Shown here one piece after another: positions 1-64,000 of a stretch of DNA of 64,000 nt (position 1 is its first letter; every line of letters begins with the position of its first letter). The stretch is from an uncultured Dyadobacter sp. (GTDB lineage: Bacteria; Bacteroidota; Bacteroidia; Cytophagales; Spirosomataceae). Under the pieces are notes generated by a model. The model worked only from the letters and a program-made list of their open reading frames with translations. It was not told where the DNA came from and searched no databases. The DNA lies in NCBI RefSeq assembly GCF_946482605.1, contig NZ_CAMLSE010000009.1, positions 186,001 through 250,000 of the forward strand. Direction: 5' to 3'. Position numbers and translations under genes: made by a program.

Positions 1-2517
1 TTAGGCGAAGCGAAAGAGACTTGCAGAATGTACATCGGAATGGGCATCATCAACCGGTATCTCAAACTTTACCCCGCCGCCATCGAATCCAATTTACAGG
101 CAGAAAGAATTGCCGAACAACACTCATTCACCCTTCAACTGGCCGCCATCTACGGAAATCTGGGCAACATTTACTTTGATAAGCTAGATTACGACCATGC
201 GTTGGAGTACCATCAGAAATCCCTGCCAATTCATCAAGCCCTGGGAGACGAACAAGGCATGGGAAATACGTTCCATAACCTGGCCATGATATATCGGATA
301 CAAAAGCAATACGATAAGGCCCTGGACTATTATAACCGATCACTGGCGATTGATACGAAGAAAAATAACCTGGGTAATATGGCCATTTCTTACAGCGACC
401 TTGCACGGCTTTATATCGCCAGGAATAATTTCCGGGAAGCGTTGCTATATGCGGAGAAATCACTGGCCCTCGCCCGCAAAATTGACGGCAAAGCGCATGA
501 ACAAGCGGCGCTCTCGCTACTGCCACTCATCCATGCAGCATTGGGAAACCTGGATCTGGCGCTGCTGCATCACCAGAGATACACCAGCCTTTCGGACAGT
601 CTTCAGTCGGCGAAGCTCTCGAAACAAATTGCGGACATGCAGGCCCGGTATCATACCGAGCAAAAAAATCGCGAGATCCGGTTGCAGAGCCTTCGCCTGC
701 AAGCCCAGCAGGCTTCGCTTAGCCAGCAACGTACACTGATTGCCGTGCTCATCGCATTTGTACTACTCTGCGGGCTCATCGGCTACCTCCTCTTCAACCG
801 TTACAAACTCCGGCAGCATAACCTGAAGCTGTCACTGGAAAACCAGCAATATCAACTTTCGCAGAAATTGCAGCTCCGCAACGAAGAGACGGAATTACTG
901 CTCACCGAAACGGCCAATATCAAACAGCTGGACCGGGTCAAGTCCCAATTTTTTGCCAATATCTCCCATGAATTCCGTACGCCGCTTCAACTGATTCTGG
1001 CCCCGCTTCAAAAACAGTCACCCATTACCCGGGAGGAAGCTCACATGATGGAGCGCAACGCAAACCGCCTGCTCCGGCTGGTGAACCAGCTGCTCGACCT
1101 TGCAAGGGCTGAAATGGGTATGCTTACACTCCATTATCAATGGGATAATTTAATTGGTTTCCTTCGCCAAACGGCCCTTTACTTCGAGCCGATGGCTACG
1201 GCTAAAAAGCTGCATTATCAAATTGATTTACCGGCCAGCGAACCGTTGGTTGCTTACGACGCCGACAAACTTGAAAAAATTGTCTACAATTTATTGTCGA
1301 ATGCGATCAAGTTCACGCCTTCCGGCGGCGAAGTGACGCTCCGGGCGGAGCTCCGGGCCGAAGGGAGCGATCAAACCGGTATCCAGCTTATCGTAAGCGA
1401 TTCGGGTGTCGGTATGCCCGAATCGCTGCAAACCAGAATTTTCGATCGGTTTTATCAGATCGATTCTTCTCAAACGCGCGCATTCGAGGGCAGCGGTCTG
1501 GGATTGGCGTTGACCAAAGAGCTCGTCGACCTGCATAACGGCTCTATCCGCGTAACCAGTCTCCCCGAATCGGGAAGTACCTTCGTGGTATGGCTCCCGT
1601 TGAAGACCGACGTGCCGTCGCTACATCATAATGCATTGCACAGGGTGGTATCGACCATAGGCAACACCCAATCGTCCGACACAACCAATGCAATTCCCGA
1701 CCTCCTCACGAAACAAGAGCGAGTGGAGCTTACCCAGGAAGATAAACCAACGCTTTTGCTGGTAGAAGACCACCCGGAGTTGAATCACTACCTCCGGCAG
1801 GAACTTTCCGACCGGTTCCAGGTGGTGCATGCCATGCAGGGCGATGAAGGGCTGCTGGTGGCGCGCAGTCTGATCCCCGACCTGATTATTTCCGATATCA
1901 TGATGCCGGTTATGGATGGTTTTTCCTTAACCCGCTGCCTTAAAGAAGACGATCTGACAAGCCACATTCCTGTGATCCTGCTCACGGCCAAAGACGATAT
2001 CGATTCCCGCATGGAAGGCTTTGAACTTGGAGCCGAACAGTACCTGGCCAAACCTTTTGTGTTGGACGAACTGGTAGCGCGCATCAACAGTCTCCTTACG
2101 CAACGGCATCTGTTACGCAAAAAATACAGCCGGGAAGTGATACTGCAACCCACCGCGGCGCCCATACGCGACAGAGAGGCTGAGTTTCTTGAAAAAACGA
2201 TACGGATCATCGACCAACACCTGGCCGAGGAATCCTTTAGCGTGGAAATTCTTCAGCAGGAAATGGGTATGAGCCGAATGCAGCTGCACAGAAAATTGAA
2301 AGCCCTCACCGATCAGTCGGCATCCGATTTCATTCGATACATCCGCCTGCAAAGGGCAGCCGACCTGTTGCGGCAATCCGGCAGCCCGGTCGCCGAGGTT
2401 GCCTACCTGTCGGGTTTCAATCACCTCTCCTATTTTTCCAAATGCTTTAAGGAGCAATTTGGCATACTACCTTCCGAATTTGCCAGGCAAAAAAGCAGCA
2501 GCAGTTCAAAAATATAA
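1..2517 (+). CDS. Hybrid two-component sensor/regulator with TPR repeats, 5' end outside the window
   Basis: The reading frame is open from base 1, so the gene is cut by the window edge; the ATG at base 28 lies inside a TPR array and is probably not the true start. Numbering from that ATG: TPR repeats 1-200, coiled coil near 200-235, one membrane helix about 236-256, HisKA with phospho-accepting His314 (ISHEFRTP), HATPase with N-box near 421 and G1 box DSGVGMP near 457, receiver domain from about 575 with phospho-acceptor Asp623 (SDIMMP), and a C-terminal AraC-type helix-turn-helix from about 720. It is a one-protein phosphorelay: TPR region as sensor, DNA binding at the far end. It lies 178 bases upstream of the exported-protein genes at 2696-6411, which are plausible but unproven targets. 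Confidence 0.93.
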   Translation, partial: LGEAKETCRMYIGMGIINRYLKLYPAAIESNLQAERIAEQHSFTLQLAAIYGNLGNIYFDKLDYDHALEYHQKSLPIHQALGDEQGMGNTFHNLAMIYRIQKQYDKALDYYNRSLAIDTKKNNLGNMAISYSDLARLYIARNNFREALLYAEKSLALARKIDGKAHEQAALSLLPLIHAALGNLDLALLHHQRYTSLSDSLQSAKLSKQIADMQARYHTEQKNREIRLQSLRLQAQQASLSQQRTLIAVLIAFVLLCGLIGYLLFNRYKLRQHNLKLSLENQQYQLSQKLQLRNEETELLLTETANIKQLDRVKSQFFANISHEFRTPLQLILAPLQKQSPITREEAHMMERNANRLLRLVNQLLDLARAEMGMLTLHYQWDNLIGFLRQTALYFEPMATAKKLHYQIDLPASEPLVAYDADKLEKIVYNLLSNAIKFTPSGGEVTLRAELRAEGSDQTGIQLIVSDSGVGMPESLQTRIFDRFYQIDSSQTRAFEGSGLGLALTKELVDLHNGSIRVTSLPESGSTFVVWLPLKTDVPSLHHNALHRVVSTIGNTQSSDTTNAIPDLLTKQERVELTQEDKPTLLLVEDHPELNHYLRQELSDRFQVVHAMQGDEGLLVARSLIPDLIISDIMMPVMDGFSLTRCLKEDDLTSHIPVILLTAKDDIDSRMEGFELGAEQYLAKPFVLDELVARINSLLTQRHLLRKKYSREVILQPTAAPIRDREAEFLEKTIRIIDQHLAEESFSVEILQQEMGMSRMQLHRKLKALTDQSASDFIRYIRLQRAADLLRQSGSPVAEVAYLSGFNHLSYFSKCFKEQFGILPSEFARQKSSSSSKI

Positions 2518-2549
2518 TTTCAAATAACTGATTTACAAATATTTAATAT

Positions 2550-2584
2550 AAATATTAGCGCATGTTATATCAGTGCTAATATTT
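2550..2584 (+). terminator. AT-rich hairpin after the hybrid sensor gene
   Basis: A perfect 10-bp inverted repeat (AAATATTAGC / GCTAATATTT) with a 15-base loop lies 33 bases after the stop codon. There is no following T-run, so it could be a weak terminator, a transcript-stabilising stem or a binding site. Confidence 0.4.
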
Positions 2585-2621
2585 GGGAAATGCGTGTTAA
2601 ACGGTTCGCCGGGGTCCATAC

Positions 2622-2629
2622 TAGTTTTG
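2622..2629 (+). promoter_or_regulatory. Possible -7 promoter element (TAGTTTTG) for the 2696 gene
   Basis: The octamer matches the Bacteroidota -7 consensus TAnnTTTG and lies 66 bases before the start codon. No TTG -33 element is at the expected distance, so this is a half match only. Confidence 0.3.
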
Positions 2630-2695
2630 CTGTCACAAGGTATTCGCCGAATCACCTCTAAGCAGTAGGCATCCTCACCATTTACTTTTTAACCA

Positions 2696-3982
2696 ATGAA
2701 ATCAGTAAACGCGGCAGCGTTTTTTATCCTGCTCTCCCTGGTCAATCCGAATCAGCTCTTCGCCCAATGGTTTACAGTCGGAGGCAATGAGTACGTGCTA
2801 CCCAGCGTAAAAGTCGGGATTGGCACACCCAATCCCCAGCGAAATTTGGACGTACTAAACACCGTTGACACCTACATCCGGGTAGGCTCGTTAGGCGGCA
2901 ATCAAATGAGTGACCTGACTGCGGGTCTGGAACTCCGCAGAAGTTTGTTCAACGGCACCTCCACCACCTGGTCGATCAACAATGAGTCTACCTTCCGCAT
3001 CCGGAATAACGGCAAGGCATTGTTTGCGATGAGCCCGACGGCCGTTCGGATGGGTGCCGCCGTCAACGACCCCGTCGAAGTGACGATCCACGGGCAGAAT
3101 GTTACCCAGAATGGCGGTTCTCTGGATGGCGGCGCCCTCACGCTGACCTCCATGGTGGGCAGCAACACGCATACCGTGCACATCGATGGAAACCAGATGG
3201 AAAGTTCGGACCCATTCTACCTGAACAATACCTCGGATAAAGATGTCCTGCTCGCCAATGGCGGAGGGCGTGTCAAAGTTGGGACAACGGACAATGAGGC
3301 GCGGCTAAGCATTGCTTCCGAAGCCGACATGCAGCTTAAACTGATCAATCCGGGAAGTGGAGGTGCCGCCTGGCGGATTGGCGTGGCCAACTCGAACTGG
3401 TCGGCCGGGGCCGGGAAGCTTGTATTTTCCAAAACCGCAAGTTCTTCCGACGCAGCCATGGTCATTACACCCGCCGGAAACGTCGGCATCGGCCTGACAA
3501 CCCCTTCCAAAACGTTACACGTCAACGGGACTACATCGACCAAAGTGCTTGAAATTACCGGTGGCGCCGACCTGGCCGAACACTTTGATATCGATGGCGG
3601 CGAAGCATTGCTTCCAGGCACGGTAGTAAGCATTGACCCCGCCAAGCCCGGGCAGCTGCGGGAAGCCAGTGATGCCTACGACAAAACAGTCGCCGGTATC
3701 ATCAGCGGCGCCGGCGAAGTTCAGCCCGGTATGCTGATGGGCCAGGCAGGCACCCTCGCCAGCGGAAAATATCCCGTTGCCCTGACGGGACGGGTTTATT
3801 GCCGGGTCGACGCGAAGTTCGGGGCCATTCGCCCGGGCGATTTGCTGACCACTTCCGCCACGGCCGGCCATGCTATGAAAGTGGCCGATGGCGGGCAGGC
3901 ACAGGGAGCTATTATCGGTAAAGCGATGACGGGACTGGAAACGGGCCGTGGGTTAGTGCTGGTGTTGGTTAGTCTTCAATAG
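2696..3982 (+). CDS. Exported tail-fibre-like repeat protein
   Basis: 428 residues. Residues 1-23 form a signal peptide ending LFAQ. The next 270 residues are Gly/Asn/Thr-rich with recurring VGIGT- and VGIGLTTP-type segments, as in the long fibre-like beta-structured proteins common in Bacteroidota. The last 140 residues are a compact domain starting at ADLAEHFDI, with short repeated motifs such as GTVVSID, VAGIISG and GDLLTTS. This C-terminal module recurs on fibre-like proteins, but I know no proven biochemical role. It has no recognisable T9SS tail. The gene is first in a probable operon with the T9SS cargo at 4004 (21-base gap) and the CsgG-like gene at 5857. Probably a cell-surface structural or adhesive protein. 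Confidence 0.75.
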   Translation: MKSVNAAAFFILLSLVNPNQLFAQWFTVGGNEYVLPSVKVGIGTPNPQRNLDVLNTVDTYIRVGSLGGNQMSDLTAGLELRRSLFNGTSTTWSINNESTFRIRNNGKALFAMSPTAVRMGAAVNDPVEVTIHGQNVTQNGGSLDGGALTLTSMVGSNTHTVHIDGNQMESSDPFYLNNTSDKDVLLANGGGRVKVGTTDNEARLSIASEADMQLKLINPGSGGAAWRIGVANSNWSAGAGKLVFSKTASSSDAAMVITPAGNVGIGLTTPSKTLHVNGTTSTKVLEITGGADLAEHFDIDGGEALLPGTVVSIDPAKPGQLREASDAYDKTVAGIISGAGEVQPGMLMGQAGTLASGKYPVALTGRVYCRVDAKFGAIRPGDLLTTSATAGHAMKVADGGQAQGAIIGKAMTGLETGRGLVLVLVSLQ

Positions 3983-4003
3983 GTGCATTAATCATTGGAG
4001 ATC

Positions 4004-5821
4004 ATGAAATTAATCAACACCTTATTCCTCGGCCTGACCTGCTTGTACTGCGGGCCGGCAGTGGCCCAGACGGTGATACCGCAGTCATTCCACTACCAGG
4101 CGGATACGAGCGGCGACAATCATCCGCGGTTCCTCACGCAGGTAACCTGGTCGAATACCGCTTTTCTTCGGCTGTATTTCAAAGGCACTCAATTGGGTAA
4201 AAGCAGCCTGCTGGTGCTGGAAGGCACCGATGGCGCCCGACAAGAACTTCGGAGTGAGGACCTGGACAACTGGCATTACAGTTCTGCCTATTTCAATGGC
4301 CAATCGGTGAATGTTTCGCTTGTGGCGGCACCTGGCGACCGGAATACGGTCATCATAAGCTCCATTAAGGTAAGTAGCGGGCCAGTCGGCATTGCCGGGG
4401 CGGCGAGTCGGTCTAAGCAAGCTTTCGCGGATCAGCAGCTTTCAGCGGCAAGATCGGTGAGTTCGGCCAGTGATTACCCCTATGCGGGCGCAGTCGGCAG
4501 ATTTACCAACGGAAGCGAATCGCACGGCACCGGCTGGATCGCCCCCAACGGAGCCATCGTGACGTCTGCCCTCATTTACAGCAACTACATCGAGAACGAA
4601 TCTTACGACGTCATTGAGTTTAATGTACCACCTTCGAATGGGACGACCGTGAACCACCCCTCTCCCCAGGATCAGTATCCGGTATCGACCGCAAACAACG
4701 AGGTAGTTGAACATTCGACCATTGTACCCTATAAATACCTGGAAAAACAGACAACTATCATGGCCGGCTACGCGATCATCCCTCCGCTCCCCAACAGCAC
4801 CGGATTCAGGCCCGGAGAGCGGCAGCAGGAGTATTTTCGGATCGTGCGCAATCCCAACTCTTCCATTATCGAATCGATGGGTGATGTTCCGGTCGAAATA
4901 CCTCACTACGGCGTGCTCCCGGGCATGGCGGGTGGTAGCGGGTATAGGACACTTCATGTGGCGCAGACATCCTTATTTAAACAGAACGATTACCTCTCGG
5001 TTTGGGCTGGCGCCAATCGCGATGAATTTGCGCTCCACGATCAGATTGAAGTTGTCCATACACCCGGACCTGCATACGGAAGCGATGGCGGAGCACCCGT
5101 CGCCTACCAGGGATCGAATGTGGCCATCGGAGTACATGTGAACGATGGCATCGACGGTATGGCACCCGTGGCAATGGGTTTCCGGGACGACGACTTCCGA
5201 AACCAGCTAGCCTACTTCTATTCTGCAAATTCCGTGTACGTGGACCCCGATGGATTGTATAACCCCGCTACCGGTGCCATAGACAAGCCCTATCTCACGC
5301 TGCAATTTGCGGCGCAGCATGCGCCCGTAGGCTCACAGGTATATGTTGCCCGCAGCTCGTATCAGGGACCGCTCACCATTAACCGCGCCATGACGTTGCG
5401 CGCGCCGGTAGGCAGCGTTACCATTGGTGCATCGAATGCGGGCGCCAGGCAGGGAGCCGAAGGAGGTTTCGCCAAAGAGGTGGCAATGGCGGAGACGATG
5501 GCTTCCTTTAAGCAACCGGAAAAGGCGGAAACAGCCGGAACGCTCAAAGCATACCCCAATCCATTCAAAGACCAGACCGAAATAGCCTACCAGCTTCCGG
5601 AAAACAGCGCTGTATCGGTCAGTATCTATACGCATGCCGGAGCACGTGTGGCGGGTTTTTCAACTAAAAATGCAAAGTCCGGGCCGCATAAGCTACCCTG
5701 GAACGGCACCGATTACCAGGGAAAACCGCTCCCTCCCGGCTTGTACCTGGTAACGATTACTTATGGAAATCAAAACTTTACAACGAAAGTATTAAAACAC
5801 TTAGCCTTTACCGGCAGCTGA
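4004..5821 (+). CDS. T9SS-secreted protein with a degenerate trypsin-like domain
   Basis: 605 residues from the ATG at 4004; a TTG at 3995 would add three residues, but the ATG starts a clean signal peptide (1-22, ending AVAQ) with GGAG just upstream. Residues about 165-410 resemble V8/trypsin-like serine proteases: GTGWIAPNG followed by VTSAL at the place of the usual TxAH, and GSDGGAPV at the place of GDSGGP. Leu190 would replace the catalytic His and Asp361 the catalytic Ser, so the domain looks inactive. A short segment at about 410-485 resembles a DUF1565/pectate-lyase-like beta-helix start. Residues about 525-605 form a type IX secretion type A sorting domain (LKAYPNPF, YQLPENSAVSVSIY, PGLYLVTI). 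Predicted to cross the outer membrane by T9SS and act as a binding or scaffold protein at the surface. Confidence 0.85.
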   Translation: MKLINTLFLGLTCLYCGPAVAQTVIPQSFHYQADTSGDNHPRFLTQVTWSNTAFLRLYFKGTQLGKSSLLVLEGTDGARQELRSEDLDNWHYSSAYFNGQSVNVSLVAAPGDRNTVIISSIKVSSGPVGIAGAASRSKQAFADQQLSAARSVSSASDYPYAGAVGRFTNGSESHGTGWIAPNGAIVTSALIYSNYIENESYDVIEFNVPPSNGTTVNHPSPQDQYPVSTANNEVVEHSTIVPYKYLEKQTTIMAGYAIIPPLPNSTGFRPGERQQEYFRIVRNPNSSIIESMGDVPVEIPHYGVLPGMAGGSGYRTLHVAQTSLFKQNDYLSVWAGANRDEFALHDQIEVVHTPGPAYGSDGGAPVAYQGSNVAIGVHVNDGIDGMAPVAMGFRDDDFRNQLAYFYSANSVYVDPDGLYNPATGAIDKPYLTLQFAAQHAPVGSQVYVARSSYQGPLTINRAMTLRAPVGSVTIGASNAGARQGAEGGFAKEVAMAETMASFKQPEKAETAGTLKAYPNPFKDQTEIAYQLPENSAVSVSIYTHAGARVAGFSTKNAKSGPHKLPWNGTDYQGKPLPPGLYLVTITYGNQNFTTKVLKHLAFTGS

Positions 5822-5856
5822 TGCTTTTGTACTGAAATCACTAAAATCTATACAGC

Positions 5857-6411
5857 ATGAAAAAAATGATAAAAAACGTATTAGCGGCGATCACTTTAGG
5901 AGCCGCATTCACGAGTGGAGCAACCGGAGGCACTACGATGCCTGCGGAACAAAAAGACAAGGTTAAGGTTGCCGTGGTGGAATTCACGCCCGGTCCGGAT
6001 ATTTCGATCATGAGCTTCGAGGCCAAACGGCAACTTCAGGCCAGCATCGCGTTCGAACTTTACAAAACTCAAAAGTTTGACGTAGTAGATGTAAGGCACA
6101 CCAGAGATGCCTCGCAGGCCATTCTGACGGCGATAAACGGAGAGTCGACGGAAGCTGCGGTGCGCGTTGGAAAGCAACTCGGTGTCAGTTATGTACTGAC
6201 AGGAATTGTCACGGAATACAATACCCAAGGCTCCGCGACGCTCACAACGCGACTGGTAGAAGTGTCGACAGGGAAGGTCAAACATACCGCGGCCACTTCG
6301 CAGCAAGCCATTTCGAAAGTCTCTACAGGGGGAGCGGCGGAAATGGCAGCAAAGGTGCTTAAACCGCTGATCCAAAAACTATCGGTCTCGCTCGCGGCAT
6401 CGGCATTCTGA
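5857..6411 (+). CDS. CsgG/TolB-like exported protein
   Basis: 184 residues. An N-terminal hydrophobic stretch (MIKNVLAAITLGAAFTSGA) looks like a signal peptide but has no lipobox Cys, unlike true CsgG lipoproteins. The rest matches the CsgG/TolB-N type alpha-beta fold: VKVAVVEFTPGPD, then a helix, KFDVVDVR, a helix with VGKQLGVSYVLTGIVTEY, and TRLVEVSTGKV. It lacks the membrane-inserting segments needed to form the CsgG pore, so it is more likely a periplasmic accessory protein. It is last in the 2696-6411 gene set and is followed by a strong terminator. Confidence 0.75.
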   Translation: MKKMIKNVLAAITLGAAFTSGATGGTTMPAEQKDKVKVAVVEFTPGPDISIMSFEAKRQLQASIAFELYKTQKFDVVDVRHTRDASQAILTAINGESTEAAVRVGKQLGVSYVLTGIVTEYNTQGSATLTTRLVEVSTGKVKHTAATSQQAISKVSTGGAAEMAAKVLKPLIQKLSVSLAASAF

Positions 6412-6470
6412 TTGAGCCATGTCGCCTAGCCAGCCAGCTAGCGGCGTATTTGCAAAATACCTGCCTGATC

Positions 6471-6506
6471 AAAGATATGGGATTTCGGTTCCATATCTTT
6501 TTTTTC
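6471..6506 (+). terminator. Intrinsic terminator after the CsgG-like gene
   Basis: Perfect stem AAAGATATGG / CCATATCTTT with a 10-base loop, followed by an unbroken T-run. It closes the operon at 2696-6411. Confidence 0.85.
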
Positions 6507-6718
6507 TCAAAAGGAAGCAGTAAGTTATAAAGCCGATTCCACCGGTTTTCATTCGATTCTCCCCGTTTATCAAGCTTGCAAAATCAGCCTGGCTTTTTAT
6601 GCCAGTTTTGATTTAAAATAACACAACATCAAAAGACATGGGTCGGAACAGAAAAACAGGGGAAACAAGATGGCGAAATCCATCAGGCGCTGTCGTCATT
6701 TCTCCGAAATAATCTGCC
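6507..6718. other. Intergenic region before the TPM gene
   Basis: No coding signal. A short CTGGC/GCCAG stem-loop at about 6591-6605 is the only structure seen; there is no complete TAnnTTTG element, although CAGTTTTG near 6603 comes close. The promoter of the 6719 gene set must lie here or overlap it. Confidence 0.5.
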
Positions 6719-8245
6719 ATGAATCAGACTTCTGCATTGACCCGGATCTGCTTGTTGTTGCTCCTTCTCCTATCGGGACTGCGCGGGTCCGCACAGCCTT
6801 ACACGGTTGAAACAATTCCCAATCCCAAGCAAAGCAGCAGTCCGGATTACGTCAGCAACCCCGACCACATACTGAGTGCCGATGCCGTAATGCAGATCAA
6901 CGCGATACTCAGGACCCTGGAAGATTCCACGACCACGCAAGTGGCCGTCGTGTGCGTCAATACGATCGGCGAGGCGGTTCCCAAGGACTTTGCTACGGCA
7001 TTGTTCAAGAAATGGGGACTCGGTTATCAGCAGAAAAACAATGGCCTGCTGGTACTGCTCGTCAAAGACCAGCACCGGATAGAGATGGAAACCGGCTATG
7101 GCCTCGAAGGAATTCTTCCTGACGCGGTTTGCAAAAGGATACAGGTTGAAAAAATGGTCCCGCAGGCTAAAACCGGCGATTTCGACGGGGCGCTAATCGA
7201 AGGATCGAAGGAGATCGCACGGCTCATCAGCGAGCCTGCGGCCAAAGCGGAGGTATACGACACCTCCAAATATGATCCCGGCAAACCGCTCGAAGATTCA
7301 GGCGTATTCGTCGTTTTCCTGCTATTGGTCCCGTGCCTATTTGTGTTCAGAGGCGTTGCATTTTTAGCCAAAAAAAGGAATCCGGTTGCAAATCAGATCG
7401 AAAAGGCCGTATCGCAAGCCAGGGGGAGGTGGGCCTGGGGCCTGGCGCTGCATATGGTCATGCCGTTAATCCTTGGCTGGATCGTGATCGAATTGCGTGC
7501 CCCATTGTCATTGCAAGGCTGGCAAATATTAACGATCATGTACGCCGACGCCGCCGCCGTTGCGTGGGATGGCCGCAGGAGAAGGAAAAATGCTTTCGAA
7601 AAGCTTTTTTCAAACTCTACGGAACCGGAACGGTACTCCCGCGAAAAAGCGTCCGGCCTGAACAGTTGGCTGAATATGGTGGTCTTTCCAATGCCTTTTG
7701 TCTGGCTGAAAATCAAGGATAACCAGGCACTCGATCACCTGCGAAACCATACCCGCCAGACATCAGACGGATTTGTGCTGACTAAAACTGAAAATAAGGA
7801 GCGGGACGCATTTTTATCAGACTACCAGAAAGTAGAACAGGAGTTGAAGACCGTCGACTATGATGTCTGGCGGAATGAAAAGCATCATGTTATGCAGATA
7901 GTCGGGTACGAAAACATGTCCATAACAAAGTACGAACGCTGCAACCGGTGCAATTCAAAAGCCATGTGCCTTACCGGCGACCGCATTGTAAAGGAAGCCA
8001 CGGAGGACGAGGAAGGAAGCGGCATCAAAGACAACACCTGTAAAGCCTGCGGTCAGCACCGGGAAACAGGATACAGCATTCCGAAGGTCATTGCCGCTGC
8101 GGCCGCAAGCACCAACCCGTCGCGCACTTATTCGTCGTCCGGCAGCAGCTCGTGGAGCGGGTCGTCGGGCAGCAGCTCGTCAAGCAGCAGCAGTAGCTGG
8201 GGAGGAGGAAGCTCGGGCGGAGGCGGTGCCGGCAGCAGCTGGTAA
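6719..8245 (+). CDS. TPM domain membrane protein with a zinc-ribbon-like Cys cluster
   Basis: 508 residues. Signal peptide 1-25 (ending GSAQ), then a TPM (YgcG/TLP18.3) domain at about 30-170 with the family motifs VAVVCVNTIG, KKWGLG and GYGLEGILPDAV. Two membrane segments follow, about 196-217 and 241-260. A C-terminal region carries two CxxC pairs (CNRC at about 405 and CKAC at about 442), which could bind zinc. The tail is a run of Ser and Gly ending GGGGAGSSW, the usual end of this family. TPM proteins have been linked to photosystem II repair in plants and to membrane processes in bacteria, but the bacterial role is not settled. It is first in a same-strand set of five envelope genes. 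Confidence 0.85.
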   Translation: MNQTSALTRICLLLLLLLSGLRGSAQPYTVETIPNPKQSSSPDYVSNPDHILSADAVMQINAILRTLEDSTTTQVAVVCVNTIGEAVPKDFATALFKKWGLGYQQKNNGLLVLLVKDQHRIEMETGYGLEGILPDAVCKRIQVEKMVPQAKTGDFDGALIEGSKEIARLISEPAAKAEVYDTSKYDPGKPLEDSGVFVVFLLLVPCLFVFRGVAFLAKKRNPVANQIEKAVSQARGRWAWGLALHMVMPLILGWIVIELRAPLSLQGWQILTIMYADAAAVAWDGRRRRKNAFEKLFSNSTEPERYSREKASGLNSWLNMVVFPMPFVWLKIKDNQALDHLRNHTRQTSDGFVLTKTENKERDAFLSDYQKVEQELKTVDYDVWRNEKHHVMQIVGYENMSITKYERCNRCNSKAMCLTGDRIVKEATEDEEGSGIKDNTCKACGQHRETGYSIPKVIAAAAASTNPSRTYSSSGSSSWSGSSGSSSSSSSSSWGGGSSGGGGAGSSW

Positions 8246-8339
8246 CATCCAACCTTCTCAAGTGCGAAGACCGGCTCAGAAGGCAGGACAAACGTTGGAA
8301 GCCCGGGTTATCGACCATGCATTTTTGACAAAATAAAAG

Positions 8340-9527
8340 ATGATGCTTAAAGTGATCGCCGGGCTTGTCGTGCTGTCCGCTCTTTTCATGTTAGGATTAG
8401 GCCTTTATCGCGAATACATTCCCGATCAGGCTCCTAAACCCTATTTCGGGGCTGCCGCAGCAATCGAACAGATGGACATTCCGTTGCCGTTTCCCGACGG
8501 GCCCATTTATGAGGCATCTCCCGATCCATCCATCATCACCGGATTGCGAAGAAAGGCGTCGGGAAGGTCGGAGGTTACCGGATATGACCGCAAAACGGCG
8601 AAGATGTTGTGGAGTATCAACTTCTCCGGTGAGCTGATCGGCCAGACAGACGATGCGTTGCTGATGTATGAACCGGCAGAATCGACGGTATATTTTATCA
8701 ATCCGGTTAATGGCAGGACTACCCGGAAAATCTCGCCGCAGCCTGATGCTATAACCCGCCCGTCGAGCCTGTATATGGGCATGGCGTTCACCGATCTGCT
8801 TTACATTACCACAAAACCACTTTATGGCAGCGTTATCGCGAACAATGAGGGCGTTACAGACACTACCCTGCAAATTGGAATTACCGCAAAAAACTGGCTC
8901 ACCAATGAAATAGCATGGTTTTTACCACCTGTAAAACAGATCGTTACCATTGAATACAAACCTGTCGTTTCCGGCGATAAAGTAATGGTAGTCAACCCGG
9001 AACAAAAAGTCGGAGCGGGGCATTCATTTCAGATTGTTTCTCTCAAAACCGGACAGGAACTGTATCGCGGCGTGACGGAAGGCACCTATTTCCCTATCGG
9101 TAAAGAGCGGTTTTTTGAAAAAACCAACTCATTTGTGAGACGGATCGATCCGTTCACGCAAAAAGAGATCTGGCGCATCGACGGTTATTTTCCGTTCGGC
9201 CATCTTTCGGAGATCGCCGGCCAGTTAACGATCATTTCACGTCATTCAGACGGCGCTCAAAACAGCCTACGTATTGTCGATAGCGTTACCGGGAAGCAAA
9301 GAAAGGTATTCGACCTGCCTTTTTTCAAGGAGACAAGCATCCATGGCGCGTTCCTTTCCGCCGACAACCGGGTATTCCTTCATTTCAAAGCAAGCGATCC
9401 GAAAAACCCGGGGAAGCAGCTTTACGACTATTGGGTACATTATGACCCGCAAACCCGGAGCGCCTTGTCGCGAACGAACTTCCACAGCGAATCAATCAGC
9501 AGCTTACTTCCATTCATAAATCTATAA
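8340..9527 (+). CDS. Membrane-anchored beta-propeller-like protein (PQQ-like repeats)
   Basis: 395 residues. An N-terminal hydrophobic helix (about 5-20) could be a signal anchor. The body has repeating blades of the PQQ/YncE type: TGYDRKTAKMLWSINF, YFINPVNGRTTRKI, RRIDPFTQKEIWRIDGYFPFG and RIVDSVTGKQRKVFDL. No metal-binding or catalytic residues of true quinoprotein dehydrogenases are apparent, so a binding or scaffolding role is more likely. Two in-frame ATGs, 8340 and 8343, are equally possible starts. It is followed after 11 bases by the gene at 9539. Confidence 0.65.
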   Translation: MMLKVIAGLVVLSALFMLGLGLYREYIPDQAPKPYFGAAAAIEQMDIPLPFPDGPIYEASPDPSIITGLRRKASGRSEVTGYDRKTAKMLWSINFSGELIGQTDDALLMYEPAESTVYFINPVNGRTTRKISPQPDAITRPSSLYMGMAFTDLLYITTKPLYGSVIANNEGVTDTTLQIGITAKNWLTNEIAWFLPPVKQIVTIEYKPVVSGDKVMVVNPEQKVGAGHSFQIVSLKTGQELYRGVTEGTYFPIGKERFFEKTNSFVRRIDPFTQKEIWRIDGYFPFGHLSEIAGQLTIISRHSDGAQNSLRIVDSVTGKQRKVFDLPFFKETSIHGAFLSADNRVFLHFKASDPKNPGKQLYDYWVHYDPQTRSALSRTNFHSESISSLLPFINL

Positions 9528-9538
9528 TCACTTCACGA

Positions 9539-10186
9539 ATGACAACTTTGATATTTACACTGAGCATCATATTGGGACTTTTCGGAAAACCTGCGGCAGT
9601 ACCCAACTCAGCGCTCGACCTGAAAAATTACGTCACTACAAGAGACCAGATCAAGGCGCTTGATTTTAATGCAGTACAAAAAATTACAGCCACGCCGACT
9701 GAAAAAAATGTCAGAAAAGGCCTCGCTTCCTATTATACCTTTCTCAAAGTACCACTTCCTAAAAATAACCCCGCAGCCGGAAAAAAGGCGGTTGACGCAC
9801 TTGAAGCGTCACTTAATCTGTACATGGACCCATTGGCTTATGTGAAAATGGCGGTGATCTACGCACAGGATAACCCTGCATTTAACATCAAACAGGATCG
9901 GGTAAAATCATTGAAATACCTGTCGATCGCCTGGGAGATCGCTGACTTGTCGGATCGGGCGACGAAGGATAACGGACTGCTGACGCTCGTCGTCAACAGC
10001 AGCCTGGGCCTGGGCGATGGCTTCTACACCGACCATGTGAACGGAAAATTTGCGATGAAGAAGACCCTGGACACCATTCGCCCCGATGTGCTGGCCGCAC
10101 GCGCGAAGTTCAAAAAGCTTTATAATCTGTCAGTAAAAGATGAATTCGCCGGTTCCACCAACGTCGAGCGCCACTATGGAGGTTGA
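9539..10186 (+). CDS. Exported protein of unknown function
   Basis: 215 residues. Residues 1-20 are a signal peptide (TTLIFTLSIILGLFGKPAA). The mature part is largely helical and lysine-rich, with a segment resembling TPR-like packing (ASLNLYMDPLAYVKMAVIYA, KSLKYLSIAWEIADL). I do not recognise a family. Its tight spacing behind the beta-propeller gene suggests co-expression. Confidence 0.6.
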   Translation: MTTLIFTLSIILGLFGKPAAVPNSALDLKNYVTTRDQIKALDFNAVQKITATPTEKNVRKGLASYYTFLKVPLPKNNPAAGKKAVDALEASLNLYMDPLAYVKMAVIYAQDNPAFNIKQDRVKSLKYLSIAWEIADLSDRATKDNGLLTLVVNSSLGLGDGFYTDHVNGKFAMKKTLDTIRPDVLAARAKFKKLYNLSVKDEFAGSTNVERHYGG

Positions 10187-10258
10187 GCCCTTCGTATAAA
10201 GCATTACGTTCCCGGGCATAGTTCCCAATTGGTCCAATTCATTCAGCACCCATTCATT

Positions 10259-11029
10259 ATGGCCATTCGCAGCTTACTGATCGCCTTGCTTGTGACAGCT
10301 TTTTTAGGTTATTCCTTCACAATTGGATTGACTGAGCCTAACTCGCTGATCAAAAAAATACCCGACTTCCTGGCAATCCCCCTGCTTCTGGCTTGCGCAC
10401 TGTTGTATGTGCTGGCAGCCTGGTGGGCGGTGAAAGGGTTCGGCGAACATAAGTTGCTAGCCATTACATCGCTGGGTTTCTGCGCGTTTGGTCTGAGTAT
10501 TTTCGCGGTGGGTTTCTCCATGGAGATGAACAGAGGAAAGGCCGGAGCCGGGCAGTACGACTACGATTTCAAGCGGCTCGATGCGAGCGAAAAGGCGGTA
10601 CTTACCAGAATCCTCGACGGAGCCGGGCTTCAATTGAGCAACGCGACTTTCACAGAGCACTGGCATGTCGCCGATACCACTGCCACCTTTCGGATCTGTG
10701 TTCAGAAAGGCCATGTTACGGCATTAAATGTTTCCAATCACCCGGTACCGGAACTGGCTTTGTTTTCCCAACTCCCGGAATTGGGTGATCTTTACCTGAG
10801 AAACTGCGGATTGTCGGACATGAGCGGGCTGAAATCCGTCAGCATTGACAGACTTGATATTTCGGATAATCAGATCACCCATTTGCAAACACTAAGCGGC
10901 GTTCCCAATGTACGCTGGCTATTTGCATCCAACAACAAACTGACTTCGACCGCGGGCGTCGAGCAGTTCAAGCAACTGATTGACAAAGACTTTTCCAACA
11001 ACCCCCTGGACACCACCCAGGTAAACTAA
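10259..11029 (+). CDS. Membrane protein with leucine-rich repeats
   Basis: 257 residues from the ATG at 10259; a TTG at 10229 would add ten residues before the first membrane helix. Three hydrophobic helices at about 5-22, 36-58 and 68-90 are followed by a soluble region with LRR-type segments: LPELGDLYLRNCGLSDMSGL, IDRLDISDNQITHLQTL and VRWLFASNNKLTST. The repeats resemble the short internalin/SDS22-like type and imply protein binding on the periplasmic or cytoplasmic side. Function unknown. It belongs to the 6719-11703 set. Confidence 0.65.
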   Translation: MAIRSLLIALLVTAFLGYSFTIGLTEPNSLIKKIPDFLAIPLLLACALLYVLAAWWAVKGFGEHKLLAITSLGFCAFGLSIFAVGFSMEMNRGKAGAGQYDYDFKRLDASEKAVLTRILDGAGLQLSNATFTEHWHVADTTATFRICVQKGHVTALNVSNHPVPELALFSQLPELGDLYLRNCGLSDMSGLKSVSIDRLDISDNQITHLQTLSGVPNVRWLFASNNKLTSTAGVEQFKQLIDKDFSNNPLDTTQVN

Positions 11030-11082
11030 TGCAAAAACCGGGATGCCATTAGCTTGATCCATTGAACGCCAGACACCGTACC

Positions 11083-11703
11083 ATGAGCACTTTCCAGACT
11101 ATCTGCGTCGGAATCTTTTTTATGGCCTATTATTATTTCGTGCTACGAAAATATAATACCCTGGGATTCCGCCTGTTCTCACTGTTTTTCTTCACCAGTA
11201 TCGCCGTATCTTACTGGTGGTACGTCGATTATGCTGAACTGAAAGATGTTGAAAAAAACGGCGTAGCCACTGAGGCTGTGGTTCTGAAAAAGTCCGCCGA
11301 CGACCTCGAATACCGTTTCAAAGACCAAGCCGGGCACACGGTCGTCCGAACCCAAACGGGCGGCATTTCAGTCGAAGAGTTCGCTTCGGTATCTGAGGGC
11401 AAGCCGGCGCCAGTGTTGTACAGTCCGCATTCCGATGTTATTTATTTAAAAAGCAGCTATCAACGTCAGTTAAGCGACAACATCTACATTCTTTTCTTTC
11501 CGGGAATGTTGTTTCTTATCGGATGTTTATGCTGGATTTTCCTTCGAAAATATCGTGTTCACGCCCATGAAGACGGCTCAATTAATGAATACGTTACCGA
11601 TGAAAACGGCAAAATTGTGCTCGACGACGCCAGAAACAGCACCACAAAATCACTGAGAAAATATGCTACCCTATCCAGGCTCTTCGACATTTTCGGGAAG
11701 TAG
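11083..11703 (+). CDS. DUF3592-like membrane protein
   Basis: 206 residues from the ATG at 11083; a TTG at 11062 is a less likely start. Two hydrophobic helices near the N-terminus (MAYYYFVLRKY, LFFFTSIAVSYWW), a beta-rich loop of about 75 residues (VATEAVVLKKS, LEYRFKDQAGH, VLYSPHSDVIYL) and a third helix (IYILFFPGMLFLIGCLCWIFL). This helix, beta-loop, helix layout is typical of DUF3592 proteins, whose role is unknown. Last gene of its set; the strong hairpin at 11792 follows. Confidence 0.6.
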   Translation: MSTFQTICVGIFFMAYYYFVLRKYNTLGFRLFSLFFFTSIAVSYWWYVDYAELKDVEKNGVATEAVVLKKSADDLEYRFKDQAGHTVVRTQTGGISVEEFASVSEGKPAPVLYSPHSDVIYLKSSYQRQLSDNIYILFFPGMLFLIGCLCWIFLRKYRVHAHEDGSINEYVTDENGKIVLDDARNSTTKSLRKYATLSRLFDIFGK

Positions 11704-11791
11704 CGATCAATAAGCGAACCCGTTTCTCCCTCACCCACCACGGAACCAAAAATGGCCGTTGCCGGCCCGGGCGATATGGGTTACACTCATA

Positions 11792-11835
11792 TCAAATGCA
11801 TCACCCGAACCGCCAGGTCCGGGTGATGCATTTGA
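11792..11835. terminator. Bidirectional terminator hairpin
   Basis: Perfect 16-bp inverted repeat (TCAAATGCATCACCCG and its complement, 11792-11807 and 11820-11835) between the convergent genes ending at 11703 (+) and 11862 (-). No T-run on either side, but stem length and position fit a shared terminator. Confidence 0.7.
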
Positions 11836-11861
11836 AGGTAGCGACTTATACGATGATTAGG

Positions 11862-12761
11862 TTAAAAGGTATGCGGGTAATAGCGGTTGATCGCCGTGCC
11901 GTCTTCCATTAAATCAACGATCGCGTAACCGGGCGGTGTTTGTTTGTAATAATATTTGCCCGCAGATTCCTTGTCTCCATCTTCCCACCAATACCCGCTG
12001 AGTGCGCCATTGCAATAGTAGCCCACATTGTTGTAAACGGCACTGTCCTGCAAATGAACGTGGCCGCTCAGGCAGGTAATCTTTTTATCCTTGTGTTGAT
12101 CAAACAATCCGCTGATGTACTTCGAATCGGTGTGGTTACCCCCGTCGATGATCGTGCATACGCCCAGTATCGGATAATGGCTCAAACAGATCACCGGCGT
12201 CCCGGCAGCCATGCGGGCGAGATCTTCTTCGAGCCATTTGCGCTGTTTGGCATCCAGGGAGCCGCCGTTGTTGTTGCTGTCGAGGACAATAAAATGCCAC
12301 CCCTTCTTATCGAAACTGTAATAACGGTCAGGGATGCCCAGTTGCCTTACTACATGTTCTTTTCCATACATGGCATCCTGTTTGTCGGGTGCGGCCCACC
12401 ACATGTCATGGTTGCCCAAACAGCTGTGTATTTCATATTCTTGGAATTCACCCCGCAGCGTTTTCCAGATCGCCCATTGGTCATTAACCCGTTCCCGGCT
12501 GATATCGCTGTAATCGGCCGCGTAGATGGTATCGCCTCCATTGAGAAAGAAGTCGATCTTGTGCTTTTTAATGTCTTCCAGGCATTTGCGAAAACGGTTG
12601 GGCGCGTCATGCTCGGGCCGCATGTGTATGTCTGTGATATGCGCGATACGCAATGCTCTTTTCTTTTGGGGACTTTGCTCCTTTGCAGAAGCAGCACTCG
12701 CGCCCAGGGTAATAGTACCCGCCGTTAAAGCAATATCTTTTAAAAGATCTCTTCTTTTCAT
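11862..12761 (-). CDS. Tat-exported calcineurin-like metallophosphoesterase
   Basis: 299 residues. The N-terminus has a twin-arginine signal (KRRDLLKDIAL followed by a hydrophobic stretch ending SAASA), so it is predicted to be folded in the cytoplasm and exported. All five metallophosphoesterase motifs are present in order: HITDIHMRP, NGGDTIYA, LGNHDMWW, CLSHYP and SGHVHLQD, giving the Asp/His/Asn set for a two-metal centre. Likely a periplasmic phosphomono- or diesterase. It lies 44 bases downstream of the SusD gene in the same direction, which suggests that the SusCD system takes up a phosphate-containing compound or its product. Confidence 0.85.
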   Translation of the reverse strand: MKRRDLLKDIALTAGTITLGASAASAKEQSPQKKRALRIAHITDIHMRPEHDAPNRFRKCLEDIKKHKIDFFLNGGDTIYAADYSDISRERVNDQWAIWKTLRGEFQEYEIHSCLGNHDMWWAAPDKQDAMYGKEHVVRQLGIPDRYYSFDKKGWHFIVLDSNNNGGSLDAKQRKWLEEDLARMAAGTPVICLSHYPILGVCTIIDGGNHTDSKYISGLFDQHKDKKITCLSGHVHLQDSAVYNNVGYYCNGALSGYWWEDGDKESAGKYYYKQTPPGYAIVDLMEDGTAINRYYPHTF

Positions 12762-12805
12762 TATTAAGTATTTAGGATAATCAACAGTGTTTCAGCACCT
12801 CATTT

Positions 12806-14596
12806 TCATTCCCATCCCTGGGACTGTTTCAGGTTCGTATTAAGAATGGTCTGTTCGAGGGGAATCGGAAAATAATAGTATTTCGACTCGATGAAATTTC
12901 GCGGCTGCTGTTTGTCGCGGCCAAACATGATGTTGCCGGAAGTTCCCTGAGACAGGTAAAAACTGCCGTCTGAAAGGTAATATTTGACAATCTTAGCCTT
13001 CACATCCGCGGGTAGTCCTGCCAGGGGCGCTTCATCCCCTACCGCTTTAAGTATCGCAATGTCTTCCACGCCGTCCCCGGTGACGTCTATGCCGCCAAGC
13101 GAAGGCACATAAATTCCCCGGGAGTCCTGGCCAAGCAGCGCCCCGCTCTTCCAGCGATACAGATCATCGAAACGCAGACCTTCACAGGCCATTTCGGTGC
13201 GCCGCTCGCGGCGTATTTCTAGTATCACGCCCTTTCCTGCTCCTGCCACCGCCGGATACCGGCCCGCCAGATAGGGATCGGGGGCCGCATTCGCCGCTGC
13301 CAGGTTCAGGCTGGGCATCCCAACGCGACGTCTGAGCAGGTTAATGGTCCGGTCCAGATCGCTTTGGGTAATGGTGCCCAGCTCAGCCTTTGCCTCCGCG
13401 TGAGCCAACAGTACCTCGGCATAACGGAAAATCGGCAGGTCGGTATAGTTCAGGCCCCAACCTCCTCTCAGGGCCGGGTCACGCGGGTAAAATTTGAGTT
13501 GGAGATACCCTCCAAAACTCGGCTTGATCACGTAAGGCGTGTTAGTGGCCGGCACGTTAGAAAATCCCGGGGGCATGATCGTTTCTGCCATCCGAGGGTC
13601 GCGGTTGCGGAACACTTCTGTGAATGTTTTCTTGTCGTAACCCGCCTGAGATGTAAATGCGGTGCCGTCGCTCATCAGAAACTCGTTGGCCAGACTTCCG
13701 CTTAATGCCCATTGCCAGTCGAGCACCACGTGGGTGTTGTTGGCTACTCCTTCCTCTTTGCTGTTTTTCTGGAAAAATATGACCTCCTTATTCGCCGAGA
13801 GGTTGTTGCTTGAAAAAAGGGCTCGGAAATCACTGGCGCCATTTCCGGTGCTGTGAATCTCAAAACCGCCCTCCTCCATAATCTTTTGAGAAGCAGTTAC
13901 GGCCCGTTCCAAAAACCGGGATGCAGTACCTTTTAAACCCAGTTCGTCGTGGTAAGTTCTGTAAGTACCTTCGTGCAGGGCTACCCTTGACAGTAATGCA
14001 AGCGCCGCCCATCGGGTGATCATTGTCTTGTTGGTGCGCGCGGGCAAAACATTGGCAGCTGCAAATTCCAGGTCACTCATCACCGAGTCGACCACAAGTA
14101 CCCGCGGGTCTTTGGCTTTATAGAGCATCTGCTCGTCGTCGGTTCCCATTACGTGCGAGTACCAGGGCACATCCCCGTACCGCTTCACCATCCGGTAGTA
14201 GAACAGGGCGCGAAAAAAGCGGGCTACGCCAATGTAATGGTTGATCACCGCCGCGTCTCCGGTCGTTTTCGACGTATTGTCCAGCATGTAATTGATACGG
14301 CGAAGCTCACCCCACGTGTTCCAGCCGCCCACATTGCCAGGTGTAATGCCACCGCGTATGAGGTTATCCGTTTCGTTACCACCCGTGTTGACGGAGATAT
14401 TGTCGGAATACAGGTCGTCCCAGCTGGCGCCAAAGCTTCCGTAAAGGCCATTGGTATAGGTTTCCAGGTCGGCCGGTGTATTGAAAAATTCTTCTTTGGT
14501 AATAGCGGTTTGCGGGTTTCGCTGAAGAAAATCATCGTCGCAGGACGACAGCAGAAAAAAGCCCGTCAGGATTGTAATATATTGGATTACTTTCAT
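12806..14596 (-). CDS. SusD/RagB-family surface lipoprotein
   Basis: 596 residues. Lipoprotein signal peptide with lipobox LLSSC (Cys near 19). The SusD fold is shown by the N-terminal DFLQRNPQTAITKEEFFNT, the TPR-like ARFFRALFYYRMVKRYGDVPWY (the conserved helix with the GDVP turn), the REIRRERRTEMACEGLRFDDL segment and the C-terminal YYFPIPLEQTILNTNLKQ. SusD proteins sit on the outer membrane as the lid over a SusC transporter and bind its substrate. It follows SusC by 20 bases. The substrate cannot be read from sequence. Confidence 0.95.
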   Translation of the reverse strand: MKVIQYITILTGFFLLSSCDDDFLQRNPQTAITKEEFFNTPADLETYTNGLYGSFGASWDDLYSDNISVNTGGNETDNLIRGGITPGNVGGWNTWGELRRINYMLDNTSKTTGDAAVINHYIGVARFFRALFYYRMVKRYGDVPWYSHVMGTDDEQMLYKAKDPRVLVVDSVMSDLEFAAANVLPARTNKTMITRWAALALLSRVALHEGTYRTYHDELGLKGTASRFLERAVTASQKIMEEGGFEIHSTGNGASDFRALFSSNNLSANKEVIFFQKNSKEEGVANNTHVVLDWQWALSGSLANEFLMSDGTAFTSQAGYDKKTFTEVFRNRDPRMAETIMPPGFSNVPATNTPYVIKPSFGGYLQLKFYPRDPALRGGWGLNYTDLPIFRYAEVLLAHAEAKAELGTITQSDLDRTINLLRRRVGMPSLNLAAANAAPDPYLAGRYPAVAGAGKGVILEIRRERRTEMACEGLRFDDLYRWKSGALLGQDSRGIYVPSLGGIDVTGDGVEDIAILKAVGDEAPLAGLPADVKAKIVKYYLSDGSFYLSQGTSGNIMFGRDKQQPRNFIESKYYYFPIPLEQTILNTNLKQSQGWE

Positions 14597-14616
14597 TTCA
14601 GTAAGGAATTTCAGTG

Positions 14617-17600
14617 TTAGAAATTAAAATTCAACCCGCAGGAGTAGGTACGCTGGAACGGATAGGCGGCACTTCCAAACGATTCAGGATCCAGGTTAAC
14701 TTTGAGATGGGAAATCTCAAACAGGTTTTCTACACTCATGTAAAAACGGACTTTGTCCAGCCGGGCCTTTTTAAGAAGGCTTTGAGGCAAAGTATAGCCC
14801 AGCGTGAGGTTTTTCAGGCGGGCGTAGGCAGCATTCTGCATATACCGTTTGTTGGGTATCCCCAGCTGCTCCATATTGTCCTCGGCTGCATAGGCGCGCA
14901 ACGCCGGGAAATAAGCGCCCGGATTCTCAGGGGTCCAGTGATCCATATTCTGCACGGTCACGTTTGTCCACGGCTGCGCAAAGACTCCCCAGAAATAAAT
15001 GTTGGAACCGCCCGGATACCAGTCGCGCTTTCCGATTCCCTGCACAAATGCCCTGATATCAAATCCTTTCCAGCCTCCCGACAGATCGATCCCGTAAGAC
15101 AACCGAGGGCTCGTGTTACCGATCTTGTACAGGTCGCCGGGCTTGTCGACCGTGCTGTTTCCTTTGTCGACAACTCCATCGTTATTACGGTCTTTGAATT
15201 TAGGATCCCCTACAAAAAACTGATAGGACTGATCGTCGGTACCCATTGCGCGTTGGTCGGGGTGGTCTTTCAGCTCCTCCTGATTCTGAAAAAAGCCCTC
15301 GATTTCGGCTCCCCAGATTTCGCCGATCTCCTGCCCTACGTAATAGTTGCTTAGCAGTCTGGTGGGATTGTCAAACCGGGTAATTTTAGTCCGGTTATCG
15401 GCCAGTGACAGGTTGATGTTGTAAAAAAACGGAGATCCGGCAAGCTCTCCCCTATCCCGCCAGTTTAAACGAAGCTCCCATCCGTCGGTTCGAAGGTCGC
15501 CTGCATTGACCCTGGGCACACCGGTACCGAAAACGGCCGGCAGTGTCTTTCCCGCAATCAGCATATCGCGGGTGTACCGGGTATACTTATCGAAGTTAAG
15601 TTCGAGCCTGTTGCTGAAAAAGGCCAGATCGACGCCCATATTAAGGGTTGAAATGGTTTCCCAGCTGTAATTATCCGAGACAGCGCCGGGCGCGTTGACA
15701 GTCACCGGACGTCCCGTTCCCAATATCTGCCCTACCTGGGCACTGCTCATCGTGGGGATATAGTCATAATTCCCTACCGCGCTCTGGTTCCCCAATGAGC
15801 CGTAGGATCCTCTTATTTTAAGCAGATCCAGCTTTAATGCATTTCTAACCGGGCTAAAAAACCGCTCTTCTGAAAGCAACCATCCCGCAGAAGCAGAGGG
15901 AAAGAATCCCCATCTTTTATTTTCGGGGAACCGCGACGTACCGTCATATCTTCCGTTCAGTTCCAGCAGGTAGCGGCTTTTAAAATTGTAGGCCAACCTG
16001 TAAAACAGGCCGCGCAGCGCATTGTCACCTATGTTCTCCGATACCTGCATGGTGCCCGTACTCAGCCCTATCGACGGAAGCGCATTGGCGATCAGATTGT
16101 TGCGCCGGGCAGTGTAGGTTTTCGTAATCCTGTATTCCTGATTGTAACCGACAAGTCCCTGGACAAAATGATTGCCGATATTTTTATGAAAATCGGTATA
16201 AAGGTTAAATACGGAGTAGTTGGTATTGGTGCTGCTGTTCTGTGCCCAGGTGGTGGTACTGCCCGTATATGACACCGGGTTATTGGGCCCGGTTTTATAG
16301 GCGATGGGGATATCAAATGAATTTGTAAAGGATGCTCCGCGCCTGAATGTCGCTTCGCCCTTCACATCCCACACATCTTTGATCAATGCAGCATTGAATG
16401 AAAAGGTAGTCTGAAAATCATTGGTCTTTGTGTCAGCTCTTCCGCCTTCCGACAGTCTGCCCAGCAAACCGGCGCCGGCGGATGTCCAGCTTCCATCCGG
16501 ATTTTTAGGGACGTCCAGCGAACTGGTCCTGTTCACGTTCCAGAAAAAATCGCCATTGATAAATACCGGCGTGTCGTATTTGCTTCCCGTCAGGAGGGTG
16601 TTGTTGGAGAGTGTCAGCCATTTGGTTGCATTCAAATCCACTTTGCCCCGTGCATTATACCGGTTATAGATGTCGTTTCCGTAGCGCAGCATGCCATCCT
16701 GCCTGTAATAATCACCTGAAAAATAGTAACTTACCTTATCTGACCTTTTTGAAAGGCTCAGATTGGTATTGTAGGTCGGTGCGCTGCTCATGTATGCCTC
16801 TTTCATCCAGTCAGTAGCACCATAGTAGGCCCAGTTGGCCGTATTGGTCGGGTCGGGAATGACGGCTGGCAAGGAGGGATTGGCCGATCGTTCTTTCGCA
16901 TACACACGTATCGCGTCCGGGAACAAGTTGTAAAGAGGCGCTGCCGCATCGTGCTTGTATTGCATCACAAGGTACGGGTCGGTAACCAGCTGGGGCAATT
17001 TCCCCACCGTTCTGTAAGCCATATTGGCATTAAGGCTCACATTCATTTTATTACCCTTGGCGGTTTTGGTAGTAATCAGAACTACCCCGAATGCGGCGCG
17101 GGCACCATAAATGGCTGCGGCGGCGGCATCTTTCAAAACAGACACCGTTTCGATGTCGTTGGGATTAAACAATGCAATTTCACTCATGGTGAACGGCACG
17201 TTGTCGACCAGGATTAACGGCTCGCCGCCATTGATGCTCGTAAAACCGCGGATGTTGAAACTCGCCGCGGTGTTGGCCCGCCCATTGCTTAGCGAGATAT
17301 TCAGGTTTGGAATGAGTCCCTGTAACCCCGCGCCAAGACTGGTTAGAGGCCGGCTTTCCAGCTGTTGCGCGGTAACGGCATCCACTGCGCCAGTGAGATT
17401 TGCTTTTTTCTGAACGCCAAATGCAACCACGACGATCTCATTCAGGTTTTTGTCTCCGGGTTCCATGCTGATCCGTAGCTGGCCCGAAGCGGGTACTTTC
17501 ACTTCCTGGGTGATGTAACCGATGAAAGAAACAACGAGGATTGAATTCGCGGTAACCTCAATGGAAAACCTGCCTTCCTCGTCGGTGGTCGTGCCTGAGT

Positions 17601-18060
17601 TGCTGCCCTTGACGCGGATATTCGCCCCCGGCAGCGGTGCACCGGTTTCGTTTCTGATTTCACCCTTCAATAAATCCGGCAGGATCGCCTGACTCGCGGA
17701 GCTGATCACCACCAGGTTATTGTTCAGGACTTTATAATGCAGCAGGCTGTTTTTCAATGCATTGTCCAGAACCTGCTGAACGGATTGGTTTTCAACTTCC
17801 ACATCTACCCTGGTGCCTTTCGGCAACTTCGTGTCCTCGTACAAAAAGCGATAATCGGTCTGCTTCTGAAGCATTGAAAACAATTGCTTCAGTTCTATAT
17901 TTTTAGCTTTAATGCTGACCTTGTTTTGTCCGTAGCCTATTGCAGAGACTTGCAAACACACTACAATCGACAATATTGTAGTTAATTTCATAACAATGAG
18001 CAGTTTGCGAATTTTGGCATGGTTATCCCACAACGATTGGGGCACAATCATTTTTTTCAT
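14617..18060 (-). CDS. SusC/RagA-family TonB-dependent outer-membrane transporter
   Basis: 1147 residues from the ATG at 18060; an upstream TTG at 18108 is rejected because MKKMIVPQS is the usual start of FecR-regulated SusC proteins. Signal segment about 1-45; STN (secretin/TonB short N-terminal) domain about 46-115 (IELKQLFSMLQKQTDYRFLY), which receives the signal for transmembrane regulation; carboxypeptidase-D-like domain about 125-205 (GTTTDEEGRFSI); plug from about 215 with FNIRGFTSINGGEPLILVD; then a long beta-barrel. The STN domain, with the ECF sigma and FecR genes just upstream, indicates surface-signalling control of susCD by FecR. Confidence 0.96.
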   Translation of the reverse strand: MKKMIVPQSLWDNHAKIRKLLIVMKLTTILSIVVCLQVSAIGYGQNKVSIKAKNIELKQLFSMLQKQTDYRFLYEDTKLPKGTRVDVEVENQSVQQVLDNALKNSLLHYKVLNNNLVVISSASQAILPDLLKGEIRNETGAPLPGANIRVKGSNSGTTTDEEGRFSIEVTANSILVVSFIGYITQEVKVPASGQLRISMEPGDKNLNEIVVVAFGVQKKANLTGAVDAVTAQQLESRPLTSLGAGLQGLIPNLNISLSNGRANTAASFNIRGFTSINGGEPLILVDNVPFTMSEIALFNPNDIETVSVLKDAAAAAIYGARAAFGVVLITTKTAKGNKMNVSLNANMAYRTVGKLPQLVTDPYLVMQYKHDAAAPLYNLFPDAIRVYAKERSANPSLPAVIPDPTNTANWAYYGATDWMKEAYMSSAPTYNTNLSLSKRSDKVSYYFSGDYYRQDGMLRYGNDIYNRYNARGKVDLNATKWLTLSNNTLLTGSKYDTPVFINGDFFWNVNRTSSLDVPKNPDGSWTSAGAGLLGRLSEGGRADTKTNDFQTTFSFNAALIKDVWDVKGEATFRRGASFTNSFDIPIAYKTGPNNPVSYTGSTTTWAQNSSTNTNYSVFNLYTDFHKNIGNHFVQGLVGYNQEYRITKTYTARRNNLIANALPSIGLSTGTMQVSENIGDNALRGLFYRLAYNFKSRYLLELNGRYDGTSRFPENKRWGFFPSASAGWLLSEERFFSPVRNALKLDLLKIRGSYGSLGNQSAVGNYDYIPTMSSAQVGQILGTGRPVTVNAPGAVSDNYSWETISTLNMGVDLAFFSNRLELNFDKYTRYTRDMLIAGKTLPAVFGTGVPRVNAGDLRTDGWELRLNWRDRGELAGSPFFYNINLSLADNRTKITRFDNPTRLLSNYYVGQEIGEIWGAEIEGFFQNQEELKDHPDQRAMGTDDQSYQFFVGDPKFKDRNNDGVVDKGNSTVDKPGDLYKIGNTSPRLSYGIDLSGGWKGFDIRAFVQGIGKRDWYPGGSNIYFWGVFAQPWTNVTVQNMDHWTPENPGAYFPALRAYAAEDNMEQLGIPNKRYMQNAAYARLKNLTLGYTLPQSLLKKARLDKVRFYMSVENLFEISHLKVNLDPESFGSAAYPFQRTYSCGLNFNF

Positions 18061-18143
18061 AATTTTACAGTACTTAAAGTTTGATAAATGATACAGACGT
18101 CCGCTCAAAGAAGTACTGTATCGTTTTAAAATGAGTAAGCATT

Positions 18144-18167
18144 AAAGAGATGTTAGCGCATCTCTTT
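18144..18167 (-). terminator. Hairpin between fecR and susC
   Basis: Perfect 9-bp stem AAAGAGATG / CATCTCTTT with a 6-base loop, between the FecR stop (18216) and the SusC start (18060). On the minus strand no T-run follows; on the plus strand a T-run does. It may insulate susC from sigma/fecR read-through so that susC relies on its own sigma-dependent promoter. Confidence 0.5.
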
Positions 18168-18215
18168 TTTTGTACAAAAGGCAGGTCAGAGTTAAGCCAT
18201 ATCGTAGGGTTTAGG

Positions 18216-19355
18216 TTACTGAATGATTATAGTATTTCCGTTTTGTTCGAACTGGAAAGGGATGATGATCTGCAATGCCGCAAGCGCTTCCACAATGCTT
18301 TCATTATGAAAAACCCCGGAGAATTTTCGCTGCCGCAGTTCCTGGTCGTTGATCTCAATATCGACATTGTACCACTTTTCCATTTTATCGATCACTTCCG
18401 CAAAAGGCTGATTGTCAAACACAAGTACATTGCTGACCCACGACACTTCGGGTATCACCTTAGCGAGTGCACTCTCTTTCAGGGCTTCGATCCGGTAATG
18501 TGCCTGGGTTTTCGCGAAACGTCCCTTTGAACTTTCTGCGGTGCCCGGGTTCAAAGCTGCATCCGCCGGGGGGCCGTCCTGGTCTATCGTTATCTTTTCA
18601 TTGGGCTTCAACTGAATCACCCGATCGGGTTGGGCGCGGTCGGTCAGTTCTACCGATCCGCGGATCAGCGACGTTTCGACTTTGTAACTGCTGGGGTAAC
18701 TCTTTACATTAAACGCAGTGCCCTTGACGAGTATGTTCACCCCCCTGGCATGCACGACCAGCGGCACACTGGCATTGTGTGCTACGTCAAAAAAAGCCTC
18801 TCCGATGAGTGTTATCTCCCTTTTGTGCTTTCCGAAATCGCTGTTGTAGGTGAGCCTGCTCTCACCATTGAGCCACACGGAAGTGCCATCAGGCAGCACT
18901 TTTTTCAGGCGCTTTCCGCGTTGTGTTTGCATTACCATATCTCCCTGCCCTGACTCCGGGGAAATTTTCGTCAGAGCATCCTTTCCGCTCCATCCCGTGT
19001 AATAAACCGCGGAAACGGCCAACAACAGGATACTGGCCGCAATGGACCACCATCGCCCATGCCGCGCATAGGAGAATACAAACGGCTTTCGGGGGCGCTC
19101 CGTCGGTAAGTTGTCCCAGTCTCTTTCCGGAAACTGATCTTCCAGCTTCTGCCGGAGGTTTTGCCAGGCCTGGTGCTTCTCGTCCGTGGTTTTCCCGGCG
19201 GCCTGCGGCCGATGAAAATATAGGCTGTATAATTCGACCTTATGGGCAAGTTCGGGGTCATTTTTCAGATGATCGTCCAAAGCTGCAATTTCATCCCGGG
19301 TGGCTTCTCCGGCAAGCTTTCGTGCAATCAGTTTCCAGACTTGATCGTTTGTCAT
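18216..19355 (-). CDS. FecR-family anti-sigma factor
   Basis: 379 residues. Cytoplasmic N-terminal helical part (about 1-90) that binds sigma, one membrane helix about 98-118 (WWSIAASILLLAVSAVYYTGW without its last residue), a FecR beta domain (GKRLKKVLPDGTSVWLNGESRL, GEAFFDVAHN without its context, VLVKGTAFNVKSY-type strand ILVKGTAFNVKSY) and a C-terminal DUF4974/STN-like domain ending in NGNTIIIQ. It holds the ECF sigma factor of 19440-19997 until the SusC STN domain signals substrate. The standard order sigma, FecR, SusC, SusD is kept. Confidence 0.93.
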   Translation of the reverse strand: MTNDQVWKLIARKLAGEATRDEIAALDDHLKNDPELAHKVELYSLYFHRPQAAGKTTDEKHQAWQNLRQKLEDQFPERDWDNLPTERPRKPFVFSYARHGRWWSIAASILLLAVSAVYYTGWSGKDALTKISPESGQGDMVMQTQRGKRLKKVLPDGTSVWLNGESRLTYNSDFGKHKREITLIGEAFFDVAHNASVPLVVHARGVNILVKGTAFNVKSYPSSYKVETSLIRGSVELTDRAQPDRVIQLKPNEKITIDQDGPPADAALNPGTAESSKGRFAKTQAHYRIEALKESALAKVIPEVSWVSNVLVFDNQPFAEVIDKMEKWYNVDIEINDQELRQRKFSGVFHNESIVEALAALQIIIPFQFEQNGNTIIIQ

Positions 19356-19439
19356 GGGTGTTGGTTCAGATAGACTTCTGAACTAAGGATCCCCAAATGG
19401 AGCGAATCACCTAAGCGGCCTGGAAATTTTTTTAAGAAT

Positions 19440-19997
19440 TTATTGATTCAGCACAAAACCAATGGATTCGGTGATCTTTTTTGTTGCGATCGCCATCTGA
19501 GCGTCAATGGTTTTGACGGAAATATCCAGTATCTGGGCGATCTCCCTGTATTTCAGGCCGTCCTCACGCACCATTTTAAAGATCACCTTGCATTTGGGTG
19601 GCAAGCTTTCAATGGCCTGCTCGATCTGCCTGACAGTTTCGTTCGAAATCAGTAATTCCTCGGGAGAGGGTGTACTAATCGTTTCATCTTCATGCACGGC
19701 ATCGTCCCAGCAAACCTCATACCGGCGCTTCTCGCGGGCTACTGTTTTGATGGAAAGGTTTTTGACGGACACGTAAAGGTAGACCTGGATATTATTGACT
19801 TCCAATAACCGGCCGCGATTGCCCCATAGATTGACAAACGTATCGAGCACAACTTCCTCGGCGGTCTCCTTGTTTTTCAGGATCGTGTATGCACAGGCGA
19901 GCAAGAAGTCATAAAGGTGGAAAAACAGTTTCCTGAAGGCCGATTGGTCATTAAACAGAGCAATTCTCTCGGCCCAATATCGAAGCTGTTCCTTCAT
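19440..19997 (-). CDS. ECF-type RNA polymerase sigma factor
   Basis: 185 residues. Region 2 is at about 10-75 (SAFRKLFFHLYDFLLACAY, ETAEEVVLDTFVNLW) and region 4 at about 125-180 (LPPKCKVIFKMVREDGLKY, IAQILDISVKTIDAQM). This is the FecI-like Bacteroidota group that partners FecR. It is first in the minus-strand locus, 84 bases ahead of fecR, and is predicted to drive susC/susD transcription. Confidence 0.93.
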   Translation of the reverse strand: MKEQLRYWAERIALFNDQSAFRKLFFHLYDFLLACAYTILKNKETAEEVVLDTFVNLWGNRGRLLEVNNIQVYLYVSVKNLSIKTVAREKRRYEVCWDDAVHEDETISTPSPEELLISNETVRQIEQAIESLPPKCKVIFKMVREDGLKYREIAQILDISVKTIDAQMAIATKKITESIGFVLNQ

Positions 19998-20477
19998 TGA
20001 AAAAATGTGAAATTTTGAGAAAAAATGTAATTTTAGTTAATCTCCTTCATTTTCAAAAATTATTTCCAAACTCCGGTGTCTCCAATTCAACCTGGTCTGC
20101 AACGTGGCTTCCATGCCCCCAACATTGATTTTACCTTACCAAAAAAGTTAAATATATATTAACAAACTGTTTTAATCGCCCTCTCCCCGGAAAGGAAGCC
20201 CTTTGTACCCAGTACGATATCTATCCAAAAAACTCACCTTCAATGCATACAGCGGTAGCATCGCGTCGAATCCCGTCCTCATGCTCCTTCAAATTGTAAA
20301 TATATACTATACCGGGCAATTTTATAACGGCACCACTTTACCATCGCCGATTTTTACAATTTGTTAATACGTATTATCCATGAGTGACAAATCGCAGCCT
20401 ACCGCTTCTCTGATGTATAATTTATCTATACATTTACATATTTGGCACTCAATCGGATCAGCTGCCGGATCGCTATT
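19998..20477. other. AT-rich divergent intergenic region
   Basis: No supported gene. It separates the minus-strand ECF sigma gene from the plus-strand gene at 20478 and should hold both promoters, though no full TTG/TAnnTTTG pair was found. A perfect 12-bp palindrome, TAATACGTATTA, lies at 20365-20376 and could be an operator. Confidence 0.5.
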
Positions 20478-21233
20478 ATGAAGTACTTTCTTCTCCTGAC
20501 AGGACTCGCTATCGCCTTCAATGTAAATGCCTGTGATTGCTCTGAACCAAAGTTTATGGACAAATACGTCCAGTCCGACTTTGTGGCCAGAATCACGATT
20601 ACGGAAACTTTTCCCAATCAGGGGCAGGCCCTGCATTACAAGTCGAATATTGTCATCCGTCAGCTGTTTAAAGGAACACCGGTAAAGTCGATAGCGATTA
20701 TGGGAAGCAGTGACGGAAAACGGAGATCGTCCTGTGACATCTTCTTTAAAAAAGGCACAGATATGCTGGTTTATGCCCGTAAAACAGAAGGAGGCCGGTA
20801 CATTTTCGATTCCTGCTCCGGCTATGTGGTATTGACGAAATCCGGGCCTTATAAGGAAAAGCGTGAGTTACAAATGCTGGATTTTTTGAAGCAGAAAGGC
20901 ATTTCCCCGACCAGCAGAACGCAATATGGTGTGAATCTGAACGAGCGACTCAAAGCTTTTCGGGGCGAAACGCTGACAAAGCGCTTCGCCGTTTTTGAAG
21001 TCACTTTTACCGGCAACCTGACGGTCGATTCCGTGGCGACCATCAGCGGATTCAACCCGGCGCTGGACGAAAAGCTAGCCGAAATTCTCAAACAATCGCC
21101 CTGGGTCAGTGATCGATCGGGAAAGGACGCTCACGGAAATAAGATACCACCCGGCAGTAAATTGCTCTTTGCCTTCTACTACTATCCGGCAGAGGGAAGC
21201 GGATCAAGCTTTATAAGTGAATACGACTTTTAG
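20478..21233 (+). CDS. Exported TIMP/NTR-like protein with a TonB-type C-terminal domain
   Basis: 252 residues from the ATG at 20478; the TTG at 20442 is rejected because the ATG begins the signal peptide. Cleavage after NVNA (residue 18) would leave CDC at the mature N-terminus, followed by YVQSDFVARITIT, as in tissue-inhibitor-of-metalloproteinase and netrin-like OB folds, where the first Cys is the free N-terminus. More Cys at about 97 and 123 could pair with it. Residues about 170-235 (FEVTFTGNLTVDSVATISGFNPALD, here cited in parts) resemble the TonB C-terminal fold. Probably periplasmic or surface-located; actual function unknown. Confidence 0.65.
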   Translation: MKYFLLLTGLAIAFNVNACDCSEPKFMDKYVQSDFVARITITETFPNQGQALHYKSNIVIRQLFKGTPVKSIAIMGSSDGKRRSSCDIFFKKGTDMLVYARKTEGGRYIFDSCSGYVVLTKSGPYKEKRELQMLDFLKQKGISPTSRTQYGVNLNERLKAFRGETLTKRFAVFEVTFTGNLTVDSVATISGFNPALDEKLAEILKQSPWVSDRSGKDAHGNKIPPGSKLLFAFYYYPAEGSGSSFISEYDF

Positions 21234-21280
21234 CATCAGGGGGCGAGGCTTCCATTTAATTGTAAACCATTCACCAAGCC

Positions 21281-22663
21281 ATGAAAGTTGAAATTAACAA
21301 AGCATTGCGCATCGCATATGTGTCATTGGTCATCCTCACATGTTCGTGCGGGGAGCGCGATCCAAAAGACATCAAAAACACCATCACCACCTATCAGACC
21401 CGCAGCATCGATAATGGCTTTTTAGTGGGAACTGCGATTGCATTTTACGACAATGGCAAGGAAGACTACTTCTGTTATGGATTTTCGGATACAACCCGCA
21501 AGCATGCTATCACACGGCAATCGGTGTTCGAAATCGGCTCGATCTCCAAGACTTTCACCGCATTGCTGCTGGCCGACCTGGTTCAGAAAGGAAAAATAAA
21601 ACTGGACGACCCGGCCGAGCGGTATCTTCCGGATTCCATCAGAATGCCGTTTGTCGGCGATCGAAAGATCACATTGGCTGACCTTTCCTCGCATACTTCG
21701 GGCCTGCCGAGAATGCCCGATAATTTCACACCAAAGGATTCGACGAACCCTTACACCGACTATTCGGTCAAGGATATGTATGCCTTCGTGGATAGCATCC
21801 GATCCCGCAAACTGACTCACAAATATGAATATTCCAATTTGGGGGTCGGCTTGCTTGGCGTAGCGGAGACGAATTTCACCGGCAAGTCTTACGAGGCGCT
21901 CATTCAGCAAATCATTTGCAAACCGCTTGGAATGGAACAAACCAGCACCCTCAACACCAGTAGGTTCCTCACCACCGGACACGTGGCCACCTACCCCGTA
22001 AATCACTGGGATCTGGACGCCATGGCAGGTGCCGGCGGCATCAGATCGAGTGCCGAAGACCTGATGCGCTACCTGAAAGCCCAGATGGGTGTAACGCGCA
22101 CTGAACTGTTGCCCGCCATGAAACTTACCCAAAAGCCCCTTCATCATGTGAATGAAAGGATGAAAGTCGGATTGGGCTGGCATTTTGCATTTGCAAACGG
22201 GGACACAATCATCACGCATTCAGGCGGGACAGGCGGCTACCGGACCTTCGCCGCGTTCAACATCAAAGCCAAAAAGGCCATCGTCATTCTGAACAATTCG
22301 ACCTATTCGCCGGATGAAGCAGGGATGTACTTCTTTGACCAAAAGACAAGAATTCCGCCTGTTAAATCTCCTGTGAACGTCCCGCTTGAAGTATTGGAGG
22401 AAAAAGCCGGGACATACAAAATCACCTCAAAACATGATTTCATCAAACCCGGATCAGTGTTCAGCCTCAAAGTACACAAAGGTCAGCTGCAAATCCTGTT
22501 GAGCGGCACACCGAAGGTTGATCTTTTCCCGGAGTCATCGAACACCTTCTTTTCGAAGACTGGGCAGACAATAGTGTTTACCGGCTCGGCAAAAGCAAAA
22601 AACCAGACGGTGACGGTATATTTTCCAATGGGCATTCAAATGGTAGGGATTAAGGAATATTAA
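21281..22663 (+). CDS. Beta-lactamase-family serine hydrolase lipoprotein
   Basis: 460 residues. N-terminal lipoprotein signal with a LTCSC box (Cys 22 or 24). The penicillin-binding-like hydrolase domain has SxxK as SISK in FEIGSISKTFTALL, YxN as YSN in KYEYSNLGVGLLG, and HSGGTGGY as the third motif. This class C/esterase-like group includes D-alanyl peptidases, esterases and beta-lactamases; the substrate cannot be told here. About 100 C-terminal residues form a separate beta domain often attached to such hydrolases. Its 3' end overlaps the convergent AraC gene by 14 bases. Confidence 0.9.
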   Translation: MKVEINKALRIAYVSLVILTCSCGERDPKDIKNTITTYQTRSIDNGFLVGTAIAFYDNGKEDYFCYGFSDTTRKHAITRQSVFEIGSISKTFTALLLADLVQKGKIKLDDPAERYLPDSIRMPFVGDRKITLADLSSHTSGLPRMPDNFTPKDSTNPYTDYSVKDMYAFVDSIRSRKLTHKYEYSNLGVGLLGVAETNFTGKSYEALIQQIICKPLGMEQTSTLNTSRFLTTGHVATYPVNHWDLDAMAGAGGIRSSAEDLMRYLKAQMGVTRTELLPAMKLTQKPLHHVNERMKVGLGWHFAFANGDTIITHSGGTGGYRTFAAFNIKAKKAIVILNNSTYSPDEAGMYFFDQKTRIPPVKSPVNVPLEVLEEKAGTYKITSKHDFIKPGSVFSLKVHKGQLQILLSGTPKVDLFPESSNTFFSKTGQTIVFTGSAKAKNQTVTVYFPMGIQMVGIKEY

Positions 22664-23552
22664 AATTCCGGTACTCATTGGGCGTTACACCTACCTTCTG
22701 CTTGAACAGACGGGTGAAATGCTGCTGGTATTTGAACCCCAGCTCATCGGCTATTTCATTGATGGATTTATCAGGGTCAAAGATTTTTCCTTTGGCTTCA
22801 TCGATCAATTTCGACTGGATATAATCGAGCGCCGTATTGCCGGACTCTTTTTTAATCAGGTCACCAAAATAGTTGGCAGACACATTCAATTCTCCGGCGC
22901 AATAGCTTACCGTGGGCAACCCCAGCGTGCGTGCTTTGCCGGATTTGAAATAGTCGCTGAGCAGGTTTTCAAAGCGAACGAGAATGTCCTTATTGGCATG
23001 GCTTCTGGTTATAAACTGTCTGTCATAGAACCGGCTGCAATAGTTGAGCAAAAGTTCGATATTGGAAACAATCAGGGTTTTACTGTGCTTGTCGATATTG
23101 AGGTCGATCTCGGCATCGATCTTTTCCAGGCAATCGTTGATGATCGCCCGTTCCTTTTTGGATAAATGCAACGCCTCATTCACTTCGTAGGAAAAGAACG
23201 AATAATCCCTGATATGCTTTCCCAGGTGCGTGCCCGCGATCAGGTCCGGGTGAAACACCAGCGCCCTTCCCCGCGGTTTGATGCTCAGCCCATTGCTGTC
23301 GATCCCATATACCTGTCCCGGTGAAATAAAAACCAGCGTACCGTCCTCATAGTCATAAGGCTGGCACCCATAGCGCATATCACCGCATTTGACATATTTC
23401 AGGAAAATCGAATAGACGCCCATATACCTGCGGAAGTACTGGTAAGTTGGCATCTTGTCGAAGTTTACCACATTCACGAGCGGATGCCGCGTATCTACTC
23501 CAACGGATTCATTGTACTGCTTTACGGTGTCGATCCTTTCTACATGCTCCAT
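22650..23552 (-). CDS. AraC-family transcriptional regulator
   Basis: 300 residues. N-terminal cupin-like ligand domain (about 20-170) and C-terminal double helix-turn-helix with LNVSANYFGDLIKKESG and INEIADELGFKYQQHFTRLF, ending KVGVTPNEYR. It is divergent from the carboxymuconolactone-decarboxylase-type gene at 23793, with 240 bases between them, so control of that gene is likely. A TAATTTTG (-7-like) element on the minus strand at 23762-23769 lies too far upstream to be assigned with confidence. Confidence 0.92.
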   Translation of the reverse strand: MEHVERIDTVKQYNESVGVDTRHPLVNVVNFDKMPTYQYFRRYMGVYSIFLKYVKCGDMRYGCQPYDYEDGTLVFISPGQVYGIDSNGLSIKPRGRALVFHPDLIAGTHLGKHIRDYSFFSYEVNEALHLSKKERAIINDCLEKIDAEIDLNIDKHSKTLIVSNIELLLNYCSRFYDRQFITRSHANKDILVRFENLLSDYFKSGKARTLGLPTVSYCAGELNVSANYFGDLIKKESGNTALDYIQSKLIDEAKGKIFDPDKSINEIADELGFKYQQHFTRLFKQKVGVTPNEYRNFNIP

Positions 23553-23792
23553 AGCGCCAGCTGTTTTGAGGTAAATTTAGCAAACCCGGGCACCCGATGA
23601 CTTCCCTCGCCGCTCAATCGGTAAAAGTGGTAAATACTTCCGTATTATGTATAAATGCCGCAAAGGTGTCATGACGAACTTTGCAAACGATTACCGCTTA
23701 TCGCGACGACAGCAATCGGAGGCCGCAATGCGCCCGGAGTCGTATTAAACGGGATATACAGCAAAATTAACCGACAATAAACCAGGATCACG

Positions 23793-24851
23793 ATGGGCAA
23801 AAACAAATTTTGGATACTGCTTTTTGCTTTGACAGTAATAGCAAGCACAATGAACGCACAGGACAGAAGCCGCGGCGCCGCCGCACTGAACGCGCACCAG
23901 CAAGGCATGGCCGGCGTCGCCGCGCTGACCGCTACGGGCGACATACCACAACTAAAAATTGCCTTGAATGCCGGGTTGGACGCAGGGCTGACCGTCAATG
24001 AAATCAAGGAGGCATTGGTACAGCTTTATGCCTATTGCGGTTTCCCTAGGAGCCTGAACGCCATTAATGCGCTGATGACCGTCCTCGACGAGCGCAAAAC
24101 CAGGGGGATCGAAGATCTGAAAGGAAAAGACGCCAGCCCGGTCACCGTCACAGCGGATAAATACGAAACCGGAAGGCGGACGTTGCAGCAATTGACCGGC
24201 AAAGAAGAACAAGGGCCCAAAACAGGCGCCAATGCGTTCGCCCCCGCCATCGACGTGTTTTTGAAAGAGCATTTATTTGCCGACATATTCAGTCGCGACG
24301 TATTGAATCACCGGCAGCGCGAATTTGTGACCATCTCCGCCCTCGCCGCCATGGCCGACGTAGCGCCGCAATTGCAGGCACACGTCGGGATGGGCAGGAA
24401 TACCGGCATTACCGACGACCAACTGGCGGAACTCGCAGACCTGATCGAAAAATACACCGGAAGGGCGCAGGCCAATACTTTGAGGAAATTGCTGGGCCAA
24501 CGGGAATTACCTGTGATCCAGCCGGATAGGATGGTCAGGATTTCCGAAATTGAAATTGTCCCTGAACATTTGGAAGAATATAAAGCTATCCTGGAAAAGG
24601 AATCATCCGAATCTGTGAAAATCGAGCCGGGAGTGATCGCCATTTATCCTATGTATCAGAAAGAAAACCCGACACAGATCAGAATATTGGAGATTTATGC
24701 CAGTCAGGCTGCTTACCGGCTGCATTTGCAGACGCCCCATTTCCTGCATTACAAGACCAGCACGTTGAAAATGGTCAGATCCTTAAAGCTGGTGGATATG
24801 GATGCCATCGACGAGCAGGCTATGCCTGTGGTGTTTAAGAAGCTTCGGTAA
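23793..24851 (+). CDS. Exported carboxymuconolactone decarboxylase-like protein with ABM domain
   Basis: 352 residues. Signal peptide 1-23 (ending MNAQ). Two CMD/AhpD-like modules follow (about 35-105 with IKEALVQLYAYCGFPRSLNA, and 150-235 with FVTISALAAMADVAPQLQAHVG and GITDDQLAEL). The C-terminal 110 residues match an antibiotic-biosynthesis-monooxygenase-like (ABM) fold (RISEIEIVPEHLEEYKAIL, YRLHLQTPHFLHY). The first CMD has a single Cys (YAYCG) rather than the AhpD CxxC pair. A periplasmic role in oxidant or quinone chemistry is possible; the reaction is unknown. Likely controlled by the divergent AraC gene. Confidence 0.82.
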   Translation: MGKNKFWILLFALTVIASTMNAQDRSRGAAALNAHQQGMAGVAALTATGDIPQLKIALNAGLDAGLTVNEIKEALVQLYAYCGFPRSLNAINALMTVLDERKTRGIEDLKGKDASPVTVTADKYETGRRTLQQLTGKEEQGPKTGANAFAPAIDVFLKEHLFADIFSRDVLNHRQREFVTISALAAMADVAPQLQAHVGMGRNTGITDDQLAELADLIEKYTGRAQANTLRKLLGQRELPVIQPDRMVRISEIEIVPEHLEEYKAILEKESSESVKIEPGVIAIYPMYQKENPTQIRILEIYASQAAYRLHLQTPHFLHYKTSTLKMVRSLKLVDMDAIDEQAMPVVFKKLR

Positions 24852-25043
24852 TGTGTTCAGGTCGCTTTGTGGTCCCTCAGAGGCAATGTAAGACCTGTCT
24901 GCGAGCGGGTAAAAAATACAGCTGTTACATGCGTTTTGACAGAACAAAAGTGAAAGCTTTGTTAAATAATATCACAAACACGAGATTTATTTTTAATTTC
25001 CCACTAAGTACCTGATATTTCAAACTCAAACTTCTGAATTGAC

Positions 25044-25418
25044 ATGAAAACCAAACACTACATTTTTCTCCTCGTGATGGCGGTTAGCGTCTTCTCGATG
25101 GCAGCGCGAAACGCATTCACAGCCGACGACCTGGTGGGCACCTGGAAATACCTGATCAGCGACGTTCCGCCCGAATACGAATCAGGACTTTTAGTTTTCG
25201 AGCAAAAGGACAACAAAACCGTTGGATATGTCGAGAGCGCGGAAAAGAATGAGATGCAGGAACTGACCGTCAATCAGGGAAAAGTCACTTTCACCACCGA
25301 GAACCAGAACGGTGTATTCAAGTACAGCTTTACACAAAAAGGCGACACATTGACCGGAATGATAGGATCTCAATACGGAGATTTTCCCATAAAAGCGGTA
25401 AGGCAGGCTAATAAGTAG
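25044..25418 (+). CDS. Small exported lipocalin-like protein
   Basis: 124 residues with a signal peptide (1-about 27). The mature part is one beta-rich domain starting DDLVGTWKYLIS, with alternating strands (LLVFEQKDNKTVGYVES, GVFKYSFTQKGDTLTGMIG). The GTW start and up-down pattern resemble the lipocalin-like/extracellular endo-alpha-type small domains of Bacteroidota. No neighbour suggests a partner. The upstream gap of 192 bases holds no recognised element. Confidence 0.65.
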   Translation: MKTKHYIFLLVMAVSVFSMAARNAFTADDLVGTWKYLISDVPPEYESGLLVFEQKDNKTVGYVESAEKNEMQELTVNQGKVTFTTENQNGVFKYSFTQKGDTLTGMIGSQYGDFPIKAVRQANK

Positions 25419-25577
25419 CTGAAACATGCCGGAAACTGCCGGAACAGCCATGGCGTTTCTGGCAGCACTTTCCCTGCGCAATGCTCCCCGAAATCGGCAG
25501 CAGGGATAAAGAGCTGCAAATGTTCCCTTTCATTAAGCGCGATCGATTGTTGATCAGCAGTACTCGTAGAAATGAAA

Positions 25578-25617
25578 ATCCGGCACCTGCCTGCTGCAAG
25601 AGCACGAGGTGCCGGAT
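25578..25617. terminator. Terminator hairpin between convergent genes
   Basis: 11-bp perfect stem ATCCGGCACCT / AGGTGCCGGAT with an 18-base loop. On the minus strand it is followed by a T-rich run, so it mainly ends the metallohydrolase gene at 25634; it also stands after the plus-strand gene ending at 25418. Confidence 0.75.
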
Positions 25618-25633
25618 AGATACTAAGCATTCT

Positions 25634-27706
25634 TCATGGCCTGCCTGTCCCGGGCCGTGCTGATTCAGCCAGGGCCTCGATATACCGACTAAAGCCGCTC
25701 TTTACGGATGCAGGAGCATTTTTAAATGCTTGGGAAGACATCAGTTCTTTCAGCGTTCCTTTTGCCTGAAAAATGGAGGCGACCTGGATCACAGCGGATT
25801 CATCGAAAGAAGTCAGTTTTTCGAAAAGCAGTTGCGGGTTTCCGCCGACGGCTTCAACCAATCGTTTGGCGTAATCATAGGCACTCGTTTTCCTTGAATC
25901 ACCATCCGCATCTACCCATACCGCGCCGGAGGAACCTATTACCTGTGGATTCCACACGCTGGACATGCGGGAATATGGCTTCGGGATTATCCAGAACGGG
26001 TGTGACGGGTCCGGTCCTTCGGCGATGGCTACAAAATAGGTATCCTGGGAATTCACCGGGATCTTCCAACTCGCCTCCCACTTTACACCTTTCTTCCCAT
26101 TCCCGCTGATGCGCGCCTCGCGAATTTTCTTTCCGTTTGCATACAACGAAACCCGGTCCGCCCTGACCCACGACGGGCCCAGTACGCGGACCGAAACGTT
26201 CACACTTTTTCCGGATAAAGGCACCATTTCACCGGGGCCATATCGTCCATTCACCGTCAATTCGGCCATGAGCCCGAAACTCACCATGACGCGACCTGCC
26301 AGAAGACGATCTGTCGCTTCCACTACATCAATGCCCGCCGGTTCGGTATCCGGATATTGGATATAGGTTCGCCCCTGGCCGACCAGATACCGCATCACAT
26401 CATGGGAATCACTCGACCCGACCGGCGTCAGGAAATGACCTCTGTTGAGCAAACCGAACCAGTCCCTGTACAACTGCATCATGTCTTTCTGCTGCGCACT
26501 CGAATTCATTACTTCCATCGCATTGGCGGGCACCTGCCAGCCGTTCAGGTCTTGTCCGGCGACCGAAATGTGCCTGGCTGGGCCAAAGGGTTGAAAATCG
26601 TAAAAAATATTACGGCCATGATTTAATGTGACCACTTGCTTTCTGTTGCCCAGGGCGCTGGCAACGGATGCCCAGTCCTTCACCTGGTGATCCGCCGCCT
26701 TCGCATCGTCGGCCAGAGGGAATACATTGAAATGGCCCACCTTGGTTGTAAACTCGCTGCCGGTGACAGGGGTAAAAACCGTATCGAATCCCATTTTTTT
26801 GATCAGAGGCTTCGCGTCATACACCATATTGTGATCCGTGAAGATGGGCAATTCAATGCCTTCGCCGGCGATGGTCAGCAGTCGCTCCTGAACCGTTGCA
26901 TCACCATGACCCGAATTTGTAAAAGTATGAATATGGGTGTCGGAAGCAACCCATCCATCCGTAGGCACCTCGCGGTGAAGAACAAATGCATGATTTACCG
27001 CCTTCCCCTTCGTCACTTCCCACAAGACGGAATCCACGCTGTACTCAAATCCGCGGCTGGCATACACCTTGTACCGGCCCTCCGGCAGACTGAATGCGGC
27101 CTGCCCGTTGCCGGTATAAATGCACCCAGTCCGCACCGCCAGCGGTTGACCGGGCGTGGCTCGTACCGGCTGCAACGCTTTTTGCAGGGTGGTAATGGTG
27201 ATTCTGGAAGGAATCAAATGCTTTGGCTCATCTTCTGAAATGCGCACATTGACCTGCACTTCTTCGAGCAATTGCTGCTCCGGGCGGTCGAGCACCTGAA
27301 TATCGCCGACCAGAATGTCGTCCGGCAACAAATCCGCCTTCCCCGACAAATCGATACAATGTATGGTCAGGATGTTGCCCGTTGACTTTAAGGCATTGGG
27401 CGGGACAGGCAAGTATCGTATCCGTGCATTCTCATCCTGATCGAGCTTCCCCAGATCCTGCCCATTCAGATTGACAACCCACGCTGCCTTCACGTCCTCC
27501 TGTCGGACACGCAATGTCGTTTCCGAAGCATGCGTTTTCGAGTCGAAAGTAACGGTCAGCTGTTTTTCCGGTGTTCCCCTGAAACTATCCCACTCGCGCT
27601 CCACACCCGCTCGAAGGTGATGCATTCGCTGGTCCACCGTCTGAGCCGCGGTCTGCCGGCTGATCATAAGTAAGAAAGCAATCAGGCTAATTGGAATGAT
27701 ACGCAT
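25634..27706 (-). CDS. CehA/McbA-type PHP-domain metallohydrolase, exported
   Basis: 690 residues with a signal peptide (1-21). The PHP-like domain begins about 255 with GWVASDTHIHTFTNSGHGD, where DTHIH supplies metal ligands, and continues through LPIFTDHN, GSEFTT and GSSDSHD. The first 240 residues are beta-rich (FDSKTHASETTLRV) and may bind substrate. Founding members hydrolyse carbaryl-type esters, but most relatives have no known substrate. It starts 10 bases after the stop of a SusD gene fragment (27717-27815), so it was once the third gene of a susC-susD-hydrolase operon. Confidence 0.85.
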   Translation of the reverse strand: MRIIPISLIAFLLMISRQTAAQTVDQRMHHLRAGVEREWDSFRGTPEKQLTVTFDSKTHASETTLRVRQEDVKAAWVVNLNGQDLGKLDQDENARIRYLPVPPNALKSTGNILTIHCIDLSGKADLLPDDILVGDIQVLDRPEQQLLEEVQVNVRISEDEPKHLIPSRITITTLQKALQPVRATPGQPLAVRTGCIYTGNGQAAFSLPEGRYKVYASRGFEYSVDSVLWEVTKGKAVNHAFVLHREVPTDGWVASDTHIHTFTNSGHGDATVQERLLTIAGEGIELPIFTDHNMVYDAKPLIKKMGFDTVFTPVTGSEFTTKVGHFNVFPLADDAKAADHQVKDWASVASALGNRKQVVTLNHGRNIFYDFQPFGPARHISVAGQDLNGWQVPANAMEVMNSSAQQKDMMQLYRDWFGLLNRGHFLTPVGSSDSHDVMRYLVGQGRTYIQYPDTEPAGIDVVEATDRLLAGRVMVSFGLMAELTVNGRYGPGEMVPLSGKSVNVSVRVLGPSWVRADRVSLYANGKKIREARISGNGKKGVKWEASWKIPVNSQDTYFVAIAEGPDPSHPFWIIPKPYSRMSSVWNPQVIGSSGAVWVDADGDSRKTSAYDYAKRLVEAVGGNPQLLFEKLTSFDESAVIQVASIFQAKGTLKELMSSQAFKNAPASVKSGFSRYIEALAESARPGTGRP

Positions 27707-27716
27707 AGGTTTCGGA

Positions 27717-27815
27717 TTACCAGTTTGGGTTTTGTGTCAATGCAGGATTCAGGTCAAGCTCTTTCTGCGGAATCGGCCAGAGATAATCCTTTTTTAAGGC
27801 CGCCCCATTCTCAAT
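27717..27815 (-). pseudogene. C-terminal remnant of a deleted SusD gene
   Basis: On the minus strand, 32 codons and a TAA read ENGAALKKDYLWPIPQKEL followed by DLNPALTQNPNW. This is the typical SusD/RagB C-terminus (LWPIPxxELxxNPxLxQNPxW). No start, lipobox or earlier SusD sequence is present; the frame runs straight into the 3' end of the DUF1801 gene at 27811. The whole SusC gene and more than 500 codons of SusD appear to have been lost in one deletion, leaving the downstream hydrolase gene intact. Confidence 0.85.
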
Positions 27816-28167
27816 TTTCGTCCATTAACCTGATCCATTCTCTGATCACCGCTTTCAGGTCTTCGCTTTTGGCTTCTATTTCTGCCATGCTGCTGAATTT
27901 GGCGTATGCTTTGCCTTTGGGAGCGGGTTCCAACACGGTGCGTGCAGTTAGTATTTCGCCCTGATGGAAAACGAGTACGGCCTGGTCTTTAACCCGGGGG
28001 CTGAAGGTGGCAATGTCCCCCTTGTAGTAGAAGCTGGGGCCGCCCCATTTTACCTCCTCGGTAAGTGCGGGGTCGACTTCCATAATCAGTTGCCGGATTA
28101 CCTGCATTTCCTGTTTCAGAGGATGGTCAAGTCCGGAAAGAAAATCATCAACCTGGTTCGTTTTCAT
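27811..28167 (-). CDS. DUF1801/YdhG-like protein
   Basis: 118 residues. Matches the small DUF1801 (YdhG/YjhT-like, frataxin-like fold) family: DDFLSGLDHPLKQEMQVIRQ, VKWGGPSFYYKGDIATFSP and AVIREWIRLM. Members have been proposed to chaperone iron, without firm proof. Its last bases overlap the SusD remnant by five nucleotides, so the deletion breakpoint is at or inside its stop codon; the last residues (MDEN) might differ from those of relatives. Confidence 0.8.
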   Translation of the reverse strand: MKTNQVDDFLSGLDHPLKQEMQVIRQLIMEVDPALTEEVKWGGPSFYYKGDIATFSPRVKDQAVLVFHQGEILTARTVLEPAPKGKAYAKFSSMAEIEAKSEDLKAVIREWIRLMDEN

Positions 28168-28324
28168 ACGATAAGATCATTGAAGTGATAGCAATAGCCG
28201 GTATTGCCCGTTAGATTTAAAAGGAACAATGCGCATGCCTGTTCTTTACCTGTCCGGCCCTGGTGAAAACAAAATTAGAAGGCCGGTATGACAAAAAAAT
28301 TTACAAATGTCGAAAATCCCGCAA

Positions 28325-28903
28325 CTATTTCCCGGAAGTGATCCGGCTTAGTTGTGTGGCAGTTATGCCCAGGTAGGAAGCAATATGATATTTTTTAAGA
28401 CGCGGAATGATATGCCGGTGGGACAACAAAAAATCCTGGTATCGTTTGGCCGCCGTATCGGTACGAAAGGCGATTTCAAGCGGCTCTTTTTCAACTACCC
28501 AATGCTTTTCGAGATAGTTGATATAAAAAAGCGCCAGGTCATGATGTTGTTCAACCAATTTCCTGAATGCCGCAAAATCATATTCCAGAACGGCAGTCTC
28601 TTCGATAGCAATAATGGAAAAGCGACTTGGTGTTTGCGTCATTGTGGCGGTTACCGATGCTGCGAGTCTATTTTCAGGGAAAAAATATTTGATGATCATT
28701 TCACCGTCGTCCGGAAAAAACGATTGGTAAGCCAGCCCCCGGCATATAAAAGATACTTTGCGGGGAACTTGCCCCTCTTTAATCAGGTATTCGCCTTTAT
28801 CATAGGTCTTTGTACGCAGCAGAGCGCCCCAGGCCGATTGCGCCTCTTCGGTAATGGGGTGATACCTGCGAATTTGCTGAAAGAAAATCTCCTGACTCAT
28901 CAA
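28325..28903 (-). CDS. Crp/Fnr-family regulator
   Basis: 192 residues. Cyclic-nucleotide-binding-like beta-roll at about 20-125 (KGEYLIKEGQVPRKVSFICRG without its last residue) and a short C-terminal winged-helix part with IASYLGITATQLSRI. No Fnr-type Cys cluster is seen, so it is not an Fe-S sensor. The effector pocket lacks an evident cAMP PRxR motif, as is common in Bacteroidota homologues. It may act on the aldo/keto reductase region upstream of it. Confidence 0.85.
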   Translation of the reverse strand: MMSQEIFFQQIRRYHPITEEAQSAWGALLRTKTYDKGEYLIKEGQVPRKVSFICRGLAYQSFFPDDGEMIIKYFFPENRLAASVTATMTQTPSRFSIIAIEETAVLEYDFAAFRKLVEQHHDLALFYINYLEKHWVVEKEPLEIAFRTDTAAKRYQDFLLSHRHIIPRLKKYHIASYLGITATQLSRITSGK

Positions 28904-29383
28904 TGCCCTCTAATAAATGATAAAGAATTCCCGCACCGATCCCACACTTTCCCAATTCGTTTCGGCAAGTTCCATAGCCGAGCAGATGAGGACGACCAGC
29001 ACTTACATCGCACGACATGATCGAAAGTACGCTCTCAGAAAACGGGGCGCATGCGAAGATCTACCCTTTTATCTTTCACGAATGTTTGAAAGGTGTGTTT
29101 CTGTAAATGTAAATAAGGCTTGACATGATAAATTCCATTGAGACCAGCCAATACGTGCCGTCGACCATACTTTCTATCAAGCTGGTAAGGGTATTCATTA
29201 AAACTGCCGAGGATATTTTTCAGCTGCAAGAAGGCGACTAGTCAGGCATATCAAAGTCCCATACAGCGACTCCCAAGCGCACCAAATCCTGAACCGTAGA
29301 GGCAAGTAATTTGAGCCGTGGGCGAAATGCGATCAGGCGGGCAACCCGGATCTTTGTGTCGTAAAAATCTTCAAACAAAAACG
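28904..29383. other. Intergenic region with no supported gene
   Basis: Open frames of 60-72 codons occur here on both strands (for example 29035-29229, minus) but none has a recognisable product, signal peptide or usable start. It holds the promoters of the Crp/Fnr gene (minus) and the aldo/keto reductase gene (plus). Confidence 0.5.
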
Positions 29384-30355
29384 ATGACATCGATCACAAA
29401 AATAAACCTTGGCCAAAATGGCCCGCTCGTTTCCAAACTGGGACTTGGCTGTATGCGCATGTCGCCCGTATGGGGTGGCCCGGGAAACGACGAAAGCGAG
29501 AGCATCGCTACCATCCGGCAGGCCCTCGACAACGGCATTAACTTTCTGAACACCGGCGACTTTTATGCCAGCGGCCACAACGAACTGCTCGTGGGCAAGG
29601 CGATCAAAGGCAGGCGGGACGATGCGTTCATCAGTGTGAAGTTCGGGGCGATTTTCTATGGTAATCAATGGCTCGGTTTGGACCTGCGCCCGGTCGCCAT
29701 CAAGAATTTCATCAACTATTCCCTGGTCCGTCTGGGCATTGATACCATCGACCTTTATCAGCCCTGCCGGCTTGATGGCAGTGTGCCGGTCGAGGACGTC
29801 GTGGGAACCGTCGCCGATCTGATCAAAGAGGGAAAAGTCCGCTACCTGGGCGTATCCGAGATCAACGCCGACCAGCTTCGCCAGGCACACAACGTATATC
29901 CGGTAACGGCCCTGGAAATAGGTTATTCACTGGCCGACAGGCAGATAGAGAGCGACTTACTTCCGGCGGCCGAAGAGCTGGGTATCGGCGTGGTCGCATT
30001 TGCCAACACCGCCGAGGGATTGCTGACCGGCCAGATGAAAGCACCGCTGGCTGCCGACGCTTACCAGAGTCATTTTTCCCGTTTTCAAGGCGAAAACCTG
30101 ACCGCCAACCTGGAAAAAGTCGAGGTACTGAAGCAAATGGCAGCCGAAAAAGGTTTCACCCCGGCTCAGCTCGCGATCGCCTGGGTGAATGCACAGGGTT
30201 CACATCTGATGCCGCTGGTAAGCATGAACCGGAGGTCACGGCTTCCTGAAAACCTAGAAGCCATGGGAATCGAATTCACGGCCGATGAGATGAACACGCT
30301 CAACACGCGGTTTGCACCGGGCGCTATTCTTGGAACCACTTACCTTCAGAGATAG
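29384..30355 (+). CDS. Aldo/keto reductase
   Basis: 323 residues from the ATG at 29384; the GTG at 29318 gives a poor N-terminus and is rejected. TIM-barrel AKR fold with LGLGCMRM, the tetrad residues Asp in NTGDFYASG and Tyr in the same motif, and Lys in FISVKFG. The usual catalytic His is replaced: the segment is IDLYQPCRLD rather than DLxxxH. A related AKR subgroup with IYRPARLD at this site is known to me, so this is likely a family trait and not decay. NADPH-dependent carbonyl reduction is the expected role. An AraC-type gene follows 40 bases downstream. Confidence 0.9.
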   Translation: MTSITKINLGQNGPLVSKLGLGCMRMSPVWGGPGNDESESIATIRQALDNGINFLNTGDFYASGHNELLVGKAIKGRRDDAFISVKFGAIFYGNQWLGLDLRPVAIKNFINYSLVRLGIDTIDLYQPCRLDGSVPVEDVVGTVADLIKEGKVRYLGVSEINADQLRQAHNVYPVTALEIGYSLADRQIESDLLPAAEELGIGVVAFANTAEGLLTGQMKAPLAADAYQSHFSRFQGENLTANLEKVEVLKQMAAEKGFTPAQLAIAWVNAQGSHLMPLVSMNRRSRLPENLEAMGIEFTADEMNTLNTRFAPGAILGTTYLQR

Positions 30356-30395
30356 CAGCGCTGCAAATAAGTCCGGCATTTAATATCTTTACGCA

Positions 30396-31208
30396 GTGAC
30401 GAATCCAACCGAAATATTGCCCGGAGTGATCTTTTATTCTTACCTCTCCACGAAGCGGAAGGAGAAAGTCGGCTTTTTGCAGCACAATACCCTGGTGTTG
30501 CAGGTGGCCGGACTGTTTACACTGGAAACAGCCGGGCAAAAGGTGTCGATGCGAAGCGGTGAAATGCTGCTGATCCGTAAAAATCAGCTGGGTCAGATCA
30601 CCAAAACCCCATTACCCGATCAGGATTATCAGACGATCGTCATTTCCTTGCAGGAAGACCTGCTCAGGCAGATCGCCCTGGAAGAGCGGATACAGATACA
30701 ACAGAAATACACAGGGCCTTCCAACATTCTCATTCCCCGAAATGATTTTTTGGAAGGCTATTTCCAATCCATTGTGCCGTATATCCGCAATCCGTCGGAA
30801 AAAATTACGAATGCAATGGGTATTTTGAAGGTGAAGGAAGGCGTGCAGTTGTTGCTGCACGCCATGCCGGCACTCAGCAACTTTCTGTTTGATTTTTCAG
30901 AGCCTCACAAGATCGATCTGGAAAAATTCATGCTCAGTAATTTTCATTTCAACCTCCCCGTCGAAAAGTTTGCGCAGCTTACCGGCAGAAGCCTGGCCGG
31001 ATTTAAACGCGACTTCGGGAAAACATTCGGAATGCCGCCCAGGCAATGGCTGCTGGAACGACGGCTGACAGAGGCACGCCACCTGATTGAAAAAAAGAAC
31101 AGAAAACCTTCCGCATTCTACCTCGACCTGGGGTTTGAAAGCCTCTCCCATTTCTCCCACGCATTCAAAAAGAAATTCGGCAAAACACCCACCGACTGGC
31201 TGGTGTAG
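30396..31208 (+). CDS. AraC-family transcriptional regulator
   Basis: 270 residues. The start is a GTG at 30396; the next Met codon lies about 50 codons into the N-terminal beta domain, so the GTG is needed. C-terminal double HTH with LPVEKFAQLTGRSLAGFKRDF and LDLGFESLSHFSHAFKKKFG. Probably regulates the aldo/keto reductase next to it; it ends 120 bases before the peptide exporter gene. TATCTTTA at about 30384 resembles a -7 element one base from consensus. Confidence 0.9.
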   Translation: MTNPTEILPGVIFYSYLSTKRKEKVGFLQHNTLVLQVAGLFTLETAGQKVSMRSGEMLLIRKNQLGQITKTPLPDQDYQTIVISLQEDLLRQIALEERIQIQQKYTGPSNILIPRNDFLEGYFQSIVPYIRNPSEKITNAMGILKVKEGVQLLLHAMPALSNFLFDFSEPHKIDLEKFMLSNFHFNLPVEKFAQLTGRSLAGFKRDFGKTFGMPPRQWLLERRLTEARHLIEKKNRKPSAFYLDLGFESLSHFSHAFKKKFGKTPTDWLV

Positions 31209-31328
31209 CGCTGCGGCTGTGCCCGCCAGGGTACGCAACCGACTATTTCTTGCTTAACAAAAAGAGTATTGCAGTTTACTTGTCGTCTTTCAAGTATAAG
31301 TATAGTCACATCCCTTGCAAACTCGCCA

Positions 31329-33704
31329 ATGCCTGACTTTCCCCACTACAAGCAGCTGGATCAAATGGACTGCGGCCCTACCTGCCTGCGCATGATTTCC
31401 ACGTATTTCGGTCGGCATTATACTGCCCAGACCCTCCGGGAGCGTGCGCAGATCAACAAAGAAGGGGTTTCGTTGCTGGGAATCGCCGAGGCTGCCGAAT
31501 CCATCGGCATGAAAGCGGTTGGGGTGAGGACCACCCTCGCGAAACTTACAGACGAAATGCCGCTGCCCTGCATTCTGCATTGGGGCCAAAGTCATTTTGT
31601 GGTGCTTTACAAAATAAAAACACCCGATAGTTTAAGCCGTCGCTTCCTGGCATCGCTCCGCGGCGGCCGGAAGCCGGATAGCGGCTTCCCATACCCATTC
31701 CCATCTTCGGGAAACGTCACGCACGCCGGTGGTGAAAATGGCGAAGCACCTGCGTCTAGCCCGGACGATACGCTTGCTCGGACCACATTTTACATTGCCG
31801 ACCCTGCTACGGGCCTCGTTTCTTTAACCTCCGCCGAGTTTCAGCACAAATGGCTCAGCACCCAGACAAACGGTCCCAGGCAAGGCATCGCTCTCTCGAT
31901 CGAGCCCACATCCCGTTTCTATGAAAAGGAAGGTGAAAAGGCTGGCGAACAGGGGTTCGTGCCCATGTTGAAATACCTGTGGCAGTACAAAAACCTGATC
32001 GTACAGCTCGTCCTGGCATTGCTCGCAGGAAGCGGTTTTTCCCTGCTCATTCCGTTCCTCACGCAGTCGGTGGTGGATATCGGCATCGGTACCGGAAACA
32101 TTTCTTTCGTGTATCTGGTGCTCATCGCGCAATTGGTCCTGATGCTCAGCGTGGCCTCCATCGATTTTCTCCGAAGTTGGATATTGCTCTACATCAGTTC
32201 CCGGCTCAACCTGTCGATCCTTTCCGGTTTCCTTTCTAAACTCATGCGCCTGCCCATCTCTTTTTTTGAGATAAAGCAGTTTGGGGACGTCATACAGCGT
32301 ATCGGAGATCACCAAAGAATCGAGGCATTTCTGACCGGGCAGACGTTGAATGTTCTGTTTTCATTGTTTAACCTCGTTGTTTTCGGCGCTGTACTGGCAT
32401 ACTATCACCTGACCATTTTTGTCGTAGCGATCGGCGCGTCCCTGGTGTATGTCGCCTGGGTGGTCACGTTCCTGAAAAAGCGCAGGCAGCTGGATACGCA
32501 TCGGTTCGAGGTGTCATCCCGCAACCAGAGCCAGATCGTTCAGCTCGTACAGGGCATGCAGGATATCAAACTGTCCGGAGCGGAAACATCCAAACGATGG
32601 GAATGGGAACGTACGCAGGCCAAACTCTTTAAATGGAGTGTCAAAAGTCTGTCATTATCCCAATCTCAGCATGCGGGTGCCTTACTGATCAACAATGGCA
32701 AAAACCTGTTGATTACCTTCCTGGCCGCAAAGGCCGTGATCGACGGGCAGATTACGTTGGGAGCGATGATGTCGATCCAGTACATCCTGGGCCAGTTCAA
32801 TGCGCCGGTAGAGCAGATGATGAGCTTTCTTCAGTCCTGGCAGGACGCCCAAATGAGCCTCGAACGGCTCAACGAGGTTCATCAGCTGGCGGACGAGGAG
32901 CCTCTCGACACTGCGACGCTCACACAATGGAACAATGCGCAGGACATCGTTATCCGCGATTTGTCCTTCACCTATCCGGGCGCCGGTAACCTGCCTGTAC
33001 TCCGGAACATCAGTCTCACCATTCCATTCGGCAAAACCACGGCCATTGTGGGCACCAGCGGAAGTGGAAAAACGACGTTGCTGAAACTATTGCTCAGATT
33101 CCACGAACCGCAAGGCGGCGGCATTTACCTTCGGCCGCCAAGCGCCTCAGACGCCGGCATGCTCGGCATTGCCATGATCTCGCACCGCGCCTGGCGGCAG
33201 CAATGCGGGGTGGTCATGCAGGAAGGTTTCGTCTTTTCGGATACCATCGCGAGGAACATCGCCGTATCCGACGAAGTCATTGACGAAGAGAAATTGCATC
33301 GCGCCGCCCGTACGGCCAATATTCACGGCTTTATCGCGTCTTTGCCGCTAGGCTACCACACCAGGATCGGTGCGGAAGGTAACGGCATCAGCCAGGGACA
33401 AAAGCAGCGCATCCTCATTGCAAGGTCTGTTTACAAAAATCCCGAAATTCTGCTGTTCGACGAGGCGACCAACGCGCTCGATACCAGGAATGAGGCAGTA
33501 ATCGTCCAGAATCTCAATGAGTTCTTCCAGGGCCGGACGGTCGTGGTAGTGGCCCACCGGCTCAGCACGGTCAAAAATGCCGATCAGATTATCGTGATGG
33601 AAAAAGGGGAAATCGCCGAAAGCGGCACGCACGATGAACTCGTAGCACTCCGTGGCAAGTATTTTGAACTCGTAAGCAATCAGCTTGGGCTGGCAGCGGG
33701 CTGA
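31329..33704 (+). CDS. C39-peptidase ABC exporter (leader-cleaving)
   Basis: 791 residues from the ATG at 31329. N-terminal C39 peptidase domain with Cys15 (QMDCGPTC), His89 (WGQSHFVVLY) and Asp158 (YIADPATG), all catalytic residues present. Between His89 and Asp158 is an insertion of about 50 residues rich in Gly, Pro and Ser (residues about 102-152), longer than in the family. Then five to six membrane helices (about 230-500), and an ATPase domain with Walker A GTSGSGKTT near 575, signature ISQGQKQR near 688, Walker B ILLFDEAT near 707. It cleaves GG-type leaders during export; the obvious substrate is the peptide at 38163. It heads the cluster. Confidence 0.93.
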   Translation: MPDFPHYKQLDQMDCGPTCLRMISTYFGRHYTAQTLRERAQINKEGVSLLGIAEAAESIGMKAVGVRTTLAKLTDEMPLPCILHWGQSHFVVLYKIKTPDSLSRRFLASLRGGRKPDSGFPYPFPSSGNVTHAGGENGEAPASSPDDTLARTTFYIADPATGLVSLTSAEFQHKWLSTQTNGPRQGIALSIEPTSRFYEKEGEKAGEQGFVPMLKYLWQYKNLIVQLVLALLAGSGFSLLIPFLTQSVVDIGIGTGNISFVYLVLIAQLVLMLSVASIDFLRSWILLYISSRLNLSILSGFLSKLMRLPISFFEIKQFGDVIQRIGDHQRIEAFLTGQTLNVLFSLFNLVVFGAVLAYYHLTIFVVAIGASLVYVAWVVTFLKKRRQLDTHRFEVSSRNQSQIVQLVQGMQDIKLSGAETSKRWEWERTQAKLFKWSVKSLSLSQSQHAGALLINNGKNLLITFLAAKAVIDGQITLGAMMSIQYILGQFNAPVEQMMSFLQSWQDAQMSLERLNEVHQLADEEPLDTATLTQWNNAQDIVIRDLSFTYPGAGNLPVLRNISLTIPFGKTTAIVGTSGSGKTTLLKLLLRFHEPQGGGIYLRPPSASDAGMLGIAMISHRAWRQQCGVVMQEGFVFSDTIARNIAVSDEVIDEEKLHRAARTANIHGFIASLPLGYHTRIGAEGNGISQGQKQRILIARSVYKNPEILLFDEATNALDTRNEAVIVQNLNEFFQGRTVVVVAHRLSTVKNADQIIVMEKGEIAESGTHDELVALRGKYFELVSNQLGLAAG

Positions 33705-33753
33705 TCCCGGAACAGCAAGCATTCTCCCGCATTACCCAACGCAACTACGCACC

Positions 33754-34554
33754 ATGCCCGAAAGCCCACAACGAAAAAACAATCCCGGGCCAATCGCCCG
33801 GCCTTTTCAGGAACTCCACAGCGAGGAGCTGCATGAAATCATCCGCCGCCCCCCGACCTGGCCGGTCCGCTGGGGCGTTACCCTGTTTTTTGTGCTGATG
33901 CTCCTCTTGCTGGCCGGATCATGGCTCATCCGGTACCCCGATACGGTCACAGCGCCCATGACCCTCGCTTCGGGCCTCGCCCCCGTCACCGTGTCCGCGC
34001 CCACGGCAGAAATACTGGCAGATCTGCTGGTGCAGGACGGTGATCTGGTCGCAAAAGGCCAAATGCTGGCATATACGGAAAACAAATCCGTGCTGAAAGA
34101 CAACACCACAAGGCCCGCAAAACGCAATGCCATGATCGCCCCTGCGTCGGGCAGGGTGCTTCTCGCTGCGCCATGGCAAGACCTGCGGCAGGCTTCACCG
34201 GGACAAAAGATACTGAGCATAGTACCCACCAATGACCGCGTTCAGGGAATCATGAAGCTGTCGCAATCCAGTCTAGGTAAAATAGCCGTCGGTCAGAAAG
34301 TGCTGGTCAAACTGGATGCATTCCCGTATCGGGAATTTGGATTGATCGAGGGAATGCTTTCGCACATTTCGACGTCGCCCGGGCAGGATGATTTGTATTG
34401 GGGATATATTGATTTTCCACAAAAATTAAAAACATCACAGGGACAGGAATTACCGTACCGCATCGGAATGCGAGGGCAGGCGGAAATCATAACAAAAGAA
34501 ATGCGACTGGCAGAACGTCTCTTTTTAAAAGTTTCCGGTTCGAAAAATAACTGA
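33754..34554 (+). CDS. Very short HlyD-type membrane-fusion adaptor
   Basis: 266 residues from the ATG at 33754. One membrane helix at about 46-66, then a split lipoyl (biotinyl-lipoyl-like) domain: APTAEILADLLVQDGDLVAKG and, after only about 20 residues, MIAPASGRVLLA. Family members usually carry a long coiled-coil hairpin between the two halves; here it is absent, so the protein is about 150 residues shorter than normal. The beta-barrel part (VKLDAFPYREFG) and C-terminal part are present. It should couple the exporter to the outer membrane, but its reach is limited. No TolC gene is nearby. Confidence 0.85.
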   Translation: MPESPQRKNNPGPIARPFQELHSEELHEIIRRPPTWPVRWGVTLFFVLMLLLLAGSWLIRYPDTVTAPMTLASGLAPVTVSAPTAEILADLLVQDGDLVAKGQMLAYTENKSVLKDNTTRPAKRNAMIAPASGRVLLAAPWQDLRQASPGQKILSIVPTNDRVQGIMKLSQSSLGKIAVGQKVLVKLDAFPYREFGLIEGMLSHISTSPGQDDLYWGYIDFPQKLKTSQGQELPYRIGMRGQAEIITKEMRLAERLFLKVSGSKNN

Positions 34555-34724
34555 TGCATTTCATTTTCAGCCGCTGTATTTCAAGCATTTCAATTCCCTG
34601 TTTTTAAGAAAGTATATTTTTTCAATCTTCACTAAGGGTATTTTTAGTCCAAAAAAGTCTTATAATTATCACATACCTCTTTGAGAGATATGGATAATCT
34701 TCGTCAACTGAAAATGCCCCTGGA

Positions 34725-35552
34725 ATGAATGATCTTGTCATTGGAATTGCCATTGGTTACGAATTTCCCGCGCTGAACAATTGGATTAGATCTTTGCTGC
34801 AATGCGGATTTAAAGGCAGAAAAGTATTGATACTAGGTGGGGTGTCGGCGGAAACTATTGAAAAAGTGGCGAGCCTCGGTATAGAAACGGAAGTGGTCGA
34901 TATGCCGGAAGATTACATTCCAGCATTAATTGTGGTCGATCGGTTTCTCATCCTGCATTCGTTTCTGGCTGATCAGCATGATATCAGATATGTGATCTTG
35001 ACCGATGTAAGAGACGTCGTCTTTCAAAGAAACCCCTCCGATTTCCTTGACAATTTAGGAACAGATCCCGAATTCGGGCTGATCGTTTCGTCCGAAGGAA
35101 TAAAATACAAAGATGAAGTATGGAGCAACGACAATCTGCTCGATTCATTTCCGGACGTCGCATTTGTCATGCAGGAACAAACCATTTACAATGCCGGGGT
35201 GATTGCCGGAAAACCTGGTTACCTGTCCGATCTGGCATTGCAGGTATTTCTGTTATCAAAACATAATCCGATCTCCAATCCGGATCAAACAGCTATGAAT
35301 ATCCTGCTTTCATCCCGCGTATGGTCGGAAGCAACCCGGTTTTCCAGCCATCAGGATGCCTGGACGTTACAAGCCGGAACGATGATGGATCCTGTAAAAA
35401 AGGCCCGGTATCAGTCGAAGCTGATCGATGGGGATATGCACATCAATATGGATGGCCGCGTCGAAAACTCCTCCGGTTCAGCGTTTTTTATTTTACATCA
35501 ATATGACAGGGTTCCTGAATTAAACGGGCTTGTCAATTCGCTTTACAGCTAA
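34725..35552 (+). CDS. GT-A-like glycosyltransferase
   Basis: 275 residues. N-terminal Rossmann-like part (LVIGIAIGYEFPALNNWIRS), then ILTDVRDVVFQ with Asp94 and Asp97 in the place of a metal-binding DxD, and IYNAGVIAGKP plus PDQTAMNILL as in sugar-transferring GT-A enzymes. I cannot assign a CAZy family. It lies in the peptide cluster, so the acceptor may be the exported peptide, though a surface glycan is possible. A 12-codon frame at 34690-34728 overlaps its start and may be a leader. Confidence 0.7.
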   Translation: MNDLVIGIAIGYEFPALNNWIRSLLQCGFKGRKVLILGGVSAETIEKVASLGIETEVVDMPEDYIPALIVVDRFLILHSFLADQHDIRYVILTDVRDVVFQRNPSDFLDNLGTDPEFGLIVSSEGIKYKDEVWSNDNLLDSFPDVAFVMQEQTIYNAGVIAGKPGYLSDLALQVFLLSKHNPISNPDQTAMNILLSSRVWSEATRFSSHQDAWTLQAGTMMDPVKKARYQSKLIDGDMHINMDGRVENSSGSAFFILHQYDRVPELNGLVNSLYS

Positions 35553-35608
35553 TTAGGCCTGGTACGTAAAAAATATGCGTAGGTCATTTGCTTTCATGAA
35601 ATGCTGAT

Positions 35609-36445
35609 ATGAATTCATACTTAATTGAAAAATACGGTACGATTGAAATTACCGGCGAAATCCGGAAAAATGACTATTGCATGATCGATAGTATCACACA
35701 CGGACTGTTCGCCTGCTTTTACTGCATTCTGTACGGGCTATATATATGCGAAATGGAAGATATCAAACCGGTAGTGGTTTTGGGTGACCGGAATCTGTAT
35801 TTCGAGAAGGAAAAAGGCTGGAATGTATTTACGTATTTCTATCGGAAAAGCCACCGGAAAAACCAGGAGGATTTGTCAAAACTCGCGAAAATTACCATTT
35901 CCGATCCCGGTCATTTTTTATCCTGGTGCCGCATATCCACATCCGAAAAAATCATTTCCAACTTACTGATCAACAAGTATTTTGTCCTCAAAAATTCGGT
36001 TCACAAACCCATAGAAGATTTTGTCAAAAAGCATTTGCAAGGCCATAAAGTAGTGGGTGTCCATTTCCGGGGGACCGACAAGGTGAAGGAAACGCCTTTG
36101 CTTGATTTCGCCGCCTACGAGCACCGGATCGGGCTGATGCTGACGACCGGTGTTTGCGACAGGTTTTTCTTCGCCACCGATGAGCTGCATTTAAAGGAAT
36201 ATGTGCGCAAAAAATACAAAGACAAGGCCATCATGCACGAATTGAGCAGCGCGTACGCAGGAGCGCCCGCCCAGGCCGGCCTCCATTTCTCACACACTAC
36301 GCCCTATCTGAGTGCCCTGGATGCGCTGACGGAATGCTATGTGCTGTCGCGGTGCCAGTTTTTACTAAGCTCCTCGAAATCATCCATGTCGCTGTTCGCC
36401 ACGTTTCTTAACCCGGACCTATTGCACCTTGTCATCGAACCATAA
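35609..36445 (+). CDS. Fucosyltransferase-like protein (HxRGTDK motif)
   Basis: 278 residues. Contains VVGVHFRGTDK at about 149-159 (His152, Arg154, Asp157), the nucleotide-sugar-binding motif of NodZ/POFUT/GT11-type fucosyltransferases, and LSSSKSSMSLFATFLNP near the C-terminus. The N-terminal half is divergent, with a short hydrophobic segment near residue 30. Its donor is inferred to be GDP-linked, probably fucose or a related sugar. It starts 56 bases after the GT-A gene and ends 18 bases before the VKOR fusion gene, supporting a common transcript. Confidence 0.7.
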   Translation: MNSYLIEKYGTIEITGEIRKNDYCMIDSITHGLFACFYCILYGLYICEMEDIKPVVVLGDRNLYFEKEKGWNVFTYFYRKSHRKNQEDLSKLAKITISDPGHFLSWCRISTSEKIISNLLINKYFVLKNSVHKPIEDFVKKHLQGHKVVGVHFRGTDKVKETPLLDFAAYEHRIGLMLTTGVCDRFFFATDELHLKEYVRKKYKDKAIMHELSSAYAGAPAQAGLHFSHTTPYLSALDALTECYVLSRCQFLLSSSKSSMSLFATFLNPDLLHLVIEP

Positions 36446-36463
36446 ACCAACCCAGTACCTGAT

Positions 36464-38077
36464 ATGCTGCCTTTTTCTTCACGATCCCGCCAACCCGTCG
36501 TCGGAACGGTCAGCCGATTCCTGAAAGCATTACACGTAAAAGTGTCGGAAGGGACGGTCGAGGACCGCATTCTCTCGCACCCCGATTATCCCAGCCTGCT
36601 TGCCGTGAGCGACTGCCTGCACCGTTGGAAGGTTGAAAACGTCGCCGTGCGCGTAGATCCCTCGCAACTTGACGACATCTCACTGCCCTTTATGGCGCAC
36701 GCGCACAGCGATTTTATGGTCGTAATAGGCATCAGTGGCGAGCAGGTGATACTTTCGGACGAAAACGGCAAAGAACAGGCTATCGATAAAAAGGTTTTTC
36801 TTCAGTTGTGGGACGGCGTGGTGCTGATCGCGGAACCGGAGGCGGATGCCGGGGAGAAAAACTATGCCAAAGAACAGCGCAAACAAAACGGCAGACTGAT
36901 CCCCGCCCTCGTTTTCCTGGTCGCATTGAGCGGGATCATCGCCCTTTCCGCAGGCCTGCCTGGTGCGGGCGCCCGTTCCGAGGTGGGTTACGGCATCCTG
37001 GTCCTGGCCAAACTGGCCGGTATCGTTATCACCGGCGCGCTGCTCTGGTATGAGATCGATAAATACAATCCCGCTATCCAGAAGCTATGCATGGGAGGGA
37101 GCGGCAAAAAAACCGACTGCAATGCAATTCTCAACTCCGATCACTCCAAATTGTTTGCCTGGCTCAGCTGGGGTGAGGTAGGCTGGATTTATTTCACCGG
37201 AAGTTTGCTTTACCTTCTCTGCTTTCCGCAATACATTCCTTATGTGGCGTGGCTCAACCTGCTCGCTTTGCCTTTTATTGTTTTCTCGATTTCCTATCAG
37301 GGGCTCGTCGTTAAGCAATGGTGTGTGCTCTGCCTGTCGGTCATGGGCCTTTTGCTGTTGGAATTCACAGGCGCAATGCTTGGTCAATTTGCTGCCACGA
37401 ACGTTCTGCCGGAGCTTTCAATTGCATTCATTCCTGTCCTCAACCTTACCTTATTGCTCCTACTCGTTGCTGCATCCTGGTTTCTGTTAAAACCCGTCCT
37501 GATTCAAATTCATGAATCGAAATCCTACAAATATGAATTGGCCAGATTAAAAAATAACAGGGAAATTTTTGAATCGATCCTTAGCAAACAAACCCACGTG
37601 TCGGGCACAGAAGGATTGGGAATAACACTGGGTAATCTGCAATCTCCCAACACCATCCTGAAAATATGCAATCCCTATTGCAACCCTTGCGCAGAAGCGC
37701 ACAAGGACCTGAGCAGGATACTGGACGACAACCTGAATGCCCGTGTCCAGATTATTTACAACTCATCCGTCTCGCACCTCGACGCCGGAAGGGAGCCCGT
37801 GAGGCATTTTATGGCCACCGCCCAAACTGCCGGACTTCCGGATATGAAAGCATTACTGGATCAATGGTATTTCAGTAAAAACAAAAATTTCGAAAACTTC
37901 TCTGCATTACATCCTGTCGGAGACGATATGCTCGAAAAACAGGACGAAAAGATCAAAGCCATGTTTGCATGGACTCGTGCCAACCATATTACTGCAACCC
38001 CCACCTATTTTTTCAATGGAAGAAAACTCCCCTCTCAATACAAAATCACCGATTTAGAACAACTACTATCTAATTGA
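36464..38077 (+). CDS. Fusion of dead C39-like, VKOR and thioredoxin domains
   Basis: 537 residues. Residues 1-125 align with a C39 peptidase domain but the catalytic Cys is Val13 and the His is Asp83, so it cannot cleave; such domains can bind leader peptides. Residues 155-320 are a four-helix VKOR with outer Cys209 and Cys219 and the active-site pair Cys287-Val-Leu-Cys290. Residues 385-537 are a thioredoxin-like domain with Cys402 and the CxxC pair Cys406-Asn-Pro-Cys409. VKOR passes electrons to quinone and, through the thioredoxin domain, makes disulfides. In this cluster it should oxidise the six-Cys peptide at 38163. Confidence 0.88.
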   Translation: MLPFSSRSRQPVVGTVSRFLKALHVKVSEGTVEDRILSHPDYPSLLAVSDCLHRWKVENVAVRVDPSQLDDISLPFMAHAHSDFMVVIGISGEQVILSDENGKEQAIDKKVFLQLWDGVVLIAEPEADAGEKNYAKEQRKQNGRLIPALVFLVALSGIIALSAGLPGAGARSEVGYGILVLAKLAGIVITGALLWYEIDKYNPAIQKLCMGGSGKKTDCNAILNSDHSKLFAWLSWGEVGWIYFTGSLLYLLCFPQYIPYVAWLNLLALPFIVFSISYQGLVVKQWCVLCLSVMGLLLLEFTGAMLGQFAATNVLPELSIAFIPVLNLTLLLLLVAASWFLLKPVLIQIHESKSYKYELARLKNNREIFESILSKQTHVSGTEGLGITLGNLQSPNTILKICNPYCNPCAEAHKDLSRILDDNLNARVQIIYNSSVSHLDAGREPVRHFMATAQTAGLPDMKALLDQWYFSKNKNFENFSALHPVGDDMLEKQDEKIKAMFAWTRANHITATPTYFFNGRKLPSQYKITDLEQLLSN

Positions 38078-38162
38078 TATCACGCATTCAAAACAGTACC
38101 TGGTAAATTGAACCTATGCTTACAGGGTTTAAGATGTAAGCGCAACTACATAAAGCAATACA

Positions 38163-38357
38163 ATGAAAAAGATCAGTTTGAAAAATGTGCTGACATCTCT
38201 CACAAGAGATGAAATGAAAAAGATCATGGCAGGTTCAGGATCCAATTGCGAAGCAACTCCCTATTGTAATCCCTATGCCCATCCGGGCGACGGAGATGCA
38301 TGCTGTTCGGGAAGAAAGTGTGACACCTGGAATGGAAATATCTGCGTAAATATATAG
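38163..38357 (+). CDS. Precursor of an exported six-cysteine peptide with knottin-like order
   Basis: 64 residues. Leader residues 1-24 (MKKISLKNVLTSLTRDEMKK then IMAG) match the Bacteroidota GG-type leader, with Ala-Gly in the place of Gly-Gly. The predicted core is 40 residues with Cys at core positions 5, 11, 23, 24, 29 and 37: order C-C-CC-C-C with loops of 5, 11, 0, 4 and 7. That order is shared by inhibitor-cystine-knot peptides such as O-superfamily conotoxins. The core has Ser/Thr sites that could carry sugars. Its exporter, oxidase and glycosyltransferases precede it and a strong terminator follows. Target unknown (antibacterial, signal, or effector). Confidence 0.85.
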   Translation: MKKISLKNVLTSLTRDEMKKIMAGSGSNCEATPYCNPYAHPGDGDACCSGRKCDTWNGNICVNI

Positions 38358-38405
38358 GCTGGATATATCCAGGGGTTTCCCCTCAACTGTTCCTAATCTG
38401 AACCT

Positions 38406-38447
38406 GTAAGCTTGCCGGGTCTTTGAATTCCGGCAAGCTTACTTTAT
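38406..38447 (+). terminator. Strong terminator after the precursor gene
   Basis: Perfect 13-bp stem GTAAGCTTGCCGG / CCGGCAAGCTTAC (38406-38418 and 38430-38442) with an 11-base loop, followed by TTTATT. It ends 12 bases before the start of the next gene, so read-through would set expression of that gene below that of the peptide. Confidence 0.85.
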
Positions 38448-38458
38448 TGGCACATTGC

Positions 38459-39307
38459 ATGACTGCCCCACCATCAGTAGATCAGAAAAGCATCGGCACT
38501 ATTATTTGTTATTTTGGTCCCATTCCATGGTATTTCAACTACTTTCTCCATTCATGCCAATTTAATTCCAGTGTTGATTTCTACGTCATCACCGACCAGA
38601 TAGCCGGACACCCCGACGCACCTCCGAATGTTACATTCATTAAAATGTCCGTCGGCGAGTTCAATGATCTGGCTTCTTCCAGACTTGGCGTAAAAACGCA
38701 GGTCACCAATGGCTATAAAGTATGCGATTTCAAACCGATGTTTGGCTTGATCTTCGGCGACCTGCTGCACCCATATGATTATTGGGCGCAAAGTGATATC
38801 GATGTGATATACGGCGACCTACGCTGCTTTCTCGATGAAATTTTTGGGGCCGGTTACGATTATATCAGCGTCAGGCATGACTTCACAACGGGCTGCTTTT
38901 CCGTTTTCAAAAACAATTCATTGGTAAACAACCTGTTTTGGAAAAGCAAAGACATTGAAAAAGTATTATCCGAGCCAACCCATTATTGTTTCGACGAATG
39001 CAATTTCGTGCAGCCGCTTTTAAATGCCGGAAAGTCAATTTGGGAGGTCGATACCGAAATTTACAGCTATACCCACATCATCCGCGAAGCAGAACGTTCC
39101 GGGTTCATTCAAGCGCATTTCGATTTTATTCTGGTGGAGGGAATTACGGGGAGAATCAAATTCAGCCATGGAAAAATCATTTACAATAATCAGTTTGAAG
39201 CCATGCTGTACCATCTTTATATGCTGAAACGAGTATACACACCTGGAAAACCTCCTAAAAAAATACCCGGTCAATATAAAATCAGTCCGACCCGGATCTA
39301 TTTTTAA
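38459..39307 (+). CDS. DUF6625-like putative glycosyltransferase
   Basis: 282 residues from the ATG at 38459; the in-frame TTG at 38423 lies in the terminator loop and is rejected. GT-A features: IGTIICYFGPIPWYF, YVITDQ, SDIDVIYGDL with Asp113 and Asp115, and DFTTGCFSVFKNN. The best fit I recall is the DUF6625 family of nucleotide-sugar transferase-like proteins seen in glycan clusters. Its acceptor may be the peptide, but the terminator just upstream means it may not be co-transcribed. Confidence 0.65.
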   Translation: MTAPPSVDQKSIGTIICYFGPIPWYFNYFLHSCQFNSSVDFYVITDQIAGHPDAPPNVTFIKMSVGEFNDLASSRLGVKTQVTNGYKVCDFKPMFGLIFGDLLHPYDYWAQSDIDVIYGDLRCFLDEIFGAGYDYISVRHDFTTGCFSVFKNNSLVNNLFWKSKDIEKVLSEPTHYCFDECNFVQPLLNAGKSIWEVDTEIYSYTHIIREAERSGFIQAHFDFILVEGITGRIKFSHGKIIYNNQFEAMLYHLYMLKRVYTPGKPPKKIPGQYKISPTRIYF

Positions 39308-39318
39308 TCCATAAAAAA

Positions 39319-39339
39319 GGGGCGCCGGAAAGACGCCCC
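39319..39339 (-). terminator. Terminator of the 39364 gene (minus strand)
   Basis: GC-rich 6-bp stem GGGGCG / CGCCCC with a run of T after it when read on the minus strand (the A-run at 39313-39318). It ends the minus-strand gene and may also stop plus-strand transcripts from the glycosyltransferase gene. Confidence 0.75.
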
Positions 39340-39363
39340 ATTTATGCTGTTAGTCGGTTGGAA

Positions 39364-39762
39364 TTATTGGAGAGAAAGCATCTTGCTATTGACGCTCTGA
39401 ATGTTCACCTCTTTGATCAGCTTTTCCTTTTTGTGGGAAAGCTCAAAGTAATAAGTACCGTCGCCCATCTCGTCCAGATTAAATACGCGGCGGTATTTGG
39501 AATTTCTCTCGTTGTAGACTTCCGAATAATAGATCTTGCCGCCCTTGTCTTTCAGGACAACGCGCAGCCTGTCATTCGGGGTCTTATCCACCGCAAGCGT
39601 CACGCTGTTGGTGTTGTTGATTTTGTATAAAGCTGCGTCAAAAGTCACCGCACTTGCAGCTTCCTTTTCTTCTTTGTTTTTCTTTTTGTCTGTTGTAAAT
39701 GAGGCAAGAGACAAAGTGAGCGCCACGGCGCAGATCAGGTTTGAAACAATGGAGATTTTCAT
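39364..39762 (-). CDS. Small exported beta-rich protein
   Basis: 132 residues from the ATG at 39762, which begins a signal peptide (MKISIVSNLICAVALTLSLA); an ATG far upstream at 39870 would give an unlikely N-terminus. After a short Lys/Glu-rich linker comes one beta-sandwich-like domain with strands LYKINNTNSVTLAVDKTPND, RLRVVLKDKGGKIYYSEVY and GTYYFELSHKKEKLIKEVNI. This pattern resembles T9SS sorting or FN3-like domains but the PxP motif is missing. Role unknown. Confidence 0.65.
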   Translation of the reverse strand: MKISIVSNLICAVALTLSLASFTTDKKKNKEEKEAASAVTFDAALYKINNTNSVTLAVDKTPNDRLRVVLKDKGGKIYYSEVYNERNSKYRRVFNLDEMGDGTYYFELSHKKEKLIKEVNIQSVNSKMLSLQ

Positions 39763-40086
39763 GGCTATGTTAATTTTAAGATGGATCTGTACAAATGCAC
39801 AGTTGGTTCTATACAAAAAAAGGACGTGCCAGATCCGGAATTGCGCGATTTTCATCACAATTAATTGCATCTAAGTAACTCATTATCAATAACTTAATTT
39901 TCAATCAGGACAATTCCAGACTTTTTCTACCGCTTTTCTTCATCGTCCGAAACCGAACGTTAATATCTGAAACTGAACGCATTAAAGGTTACACCCGAAG
40001 AGCAAAAAATTGTAAGCCGTTCATAAAATATTCATTGTCCGCATCATTTATAATTAGAATATTGCCTGAACATCATTACTACCGCT
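39763..40086. other. Divergent intergenic region
   Basis: AT-rich, with no supported gene on either strand. It contains the promoter of the small exported protein (minus) and probably that of the plus-strand genes. No complete promoter element was found. Confidence 0.5.
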
Positions 40087-40176
40087 ATGGAAAATCAAAA
40101 GCGCTCCAAGTTCTGGATCAAACTGGCCACGCTATCACTGGACATTATCAGCCTGATACGCATTGCCTTTTTGTAG
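40087..40176 (+). CDS. Possible 29-residue amphipathic membrane peptide
   Basis: A complete short frame from ATG to TAG: a basic start (MENQKRSKFWIK) and a hydrophobic tail (LATLSLDIISLIRIAFL). The layout resembles very small membrane peptides annotated in other Bacteroidota, but no homology can be claimed. It precedes the gene at 40253 by 76 bases. Confidence 0.35.
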   Translation: MENQKRSKFWIKLATLSLDIISLIRIAFL

Positions 40177-40252
40177 TGCCTCAGGGATTCCCCAACATCC
40201 GGCATCCGACGCCCGACGCCCGGCGCCCGACTCACTTTCGAAACACACCGTG

Positions 40253-40927
40253 ATGATGTTGTTGTTTGTCAATTTAATACTGGGAATTCTCACGCTCCCG
40301 ACAGCCGTTGCGCCGCCGCTCTGCGAGCGCTGTGGTCCGACGTTATCGGTAGCGCCGGTTTCGGATAGTCTGGACATACAGTACCTGGAACTGAGCAGCA
40401 ATCCCCTGCTTTTGAAGGAAGTCAGAAAGTACATCCGGGAGCAGAACGACAGTTCTCAATTGTTCAAAAACGGCTTTGGCTACGTCGTGATCCGCAATGT
40501 AAAGACCGTAAGAAATGGTGAGCCCATACCGGCCGCCGCCTTTGAAGCACACCTCAAAGACGTGGAGGTCGGGTTTGATCTGGAATTGACAAGTTTCTAC
40601 CCGCATCAGGGAATCGGCACGCCGCTCTACTACTCCTTCGTGGATAAAAGACTTGTACTGATCTTCGATCAGAATCTGGCCTGGATCCACGGAAACCGTT
40701 ACTCCGCATCCAGCCAGCAAAAGGTAAAAGACCTCATCCGGCAAACCCTGGTAATGGAGCAAAGTACCGATTTTGTATTCAGGGGTCTGGAAGGTATTTT
40801 TTTCAAACTGACACCTGAACACCGGAAAATCCTGACCAGCGAGCAAGTGATGGAACTGGGGTCATTTACCCTGCAACACCTCAAAACCGTGATCCAGCAC
40901 GTCGACGGATCGATATCCTACCATTAA
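40253..40927 (+). CDS. Exported protein of unknown function
   Basis: 224 residues from the ATG at 40253, which starts a signal peptide (MMLLFVNLILGILTLPTAVA); the longer frame from 40163 reads through a short GC-rich direct-repeat tract and is unlikely. After a CxxC pair (CERC, residues about 24-27) the protein has mixed alpha-beta composition with segments RKYIREQNDSSQLFKNG, VEVGFDLELTSFYPHQGIG and YYSFVDKRLVLIFDQNLAW. No family recognised. It ends 28 bases before a serine hydrolase gene, so the two may be co-transcribed. Confidence 0.55.
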   Translation: MMLLFVNLILGILTLPTAVAPPLCERCGPTLSVAPVSDSLDIQYLELSSNPLLLKEVRKYIREQNDSSQLFKNGFGYVVIRNVKTVRNGEPIPAAAFEAHLKDVEVGFDLELTSFYPHQGIGTPLYYSFVDKRLVLIFDQNLAWIHGNRYSASSQQKVKDLIRQTLVMEQSTDFVFRGLEGIFFKLTPEHRKILTSEQVMELGSFTLQHLKTVIQHVDGSISYH

Positions 40928-40955
40928 TCTCTGCCTTACTTCTTTGTATTTTTCT

Positions 40956-42065
40956 ATGCGAAACGTTTTCCTGACTGCCCTGTTTTCTGCCTTGTTTCAG
41001 CTGGGTATAGCGCAAATCCCGAAAGCCGATTCACTCATCGCACTTGAATTAAAAAGGCTCCACATTCCAGGACTGGCGGCGGCCAAGGTTGAGCATGGAA
41101 GAATTGTCTCATCGCGTTACTTTGGATATCAGAATCTGGAAAAGAAAATACAGGTTACCAGTCAAACGATCTTTCACGTAGCTTCCATCTCCAAGACGAT
41201 GACCGCCGCAGCGGTTATGCAGTTGCATTCCAAAGGGCATTTCGGTCTGGATGACGACATTAACCGCTTTTTGCCATTTCGGGTAGCCAATCCATCGTTC
41301 CCCGATGCAGCCATCACTTTCAGACAACTCTTACGCCACCGCTCGTCTATTGCCGACAATATGGATTATCTGTTACCTTTTTGGGAAAATGAATATCGCG
41401 GGCCTAATATTCCATTGGATATATTTCTTCGCGACTATCTATCCCGGGATGGTCGGCACTATGACGGCAGCAAGAACTTCACCGATGCCAGGCCGGGTAC
41501 GAAATTCGGGTATTCCAACATAGGTTTTGCATTGCTGGGCTATCTCGTGGAGCGGATTGCGCAAATGCCCTTCGACAAATACTGCCGTGAGCATTTGTTC
41601 AACCCGCTTGAAATGAATGGATCCGGCTGGTTCCCAGACAGCCTTCGAGCCGATCACCTGGCTGTGCCCTATTCGTATTCCGACTCGCTCAGGCGATACA
41701 GTAGCCACCCCCAGGGCGCATTTCCGGACTATCCTTCCGGTAGCCTGCGGTGCACGCTGAACGACCTGGCAAAATTCCTCGCCTGCTGGTCCGGCGACGG
41801 GACATACCTCGGCAAAAGCGTAATCGATACCTCGGCCGTTCAAATCCTCACCCCAAAGGACATGAGCCTGGGCTTCCACACGTGGTTCATGTATTTGCTC
41901 AACACCGAAACACCCATGTACAGCCATAACGGACATGGTCCGGGTGTATCCACCTACATGCTCTACGACCCGTTTTCTAAGAAAGGGCTGGTTATTTTAA
42001 TGAACGGCGAGCTCTCCGATTATTTCGAGTGGCGAAAACTGATCGATTTGCTCTATAAATCATAA
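40956..42065 (+). CDS. Beta-lactamase-family serine hydrolase, exported
   Basis: 369 residues from the ATG at 40956; a TTG at 40944 would add four residues. Signal peptide ends GIAQ (about residue 20). SxxK is SISK in VASISKTMTAAAVMQLH, YxN is YSN in KFGYSNIGFALLG, and the third motif is HNGHGPG. Asn follows His where most relatives have HxG with Ser or Thr, a mild variant. The group includes penicillin-binding-like esterases and peptidases; the substrate is unknown. It shares its family with the lipoprotein at 21281 but is not a close copy. Confidence 0.88.
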   Translation: MRNVFLTALFSALFQLGIAQIPKADSLIALELKRLHIPGLAAAKVEHGRIVSSRYFGYQNLEKKIQVTSQTIFHVASISKTMTAAAVMQLHSKGHFGLDDDINRFLPFRVANPSFPDAAITFRQLLRHRSSIADNMDYLLPFWENEYRGPNIPLDIFLRDYLSRDGRHYDGSKNFTDARPGTKFGYSNIGFALLGYLVERIAQMPFDKYCREHLFNPLEMNGSGWFPDSLRADHLAVPYSYSDSLRRYSSHPQGAFPDYPSGSLRCTLNDLAKFLACWSGDGTYLGKSVIDTSAVQILTPKDMSLGFHTWFMYLLNTETPMYSHNGHGPGVSTYMLYDPFSKKGLVILMNGELSDYFEWRKLIDLLYKS

Positions 42066-42095
42066 GCAACCACTGGCCACGGATCCTGCCGGTTA

Positions 42096-42123
42096 CGGTC
42101 CGGTATGTCCGGACCGCCTTTTT
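42096..42123 (+). terminator. Intrinsic terminator after the 40956 gene
   Basis: 8-bp perfect stem CGGTCCGG / CCGGACCG with a 5-base loop (TATGT), followed by CCTTTTT. It separates the plus-strand hydrolase from the minus-strand methyltransferase genes. Confidence 0.85.
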
Positions 42124-42141
42124 GCAAACACCGAAAAGCCG

Positions 42142-42942
42142 CTACTTCTTTACCGCATAGCCGGCGTAGAGTATGTTCATGTCATTACTTTCAACCAACC
42201 TGAAATTCTGTCCCAGTTCCACGAAAGTCCATTCACCTTTGACGCGCTTGCGGAGGTAGCCCAGCATTTTAGGAATCGATACATTCGGTTCGGAGCCTCT
42301 GTGTTCTTTCCATTCCAAACCATTTTTGGCTAAAAGACCCTTGATCTCTTCCGGCTTGATGAACATTTTCCATACGTGCAGGTTTGGCGGCATAAATGCC
42401 CATCGTTTCCATTCCTGCCATATTTTGATCGCGACAACCTTGCTGACGAACGTTCGGTTGAGGGTGTCGTAAAGGAAAACACCGTTGGGTTTGAGCACTC
42501 TTGCAATTTCAGAAATTACTTTGGGCAGATCGGCCACGTGTTCAAGCACATCACAGCAAAAAACACAGTCAAACGATCCATCAAGATAAGGAAGGCGCTC
42601 ACCGAATCCCTGATCATAGGTAATGTCGAGCCCCATGGCTTTTGCATGCCCTGCCGCGGTGCGGATCGATTCCTCGGCCGGTTCAATGCCGGTCGTGATG
42701 AACCCCATCCTGCAAATTTCTTCGGCCAGTATCCCGCCCCCGCTGCCCACTTCAAGGGCAGTTTTTCCTTTGGGGTCGAAATTGAGCTTCCGCAGCGCAT
42801 TGGTGGCAACACCCAACCGCCAGGGGTTTACCGAGGTTTTCAGGATGTGCAGAATATTCTCCGGATTCCACCACAGGTCGCCCTTCTCGTTGTAAAGATC
42901 ATTGTCGATCTGGTTATAGATTTCGGGTGCTATCTTTTCCAT
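42142..42942 (-). CDS. UbiG-like class I SAM methyltransferase
   Basis: 266 residues. Rossmann SAM-binding motif I is TALEVGSGGGILAEEI, motif II is FDCVFCCDVLEHV and motif III is LKPNGVFLYDTLNRTF, all typical of UbiG-type O-methyltransferases. UbiG itself makes ubiquinone, which Bacteroidota do not; they use menaquinone, so the substrate is something else. The gene starts 40 bases after the methyltransferase gene at 42982-44025 and the two are probably one transcript. Confidence 0.82.
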   Translation of the reverse strand: MEKIAPEIYNQIDNDLYNEKGDLWWNPENILHILKTSVNPWRLGVATNALRKLNFDPKGKTALEVGSGGGILAEEICRMGFITTGIEPAEESIRTAAGHAKAMGLDITYDQGFGERLPYLDGSFDCVFCCDVLEHVADLPKVISEIARVLKPNGVFLYDTLNRTFVSKVVAIKIWQEWKRWAFMPPNLHVWKMFIKPEEIKGLLAKNGLEWKEHRGSEPNVSIPKMLGYLRKRVKGEWTFVELGQNFRLVESNDMNILYAGYAVKK

Positions 42943-42981
42943 TTCCGTTTTGGTTAATTGCTTTGAATGAGGAGAACCGCA

Positions 42982-44025
42982 TCATTTAATGGCAATGGCC
43001 GCGCTGGTGGGGCCGGCCAGGGACAACAGCGACGTAGAACGGAAGCCCGTTTGCCGAGCCCAGCGGTTGAAGTCGGCCAGCGTGTAGTCGAAGCCGGTAC
43101 CTGTTTCGATCAGCATGTTCAAACTCATCAGCAGGCCAAACACATTGGACTTTCTGTCGTCGTCGATGACATTTTCAATGGCAACAAAAGCACCTCCCTC
43201 GGGCAGAGCCGCATAGGCGCTTTTCATCAGGGCCAGTTTTTGCTGCTCGTCCCAGTCATGAAGGATGTTACCCATCACGACGATGTCCGCCTGAGGAAAC
43301 GCGTCATTGAAAAAATCGCCCGACACTGCTTTGACCCGACCATTCAAACCGGCTTTCACGATCGTTTTTTCCGCAATCGCGGTCACGCCCGGAAGGTCCA
43401 TGCTCACGCAGGACATGTGCGGCTGGTAGCGGGCAACCAGGGTAGAGAGCAACCCGCTGCAACCGCCTGCATCGGTCAGTGTTTTGTATTTTGAAAAATC
43501 GAATTTTTGAGAAAAAGCCATAAATGCACCTGCCTGAATGCTACTCATCGCATTCACGAAATTTTCCAGCTGCTCGGGCGATTTATAGATGGCGTCGAAC
43601 ACGTTTTCTCCGTGTTTTGCCTCATTTTGCGGCTTCCCGGTTTTCAACCCTTCTTCCAGTGCCCCCCAGAAACCGTATAGCCGTTTGTTGAGCATTTTGA
43701 GCAGTCCTCCGACATAGCCGGGCTTATTCACATCCAGAAACACGTCGGTGTCGCGCCCGTTGGAATAGGTGGCAGTTTCCAGAATGCCTTCACGGTTCAG
43801 AAAGCCGAATCCGGTGAGTGTGTCTAAAAAATCGAACATGTGCCGGTCGCTGCAATGCAGGTCCAGCCTTTGTTTCAGCTCACCGGCGGTCAGCGGTTTG
43901 CTGTCTGCCAGCAGTGTAAACAGGTCAAAGTCGACGGCGGTCAGCAGTACTTTCGATGCCCAAAAGCCGGTGCCCATTTGAAGGATGCTTTCAGGTGATG
44001 GTTCGGTGGATTGATTTGTTGTCAT
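42982..44025 (-). CDS. O-methyltransferase family 2 protein
   Basis: 347 residues. N-terminal winged-helix dimerisation domain (about 15-95, ILQMGTGFWASKVLLTAVD), then a class I SAM fold with LTDAGGCSGLLSTLVARY and ADIVVMGNILHDWDEQQ; the HDW motif includes the catalytic His of plant- and polyketide-type O-methyltransferases. The substrate is probably a small hydroxylated aromatic or polyketide-like compound. With the UbiG-like gene downstream it could form a two-step methylation pair. TAAGTTTG on the minus strand at 44132-44139 is a possible -7 element. Confidence 0.85.
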   Translation of the reverse strand: MTTNQSTEPSPESILQMGTGFWASKVLLTAVDFDLFTLLADSKPLTAGELKQRLDLHCSDRHMFDFLDTLTGFGFLNREGILETATYSNGRDTDVFLDVNKPGYVGGLLKMLNKRLYGFWGALEEGLKTGKPQNEAKHGENVFDAIYKSPEQLENFVNAMSSIQAGAFMAFSQKFDFSKYKTLTDAGGCSGLLSTLVARYQPHMSCVSMDLPGVTAIAEKTIVKAGLNGRVKAVSGDFFNDAFPQADIVVMGNILHDWDEQQKLALMKSAYAALPEGGAFVAIENVIDDDRKSNVFGLLMSLNMLIETGTGFDYTLADFNRWARQTGFRSTSLLSLAGPTSAAIAIK

Positions 44026-44186
44026 CGTTTTCGAGGGGAAATAGTTTAGGGTGCAAATGCTGTTTGAAAAGAAATAACCAGCCTACCCGCTTCGGGTGAT
44101 GGTGGGTAAGCGTAATGGATTCGATACCTCACAAACTTAGGGAACACCGGGGAGCCAGAGGTGGATTGTGCTCCCAAAAAGGTGGA

Positions 44187-47100
44187 CTATTGTTTCAGCC
44201 GCCGGAATTCAGTTGGAGATTGGTTAAATTCTTCGGAAAACAGCCTGCTGAAATACTTGGGATCTTCAAATCCCACCGCATAAGCGACTTCGGAAATGGT
44301 CATTGGGCTGGTACATAGCAGATGGCGGGCCTGGCTCAAACGCAGGGAGCGATCGTACCGGGTGACCGACATACCCGTCAGCGCGATCATCTTACGGTGA
44401 AGGGAGGAGCGGCTCATCCCGACTTGCTGGTAAATCGCTTCCATCGAAACCGGGTTCTTCCCCCATTGGGCTTCCAGGGCCGATCGTAATCTTTGCAAAA
44501 ACAAATTTTCAAGAGACTCGCTTTCGTCAACCGCGGACAAACCCGCGTCGGGCGATTCCATGACCTGCTGGCTGTAATAGGCCCTGAGCCGGCGACGCGA
44601 TTGGAGCAGGTTGCTCAGCACCACTTCCAGCTCGTCCCGCTGAAACGGTTTGGTCAGATACGCGTCCGCCCCGCGCCTGAGCCCGCTGATCCGATCGTCC
44701 ACCCCTGCCCGGGCCGTTAGCATGACGATGGGAATGTGACTCGTTGCAGGATCGTTTTTCAACCTGTCGCACAGCTCATAACCGTCTTTCAGCGGCATCA
44801 TGATATCGGTGAGAATCAGGTCGGGAATGTTTTCCAATGCCATATCAATGCCTGCCTGGCCGTTGTCTGCCCGTATTACGAGGTAATCCCTGCCGATGGC
44901 CGAGACGATGTAGGCAGCCACGTCCTCGTTATCTTCCACGAGCAGCAGAACCGGCTTTTCTTCATCCACATCATCAGCTGCCACCGTCCTATCAGGCATA
45001 TCGGAGCTCGCGACAACCGGCCCGGCCTGTAACAGTGACCCGAATGGGGCCTGACGGGTGCGGCGGAAGCGGACCACAAACTCCGCTCCTTCGCCATGTG
45101 CACTGTAGACGGCCAGCCCTCCTCCCATCAGCGAAACCAGCTCACGTACGAGCGCCAGTCCGATGCCCGTCCCTCCCGTTTCAGAGGCCGGGTGACCGGA
45201 AACCTGAAAAAAACGGTCGAAAATCAACGGTAACTGATCAGACTCGATGCCAGGGCCGGTATTGCGTATACGTATCGTAATCCATTCGCCATCCGGTGCC
45301 GGGAGCGGCGACACGGCTTCGTAATATCCCTGACTCCCGAGCGCGTCTCTGGGGGCCATGTTCACGGAGGCCATGTCCACGGCGGCCGTATCCACAGCGG
45401 CCGTATCCACGGGGGCCATGTCCATGGGGGCCGCATCCACGGAGGCCGTATCCACGGGGGCCGCATCCACAGTGCTGATGCGGATGTAAATCTGGCCACC
45501 GGTTGTGGTGAACTTAATGGCGTTGGTCAGGAGGTTTGAGAGGATCTCCTGCATTTTATCCTTGTCGAAATCGGCTTCCAGGGTCTGTTGATCGCATTGA
45601 AAATGCATTTGAATGGCCTTGGCGGCGGCCATGGTGTCGAAAGACTCGGCTACGTAACGCGCGAACCGGACCAAATCGGCCCGAATGGGTTGCCATGACA
45701 TTGCTCCGGATTCCAGCTTGGAAAGGTCCAGGATCTGATTGATGAGCCGCAGCAGGCTGTTCCCGTTCCGCTCGATGAGGTCGGCTACCCGATGGCTTCG
45801 CTCCGCAACCTCCTCCGGTTTATACCGTTTGAGCTCCGAAGTCATACCCAGAATGACCGTCAGCGGCGTCCGGAATTCGTGGGAGATATTGGTAAAAAAG
45901 CGAGATTTGGTTTCATTGAGCTCATGAAGCGACCGCGCCTGACGTCCGATGACTTCCTTATCGCGTTCAATGCGGGCGGTGGCATGCCTGATTTCGGCTT
46001 CAAGGCGCGCCTGTTCCTGCCTGTGGTTCCAGATCCGCCATTTCAACCAGCCCCAGGTACCTGCAACCAGCAACAGCACTGCTACCCCCAGGAACCATGT
46101 ATGCAAGTAAAATGGCCGTCGCACATCCACGTCAATAGTGAGTGTATTGGCCGACCATTGGCCGTTGGCCGCCTGTCCCCTGACCAGCAGCTGGTACTTC
46201 CCATACGGCAGGTTACCCAGCCGTATCGACGGTTCAGATTGCACGGTCCAGTCACTGTCCAGCCCCCATAACTGATAGGCATAAACGTTCTTTTCTGCAT
46301 CCGCAAAATTCAGCATTGCAAATTCAAGCACCGCGGTTTGTTCCCCCGGCCGGATAATGATCTCCTGCGTTTGAGCCAATTCCTCTGTTTTGTCTAGCAG
46401 CTGCCCCATTGCGTTATCGAACTGTCGAAACGACACGACACGCATGGGCATCTGCGCTGGCGGCTTTTCATTTTCGAAATCCCGCGGGTCAAACGAGGTG
46501 ATCCCATTCAGTCCGCCAAAATAGAGCTTTCCGGCCCGATCCTGAAAATGCGCGATACGGTTGGACTCATTATGGGTAATGCCATCCTGCGTAAAATAGG
46601 TCCGGGTACTCAGCCGGACCGGGTCGAACTGCATGATACCGTGATCGCTGCTCAGCCAGAGGTGACCTCTCCTATCCGGATATATCGCATGCACATTGCC
46701 ATTGCTCAGGCCTTCCGAACGCCGGAATTGCCGGTATTGATGTCGCAGCCGATCCCATCGTATCATGCCCGAATTGGACGTACCCAGCCAGTAGATGCCA
46801 TGCTCGTCCTGGTAAAAATGCTCGTAGGAGTCGGCAGGCAAATAAAAATGCCCTTTGCCGCCACTCCAATAGCGTGCCGTGACGCCTTTGACCGGATCAA
46901 CCGTGTACAAGCCGGTTCCCGAGCAGATCCAGAACGTACCTTTCCGGTCGGGGGCGATGTGCAGCACATGCGACCGGGCAAGCTCCTCAAACTGATTGTA
47001 ACCTGCAAATGTTTCAACCTGGCCGGTTTTCGGATCGACTAACCACAGGCCCAGCCGTCCCCCAACCAACCATTGACCGGCGCCAAACCGATGAAGCGCC

Positions 47101-48464
47101 CATATTGTAGTATTGTTGGGTAATTGAAATCCCTTTTGCCTCCCCGTTTGCCGATCATAGGCAACCAATTGACTTGCCAAACCCAGCATGATCCGCCCGG
47201 GCGGATCGTCCATGAGCGCAATCGTAGGCCCATGAAGCAGATCGCTCAATATTTTACTGACCGAGCCGCCGGTAGTATTGCCCGTATAGAGGCCGAATTT
47301 TTCAAAGCTGGCATAAACGGTGTCCCCGCTCACCACGATCCCACGGATCGCCGCCGTTTTTTCCCCGGTATAAGTGGCATTATAAAACAATCGGCGGAAA
47401 TAGTTCGGCACGATCTTGACCTGGTACACTCCAAAACTTGTCCCCAGCCACATAAAACCGCTTTGATCAACAAAAAAACTCCGGCTGACTACCGCCTCAT
47501 CCGTGAGCTGATCGACGATGTCCAGCAGCACTGTGCCTGAGGCATCCCTAAGCCGGATTCCATCCCACGTCAGTCCATCTTTGTCAAATACATACCAGAC
47601 CGGAAAAAGCTGCCGGGACAAGATGGGTCGCTGTGCAGGAGGAAGCTCGTGCCGGCCACCCGACTCATCGATCCGGTAACCCCTCATACCTCCGCCGGAA
47701 AGGTCGGTAGTCAGATAGCAGAATTCGGTACCGGCATTGCGTTGCCCCAGGCAATTGGACATCAGGCTCCCCGCATGCCCATACCGCCGGAGCATCCGCC
47801 CTTCCGCGTTGAATTCCAAGAGGTTACCACCATCAGCGAAAACCCAAACCGTATTTCGAACAGTAGCCTGGCTAATTGTCAGCTGTTTAAACCCTGGGAG
47901 GCGGACGTGCCTCAGGCCCGTTTTGGGATGGTAGGAAGACAGCACGGCTCTGCGATGATCTGTAAAAAATATAGTCCCATCCGGGCTGCCGACGAGGCGC
48001 TGCGGTACATTCAGGTAGCTGCCGGTTTGCTTTTCGCCGAATTTTCTCTCGAAAGAAGTCGTCGTTCCCGTCAGTGGGTTGAACAGCGAAACCCGCGATT
48101 CGCCGTAAGGTCCCATGAGCCACAGCAGTCCGTCGGCATCCTGAGCGATGGATTGTATGTCGTCAAATGCAAGTCCGTTGCGGTCTTTGGTGAAATTGGT
48201 AAAGTTCTTTCCGTCAAAGCGGCTGAGTCCAAACCTGGTGCCGAACCACATAAAGCCCTGCCGGTCCTGAAAAATGGCGTTAACCTCCCGATGAGCCAGA
48301 CCATTTTCGGGACCGTAATGTTTCACCCACGCGACATGCCGTTCGGCCACGTCTGGTCGGGCCGCGATCGGTCGGGCCGCGTCCGGTTGGGCCGGACGTG
48401 ACTGGCCATTCACCAACGTGCACAGTACAATGAGGACGATTGTTACCAGACTGCTCGTTTTCAC
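44187..48464 (-). CDS. Hybrid two-component sensor with beta-propellers
   Basis: 1425 residues. Signal peptide 1-20; a large periplasmic part (about 45-690) with repeated Reg_prop motifs (FMWFGTRFGLSRFDG, IYWLGTSNSGMIRWD, LWLSSDHGIMQFD); a Y_Y_Y domain at about 720-780; one membrane helix about 787-809; HisKA with His862; HATPase with an insertion of 40 residues (about 998-1037) made of eight VDxAx repeats; receiver domain with Asp1220; AraC-type HTH from about 1310 (ISEVAYAVGFEDPKYFSRLF). Proteins of this type usually bind a glycan and switch on a nearby SusCD locus; none is adjacent here. Confidence 0.95.
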   Translation of the reverse strand: MKTSSLVTIVLIVLCTLVNGQSRPAQPDAARPIAARPDVAERHVAWVKHYGPENGLAHREVNAIFQDRQGFMWFGTRFGLSRFDGKNFTNFTKDRNGLAFDDIQSIAQDADGLLWLMGPYGESRVSLFNPLTGTTTSFERKFGEKQTGSYLNVPQRLVGSPDGTIFFTDHRRAVLSSYHPKTGLRHVRLPGFKQLTISQATVRNTVWVFADGGNLLEFNAEGRMLRRYGHAGSLMSNCLGQRNAGTEFCYLTTDLSGGGMRGYRIDESGGRHELPPAQRPILSRQLFPVWYVFDKDGLTWDGIRLRDASGTVLLDIVDQLTDEAVVSRSFFVDQSGFMWLGTSFGVYQVKIVPNYFRRLFYNATYTGEKTAAIRGIVVSGDTVYASFEKFGLYTGNTTGGSVSKILSDLLHGPTIALMDDPPGRIMLGLASQLVAYDRQTGRQKGFQLPNNTTIWALHRFGAGQWLVGGRLGLWLVDPKTGQVETFAGYNQFEELARSHVLHIAPDRKGTFWICSGTGLYTVDPVKGVTARYWSGGKGHFYLPADSYEHFYQDEHGIYWLGTSNSGMIRWDRLRHQYRQFRRSEGLSNGNVHAIYPDRRGHLWLSSDHGIMQFDPVRLSTRTYFTQDGITHNESNRIAHFQDRAGKLYFGGLNGITSFDPRDFENEKPPAQMPMRVVSFRQFDNAMGQLLDKTEELAQTQEIIIRPGEQTAVLEFAMLNFADAEKNVYAYQLWGLDSDWTVQSEPSIRLGNLPYGKYQLLVRGQAANGQWSANTLTIDVDVRRPFYLHTWFLGVAVLLLVAGTWGWLKWRIWNHRQEQARLEAEIRHATARIERDKEVIGRQARSLHELNETKSRFFTNISHEFRTPLTVILGMTSELKRYKPEEVAERSHRVADLIERNGNSLLRLINQILDLSKLESGAMSWQPIRADLVRFARYVAESFDTMAAAKAIQMHFQCDQQTLEADFDKDKMQEILSNLLTNAIKFTTTGGQIYIRISTVDAAPVDTASVDAAPMDMAPVDTAAVDTAAVDMASVNMAPRDALGSQGYYEAVSPLPAPDGEWITIRIRNTGPGIESDQLPLIFDRFFQVSGHPASETGGTGIGLALVRELVSLMGGGLAVYSAHGEGAEFVVRFRRTRQAPFGSLLQAGPVVASSDMPDRTVAADDVDEEKPVLLLVEDNEDVAAYIVSAIGRDYLVIRADNGQAGIDMALENIPDLILTDIMMPLKDGYELCDRLKNDPATSHIPIVMLTARAGVDDRISGLRRGADAYLTKPFQRDELEVVLSNLLQSRRRLRAYYSQQVMESPDAGLSAVDESESLENLFLQRLRSALEAQWGKNPVSMEAIYQQVGMSRSSLHRKMIALTGMSVTRYDRSLRLSQARHLLCTSPMTISEVAYAVGFEDPKYFSRLFSEEFNQSPTEFRRLKQ
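45354..45473. repeat. Eight tandem 15-bp repeats inside the sensor ATPase domain
   Basis: Eight units of exactly 15 bases (plus-strand form GGCCGTATCCACGGG with point variants). On the coding strand each unit gives five residues of the type VDTAA, VDMAP or VDAAP. Length is a multiple of three, so unit gain or loss would not shift the frame. Confidence 0.9.
48355..48399. repeat. Three 15-bp repeats near the start of the same sensor gene
   Basis: Units GGTCGGGCCGCGATC, GGTCGGGCCGCGTCC and GGTTGGGCCGGACGT, with a partial copy at 48341-48354. On the coding strand they give the Arg/Pro/Ala/Asp-rich stretch just after the signal peptide (RPAQPDAARPIAARPD). Confidence 0.75.
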
Positions 48465-48560
48465 ATGATCAGCAAAACCTAAAAAAGAAGAAACAATCCT
48501 GACCTACTTCTCCCGCCGGTTGAAAAACGTGAGAGCAAATGCCCTATCCCCGTATTCCGG

Positions 48561-48941
48561 CTATTTAACGCGCCTGAATTTGACTACGCTAAAAATCGGG
48601 CTTACATTAACCCAATCGAGCCTGAGCGTGTCGCCGTCGAACCGGTATTCGTAGTCCAAACTAAACACATAACCGTCGGAGCGCCGGATGCCTATATGGA
48701 GCTGCGAGTCAATCCAGTATTTCCTTTTCAATGTGGTGTTGTCCGCATAGTTGTGATCGATCACGACGGAATCGGGCAAAAATTCCCTGTACGCCCTAGG
48801 CGGATCAATGGCCGGGCGATGCTCCCCGTTCCCCACATAAAACTCATCCCACCTCCCCAGAATTTGCTCATGGGGATCAATCCGGTCCTTTTTGCAGCCG
48901 GTGCCCAGGAGGACCAGCAGAATCAGCGGAAGTTTTTTCAT
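48561..48941 (-). CDS. Small lipocalin-like lipoprotein
   Basis: 126 residues from the ATG at 48941 (MKKLPLILLVLLGTGCKK, lipobox LGTGC; the Cys is about residue 16). The body is beta-rich with ILGRWDEFYVGN at the start, the G-x-W motif of lipocalin-like domains, and YEYRFDGDTLRLDWV near the end. The upstream 14 codons to 48983 are unlikely to be coding. Role unknown; it lies 97 bases upstream of the large sensor gene on the same strand. Confidence 0.65.
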   Translation of the reverse strand: MKKLPLILLVLLGTGCKKDRIDPHEQILGRWDEFYVGNGEHRPAIDPPRAYREFLPDSVVIDHNYADNTTLKRKYWIDSQLHIGIRRSDGYVFSLDYEYRFDGDTLRLDWVNVSPIFSVVKFRRVK

Positions 48942-49151
48942 GACATCGGGATCATATGAAGCGAAGCCGGTAGTTTCACTCAATATAAGTCATTTTTATA
49001 TCAATATTCTCACATCTAGTTTGCAAAATGCGTCCTCACCTGGGGTGATCGACGATTTCAAACCCTTCATGTAGTTTGCCGGGCAATTTGGCATTCCAGG
49101 CTATGGACACCCCTGCTCTAAAATACCTTCAAAATAATTCCGGCCAAACGC

Positions 49152-49185
49152 TTGACCGTAGACTATACTCCATAGTTTATTTTTG
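49152..49185 (+). promoter_or_regulatory. MerR-type promoter with dyad operator
   Basis: TTG at 49152-49154 and TATTTTTG at 49178-49185 fit the Bacteroidota -33/-7 pair with a long spacer of 23 bases. Inside the spacer is the inverted repeat ACTAT-ACTCC-ATAGT (49162-49176), as MerR-family operators lie between overlong-spaced promoter elements. The gene at 49197 begins 11 bases after the -7 element, so the leader would be very short. Confidence 0.65.
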
Positions 49186-49196
49186 CAATAAAAAAC

Positions 49197-49640
49197 ATGA
49201 AAGCACTGATTATTACAGTTCTGGCATGCCTGATCCGGCTTTCCGGCAGTGCGCAAACGCCCATAGTAAACACCATGGAAACCGAATTAAAAAAGAGAAT
49301 CGCCCTGGCTTGCAAGCTGACCGACAAAGAACAGATCAAACGGATGAACGAGCTGCATCAGACCTTGTTCAAAAAGGTGTCTCAGGTAGTCGAACACCCG
49401 AATAGTTACGAACTGATATTTGAGCATGCAAACAATCCCGTGATCAGCAACATCTCCGAATTTATCAGGTTTGAGAGGCAATGCTGCCCCTGGCTGATAT
49501 TCCGTTTGACATTTCAGCCCGACGAAGGCCCCGTATCTTTGGAAATGGGTGATTCGCAGGAAACCAAGCAGATGGTGTATCTCGTCATGAAACTAGACGA
49601 ACTGCATAAGGCCAACCTGCATTTTCGGAAGAAGGAATAA
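49197..49640 (+). CDS. Small Cys-Cys protein of metal-response type
   Basis: 147 residues. From the ATG at 49197 it has a signal-like N-terminus (MKALIITVLACLIRLSGSAQ). A second ATG at 49275 would give a cytoplasmic protein of 121 residues and a normal-length leader behind the promoter, so the start is open. The core has ALACKLTDKEQ, IRFERQCCPWLIFRLTFQP (Cys pair) and GPVSLEMGD, a layout shared by small proteins next to metal-responsive MerR genes. Function unknown; thiolate metal binding is inferred from the three Cys residues. It is 134 bases upstream of the MerR gene. Confidence 0.7.
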   Translation: MKALIITVLACLIRLSGSAQTPIVNTMETELKKRIALACKLTDKEQIKRMNELHQTLFKKVSQVVEHPNSYELIFEHANNPVISNISEFIRFERQCCPWLIFRLTFQPDEGPVSLEMGDSQETKQMVYLVMKLDELHKANLHFRKKE

Positions 49641-49774
49641 TTTCAATATTTTTATTCACAAGCCAGTACCTTGTAAAGCCCATAGCGGTGATCGTGTTCA
49701 TGAGAGGAAGGCGTGTGAGAAAATGTTGCCGCTACATTAACCAGGAAAAACACGAACCTAAGACCTCATTTGAA

Positions 49775-50176
49775 ATGCTGATAGGCGAATTGGCAAAATC
49801 AAGCGGGTTATCCCGCGACACGATCCGGTTTTACGAGAAACAGGGATTAATTGAAGTGGGCCGTAAAGAAAGACGCTTCAACAACTATAAAGAATATTCC
49901 GAAAGTACATTGCAGCGATTGCTTCAGATCCGTCGCATCAAGGGATTGGGCTTTACACTGAACGAAGTGGCGGGGCTGCTGGCGATGGTAGAATCAAATA
50001 CAGCCTCATGCGCCAACATATCGGAAAAGGTGGCGGAGAAGGCCCTCTTAATCGACCAACGAATTATCGAACTGCAAGAGCTAAAAGCTTCGATGATAAA
50101 TCGCGTCCGGGACTGCCTGCAAGAATCCGCGCCCGACGTCAATCGTACCAACTGCCCAATCTTAATTTCAGATTGA
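49775..50176 (+). CDS. MerR-family metal-responsive regulator
   Basis: 133 residues from the ATG at 49775, where the MerR HTH begins (MLIGELAKSSGLSRDTIRFY). Cys79, Cys114 and Cys127 match in spacing the metal-binding Cys of MerR (82/117/126) and ZntR (79/114/124); 79 and 114 are 35 apart as in MerR. It should distort the DNA at the operator 49162-49176 when metal is bound. Which metal is sensed cannot be told from this set of ligands; the target gene is a small Cys protein, with no efflux pump nearby. Confidence 0.85.
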   Translation: MLIGELAKSSGLSRDTIRFYEKQGLIEVGRKERRFNNYKEYSESTLQRLLQIRRIKGLGFTLNEVAGLLAMVESNTASCANISEKVAEKALLIDQRIIELQELKASMINRVRDCLQESAPDVNRTNCPILISD

Positions 50177-50238
50177 TCAGTCTCTCTCGCGCTAAACGCA
50201 GCGCCCTCCCAAAATGTCCCGTTTCCGCCATTGAAATG

Positions 50239-52926
50239 CTAATCGGAACGGAGTGCCTTTACCGGATCGGTCAATGCAGCTTTGATGGCCTGATAGCTGA
50301 CAGTCAGGATGGTAAGCAGGAGCGCTGCCAGTCCGGAGCCTCCAAAGATCCACCACGGAATTGTCGAACGATAATGGTATTTGGCCAGCATTTGAGTCAA
50401 AAAATAATAACTTATCGGAATTGCCATCAGGATAGCGATCGCGGTCAGGTAGACAAAGTCTTTGGCGATTAGTTTCCAGACACTCGCAATGGAGGCGCCC
50501 AGCACTTTTCGTATGCCGATCTCGCCCCGCCTTTGTTCGGCGGTAAAGGCGGCCAGCCCGAACAATCCCAGACATGATATGCAGATGGCGATGACAGCAA
50601 ACAGGAACGTCAATTTCCCAACCCGGTTTTCCATCGAAAATTTTGACCCGTACTGTTCTGCTGCAAATTGAAAATCAAACACATTACCAGGTAAATGTTT
50701 GTCAAACAGCGCTTGTATTTTTGGAAGTGCGTGATTCATCCCTACATCGCCGTCGACCTTGATATACAGATAATTAGGCGCATAAGTCATGAAATAAATG
50801 GTCTGCTTCACAGGTTCGAACGGTGATTGCATGATCATATCCCGAACTACACCTACGATCTGATATTCCGAATCGTTGAAGGTGCCGTCTTTCCACCGGA
50901 CCTTTTTGCCCACCGGATTGTCAAGACCCATGTATGCGGCCGCAGATTGATTGATGATGATCGCGGACGAATCGGAGACGATCTTTTCGGAAAAGTCACG
51001 CCCGGCCGTAATCTTCCAGCCAACCGTTTCTCCGTAGCTATGCGACGCCGCGATGACCGCAAACTCATCCTGATCAGCTGCCGTTTTGCCTTCCCAGTCA
51101 AACCCTCTCGCATTGGAAAGAATGTCCGTCACCGGGCCTGAGGATTGGGCCACCGAAGCGACGACACCGGATTGGAGCAGGTCATTTCTGAGTGCCTCCA
51201 GATGCCGGCTTCCCGGCGGTATCTTCACGTTCAGCAATCCGTCGTTTTCATAGCCGGCATGCCGGTTCTGCCCGAACTGGATCTGACGGAATATTCCTAC
51301 CGTGCCAATGATGAGGGAAATCGAGATCGTAAACTGCAAAACGACAAGTACCTTTCTTGGCCCGGACGAAAGTCGCCCTGCCTGCCCCGAACCGGATTTC
51401 AGGATATTGACGGGTTTGAAGGAAGACAGGTATAATGCCGGGTAGCCGCCTGCAATGAGGCTGACCAGGATACAAAACAATATGCCGGCCGGTAATACAT
51501 AAGGAAGGTGCAGAGCGCCATCCGACAACAGGAATTCAATTTGCTTGCCGGTGATCGCATTGAACTTCGGCAAGGCCAGCTGGACGAGCAGCAATGCAGC
51601 GACGAACGAAAAGGCTACGACGATCAAGGACTCCGAAATGAATTGAAAAACAAGTTGGGAACGCATGGAACCCACTGCCTTCCGGACACCAACTTCTCTT
51701 GCCCGCTGTTCGGAACGCGCGGTGCTCAGGTTCATGAAATTGATACAGGCCAGCAGCAAAATGAAAACAGCCACAGCCGCGAATAGCTTGACATAGTAAA
51801 TTTGTCCGCCCGTATTCACACCGTTTTCCCAGGTGGAGTACAAATGCCATTGGGTCATAGGATGCAGGGAAATCGTCGGCATTGAACCTGCAAGCTTCGG
51901 ATCACCATTCAGGTGTTTGAGTAAAACATTCCTGATTTTCTCCGATACTACCTCTGTGGAACTGCCTTTCCGCGTCTGGACCAGCACCTCAAATGTGTTT
52001 ACCTTCCAGTTGTCTTTCAGGTCATTGACCCACTGCCTTCTTTTAACGGAGGTAAAAAGTTTCCATGGTGCTACGAACGACAGATTGTAGTAGTCGGAAT
52101 TTTGTGGAAAATCCTTGAAAACGCCCGCCACGATCCCTTCCATTTCGTTGTCGACTTTCAGCATTTTACCAATGGCCTGGGCGTTGCCAAAAATAGCAGC
52201 GGCCGCAGATTCGGATAGCAGCAGATTCGAAGGGCTTGTCAGTGACGCAACGCTCCCGCTGGTCATCTGCAGGCCGAGAATTTTGGCACCATCGGGTTCC
52301 AGGAACCGGCCTTTCCTCCTGAATTTGTTCTCGCCGGAAGCCAGGTTATAATCTTCGGTGTCCCAGGATATCGCCACATTTTCAAAATCTGCTGCAAAGC
52401 TGTTCCTCAGCTCGGCGGCAAGCGGAAACGGGAGATTTGGAGAACTAACCGTATGCCCATTCTGAACGACATGTGACATCACACGACCTGCGTGCTGGTG
52501 GTTTTCATTGTTTTTGTTAAAATTCCATTCATCCCATACCCATAAAAAGATCAGGATCGCCATCGCCATTCCCAGTGCAAGTCCGGCCACATTGATCGAT
52601 GTATATCCCTTGTTTTTCTGAAAACCTCTTAACGCAATTTTGAAATAGTTTTTGATCATATCCGGATTGATAAGGGCTGATGAAGTATACCCGGGCGACC
52701 GGCCGAGTACGCTGAGCTTGCGTTTGAAAAAATAGGGTCGTGAAAATTTCAAAACTTCGGTGACGTATCGTCTGCGGGCGGCACGCTCACCCAGGTCCGC
52801 AACGTCTGCCTTAAACTGCTCTTGCAAGTCGCCCTGCAACTCCTCGTGCAGCGCGGCGGGACAAGCCCATTTCAGGATGAAATCGACCCAGTGCGGGGGC
52901 GTAGGTTCTGACGCGGGTTTGGCCAT
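50239..52926 (-). CDS. FtsX/MacB-type ABC transporter permease with prefix domain
   Basis: 895 residues. Residues 1-75 are the permease prefix domain found in PadR-linked transporters (WVDFILKWACPAALHEELQG). A membrane helix near 105 is followed by a MacB periplasmic core domain, the FtsX helices (about 380-490), a second MacB core, and a final FtsX unit with RRGEIGIRKVLGASIASVW. No ATPase domain is present; a separate ATP-binding subunit must serve it. MacB-type systems move signals or molecules across the envelope (antimicrobial resistance or lipoprotein release). It is 3 bases downstream of the PadR gene. Confidence 0.9.
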   Translation of the reverse strand: MAKPASEPTPPHWVDFILKWACPAALHEELQGDLQEQFKADVADLGERAARRRYVTEVLKFSRPYFFKRKLSVLGRSPGYTSSALINPDMIKNYFKIALRGFQKNKGYTSINVAGLALGMAMAILIFLWVWDEWNFNKNNENHQHAGRVMSHVVQNGHTVSSPNLPFPLAAELRNSFAADFENVAISWDTEDYNLASGENKFRRKGRFLEPDGAKILGLQMTSGSVASLTSPSNLLLSESAAAAIFGNAQAIGKMLKVDNEMEGIVAGVFKDFPQNSDYYNLSFVAPWKLFTSVKRRQWVNDLKDNWKVNTFEVLVQTRKGSSTEVVSEKIRNVLLKHLNGDPKLAGSMPTISLHPMTQWHLYSTWENGVNTGGQIYYVKLFAAVAVFILLLACINFMNLSTARSEQRAREVGVRKAVGSMRSQLVFQFISESLIVVAFSFVAALLLVQLALPKFNAITGKQIEFLLSDGALHLPYVLPAGILFCILVSLIAGGYPALYLSSFKPVNILKSGSGQAGRLSSGPRKVLVVLQFTISISLIIGTVGIFRQIQFGQNRHAGYENDGLLNVKIPPGSRHLEALRNDLLQSGVVASVAQSSGPVTDILSNARGFDWEGKTAADQDEFAVIAASHSYGETVGWKITAGRDFSEKIVSDSSAIIINQSAAAYMGLDNPVGKKVRWKDGTFNDSEYQIVGVVRDMIMQSPFEPVKQTIYFMTYAPNYLYIKVDGDVGMNHALPKIQALFDKHLPGNVFDFQFAAEQYGSKFSMENRVGKLTFLFAVIAICISCLGLFGLAAFTAEQRRGEIGIRKVLGASIASVWKLIAKDFVYLTAIAILMAIPISYYFLTQMLAKYHYRSTIPWWIFGGSGLAALLLTILTVSYQAIKAALTDPVKALRSD

Positions 52927-52929
52927 GGT

Positions 52930-53256
52930 TCAGGATGTGAAGGATAATGGGATCGATTCCCAAAGCTGATTTCTAAGCTCCCGCATTTCGGAAAGCATGT
53001 GTTTACCAAGCATTGTAACAGTAAATATCCGCTTTCTCCTTCCGCCGCGCGCGGCTGTGGGACTACCGAGTTCGGAGCTGACAAAACCTTTCTCTTCCAG
53101 CCTGTACAAGGCCACGTGGACGCCGCTGAGGCTTACGGGCCGTTCGGTCCGGCGATTCAGCTCGGCCGCAATGGTCACACCATATGCCTCGCTCTGAAGT
53201 ACGGCCACTGTCAGCAGAACGATCTCCTCAAACTCTCCCAGATAAGCTCTTGCCAT
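52930..53256 (-). CDS. PadR-family transcriptional regulator
   Basis: 108 residues. Winged-helix PadR pattern: EEIVLLTVAVLQSEAYGVTIAAELN, SLSGVHVALYRLEEKGFVSSE and GRRKRIFTVTMLGKHML are seen in fragments, with the usual Tyr-Gly-x-x-I and the RxKxxxxT wing (here GGRRKRIFTVT). It precedes the ABC permease gene and probably represses both from the promoter at 53290-53328. Confidence 0.9.
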   Translation of the reverse strand: MARAYLGEFEEIVLLTVAVLQSEAYGVTIAAELNRRTERPVSLSGVHVALYRLEEKGFVSSELGSPTAARGGRRKRIFTVTMLGKHMLSEMRELRNQLWESIPLSFTS

Positions 53257-53289
53257 TGCGTTCTACTTCCAGGGTTGATATCATTGTTG

Positions 53290-53328
53290 TTTGTTAAACA
53301 AATATAAAAACAAAGCTGTAAGGAACAA
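53290..53328 (-). promoter_or_regulatory. PadR promoter and overlapping operator
   Basis: On the minus strand a TTG (53326-53328), 19 bases, then TATATTTG (53299-53306) matches the Bacteroidota promoter exactly. The inverted repeat TTTGTT-A-AACAAA at 53290-53302 covers the -7 element, well placed for autorepression by PadR. It is 34 bases upstream of the PadR start. Confidence 0.75.
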
Positions 53329-53427
53329 GCGAATGCTTTTTTTGGGACCCTCCCTGTTTGCACACCTCCGATGCCTTTTCAGGTCTGGTACGGTTTTAAA
53401 AACATAGCTCGCTCAAAAATACGTGCT

Positions 53428-55014
53428 ATGGAAACAACAAATGATTTTAAAAGCAATGCCCCCGCCGACAGCGGACAATGGGAAAGGGATGGTCGGAATG
53501 CCAGTTTATGGAACTTCGATACCCATCCCGCCGGACCGGAAGACCGGCTTTCCACCGACGAAACCTACGACACACTCATTGTGGGTGCTGGTATCACAGG
53601 CCTCACGGCCGCATTAATGCTCCAAAAAGCCGAAAAAAAATGCATCGTCGCCGACGCGCACCACGCAGGTTTCGGTACGACCGGCGGCACCACTGCCCAT
53701 ATCAACACATTTGCCGATACCACTTTCGCGGAGGTTGAAAAAGCATTCAGCGAAGAAGCGGCGACGCGGTTTGCACGGGCGATCGCCCAATCGGTGGAAA
53801 CCATCGACCAATTTGTGCAAACCTACAACATCGATTGCGATTTTGAATGGAAGCGCGGCTTCGTGTACGCCGAGACCGACCAGGAGGCAAAGGAGCTCGA
53901 CAATCTCTACGAAAGCGCGCTCAGGGCCGGAGTGCAGGCATCCCGGACGGGAACCGTTCCCACCAGCGCTTCTTACCGCAAGGCTGTCGTCTTCGAAGGG
54001 CAGGCGCAATTTCACCCGCTCAAATACATTGGCGGGCTGCAAAAGGCCTTTGTTGCAGCGGGCGGTACTGTACTGGAAAATACACAAATCCGGGAAGTCA
54101 GTTCCACAGATACGCACCATGTCGCGGTAGCCGATAACGTCGAAATCAAGGCGAAAACGATCATTTATGCCACGCACATTCCACCGGGCGGGATCAATGT
54201 ACTACATTTCCGCAACGCGCCCTACCGCAGCTATGTGATCGCCGCCACATTGAAAAACGGAGCTTACCCCCCGGATCTGGTTTACGATATGCAGGATCCC
54301 TACCATTATTTCAGGACCCACACTGTGGACGGACAACCGTATCTTATCGCCGGCGGTCATGACCACAAAACCGGCCATGGTGATCCGGAGCAGTCGTTTG
54401 CTGACCTCATTGCTTACACCTCGGAGCTGTACGAGATCGATACCGTGGTGACACGGTGGTCGGCACAATACTATGTGCCCGCCGATGGTTTGCCGTATAT
54501 CGGCCACCTGCCCGGCGCTTCGGCGGGTATTTATGCGGCGACCGGTTTCAATGGGAACGGGATGATACTGGGAACCGTTTCCGCAAGGGTGCTGAGCGAC
54601 CTCATCCTGACGGGCGAAAGCGAGTACAAAGACCTCTTCGATCCTGCGAGGATCAAACCGATTGCCGGATTTGCGGAGGTGGTGAAGGAAAATGCAGATG
54701 TGGTCAAAAAATTCGTCGGTGACCGGTTCGGGATCGATGAAATAGGCTCTTTCTCCGAAGTTCCCTCAGATAGCGGGGCGATCGTGGAGTATCAAGGCGA
54801 AAAACTCGCTATTTACCGCGACAAACAAGGTGAAGTATACGCACTGGATCCCGTGTGCACCCATGCCAAATGCATTGTGCAATGGAACAATGCGGAAAAA
54901 AGCTGGGATTGCCCATGCCACGGAGCCCGTTTCGATTGCCAGGGCAAGGTACTGACGGGTCCCGCAAGGGCGGATTTGGATAAAATAAATGTAACAGCAT
55001 CAAGAAAAGAATAA
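53428..55014 (+). CDS. FAD-dependent oxidoreductase with C-terminal Rieske domain
   Basis: 528 residues from the ATG at 53428 (an ATG at 53371 would add 19 residues of poor fit). DadA-like FAD fold: GxGxxG as IVGAGITGLTAAL, followed by AGFGTTGGTTAHINTFAD and YAATGFNGNGMILG. Residues about 455-525 form a Rieske [2Fe-2S] domain with CTHAKC and CPCHGARF, giving the two Cys and two His ligands. The substrate is not known; such fusions are taken as amine or sarcosine-type oxidoreductases passing electrons to the cluster. It is oriented away from PadR. Confidence 0.88.
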   Translation: METTNDFKSNAPADSGQWERDGRNASLWNFDTHPAGPEDRLSTDETYDTLIVGAGITGLTAALMLQKAEKKCIVADAHHAGFGTTGGTTAHINTFADTTFAEVEKAFSEEAATRFARAIAQSVETIDQFVQTYNIDCDFEWKRGFVYAETDQEAKELDNLYESALRAGVQASRTGTVPTSASYRKAVVFEGQAQFHPLKYIGGLQKAFVAAGGTVLENTQIREVSSTDTHHVAVADNVEIKAKTIIYATHIPPGGINVLHFRNAPYRSYVIAATLKNGAYPPDLVYDMQDPYHYFRTHTVDGQPYLIAGGHDHKTGHGDPEQSFADLIAYTSELYEIDTVVTRWSAQYYVPADGLPYIGHLPGASAGIYAATGFNGNGMILGTVSARVLSDLILTGESEYKDLFDPARIKPIAGFAEVVKENADVVKKFVGDRFGIDEIGSFSEVPSDSGAIVEYQGEKLAIYRDKQGEVYALDPVCTHAKCIVQWNNAEKSWDCPCHGARFDCQGKVLTGPARADLDKINVTASRKE

Positions 55015-55028
55015 ATCATGCAAGTGCG

Positions 55029-56138
55029 CTAGCGACACGCCGGTCCGGCACCAGCCGGATCAGGGTTCGCTGTCGTAAGGAGTTTTTGAACGGCCGCCAC
55101 GACATCGCCAGGCGCGGGATATGGGATCATTTCCGCATACAGACGCCGGGCGACGTCGCGGATGATGGTATTCCGGCTTTGCAAATGTGCAGGGACCGAA
55201 AAAGGCAACGATTCGTGCGGGCTTTTCCAGGGACTATGCTGGGGATTGGTCTGTGCATACAAAACGACCACAGGCGTTTGCATAGCGGCTGCAATATGGA
55301 TCGTGCCGGTATTCACCGAGACGACACATGCTGCTTCACCGATCAATGCAATGAATTCACCCAGTGAAAATAACCCGGCCACGGACCTCGCGCCGCATCC
55401 GATGCCCCCGGCGATGGCGTCCGCATCCGCTTGCTCCGCGGCCGATCCGGAAACCAGCAACGGTAATCCATACCGGGCCGCTAAAAGCCGCCCGGTTTCA
55501 ATCCAGAGGCTCAGCGGATATCGTCGCTTTTCCTCCGAAACGCCGGGATGGAGTACCATGTACGGCAGGTTGCTTTCAGTGGAAATTGCCGCCATTTTTT
55601 CCCTCCATTCGATTGCCGACGCGGTATGTTGGGTCAATAAGAGCCGGTTATCGGCAACAGCAGCGCCCATTGCCTTCACCAGTCCGAGGTCGCGCTCCAC
55701 CTGATGCGTAATGTGTTCGTACGGTTCATCGTCGGGGAGCCAGGTGGTAAGCAGCTCGTAAGGGTTTTCCCGCGCGTAAGCGACGCGTACCGGAATGCCC
55801 GCCATATACGCGAGCATGGCAGCCGGAAACGCACTCTGGCTATACACCGTGAAAATAACCACCGCGTCAAAATGCATGGAGGCGATTTCGCCGGCTAGGC
55901 CGGAGAGATCGTAAACTTGCCCACCCGTTGACCTGACCCACGGCAGGTCCGCTGTGATCAGCCCGTCGATGCAGGCCAGGTAGGGCACGATCATGGCGCC
56001 GGCCTTGGAGGTAAGTAACGTAATACGACTGCCAAAAGTCTCTTTTAATGCACGCATAGCAGGCGACGACATGATCACATCGCCCATATTGTCGGCCCGG
56101 ATACACAGCACATTCCGGAAGGGCTGGCGTTCAGTCAT
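55029..56138 (-). CDS. Glycosyltransferase family 9 (heptosyltransferase-like)
   Basis: 369 residues from the ATG at 56138, which overlaps the preceding gene's stop by 8 bases; a longer frame from 56246 is rejected. GT9 motifs: LCIRADNMGDVIMSSPAMRAL at the N-terminus (cited in part), VLHPGVSEEKRRYP, and a C-terminal VSVNTGTIHIAAAM, where the NTGTxHxA motif binds ADP-heptose in this family. It should add a heptose or similar sugar to a surface glycan. Last gene of the minus-strand operon 55029-58985. Confidence 0.85.
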   Translation of the reverse strand: MTERQPFRNVLCIRADNMGDVIMSSPAMRALKETFGSRITLLTSKAGAMIVPYLACIDGLITADLPWVRSTGGQVYDLSGLAGEIASMHFDAVVIFTVYSQSAFPAAMLAYMAGIPVRVAYARENPYELLTTWLPDDEPYEHITHQVERDLGLVKAMGAAVADNRLLLTQHTASAIEWREKMAAISTESNLPYMVLHPGVSEEKRRYPLSLWIETGRLLAARYGLPLLVSGSAAEQADADAIAGGIGCGARSVAGLFSLGEFIALIGEAACVVSVNTGTIHIAAAMQTPVVVLYAQTNPQHSPWKSPHESLPFSVPAHLQSRNTIIRDVARRLYAEMIPYPAPGDVVAAVQKLLTTANPDPAGAGPACR

Positions 56139-56703
56139 TCTCGGCGATCGTTTGGGAAGTAATGTAATCGGCGGCGTCCTTGAAATAACGGGTGGTATAA
56201 TGGGGAACCCGTTCCGGGCCTTCCAGCCATTCCGTCTCGTTTCCATTGTCGATCAGGACAGTTTGGCAACCGGCCCGGTTTCCTGCCTCCACGTCATTGA
56301 GTATATCCCCGATCATCCAGGAATGTTTCAGGTCAATCCGCAGGTCCACGGCTGCCTGCATCAGCAGACCTGGTTCCGGTTTGCGGCATTCGCACGATTT
56401 TCCGTCCGTCGCCGGCAAATGCGGGCAACAGTAGAACCCCGAAAGGATCAATCCGTTTTCAGCAAAAATATCCTCGAAATAACGGATCAATGCATCCAGT
56501 TCGGTCTTCGAAAACAAACCCATGGAAAGGCCCGGCTGGTTGGAAACAATTACCAGCCGGTAGCCATCAGCCTGCAAAGTCCGCAGCCCTTCAAAAACAT
56601 CCGGCTCAAATACTACTTTGGACGGATCTACATTGTAAGGCTCGTCTTTGATCAGTGTGCCATCCTTATCCAAAAAAACGGCCCTATTGACGTGGAAGTG
56701 CAT
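56131..56703 (-). CDS. gmhB: D-glycero-D-manno-heptose 1,7-bisphosphate phosphatase
   Basis: 190 residues from the ATG at 56703. HAD motif I FLDKDGTL, motif II IVSNQPG, a zinc site CPHLP and CECRKP, and motif III/IV KPEPGLL and MIGDILNDVEAGN. This is the GmhB signature: removal of the 7-phosphate in ADP-heptose synthesis. The symbol rests on this set of motifs; some relatives act on histidinol phosphate. GmhA and HldE genes are not in the window. It overlaps the GT4 gene upstream by 20 bases. Confidence 0.85.
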   Translation of the reverse strand: MHFHVNRAVFLDKDGTLIKDEPYNVDPSKVVFEPDVFEGLRTLQADGYRLVIVSNQPGLSMGLFSKTELDALIRYFEDIFAENGLILSGFYCCPHLPATDGKSCECRKPEPGLLMQAAVDLRIDLKHSWMIGDILNDVEAGNRAGCQTVLIDNGNETEWLEGPERVPHYTTRYFKDAADYITSQTIAEND

Positions 56704-58018
56704 ATGCTCTCGTTCTGTTGCGGTATTCGGCGTGCACCATGCCGCCTGCATTTCTCATCTGATGCATGTATAGCGCCGGCCTCGACTGCATGCGGTGACC
56801 GATCCGATGGTACAGCTGGTCGGCTTTTTCGGCGACATATGACCAGGTAAAATGCGCGTTGACACGTTTCAATGCATTTCGGCATAATGCTTTGTACCGG
56901 TCGGGGCATGCAATTCCTTCCCTGACGGCCCGCGCCAATGCCTGCGGGTCATGCGGCGGCACCAGAAAGCCCGTTTCACCATCTTTCACCGTGTATTTGA
57001 TGCCGCCCACAGCCGAGCCGATGACCGGGGTCCCGCACGCCATCGCTTCGAGCGGTGTAATGCCGAAGGGCTCATACCAGGGCGTTGAAATAAAGAAGTC
57101 GGCCGCCTGATAGTATTGTTTGAGCTGCTGCCGGTTCCTGCGTCCGGTAAATTCGACCTGTGCAAGCACACCTTCGGCCTCGGCAATAGCACGCAGTCGC
57201 CTGAATTCTTGGTCTTTCTCAAAATCAGGCACCTCGTCCGACCCGCCTACGACGAGCAGTCGCAGCCTGGGTACATCTCGCAGGTAGGCCAGCGAACGGA
57301 TCACATTGTCGATGCCCTTGCGCGGCACTACCCTGCCCAATTGCAGCAGCACCAGTTCATCCTTCGCCAGGCCCAGTTGTTTGCGCGCTGCCGCCTTCAC
57401 CATCGGGTGGAACTCCTCGGCACTGAAACCGCAGGGAATGATGGTAATCCGCGATGGATCGGCACAATAATGCTCAATGAGGTCCTGCTTGTCCTGAGGA
57501 CATTCGGCGATGATATAGTCGGAATCGTCCACGATCATCTGTTCAATGTCGAGGCGCTCTTCCGGAAATGCATCCCTTTCCTTCTGATGGATCCTGCGGA
57601 TCTTGCCCAGGGCGTGAAATGTAATCACATAGGGAATTCCTAGCCGCTGCTTTACCCGCGACGCAACAAGGCCCGACATAAAGAAATTGGCATGTATCAG
57701 CTCATAGTCCATTTGAAACTGCCCGATAAAGCGGATCATGTTCCTGCCGAATTCGTCCATGAAACCGAGCAGCTGTTCTTTGGGAACCTCTGCCGCCGGA
57801 CCGGCTTCTACATGGACCACGCGGATACCCGGCAGCCAGGAAACAATTTCAGGAAGATCCTCACTGTCCTTCCGGGTAAAAATGTCGATCAGGTATCCCA
57901 GCCTGGCGAGCGATTTACAAAGCTCGGCCACGTACACGTTTTGTCCGCCGCTATCGACTCCGCCCAATACAGCCAGCGGAGAGGCATGCTCACTGATAAA
58001 TGCTATTTTTCTTTTCAT
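56684..58018 (-). CDS. Glycosyltransferase family 4
   Basis: 444 residues from the ATG at 58018; the extended frame to 58156 is rejected. GT-B fold with LGGVDSGGQNVYVAELCKSL (glycine-rich donor-side loop) and a C-terminal ETGFLVPPHDP preceded by EPFGITPLEAMACGTPVIGS, the EX7E motif of GT4. It resembles sucrose-phosphate-synthase-like and alpha-mannosyltransferases; donor and acceptor unknown. It overlaps the next upstream gene by 29 bases. Confidence 0.88.
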   Translation of the reverse strand: MKRKIAFISEHASPLAVLGGVDSGGQNVYVAELCKSLARLGYLIDIFTRKDSEDLPEIVSWLPGIRVVHVEAGPAAEVPKEQLLGFMDEFGRNMIRFIGQFQMDYELIHANFFMSGLVASRVKQRLGIPYVITFHALGKIRRIHQKERDAFPEERLDIEQMIVDDSDYIIAECPQDKQDLIEHYCADPSRITIIPCGFSAEEFHPMVKAAARKQLGLAKDELVLLQLGRVVPRKGIDNVIRSLAYLRDVPRLRLLVVGGSDEVPDFEKDQEFRRLRAIAEAEGVLAQVEFTGRRNRQQLKQYYQAADFFISTPWYEPFGITPLEAMACGTPVIGSAVGGIKYTVKDGETGFLVPPHDPQALARAVREGIACPDRYKALCRNALKRVNAHFTWSYVAEKADQLYHRIGHRMQSRPALYMHQMRNAGGMVHAEYRNRTRAYALPRQ

Positions 58019-58985
58019 GATGCGTGTATTGAATAGTTTGTCTGAAAGTGTTTTCCCAATCCGTCGCGAACCGGGCAATGCTGAATTTATCCGTGGCGAC
58101 TTCGCGGGCCCGCTCACCGAGCTGCCTGGCCCAGGCGGGATCCGCAATGAGCGCATGCATGCCTTCGATGAGGCGGTCGATATGGGTATCGATCAATCCG
58201 GATTCGCGGTCTTTGATCACCGTTACATATTCGGTGGTGGCCAGCGCTACCACGGGCATGCCGGTCATCATGGCCTCGCACACCGCCAATCCGAAACTGG
58301 TGTAACGGATCGGGTTAAAGAAGAAGCGGTAATGACTGATAAACTCCGGCAACTGCGGATTGAGCACCTCTCCCAGCCCGCCCGATTCCAGGGTCCCCAT
58401 GCCTACGAGATCCAGCGGAACGTGCTTACGGACTTCTTCGAAAACATCCCAGCCTGTTATTCGGCCGCGTTGCTCGATGTGATTGATCACCACAATACCC
58501 CTCGGGATATCGCCGCGGTAGGACACCGCCGGAATGCAGACACCATGCTCGATCACACGCACATGGCGTGAGCCCCCATTGTCCCACATAAGCTTGTTGA
58601 AATGGGTCACATGTACCATCGTAACGGCCGGATCGGTCATGACGTGGCGGCTGTTGGTAGGATGCTGCTCGGGCGTGTTGTGCTCTACGTATACGCGGGG
58701 GAGTTCTTTCTGCCATCCAGCCAGGATATCGTGCTGGTCGATCAGGTAATTCCGCTCCGATTGGAATAAAATGCAGTCGAACTCCATGTTGCGGACGTCC
58801 GTTGCATTCACTTCAATCACATTCGGACCGAAAGGGAATGTCTCGCCCCGGCCGTAGTAGCCCTCCGAGCGGGTGTCGTTGACGGGGATAAAAATGTCGT
58901 AATTTCCTTGTGAAAGGTAGTAAAGATAACTTCCGTGGATATGCCAGGTAAAAACTCTTAACCGGCCCCTGCTGGTCCCGTCCAT
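57990..58985 (-). CDS. Glycosyltransferase family 4-like
   Basis: 332 residues from the ATG at 58985 (an ATG at 59036 would add 17 residues). FTWHIHGSYLYYLSQGNYD at the N-terminus, VYVEHNTPEQHP in the middle, and YTSFGLAVCEAMMTGMPVVA at the C-terminal nucleotide-binding site. GT-B fold; likely adds a sugar to the same glycan. First gene of the minus-strand operon, divergent from the carbamoyltransferase at 59371. Confidence 0.8.
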   Translation of the reverse strand: MDGTSRGRLRVFTWHIHGSYLYYLSQGNYDIFIPVNDTRSEGYYGRGETFPFGPNVIEVNATDVRNMEFDCILFQSERNYLIDQHDILAGWQKELPRVYVEHNTPEQHPTNSRHVMTDPAVTMVHVTHFNKLMWDNGGSRHVRVIEHGVCIPAVSYRGDIPRGIVVINHIEQRGRITGWDVFEEVRKHVPLDLVGMGTLESGGLGEVLNPQLPEFISHYRFFFNPIRYTSFGLAVCEAMMTGMPVVALATTEYVTVIKDRESGLIDTHIDRLIEGMHALIADPAWARQLGERAREVATDKFSIARFATDWENTFRQTIQYTHHEKKNSIYQ

Positions 58986-59370
58986 GCTGCGTGATTTAGG
59001 TTGAAACAGGCGCCCCCCTGTCAAAAACAGTGCCATCCCCGAGAACCGCTTTCCTGTGTCTCAGGCTTTTGGGCGGGTCCTGGGACATAATGCGGAGAAG
59101 CGCTTCTAAACGCAACGTATAGCGCAGGTTACCCCCGATTGCAGCATGGAAGAATATCCACAGGTTGGGCTTAGCCCTGTTTTGGTTTTCAAAACTCCTC
59201 CCGGGCAAAAAAACAGCTTCCCTCCCGCGTATGTATATGCGTGTGTACAACGGAACGCGTGCGAGCCTTCGGCCGTCTCATTCGATGCTTTTTTAATTCC
59301 GGAGGGATGTGGGTACTGGCATGGTAGTTGTGCCGCGTCGCCTGCATTTTACAAACCGCACGTCTGGCCT
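58986..59370. other. Divergent promoter region of the glycan cluster
   Basis: 385 bases between the two operons. Open frames here are extensions of the neighbouring genes only. A 6-bp inverted repeat GTTTTG/CAAAAC lies at 59179-59195; no full consensus promoter was found on either strand. Confidence 0.5.
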
Positions 59371-61086
59371 ATGTATATACTTGGAATCAATGCAGCGTTT
59401 CATGATACCGCTGCTGCGCTGGTAAAAGATGGTAAGATCATCGCTGCTGCCGAAGAGGAGCGTTTTACCCACATCAAACATGGCAAGCGCCCATTGCCGT
59501 TCTCCACCTGGGAACTGCCTTTCCACGCCATCGACTATTGCCTCAAAACCGCAGGCATTACCCTGGGTGATGTCGATCGCATTGCTTATTCATTCGATCC
59601 GGAGGGGGTTACCGAGGCTTCGGTGTATGAAAGTGTGCCTGATGAAGACGGTGATGTGCTGTCAGCACCGGATGTGTACCAGGGCTGGGACACGCTTTTC
59701 CTTAATTACATCCGTAAAGCGCCCGAACAACTCCGCGACGGCTATCCGCACCATTTACAGAAACGGTTGGCTGATGGCGGCGATCTGAGCGACAAATGGG
59801 AGTTTGTGAACCACCATATCGCACACGCGGCAAGCGCCTTTTTTCCTTCGCCATTCGATGAAGCAGCTGTGCTGACCCTCGACGGACGCGGTGAGAAAGC
59901 GACTACGGGTTATTTTATTGGCAAAAACAATTCACTCGTCCAGATAGACTCGGTAGACATGCCGCATTCACTGGGGATGCTCTACGAAAAGGTCACGACC
60001 TACCTGGGGTTCCTGCATTCGTCCGACGAGTACAAGGTAATGGCATTGGCGTCCTACGGCCGGCTGGTTTATCTCGAAGACTTTCGCTCGGTAATCCATG
60101 TGCAGGATGACGGCCAGTACACGATCGACGATTTCGACCCTGCACAGTGGTGGGGCCCGGGACGCAAAAAGGACGATCCGTTCGAACAGCTTCATCACGA
60201 TATTGCGCACTCTTTGCAAAAAGCATTGGAAGAAACGGTTTTGAAACTCGCCTACTGGCTGCACGAACAAACCGGCGCAGAAAACCTCTGTATGGCGGGA
60301 GGCGTCGCGCTGAATTGCGTCATGAATGCGGTCATCCGCGACCGGGGTCCATTCAAGAACGTGTGGGTGCAGCCCGCCGCCGGTGACGCCGGGACAGCGT
60401 TGGGTGCTGCCCAATGGCTGGATGTGCGCCTGCGTACCGGGGAAGAGGGAGCGCGGTACACCGCGCCGATGGAGCATGTTTACTGGGGGCCGGAATACAC
60501 CGACCAGGAGATCGAGCAGTTTATGATCTGGGCCAAAATGCCGTACAAGCGGCTCACCAACGTCGCAAAGGAAACGGCCGAGATCCTGGCCCAGGACAAG
60601 ATCATCGCGTGGTATCAGGGCAGAATGGAGTTCGGCCCGCGCTCGCTGGGTGCCCGCTCGATACTCGCCTCCCCGATCCACCCCGAAATGCAGGCCCGGC
60701 TCAACGATATCAAAGACAGGGAGGATTTCAGGCCGGTGGCGCCCGTTGTGCTCGAAGAGGATGCTGCCGAATGGTTCGAAGATGCGGACGTATCCCCGTT
60801 CATGCTTTTCGTGTATCCGGTGAGGGAGGATAAAGCGGACCGCATTCCCGCCGTGCGCCATACCGACGGCACGGCCCGCGTGCAGACGATCAACCGCGAA
60901 CAGCATCCGCTATACTATGACCTGATCAGCGCATTCAAAGCGATTACCAACGTGCCGGTACTGGTGAACACCTCGTTCAACACTCGCGGCGAACCGATTG
61001 TATGCTCGCCCAGGGACGCTATCGAATGCTTCTGGACCTCCCCTTTCGACGCTTTGATCATCAACTCATTTATTCTCGAAAAGTAA
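59371..61086 (+). CDS. NodU/CmcH-type carbamoyltransferase
   Basis: 571 residues from the ATG at 59371, which starts with the family's MYILGINAAFHDTAA; longer frames upstream do not fit. N-terminal YrdC/ASKHA-like part with HHIAHAASAFFPSPFDEAAV and a C-terminal part with EFGPRSLGARSILASP and VLVNTSFNTRGEPIVCSP. The enzyme transfers a carbamoyl group from carbamoyl phosphate to a sugar or other hydroxyl. In this context the likely acceptor is a sugar of the heptose-containing glycan. First of three overlapping plus-strand genes. Confidence 0.92.
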   Translation: MYILGINAAFHDTAAALVKDGKIIAAAEEERFTHIKHGKRPLPFSTWELPFHAIDYCLKTAGITLGDVDRIAYSFDPEGVTEASVYESVPDEDGDVLSAPDVYQGWDTLFLNYIRKAPEQLRDGYPHHLQKRLADGGDLSDKWEFVNHHIAHAASAFFPSPFDEAAVLTLDGRGEKATTGYFIGKNNSLVQIDSVDMPHSLGMLYEKVTTYLGFLHSSDEYKVMALASYGRLVYLEDFRSVIHVQDDGQYTIDDFDPAQWWGPGRKKDDPFEQLHHDIAHSLQKALEETVLKLAYWLHEQTGAENLCMAGGVALNCVMNAVIRDRGPFKNVWVQPAAGDAGTALGAAQWLDVRLRTGEEGARYTAPMEHVYWGPEYTDQEIEQFMIWAKMPYKRLTNVAKETAEILAQDKIIAWYQGRMEFGPRSLGARSILASPIHPEMQARLNDIKDREDFRPVAPVVLEEDAAEWFEDADVSPFMLFVYPVREDKADRIPAVRHTDGTARVQTINREQHPLYYDLISAFKAITNVPVLVNTSFNTRGEPIVCSPRDAIECFWTSPFDALIINSFILEK

Positions 61087-62069
61087 TGATTACAGCCAGC
61101 ATCAGCATCGTCATACCGACATTCAGACGGCCCGGGCTTTTGCATAAATGCCTGGCCGCCCTATACCGGCAGCGCTATCCGGGATGTTTTTTTGAAGTGG
61201 TGGTCGTCTCCGATGGCCCCGACGCTCAAACCGGGGCGCTCGTGAAGGAATTTGCGCAGGAGCACCCTGATTTTTGTATCGCCTTTTACAGCCTGCCCAA
61301 GCAAAGAGGGCCGGCTGCGGTCCGTAACTACGGCTGGCACCGGACGTCCGGAGACCTGGTTATATTCACCGATGATGACTGTATCCCCGATCCCGGCTGG
61401 CTCTCCGCTTACTGGCGGGCTTACCGTTATCACGATCAGGAGTATATCGCGTTCACTGGCCGCGTAACGGTTCCCGTGCGTGAATGCCCCACGGACTACG
61501 AGAAAAACGTCGCCCACCTTTCCACAGCGGAATTCATTACTGCCAACTGCGCGTGCAGCCGGGCGGCGCTGGACCTCAACGGAGGCTTTGACGAGGCATT
61601 TCCCGCCGCCTGGCGCGAAGACTCCGACTTTCAGTTCGAGTTGCTGAAAAACCAGGTCCCGATTGCGCATGTCAGTGAGGCCGTGGTGTGTCACCCCGTC
61701 CGCGAGGCTCGCTGGGGAGTAAGTATTGCCGAGCAGCGAAAAAGTATGTTCAATGCATTGCTTTTCAAGAAACATCCCGACCTGTACCGGCGTCGGATCG
61801 CGCGGGGGCCGGTTTGGAATTATTATGTCATTATACTAGCGAATGTCACGGCGGCCATCGGGTTCGCGCTCGATGCACCCGCTATCGGAGTGACGGCCCT
61901 GCTGATATGGCTATGCTCGCTGCTGTTCTTTGTGGTCAAACGCCTCAAGGGCACCGATCCATCGTTTGAGCACCGGCTGGAAATGCTGGTTACTTCATTT
62001 GTGATTCCATACCTGTCTGTTTACTGGACCATTCGCGGGGCACTGCGATACAAAGTATTCTTCTTATGA
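61086..62069 (+). CDS. Glycosyltransferase family 2, membrane-associated
   Basis: 327 residues; its ATG overlaps the carbamoyltransferase TAA by one base (TAATG). GT-A fold: SIVIPTFRRPGLLHKCL, IFTDDDCIPDPGW with the metal-binding DDD motif, and AAWREDSDFQFEL. Two membrane helices at about 250-295 (YYVIILANVTAAIGFALD, VTALLIWLCSLLFFVVK) place it at the inner membrane. It probably extends a lipid-linked glycan. ATGA overlap with the next gene. Confidence 0.88.
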   Translation: MITASISIVIPTFRRPGLLHKCLAALYRQRYPGCFFEVVVVSDGPDAQTGALVKEFAQEHPDFCIAFYSLPKQRGPAAVRNYGWHRTSGDLVIFTDDDCIPDPGWLSAYWRAYRYHDQEYIAFTGRVTVPVRECPTDYEKNVAHLSTAEFITANCACSRAALDLNGGFDEAFPAAWREDSDFQFELLKNQVPIAHVSEAVVCHPVREARWGVSIAEQRKSMFNALLFKKHPDLYRRRIARGPVWNYYVIILANVTAAIGFALDAPAIGVTALLIWLCSLLFFVVKRLKGTDPSFEHRLEMLVTSFVIPYLSVYWTIRGALRYKVFFL

Positions 62070-63067
62070 TATTTCCAACCGACTCCACGCGCCGCATTGC
62101 CGTTTTCAGGGCACTCCAACTGGGCGACATGCTATGTTCCGTGCCGGCGCTGCGCGCATTGCGGAATGCTTACCCCAAGGCTGAAATTACGCTGCTCGGA
62201 CTTCCGTGGGCCAGTTCGTTCTGCGAGCGGTTCAGCGGGTATGTCAACGAATTCATCCATTTTCCCGGTTATGAAGGATTACCCGAGCAAGTGGTTGATC
62301 CGGGTAAATGGCAACAGTTCGAACGCACGATGCGCCGGAAGCCGTTCGACCTGATTCTTCAGATGCAGGGCAACGGCAGCATTGTCAACGAAATGCTGGA
62401 AAATTTCCTGGCCGGACCCGTTGCGGGATTTCACAGCGAAGGCAACTACCGGGACCCTGCACGCTTCCTCGAATACCCGACCGGCATTTCCGAAATAGAA
62501 CGGCATCTGCGCCTCATGACGCACCTGGGCATTCCCTCGGTGGGTACCCATCTCGAATATCCGGTAACCCATGCCGAAGCAAACCAGTTTCACGCGAGAA
62601 ACCCAATGCTGGAAGAGGGACATTATGTATGTGTGCACCCGGGTTCGCGCGGCACCTGGCGCCAGTGGCCGCCCTCGCATTTTGCATGCCTGGCCGACCA
62701 ATGCGCGGGAATGGGCTACCAGGTGGTGGTCACAGGAACAGCCGCCGAGTCACCTGTTACCCGGCAGGTCATCGACAGCATGGACTACCCGGCCATTGAC
62801 CTTACCGGCCGCACGGGCGCAGGCGAGATCGGGCAGCTGATACGGGAGTCGGCATTGCTCATCAGCAACTGCACCGGCGTATCACACATCGCGGCGGCCA
62901 CCGGCACGCCCAGCATTGTCATCAGCATGGACGGAGAGCCTGAACGCTGGGGCCCATTGAACCAGACCCTGCACAAAACCATCGACTGGAACGCCCGCCA
63001 GGATTTCGACTTTGTGCTGGCCTCCATGCAATTGTTGCTGGAAGAGCGGAGTGTATATGCGGGTTAA
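62066..63067 (+). CDS. Glycosyltransferase family 9 (heptosyltransferase-like)
   Basis: 333 residues; its start overlaps the previous stop (ATGA). N-terminal RALQLGDMLCSVPALRAL and C-terminal SNCTGVSHIAAATGTPSI, the GT9 nucleotide-sugar site. It is the second GT9 of the cluster and may be the partner of the one at 55029, adding successive heptoses. Terminal gene of the plus-strand operon. Confidence 0.88.
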   Translation: MIFPTDSTRRIAVFRALQLGDMLCSVPALRALRNAYPKAEITLLGLPWASSFCERFSGYVNEFIHFPGYEGLPEQVVDPGKWQQFERTMRRKPFDLILQMQGNGSIVNEMLENFLAGPVAGFHSEGNYRDPARFLEYPTGISEIERHLRLMTHLGIPSVGTHLEYPVTHAEANQFHARNPMLEEGHYVCVHPGSRGTWRQWPPSHFACLADQCAGMGYQVVVTGTAAESPVTRQVIDSMDYPAIDLTGRTGAGEIGQLIRESALLISNCTGVSHIAAATGTPSIVISMDGEPERWGPLNQTLHKTIDWNARQDFDFVLASMQLLLEERSVYAG

Positions 63068-63163
63068 TCGCTCCGCTTGCCCACACAGCGCCGGGCAGCC
63101 GGTCGCTATCTGCCGGGCACGGTTTTTACTGATACCGCGCCTTTCATCCAAATATCAGACACA

Positions 63164-63961
63164 ATGGAAAATAATGGAAAGTATGCCCTGATCACCGGGG
63201 CTACCAGCGGAATAGGACTTGAACTTGCCAAACTTTTTGCCAAAGACGGCTATAACCTCGTGATTACCGCCAGGGATATTGCGGAGCTGGACGAAACCAG
63301 TTCCATGCTGCGCTCCTCCGGTGTGGAAGTATTGGCTATCCCGAAAGACCTCTTCGATCGCGAGCAGGCATTCGGTTTGTATGCCGATATCAAGCAGCGT
63401 GGCATTGAAATCGACGTCCTGGTCAACAATGCAGGTCAGGGAGTTTACGGTAAATTCGACAAAACCGACATTGACCGGGAGCTCATGATCATCGACCTTA
63501 ACATAGCCTCGCTCGTTATTCTGACCAAATGCTTCCTCACCGATATGACCGCGAGGAATTCGGGCAGGATCCTGAACCTTGCGTCCATTGCCAGCAAGCT
63601 CCCGGGCCCATGGCAGGCAGTATACCACGGAACGAAGGCGTTTGTTCTCTCTTTTACGGAAGCTGTGCGTGAGGAAGTGAAGGACACGAACATTACCCTC
63701 ACAGCCCTGATGCCAGGTGTAACAGATACCGATTTTTTCAACAAAGCCGATATGCAGGATAGCAAAGCCGTTCAGGACGAGGATAGTATGGCCGACCCGG
63801 CGGACGTGGCACGGGATGGCTACGCAGCGCTCATGGAGGGAAAAGACAAGGTGGTGTCGGGGTTTAAAAACAAGGTACAGATCGCGATGAGCAATCTCAC
63901 ACCCGACAGCGTGGTCGCGCATCAGATGAATGAACAGCAAAAGCCGGTGGGGGAACAGTAA
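63164..63961 (+). CDS. Short-chain dehydrogenase/reductase
   Basis: 265 residues from the ATG at 63164; the frame from 63077 adds an unlikely N-terminus. Cofactor motif GATSGIG, NNAG in VLVNNAGQGVYG, the catalytic Ser in LNLASIASK and the YxxxK pair as YHGTK. NAD(P)H-dependent oxidation or reduction of an unknown substrate. A same-strand neighbour of the glycan cluster, but 96 bases away and possibly unrelated. Confidence 0.92.
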   Translation: MENNGKYALITGATSGIGLELAKLFAKDGYNLVITARDIAELDETSSMLRSSGVEVLAIPKDLFDREQAFGLYADIKQRGIEIDVLVNNAGQGVYGKFDKTDIDRELMIIDLNIASLVILTKCFLTDMTARNSGRILNLASIASKLPGPWQAVYHGTKAFVLSFTEAVREEVKDTNITLTALMPGVTDTDFFNKADMQDSKAVQDEDSMADPADVARDGYAALMEGKDKVVSGFKNKVQIAMSNLTPDSVVAHQMNEQQKPVGEQ

Positions 63962-64000
63962 CCGTACCAGATTATGTCATAAGCAAAAAAACCGGCTGCG

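Follow-up and report, generated by a model that had tools for sequence, protein, structure and literature searches.

Seven adjacent genes in the stretch of DNA analysed here (64,000 nucleotides, the window) probably form an operon that makes an exported, knottin-like peptide with three disulfide bonds, oxidised in the cytoplasm by a fusion protein of the same operon. This explanation is supported by the gene content, the recurrence of the set, even cysteine counts, the exporter triad, the oxidase cysteines and the charge bias of the fusion. The system belongs to a real and widespread branch of disulfide peptides directed by a leader, a branch that is apparently undescribed and that has a knottin-like subset. 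If the explanation is true, Bacteroidota would offer many disulfide-rich peptides that have yet to be mined, a bacterial way of making knottins, which are of value as scaffolds for drugs, and disulfide machinery of a dedicated kind that faces the cytoplasm; it would also become testable whether oxidative folding in the reducing cytoplasm can be guided by a leader peptide. An earlier note on this DNA had proposed a pathway for a disulfide-rich, possibly glycosylated exported peptide; the degenerate C39-like domain, the apparently inverted orientation and the knottin framework go beyond that interpretation.

Organisation of the gene cluster

The seven open reading frames lie side by side on the + strand between 31,329 and 39,307. 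Their order (exporter, adaptor, GT1, GT2, fusion, precursor, DUF6625 gene) is the one given in the earlier note, and was confirmed by the list of open reading frames, with the domains confirmed by Pfam. The features are:

31329..33704, + strand: PCAT exporter, 791 aa; Peptidase_C39, ABC_membrane and ABC_tran (Pfam)
33754..34554, + strand: short HlyD-type membrane fusion protein (adaptor); HlyD_3 (Pfam)
34725..35552, + strand: GT1, a putative glycosyltransferase that matches GT_PLOD weakly and has the conserved motif TDVRDVVFQ
35609..36445, + strand: GT2, putative glycosyltransferase of GDP-fucose type with weak similarity to FUT8/NodZ; Pfam scores below cut-offs
36464..38077, + strand: fusion of a C39-like domain (without catalytic Cys), VKOR and thioredoxin; proposed leader-guided, cytoplasm-facing oxidase
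38163..38357, + strand: precursor, 64 aa; 24-residue leader and 40-residue six-Cys core
38406..38442, + strand: inverted repeat between the precursor and the DUF6625 gene; possible terminator or attenuator
38459..39307 (open reading frame from 38423), + strand: DUF6625 protein, putative glycosyltransferase; conserved D-x-D and recurrence in related operons

The first ATG codons of the exporter and the adaptor are at 31329 and 33754. The DUF6625 gene likely starts at ATG 38459 and not at TTG 38423, because the latter lies inside the strong hairpin at 38406-38442. The arms of this hairpin are perfect inverted copies over 13 bp (14 pairs if a G-U is counted), its loop is of 9, and TTTATT follows it; the terminator scan, with a loop limit of 8, does not list it. 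A promoter scan of the window found sites as numerous as in shuffled sequences and was set aside.

The exporter has the features of a PCAT, that is, a C39 peptidase with Cys/His/Asp together with ABC membrane and ATPase domains. Its triad aligns with that of 10 relatives, but from His to Asp, at about residues 94-153, it has roughly 40-50 residues more than they do. The adaptor lacks the middle part (coiled-coil hairpin) that four aligned relatives have.

Recurrence in related genomes

Relatives of the fusion were confirmed in 339 cases in genome contigs, and no match was found in phage records. Among 79 loci examined, some of which end at contig ends and which are not phylogenetically independent, an exporter and a HlyD gene follow the fusion downstream on the same strand in 49, and a leader-positive small open reading frame is present in 68. 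The usual order in these relatives is fusion, precursor, exporter, adaptor, whereas in the window exporter and adaptor come first and fusion and precursor later. The coherent pathway of exporter, oxidase and Cys-rich precursor described in the earlier note is supported, and the genes are linked in relatives (49/79), though in another usual order. Its view that the combination is unusual in Bacteroidota is not supported in that form: the phylum has it commonly, and the loci yielded 14 further C-C-CC-C-C cores with a leader.

In 44 of 49 loci with the fusion, and in 0 of 20 loci without it, a leader-positive open reading frame is found no more than 6 kb away from the exporter; four of the fusion-less loci (L119, L121, L122 and L130) are short at contig ends, so that a precursor could be missed there. 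The leader model was trained on open reading frames of the same loci with at least four Cys (not on parity); for this reason the count of small open reading frames near the exporter was repeated without it, giving 46/49 fusion-bearing against 7/20 fusion-less loci. In close relatives, homologues of the precursor, the oxidase and GT1 come with longest contigs of equal length: 10,882 for precursor and GT1, 78,689 for oxidase and GT1, and 94,649 for all three.

Precursor and cysteine framework

No Pfam or NCBIfam model matched the precursor (38163-38357) at the limits used, and a search of solved structures gave no significant match. A protein search found four homologues, hence the precursor is not a chance open reading frame. 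Two of them, at 92% identity (E 2.9e-35) and 83% identity (E 5.4e-29), share its six-Cys core, and the other two carry the same leader with another core. The leader of 24 residues ends in AG, and alignment with GG leaders predicts cleavage after Ala-Gly. For the 40-residue core with six hydrogens removed, the calculated neutral monoisotopic mass is about 4185.6. Among 125 unique leader-positive open reading frames beside fusions, 108 have an even number of Cys (two or more), 12 an odd number (three or more) and 5 have 0 or 1; the odd ones were kept in the count, a few of them having Cys in the leader or before the likely start.

The Cys pattern of the precursor, read from the sequence, is C-x5-C-x11-CC-x4-C-x7-C. 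The core thus has the knottin framework, with the six-Cys C-C-CC-C-C order of ICK peptides and spacing inside the limits of knottins; it would have a knottin fold, in which disulfides join Cys 1-4, 2-5 and 3-6. There is also a fair but smaller chance, somewhat short of even, that this disulfide-rich core folds in another way and that the CC pattern is coincidental. Among 72 six-Cys leader-positive open reading frames, 58 do not have CC at positions 3-4, therefore the machinery handles many patterns; against coincidence, adjacent Cys occur at gap 3 (positions 3-4) in the remaining 14, compared with 3, 2, 1 and 1 at gaps 1, 2, 4 and 5 (7 combined). Of the 14 locus-derived precursors with the knottin pattern, 12 entered A4 and A5 (L036 and L062 left out), together with the window precursor and two homologues. 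Models of the window core and of the core from the relative L018 have low mean pLDDT (63.6 and 65.0), which also favours another fold; the best structural matches are, on the contrary, ICK peptides. Foldseek gave 19 matches to the model of the window core, which has a C-terminal hairpin and a low pLDDT; judged by their titles, 17 of them are venom peptides of the ICK kind, none significant alone. With L018 the seven best matches are ICK (top E 0.077, probability 1.00), none significant alone, and past rank seven the list holds mostly unrelated folds. The L018 and L057 peptides are the clearer candidates for knottins.

The fusion protein and its orientation

In the fusion (36464-38077), VKOR, Peptidase_C39 and Thioredoxin_4 each score above the Pfam cut-off. 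The column of the C39 catalytic Cys holds Cys in 11/11 exporters and in none of 78 fusion rows of the alignment, whereas the VKOR loop pair and the CXXC (C209, C219, C287 and C290) are present in the window and in 77/77 fusions. At its N terminus the fusion has a domain akin to the C39 domain of the exporter PCAT1, and that C39 domain is located in the cytoplasm.

Lysine plus arginine average 15.6 on one side of the membrane and 0.71 on the other, with the same sign in 77/77 fusions. By this bias the catalytic cysteines are predicted on the cytoplasmic face, and the orientation is apparently inverted relative to most VKORs without the C39-like domain, a call that assumes six membrane helices, as with five the two ends would fall on opposite sides. 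A second survey, in which 7 of 30 loci gave no VKOR-domain match to the model and were left out, found reversed bias in all ten VKORs with a long N-terminal domain; these hold at most nine new cases, since L150 and L151 look like near copies and L170 is the fusion of L011. Ordinary bias was found in 10 of 13 VKORs without the C39-like domain and reversed bias in the other three (L163, L153 and L146).

Leader-guided oxidation before export is therefore proposed from the charge bias. While the precursor is in the cytoplasm, the C39-like domain of the fusion would bind its leader; the fusion cysteines, on the cytoplasmic side by the charge pattern, would oxidise the core, with quinone receiving the electrons; the linked transferases may add one or more sugars; and the C39 exporter would cleave after Ala-Gly and export the peptide through the adaptor. 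Points against this explanation are the shortened adaptor, the lack of a TlpA-like gene among the seven and the scarcity of Ser/Thr in the window core.

The same peptide and genes could instead belong to a system in which oxidation takes place in the periplasm after export, as in an ordinary VKOR-DsbA, with the C39-like domain merely tethering the oxidase to the exporter. Bacterial VKOR enzymes act in the cell envelope according to the extracts of PMC12453122, and TlpA-like thioredoxin genes occur in 33 of 49 complete operons. In addition, the helix at about 236-253 is the weak one of the six: its mean hydropathy in the family is about 1.1-1.2, and the sliding-window scan missed it. This lowered confidence in the main explanation and raised it in the periplasmic alternative. 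The latter is still judged rather unlikely, given the opposite charge bias in all 77 fusions, the ordinary bias of most VKORs without the C39-like domain, and the kinship with the PCAT1 domain. The weak helix also lowered the standing of a broader proposal, namely a widespread Bacteroidota factory in which an inverted VKOR-thioredoxin, guided by a leader-binding C39 domain that is catalytically dead, knots disulfide-rich peptides while they are still in the cytoplasm, one branch being true knottins and some products being glycosylated by interchangeable transferases; taken as a whole it is a tentative idea and doubtful.

Transferase-like genes

The earlier note took the two middle proteins for glycosyltransferase-like; a weak similarity stands, with all scores under the Pfam cut-offs. 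GT1 matches GT_PLOD (E 0.0033) and has a conserved TDVRD motif, and GT2 shows weak fucosyltransferase similarity (NodZ E 2.1e-4, FUT8 E 0.0012). The product of the open reading frame 38423-39307 is DUF6625 by Pfam, a putative glycosyltransferase by its conserved D-x-D and its recurrence in related operons. Neither GT1 (as single sequence and as profile) nor the DUF6625 profile has a significant relative among solved structures, and the two profiles do not match each other. The S/O-glycosyltransferase of glycocins is of GT2 type (a family name, distinct from the gene label GT2), and none of the three transferase-like proteins of the window gives a Glycos_transf_2 match (E 0.01). In one survey, five of nine DUF6625 genes lay away from fusions; one of these five (G184) has a C39 exporter without a fusion at a distance of about 3 kb.

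Glycosylation of the exported peptide, raised as a possibility in the earlier note, is plausible but unproven and is supported in part. The chance is somewhat less than even that these genes serve to modify surface polysaccharide or some other substrate and that the mature peptide is sugar-free. Named glycosyltransferase families account for 9 of 79 genes inside operons and at least 5 of 81 outside (p 0.28, not significant), where the outside figure is a lower bound because the tally covers 25 of 125 families; the control comprised 81 of 90 genes sampled from 362, after nine touching locus ends were dropped. The occurrence of DUF6625 away from fusions and the low Ser/Thr content of the window core (12.5%) also favour a sugar-free peptide. 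On the other side, the difference becomes 22/79 against at least 5/81 (p 0.0003) once DUF6625 is counted in, and the interval between precursor and exporter repeatedly holds transferases, of differing families. Precursors of transferase-bearing loci are also richer in Ser+Thr (0.227 in 18 precursors, 0.154 in 51 others; p 0.0009 in a post hoc test), those loci (14/49) being hand-labelled and including L019, whose gene list lacks the DUF6625 gene.

Possible role of the peptide

By analogy with bacteroidetocins, the role of the peptide is most likely the inhibition of competitors. A signalling peptide or host-interaction factor is the less probable, indeed unlikely, product. In its favour, no immunity gene was recognised among the seven window genes, and histidine kinase and LytTR genes adjoin a relative on an Emticicia plasmid; against it, varied cores under one leader suit antagonism better, and bacteroidetocin regions are likewise without an obvious immunity gene in the extracts of PMC6671954.

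Comparison with known systems

The closest known kinds are bacteroidetocins and glycocins, and the window system fits neither fully. As far as the extracts of the respective source go, bacteroidetocins (proposed class IIf, Coyne 2019, PMC6671954) share with the window the phylum Bacteroidota, a leader, a C39 exporter and a thiol oxidoreductase gene beside the peptide and, in their two main peptides, an even Cys number, besides the missing immunity gene. Their region has four genes including a 5-TM protein, which is not found among the seven window genes (strongest 19-residue hydropathy 1.65 in GT1, 1.64 in GT2 and 1.04 in DUF6625). The GG leader of bacteroidetocins has 15-16 aa, and bacteroidetocins A and B have four Cys, in contrast with the 24-aa AG leader and six Cys of the window. 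The family of their oxidoreductase is not named in those extracts, where VKOR and thioredoxin do not occur, whereas the window has the C39-like/VKOR/thioredoxin fusion; HlyD and transferase-like genes are further window features set against that region.

Thermoglycocin and orniglycocin are three-disulfide glycocins (PMC12457901). Glycocins and the window have in common a glycosyltransferase or a similar protein, thioredoxin-like proteins, a C39 exporter and a Cys-rich precursor with three disulfides (predicted in the window). In the extracts of that source, glycocins come from another phylum and have an S-glycosyltransferase and separate thioredoxin-like proteins, 'vitamin K' being absent from the text; the two named peptides have two nested disulfides plus one, unlike the C-C-CC-C-C core.

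Among family models, L018 scores 22.8 bits to NF047792 (CCPGW family putative bacteriocin, cut-off 80) and NF047798 (leader_Chryseo, cut-off 23.5), and the window precursor matches neither. The TIGR04149 leader (rSAM-modified RiPP) is similar in style and matches 3 of 10 relatives scanned, L045 above the cut-off; it does not match the window precursor, and no radical SAM enzyme is among the seven genes. The VKOR of Aeropyrum pernix, archaeal in contrast with the bacterial window fusion, is inverted and is not known to belong with a peptide operon. By its title, the study of that enzyme (Hibender 2017, cited in PMC12453122) reports a membrane topology that promotes disulfide formation in two compartments.

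Open-licence full texts, which leave subscription papers outside, gave no description of a C39-like/VKOR/thioredoxin fusion with such peptides and no knottins from bacteria. One disulfide peptide of bacterial origin, actinomycesin, is described as a defensin from actinomyces (PMC8819291). Its fold is of another kind. ICK peptides share with the window the six-Cys C-C-CC-C-C spacing, the C-terminal hairpin of the model and the top structural matches (none significant); those matched are mostly from animal venom, with one from a plant (gurmarin), whereas the window peptide has a bacterial leader and a C39 exporter.

Distribution of the system

The association of a C39 exporter, a fusion protein (C39-like, VKOR and thioredoxin domains) and a small precursor is real and widespread. 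Of 7,998 candidate proteins scored, 259 are homologous to the fusion at E values up to 1e-20, and 350 stretches of genome contigs matched it, 339 of them being confirmed. The genome search proposed in the earlier note (exporter, VKOR-thioredoxin and small Cys-rich precursor) was taken up from the fusion: the best 80 confirmed stretches yielded 79 distinct loci, mostly from Chitinophagaceae and other Bacteroidota according to record titles. The fusion is found in 30 of 195 genomes sampled from one family and in 8 of 72,556 plasmid records; an Emticicia plasmid carries in a row the fusion, two small hypothetical proteins, TlpA, a C39 exporter, HlyD and TolC. In a Parabacteroides distasonis record (L140), labelled as a plasmid and also carrying lysS, gmk and nadD, the annotation divides a relative of the fusion into two ORFs, next to a galactosyltransferase-related gene.

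The operon of the window

Seven ORFs are present on one strand, in the order first described:

31329-33704 (+), C39 ABC exporter
33754-34554 (+), HlyD-type adaptor
34725-35552 (+), first middle protein (GT1)
35609-36445 (+), second middle protein
36464-38077 (+), fusion (oxidase)
38163-38357 (+), precursor, 64 aa, leader and six-Cys core
downstream of the precursor (+), DUF6625 gene

Pfam supports the exporter, the adaptor, the VKOR/thioredoxin fusion and DUF6625. The glycosyltransferase-like character proposed for both middle proteins is retained as weak similarity and nothing stronger. The second resembles solved alpha-1,6-fucosyltransferases (E 0.0017), solved NodZ (E 0.089) and Pfam NodZ (E 2.1e-4, under the model cut-off), and GT1 resembles GT_PLOD (E 0.0033), as do 5 of 24 scanned members of the GT1 protein's family.

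The adaptor is without the middle part (about 180 residues, a coiled-coil hairpin) present in four relatives, and in the exporter the segment of the C39 domain from catalytic His to Asp (about residues 94-153) exceeds that of 10 relatives by roughly 40-50 residues. The operon is one member of the system: its transferase set is its own, its genes come in another order, its adaptor is shortened and its C39 domain extended. Between precursor and DUF6625 gene (38406-38442) lies a 13-bp perfect inverted repeat with a T-rich tail (RNA fold z -3.6); a single further copy of its half-site, differing at one position, lies elsewhere in the window (19309-19321).

The precursors

The window precursor matched no named family in Pfam or NCBIfam at the limits used, and the protein search gave four homologues. 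Aligning the five precursors shows 21 invariant residues among the first 26; the core is kept with all six Cys in P0001 and P0002, and another core follows in P0003 and P0004. Longest contigs are equal for precursor P0001 and GT1 P0126 (10,882), oxidase P0006 and GT1 P0127 (78,689), precursor P0002, oxidase P0007 and GT1 P0128 (94,649), and precursor P0003 and oxidase P0009 (2,509), from which we infer that these homologues share contigs in close relatives.

Small ORFs with a related leader adjoin the fusion in the 79 loci. These loci, pooled with two further sets (one being the one-family genome sample), gave 125 unique ORFs matching the leader model, with an even number of Cys (two or more) in 108, an odd number (three or more) in 12, one in 2 and zero in 3 (even versus odd, binomial p 1.8e-20, a statistic that ignores shared ancestry). 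Among the 72 six-Cys ORFs, adjacent Cys occur at the third gap (C-C-CC-C-C, the knottin pattern) in 14, and at gaps 1, 2, 4 and 5 in 3, 2, 1 and 1. The window precursor has the third-gap pattern as well. Locus L057 (2310-3055) has three tandem knottin-pattern precursors beside one fusion gene, spaced C-x6-C-x5-CC-x3-C-x11-C.

As a control, 20 exporter sites with no neighbouring fusion were chosen manually; there the fusion model matched nothing except the exporters themselves. Of 49 fusion-bearing loci, 44 have a leader-positive ORF no more than 6 kb from the exporter; none of the 20 fusion-less loci does, 4 of these being shortened by contig ends. When the scan was repeated without the leader model, candidates appeared in 46 of 49 versus 7 of 20, with even Cys in 63 of 67 and 10 of 13 candidates, respectively. 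One fusion-less locus (L132, 2702-4017) holds six tandem four-Cys peptides with a different leader, a separate peptide family.

The oxidase

The N-terminal domain of the fusion resembles C39: it matches the Pfam C39 model (E 1.9e-8), and a profile built from 33 fusions aligns with the C39 region of the PCAT1 exporter (E 7.6e-5). In the joint alignment the catalytic Cys column holds Cys in 11/11 exporters and 0/78 fusion rows, and the C39 His and Asp are generally not retained in the latter. At least one Cys lies elsewhere in the C39-like domain in 53 of 77 fusions; none before C209 is invariant in the 33-row fusion alignment. All 77 full-length fusions keep C209, C219, C287 and C290, while C402, C406 and C409 are kept in 74, 76 and 77.

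The VKOR fold comprises four helices. In the hydropathy of the fusion five helices are clear; a sixth, which the VKOR fold would require, is weak (about 236-253). With six helices assumed, the segments with the Lys+Arg excess are those next to the C39-like and thioredoxin domains, the Cys loop and the CXXC end; mean Lys+Arg on the two membrane sides is 15.4 versus 0.73 (33/33 fusions agreeing) and, in the larger set, 15.6 versus 0.71 (77/77). In a phylum-wide VKOR survey (23 of 30 loci scorable), the bias was reversed in 10/10 VKORs with a long N-terminal domain, whereas 10/13 without one had the ordinary bias. The charge bias of the fusions and this contrast lead us to predict, from sequence, an oxidase that would face the cytoplasm. 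The VKORs of L163, L153 and L146 are without the C39-like domain and also have reversed bias.

Transferase genes and possible glycosylation

Operon genes of at least 150 aa were counted from the fusion to the end of the exporter/adaptor in 49 complete loci. The 79 genes comprise 40 TlpA-like, 13 DUF6625 and 26 others; nine of these 26 match named glycosyltransferase families (GT25 3, GT61 2, group 1 2, family GT2 1, GT10 1) and two match DUF6734. Outside genes show named families in at least 5 of 81 (family GT2 3, GT25 2), so that named families are not enriched in operons (p 0.28); with DUF6625 counted in (22/79), enrichment appears (p 0.0003). Any transferase-type gene, by hand labelling and with DUF6625 and DUF6734 included, occurs in 14 of 49 loci, and a named family in 5 of 49.

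Precursor Ser+Thr is 0.227 in the 14 transferase-bearing loci (n=18) and 0.154 in the rest (n=51; p 0.0009, the test having been chosen afterwards), versus 0.125 in the window core. Since enrichment depends on DUF6625 and the window core is low in spite of the Ser+Thr excess elsewhere, the glycosylation suggested earlier for the peptide is a reasonable guess rather than a result. Four consecutive DUF6625 genes lie upstream of the exporter in L011 (13017-16414), and genome G184 (C1, 906700-912660) has a DUF6625 gene some 3 kb away from a fusion-less C39 exporter.

Relation to known systems

Relatives of the precursor match weakly NCBIfam models named putative bacteriocins. What would surprise specialists is an inverted, leader-guided oxidase and a bacterial knottin branch, both proposed here. 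In PMC10352776, which surveys RiPP clusters of Bacteroidales, the main text contains neither 'vitamin K' nor 'thioredoxin'. Three-disulfide glycocins, in the available text of PMC12457901, share a glycosyltransferase, thioredoxin-like proteins and a C39 exporter, but are without the VKOR fusion and the window Cys pattern. Bacteroidetocins, in the available text of PMC6671954, have another leader, another number of Cys and another set of genes than the operon, whereas an exporter, an oxidoreductase gene and a Cys-bearing peptide are common to both; deleting their oxidoreductase gene weakened the activity of the toxin, in keeping with the role proposed for the fusion.
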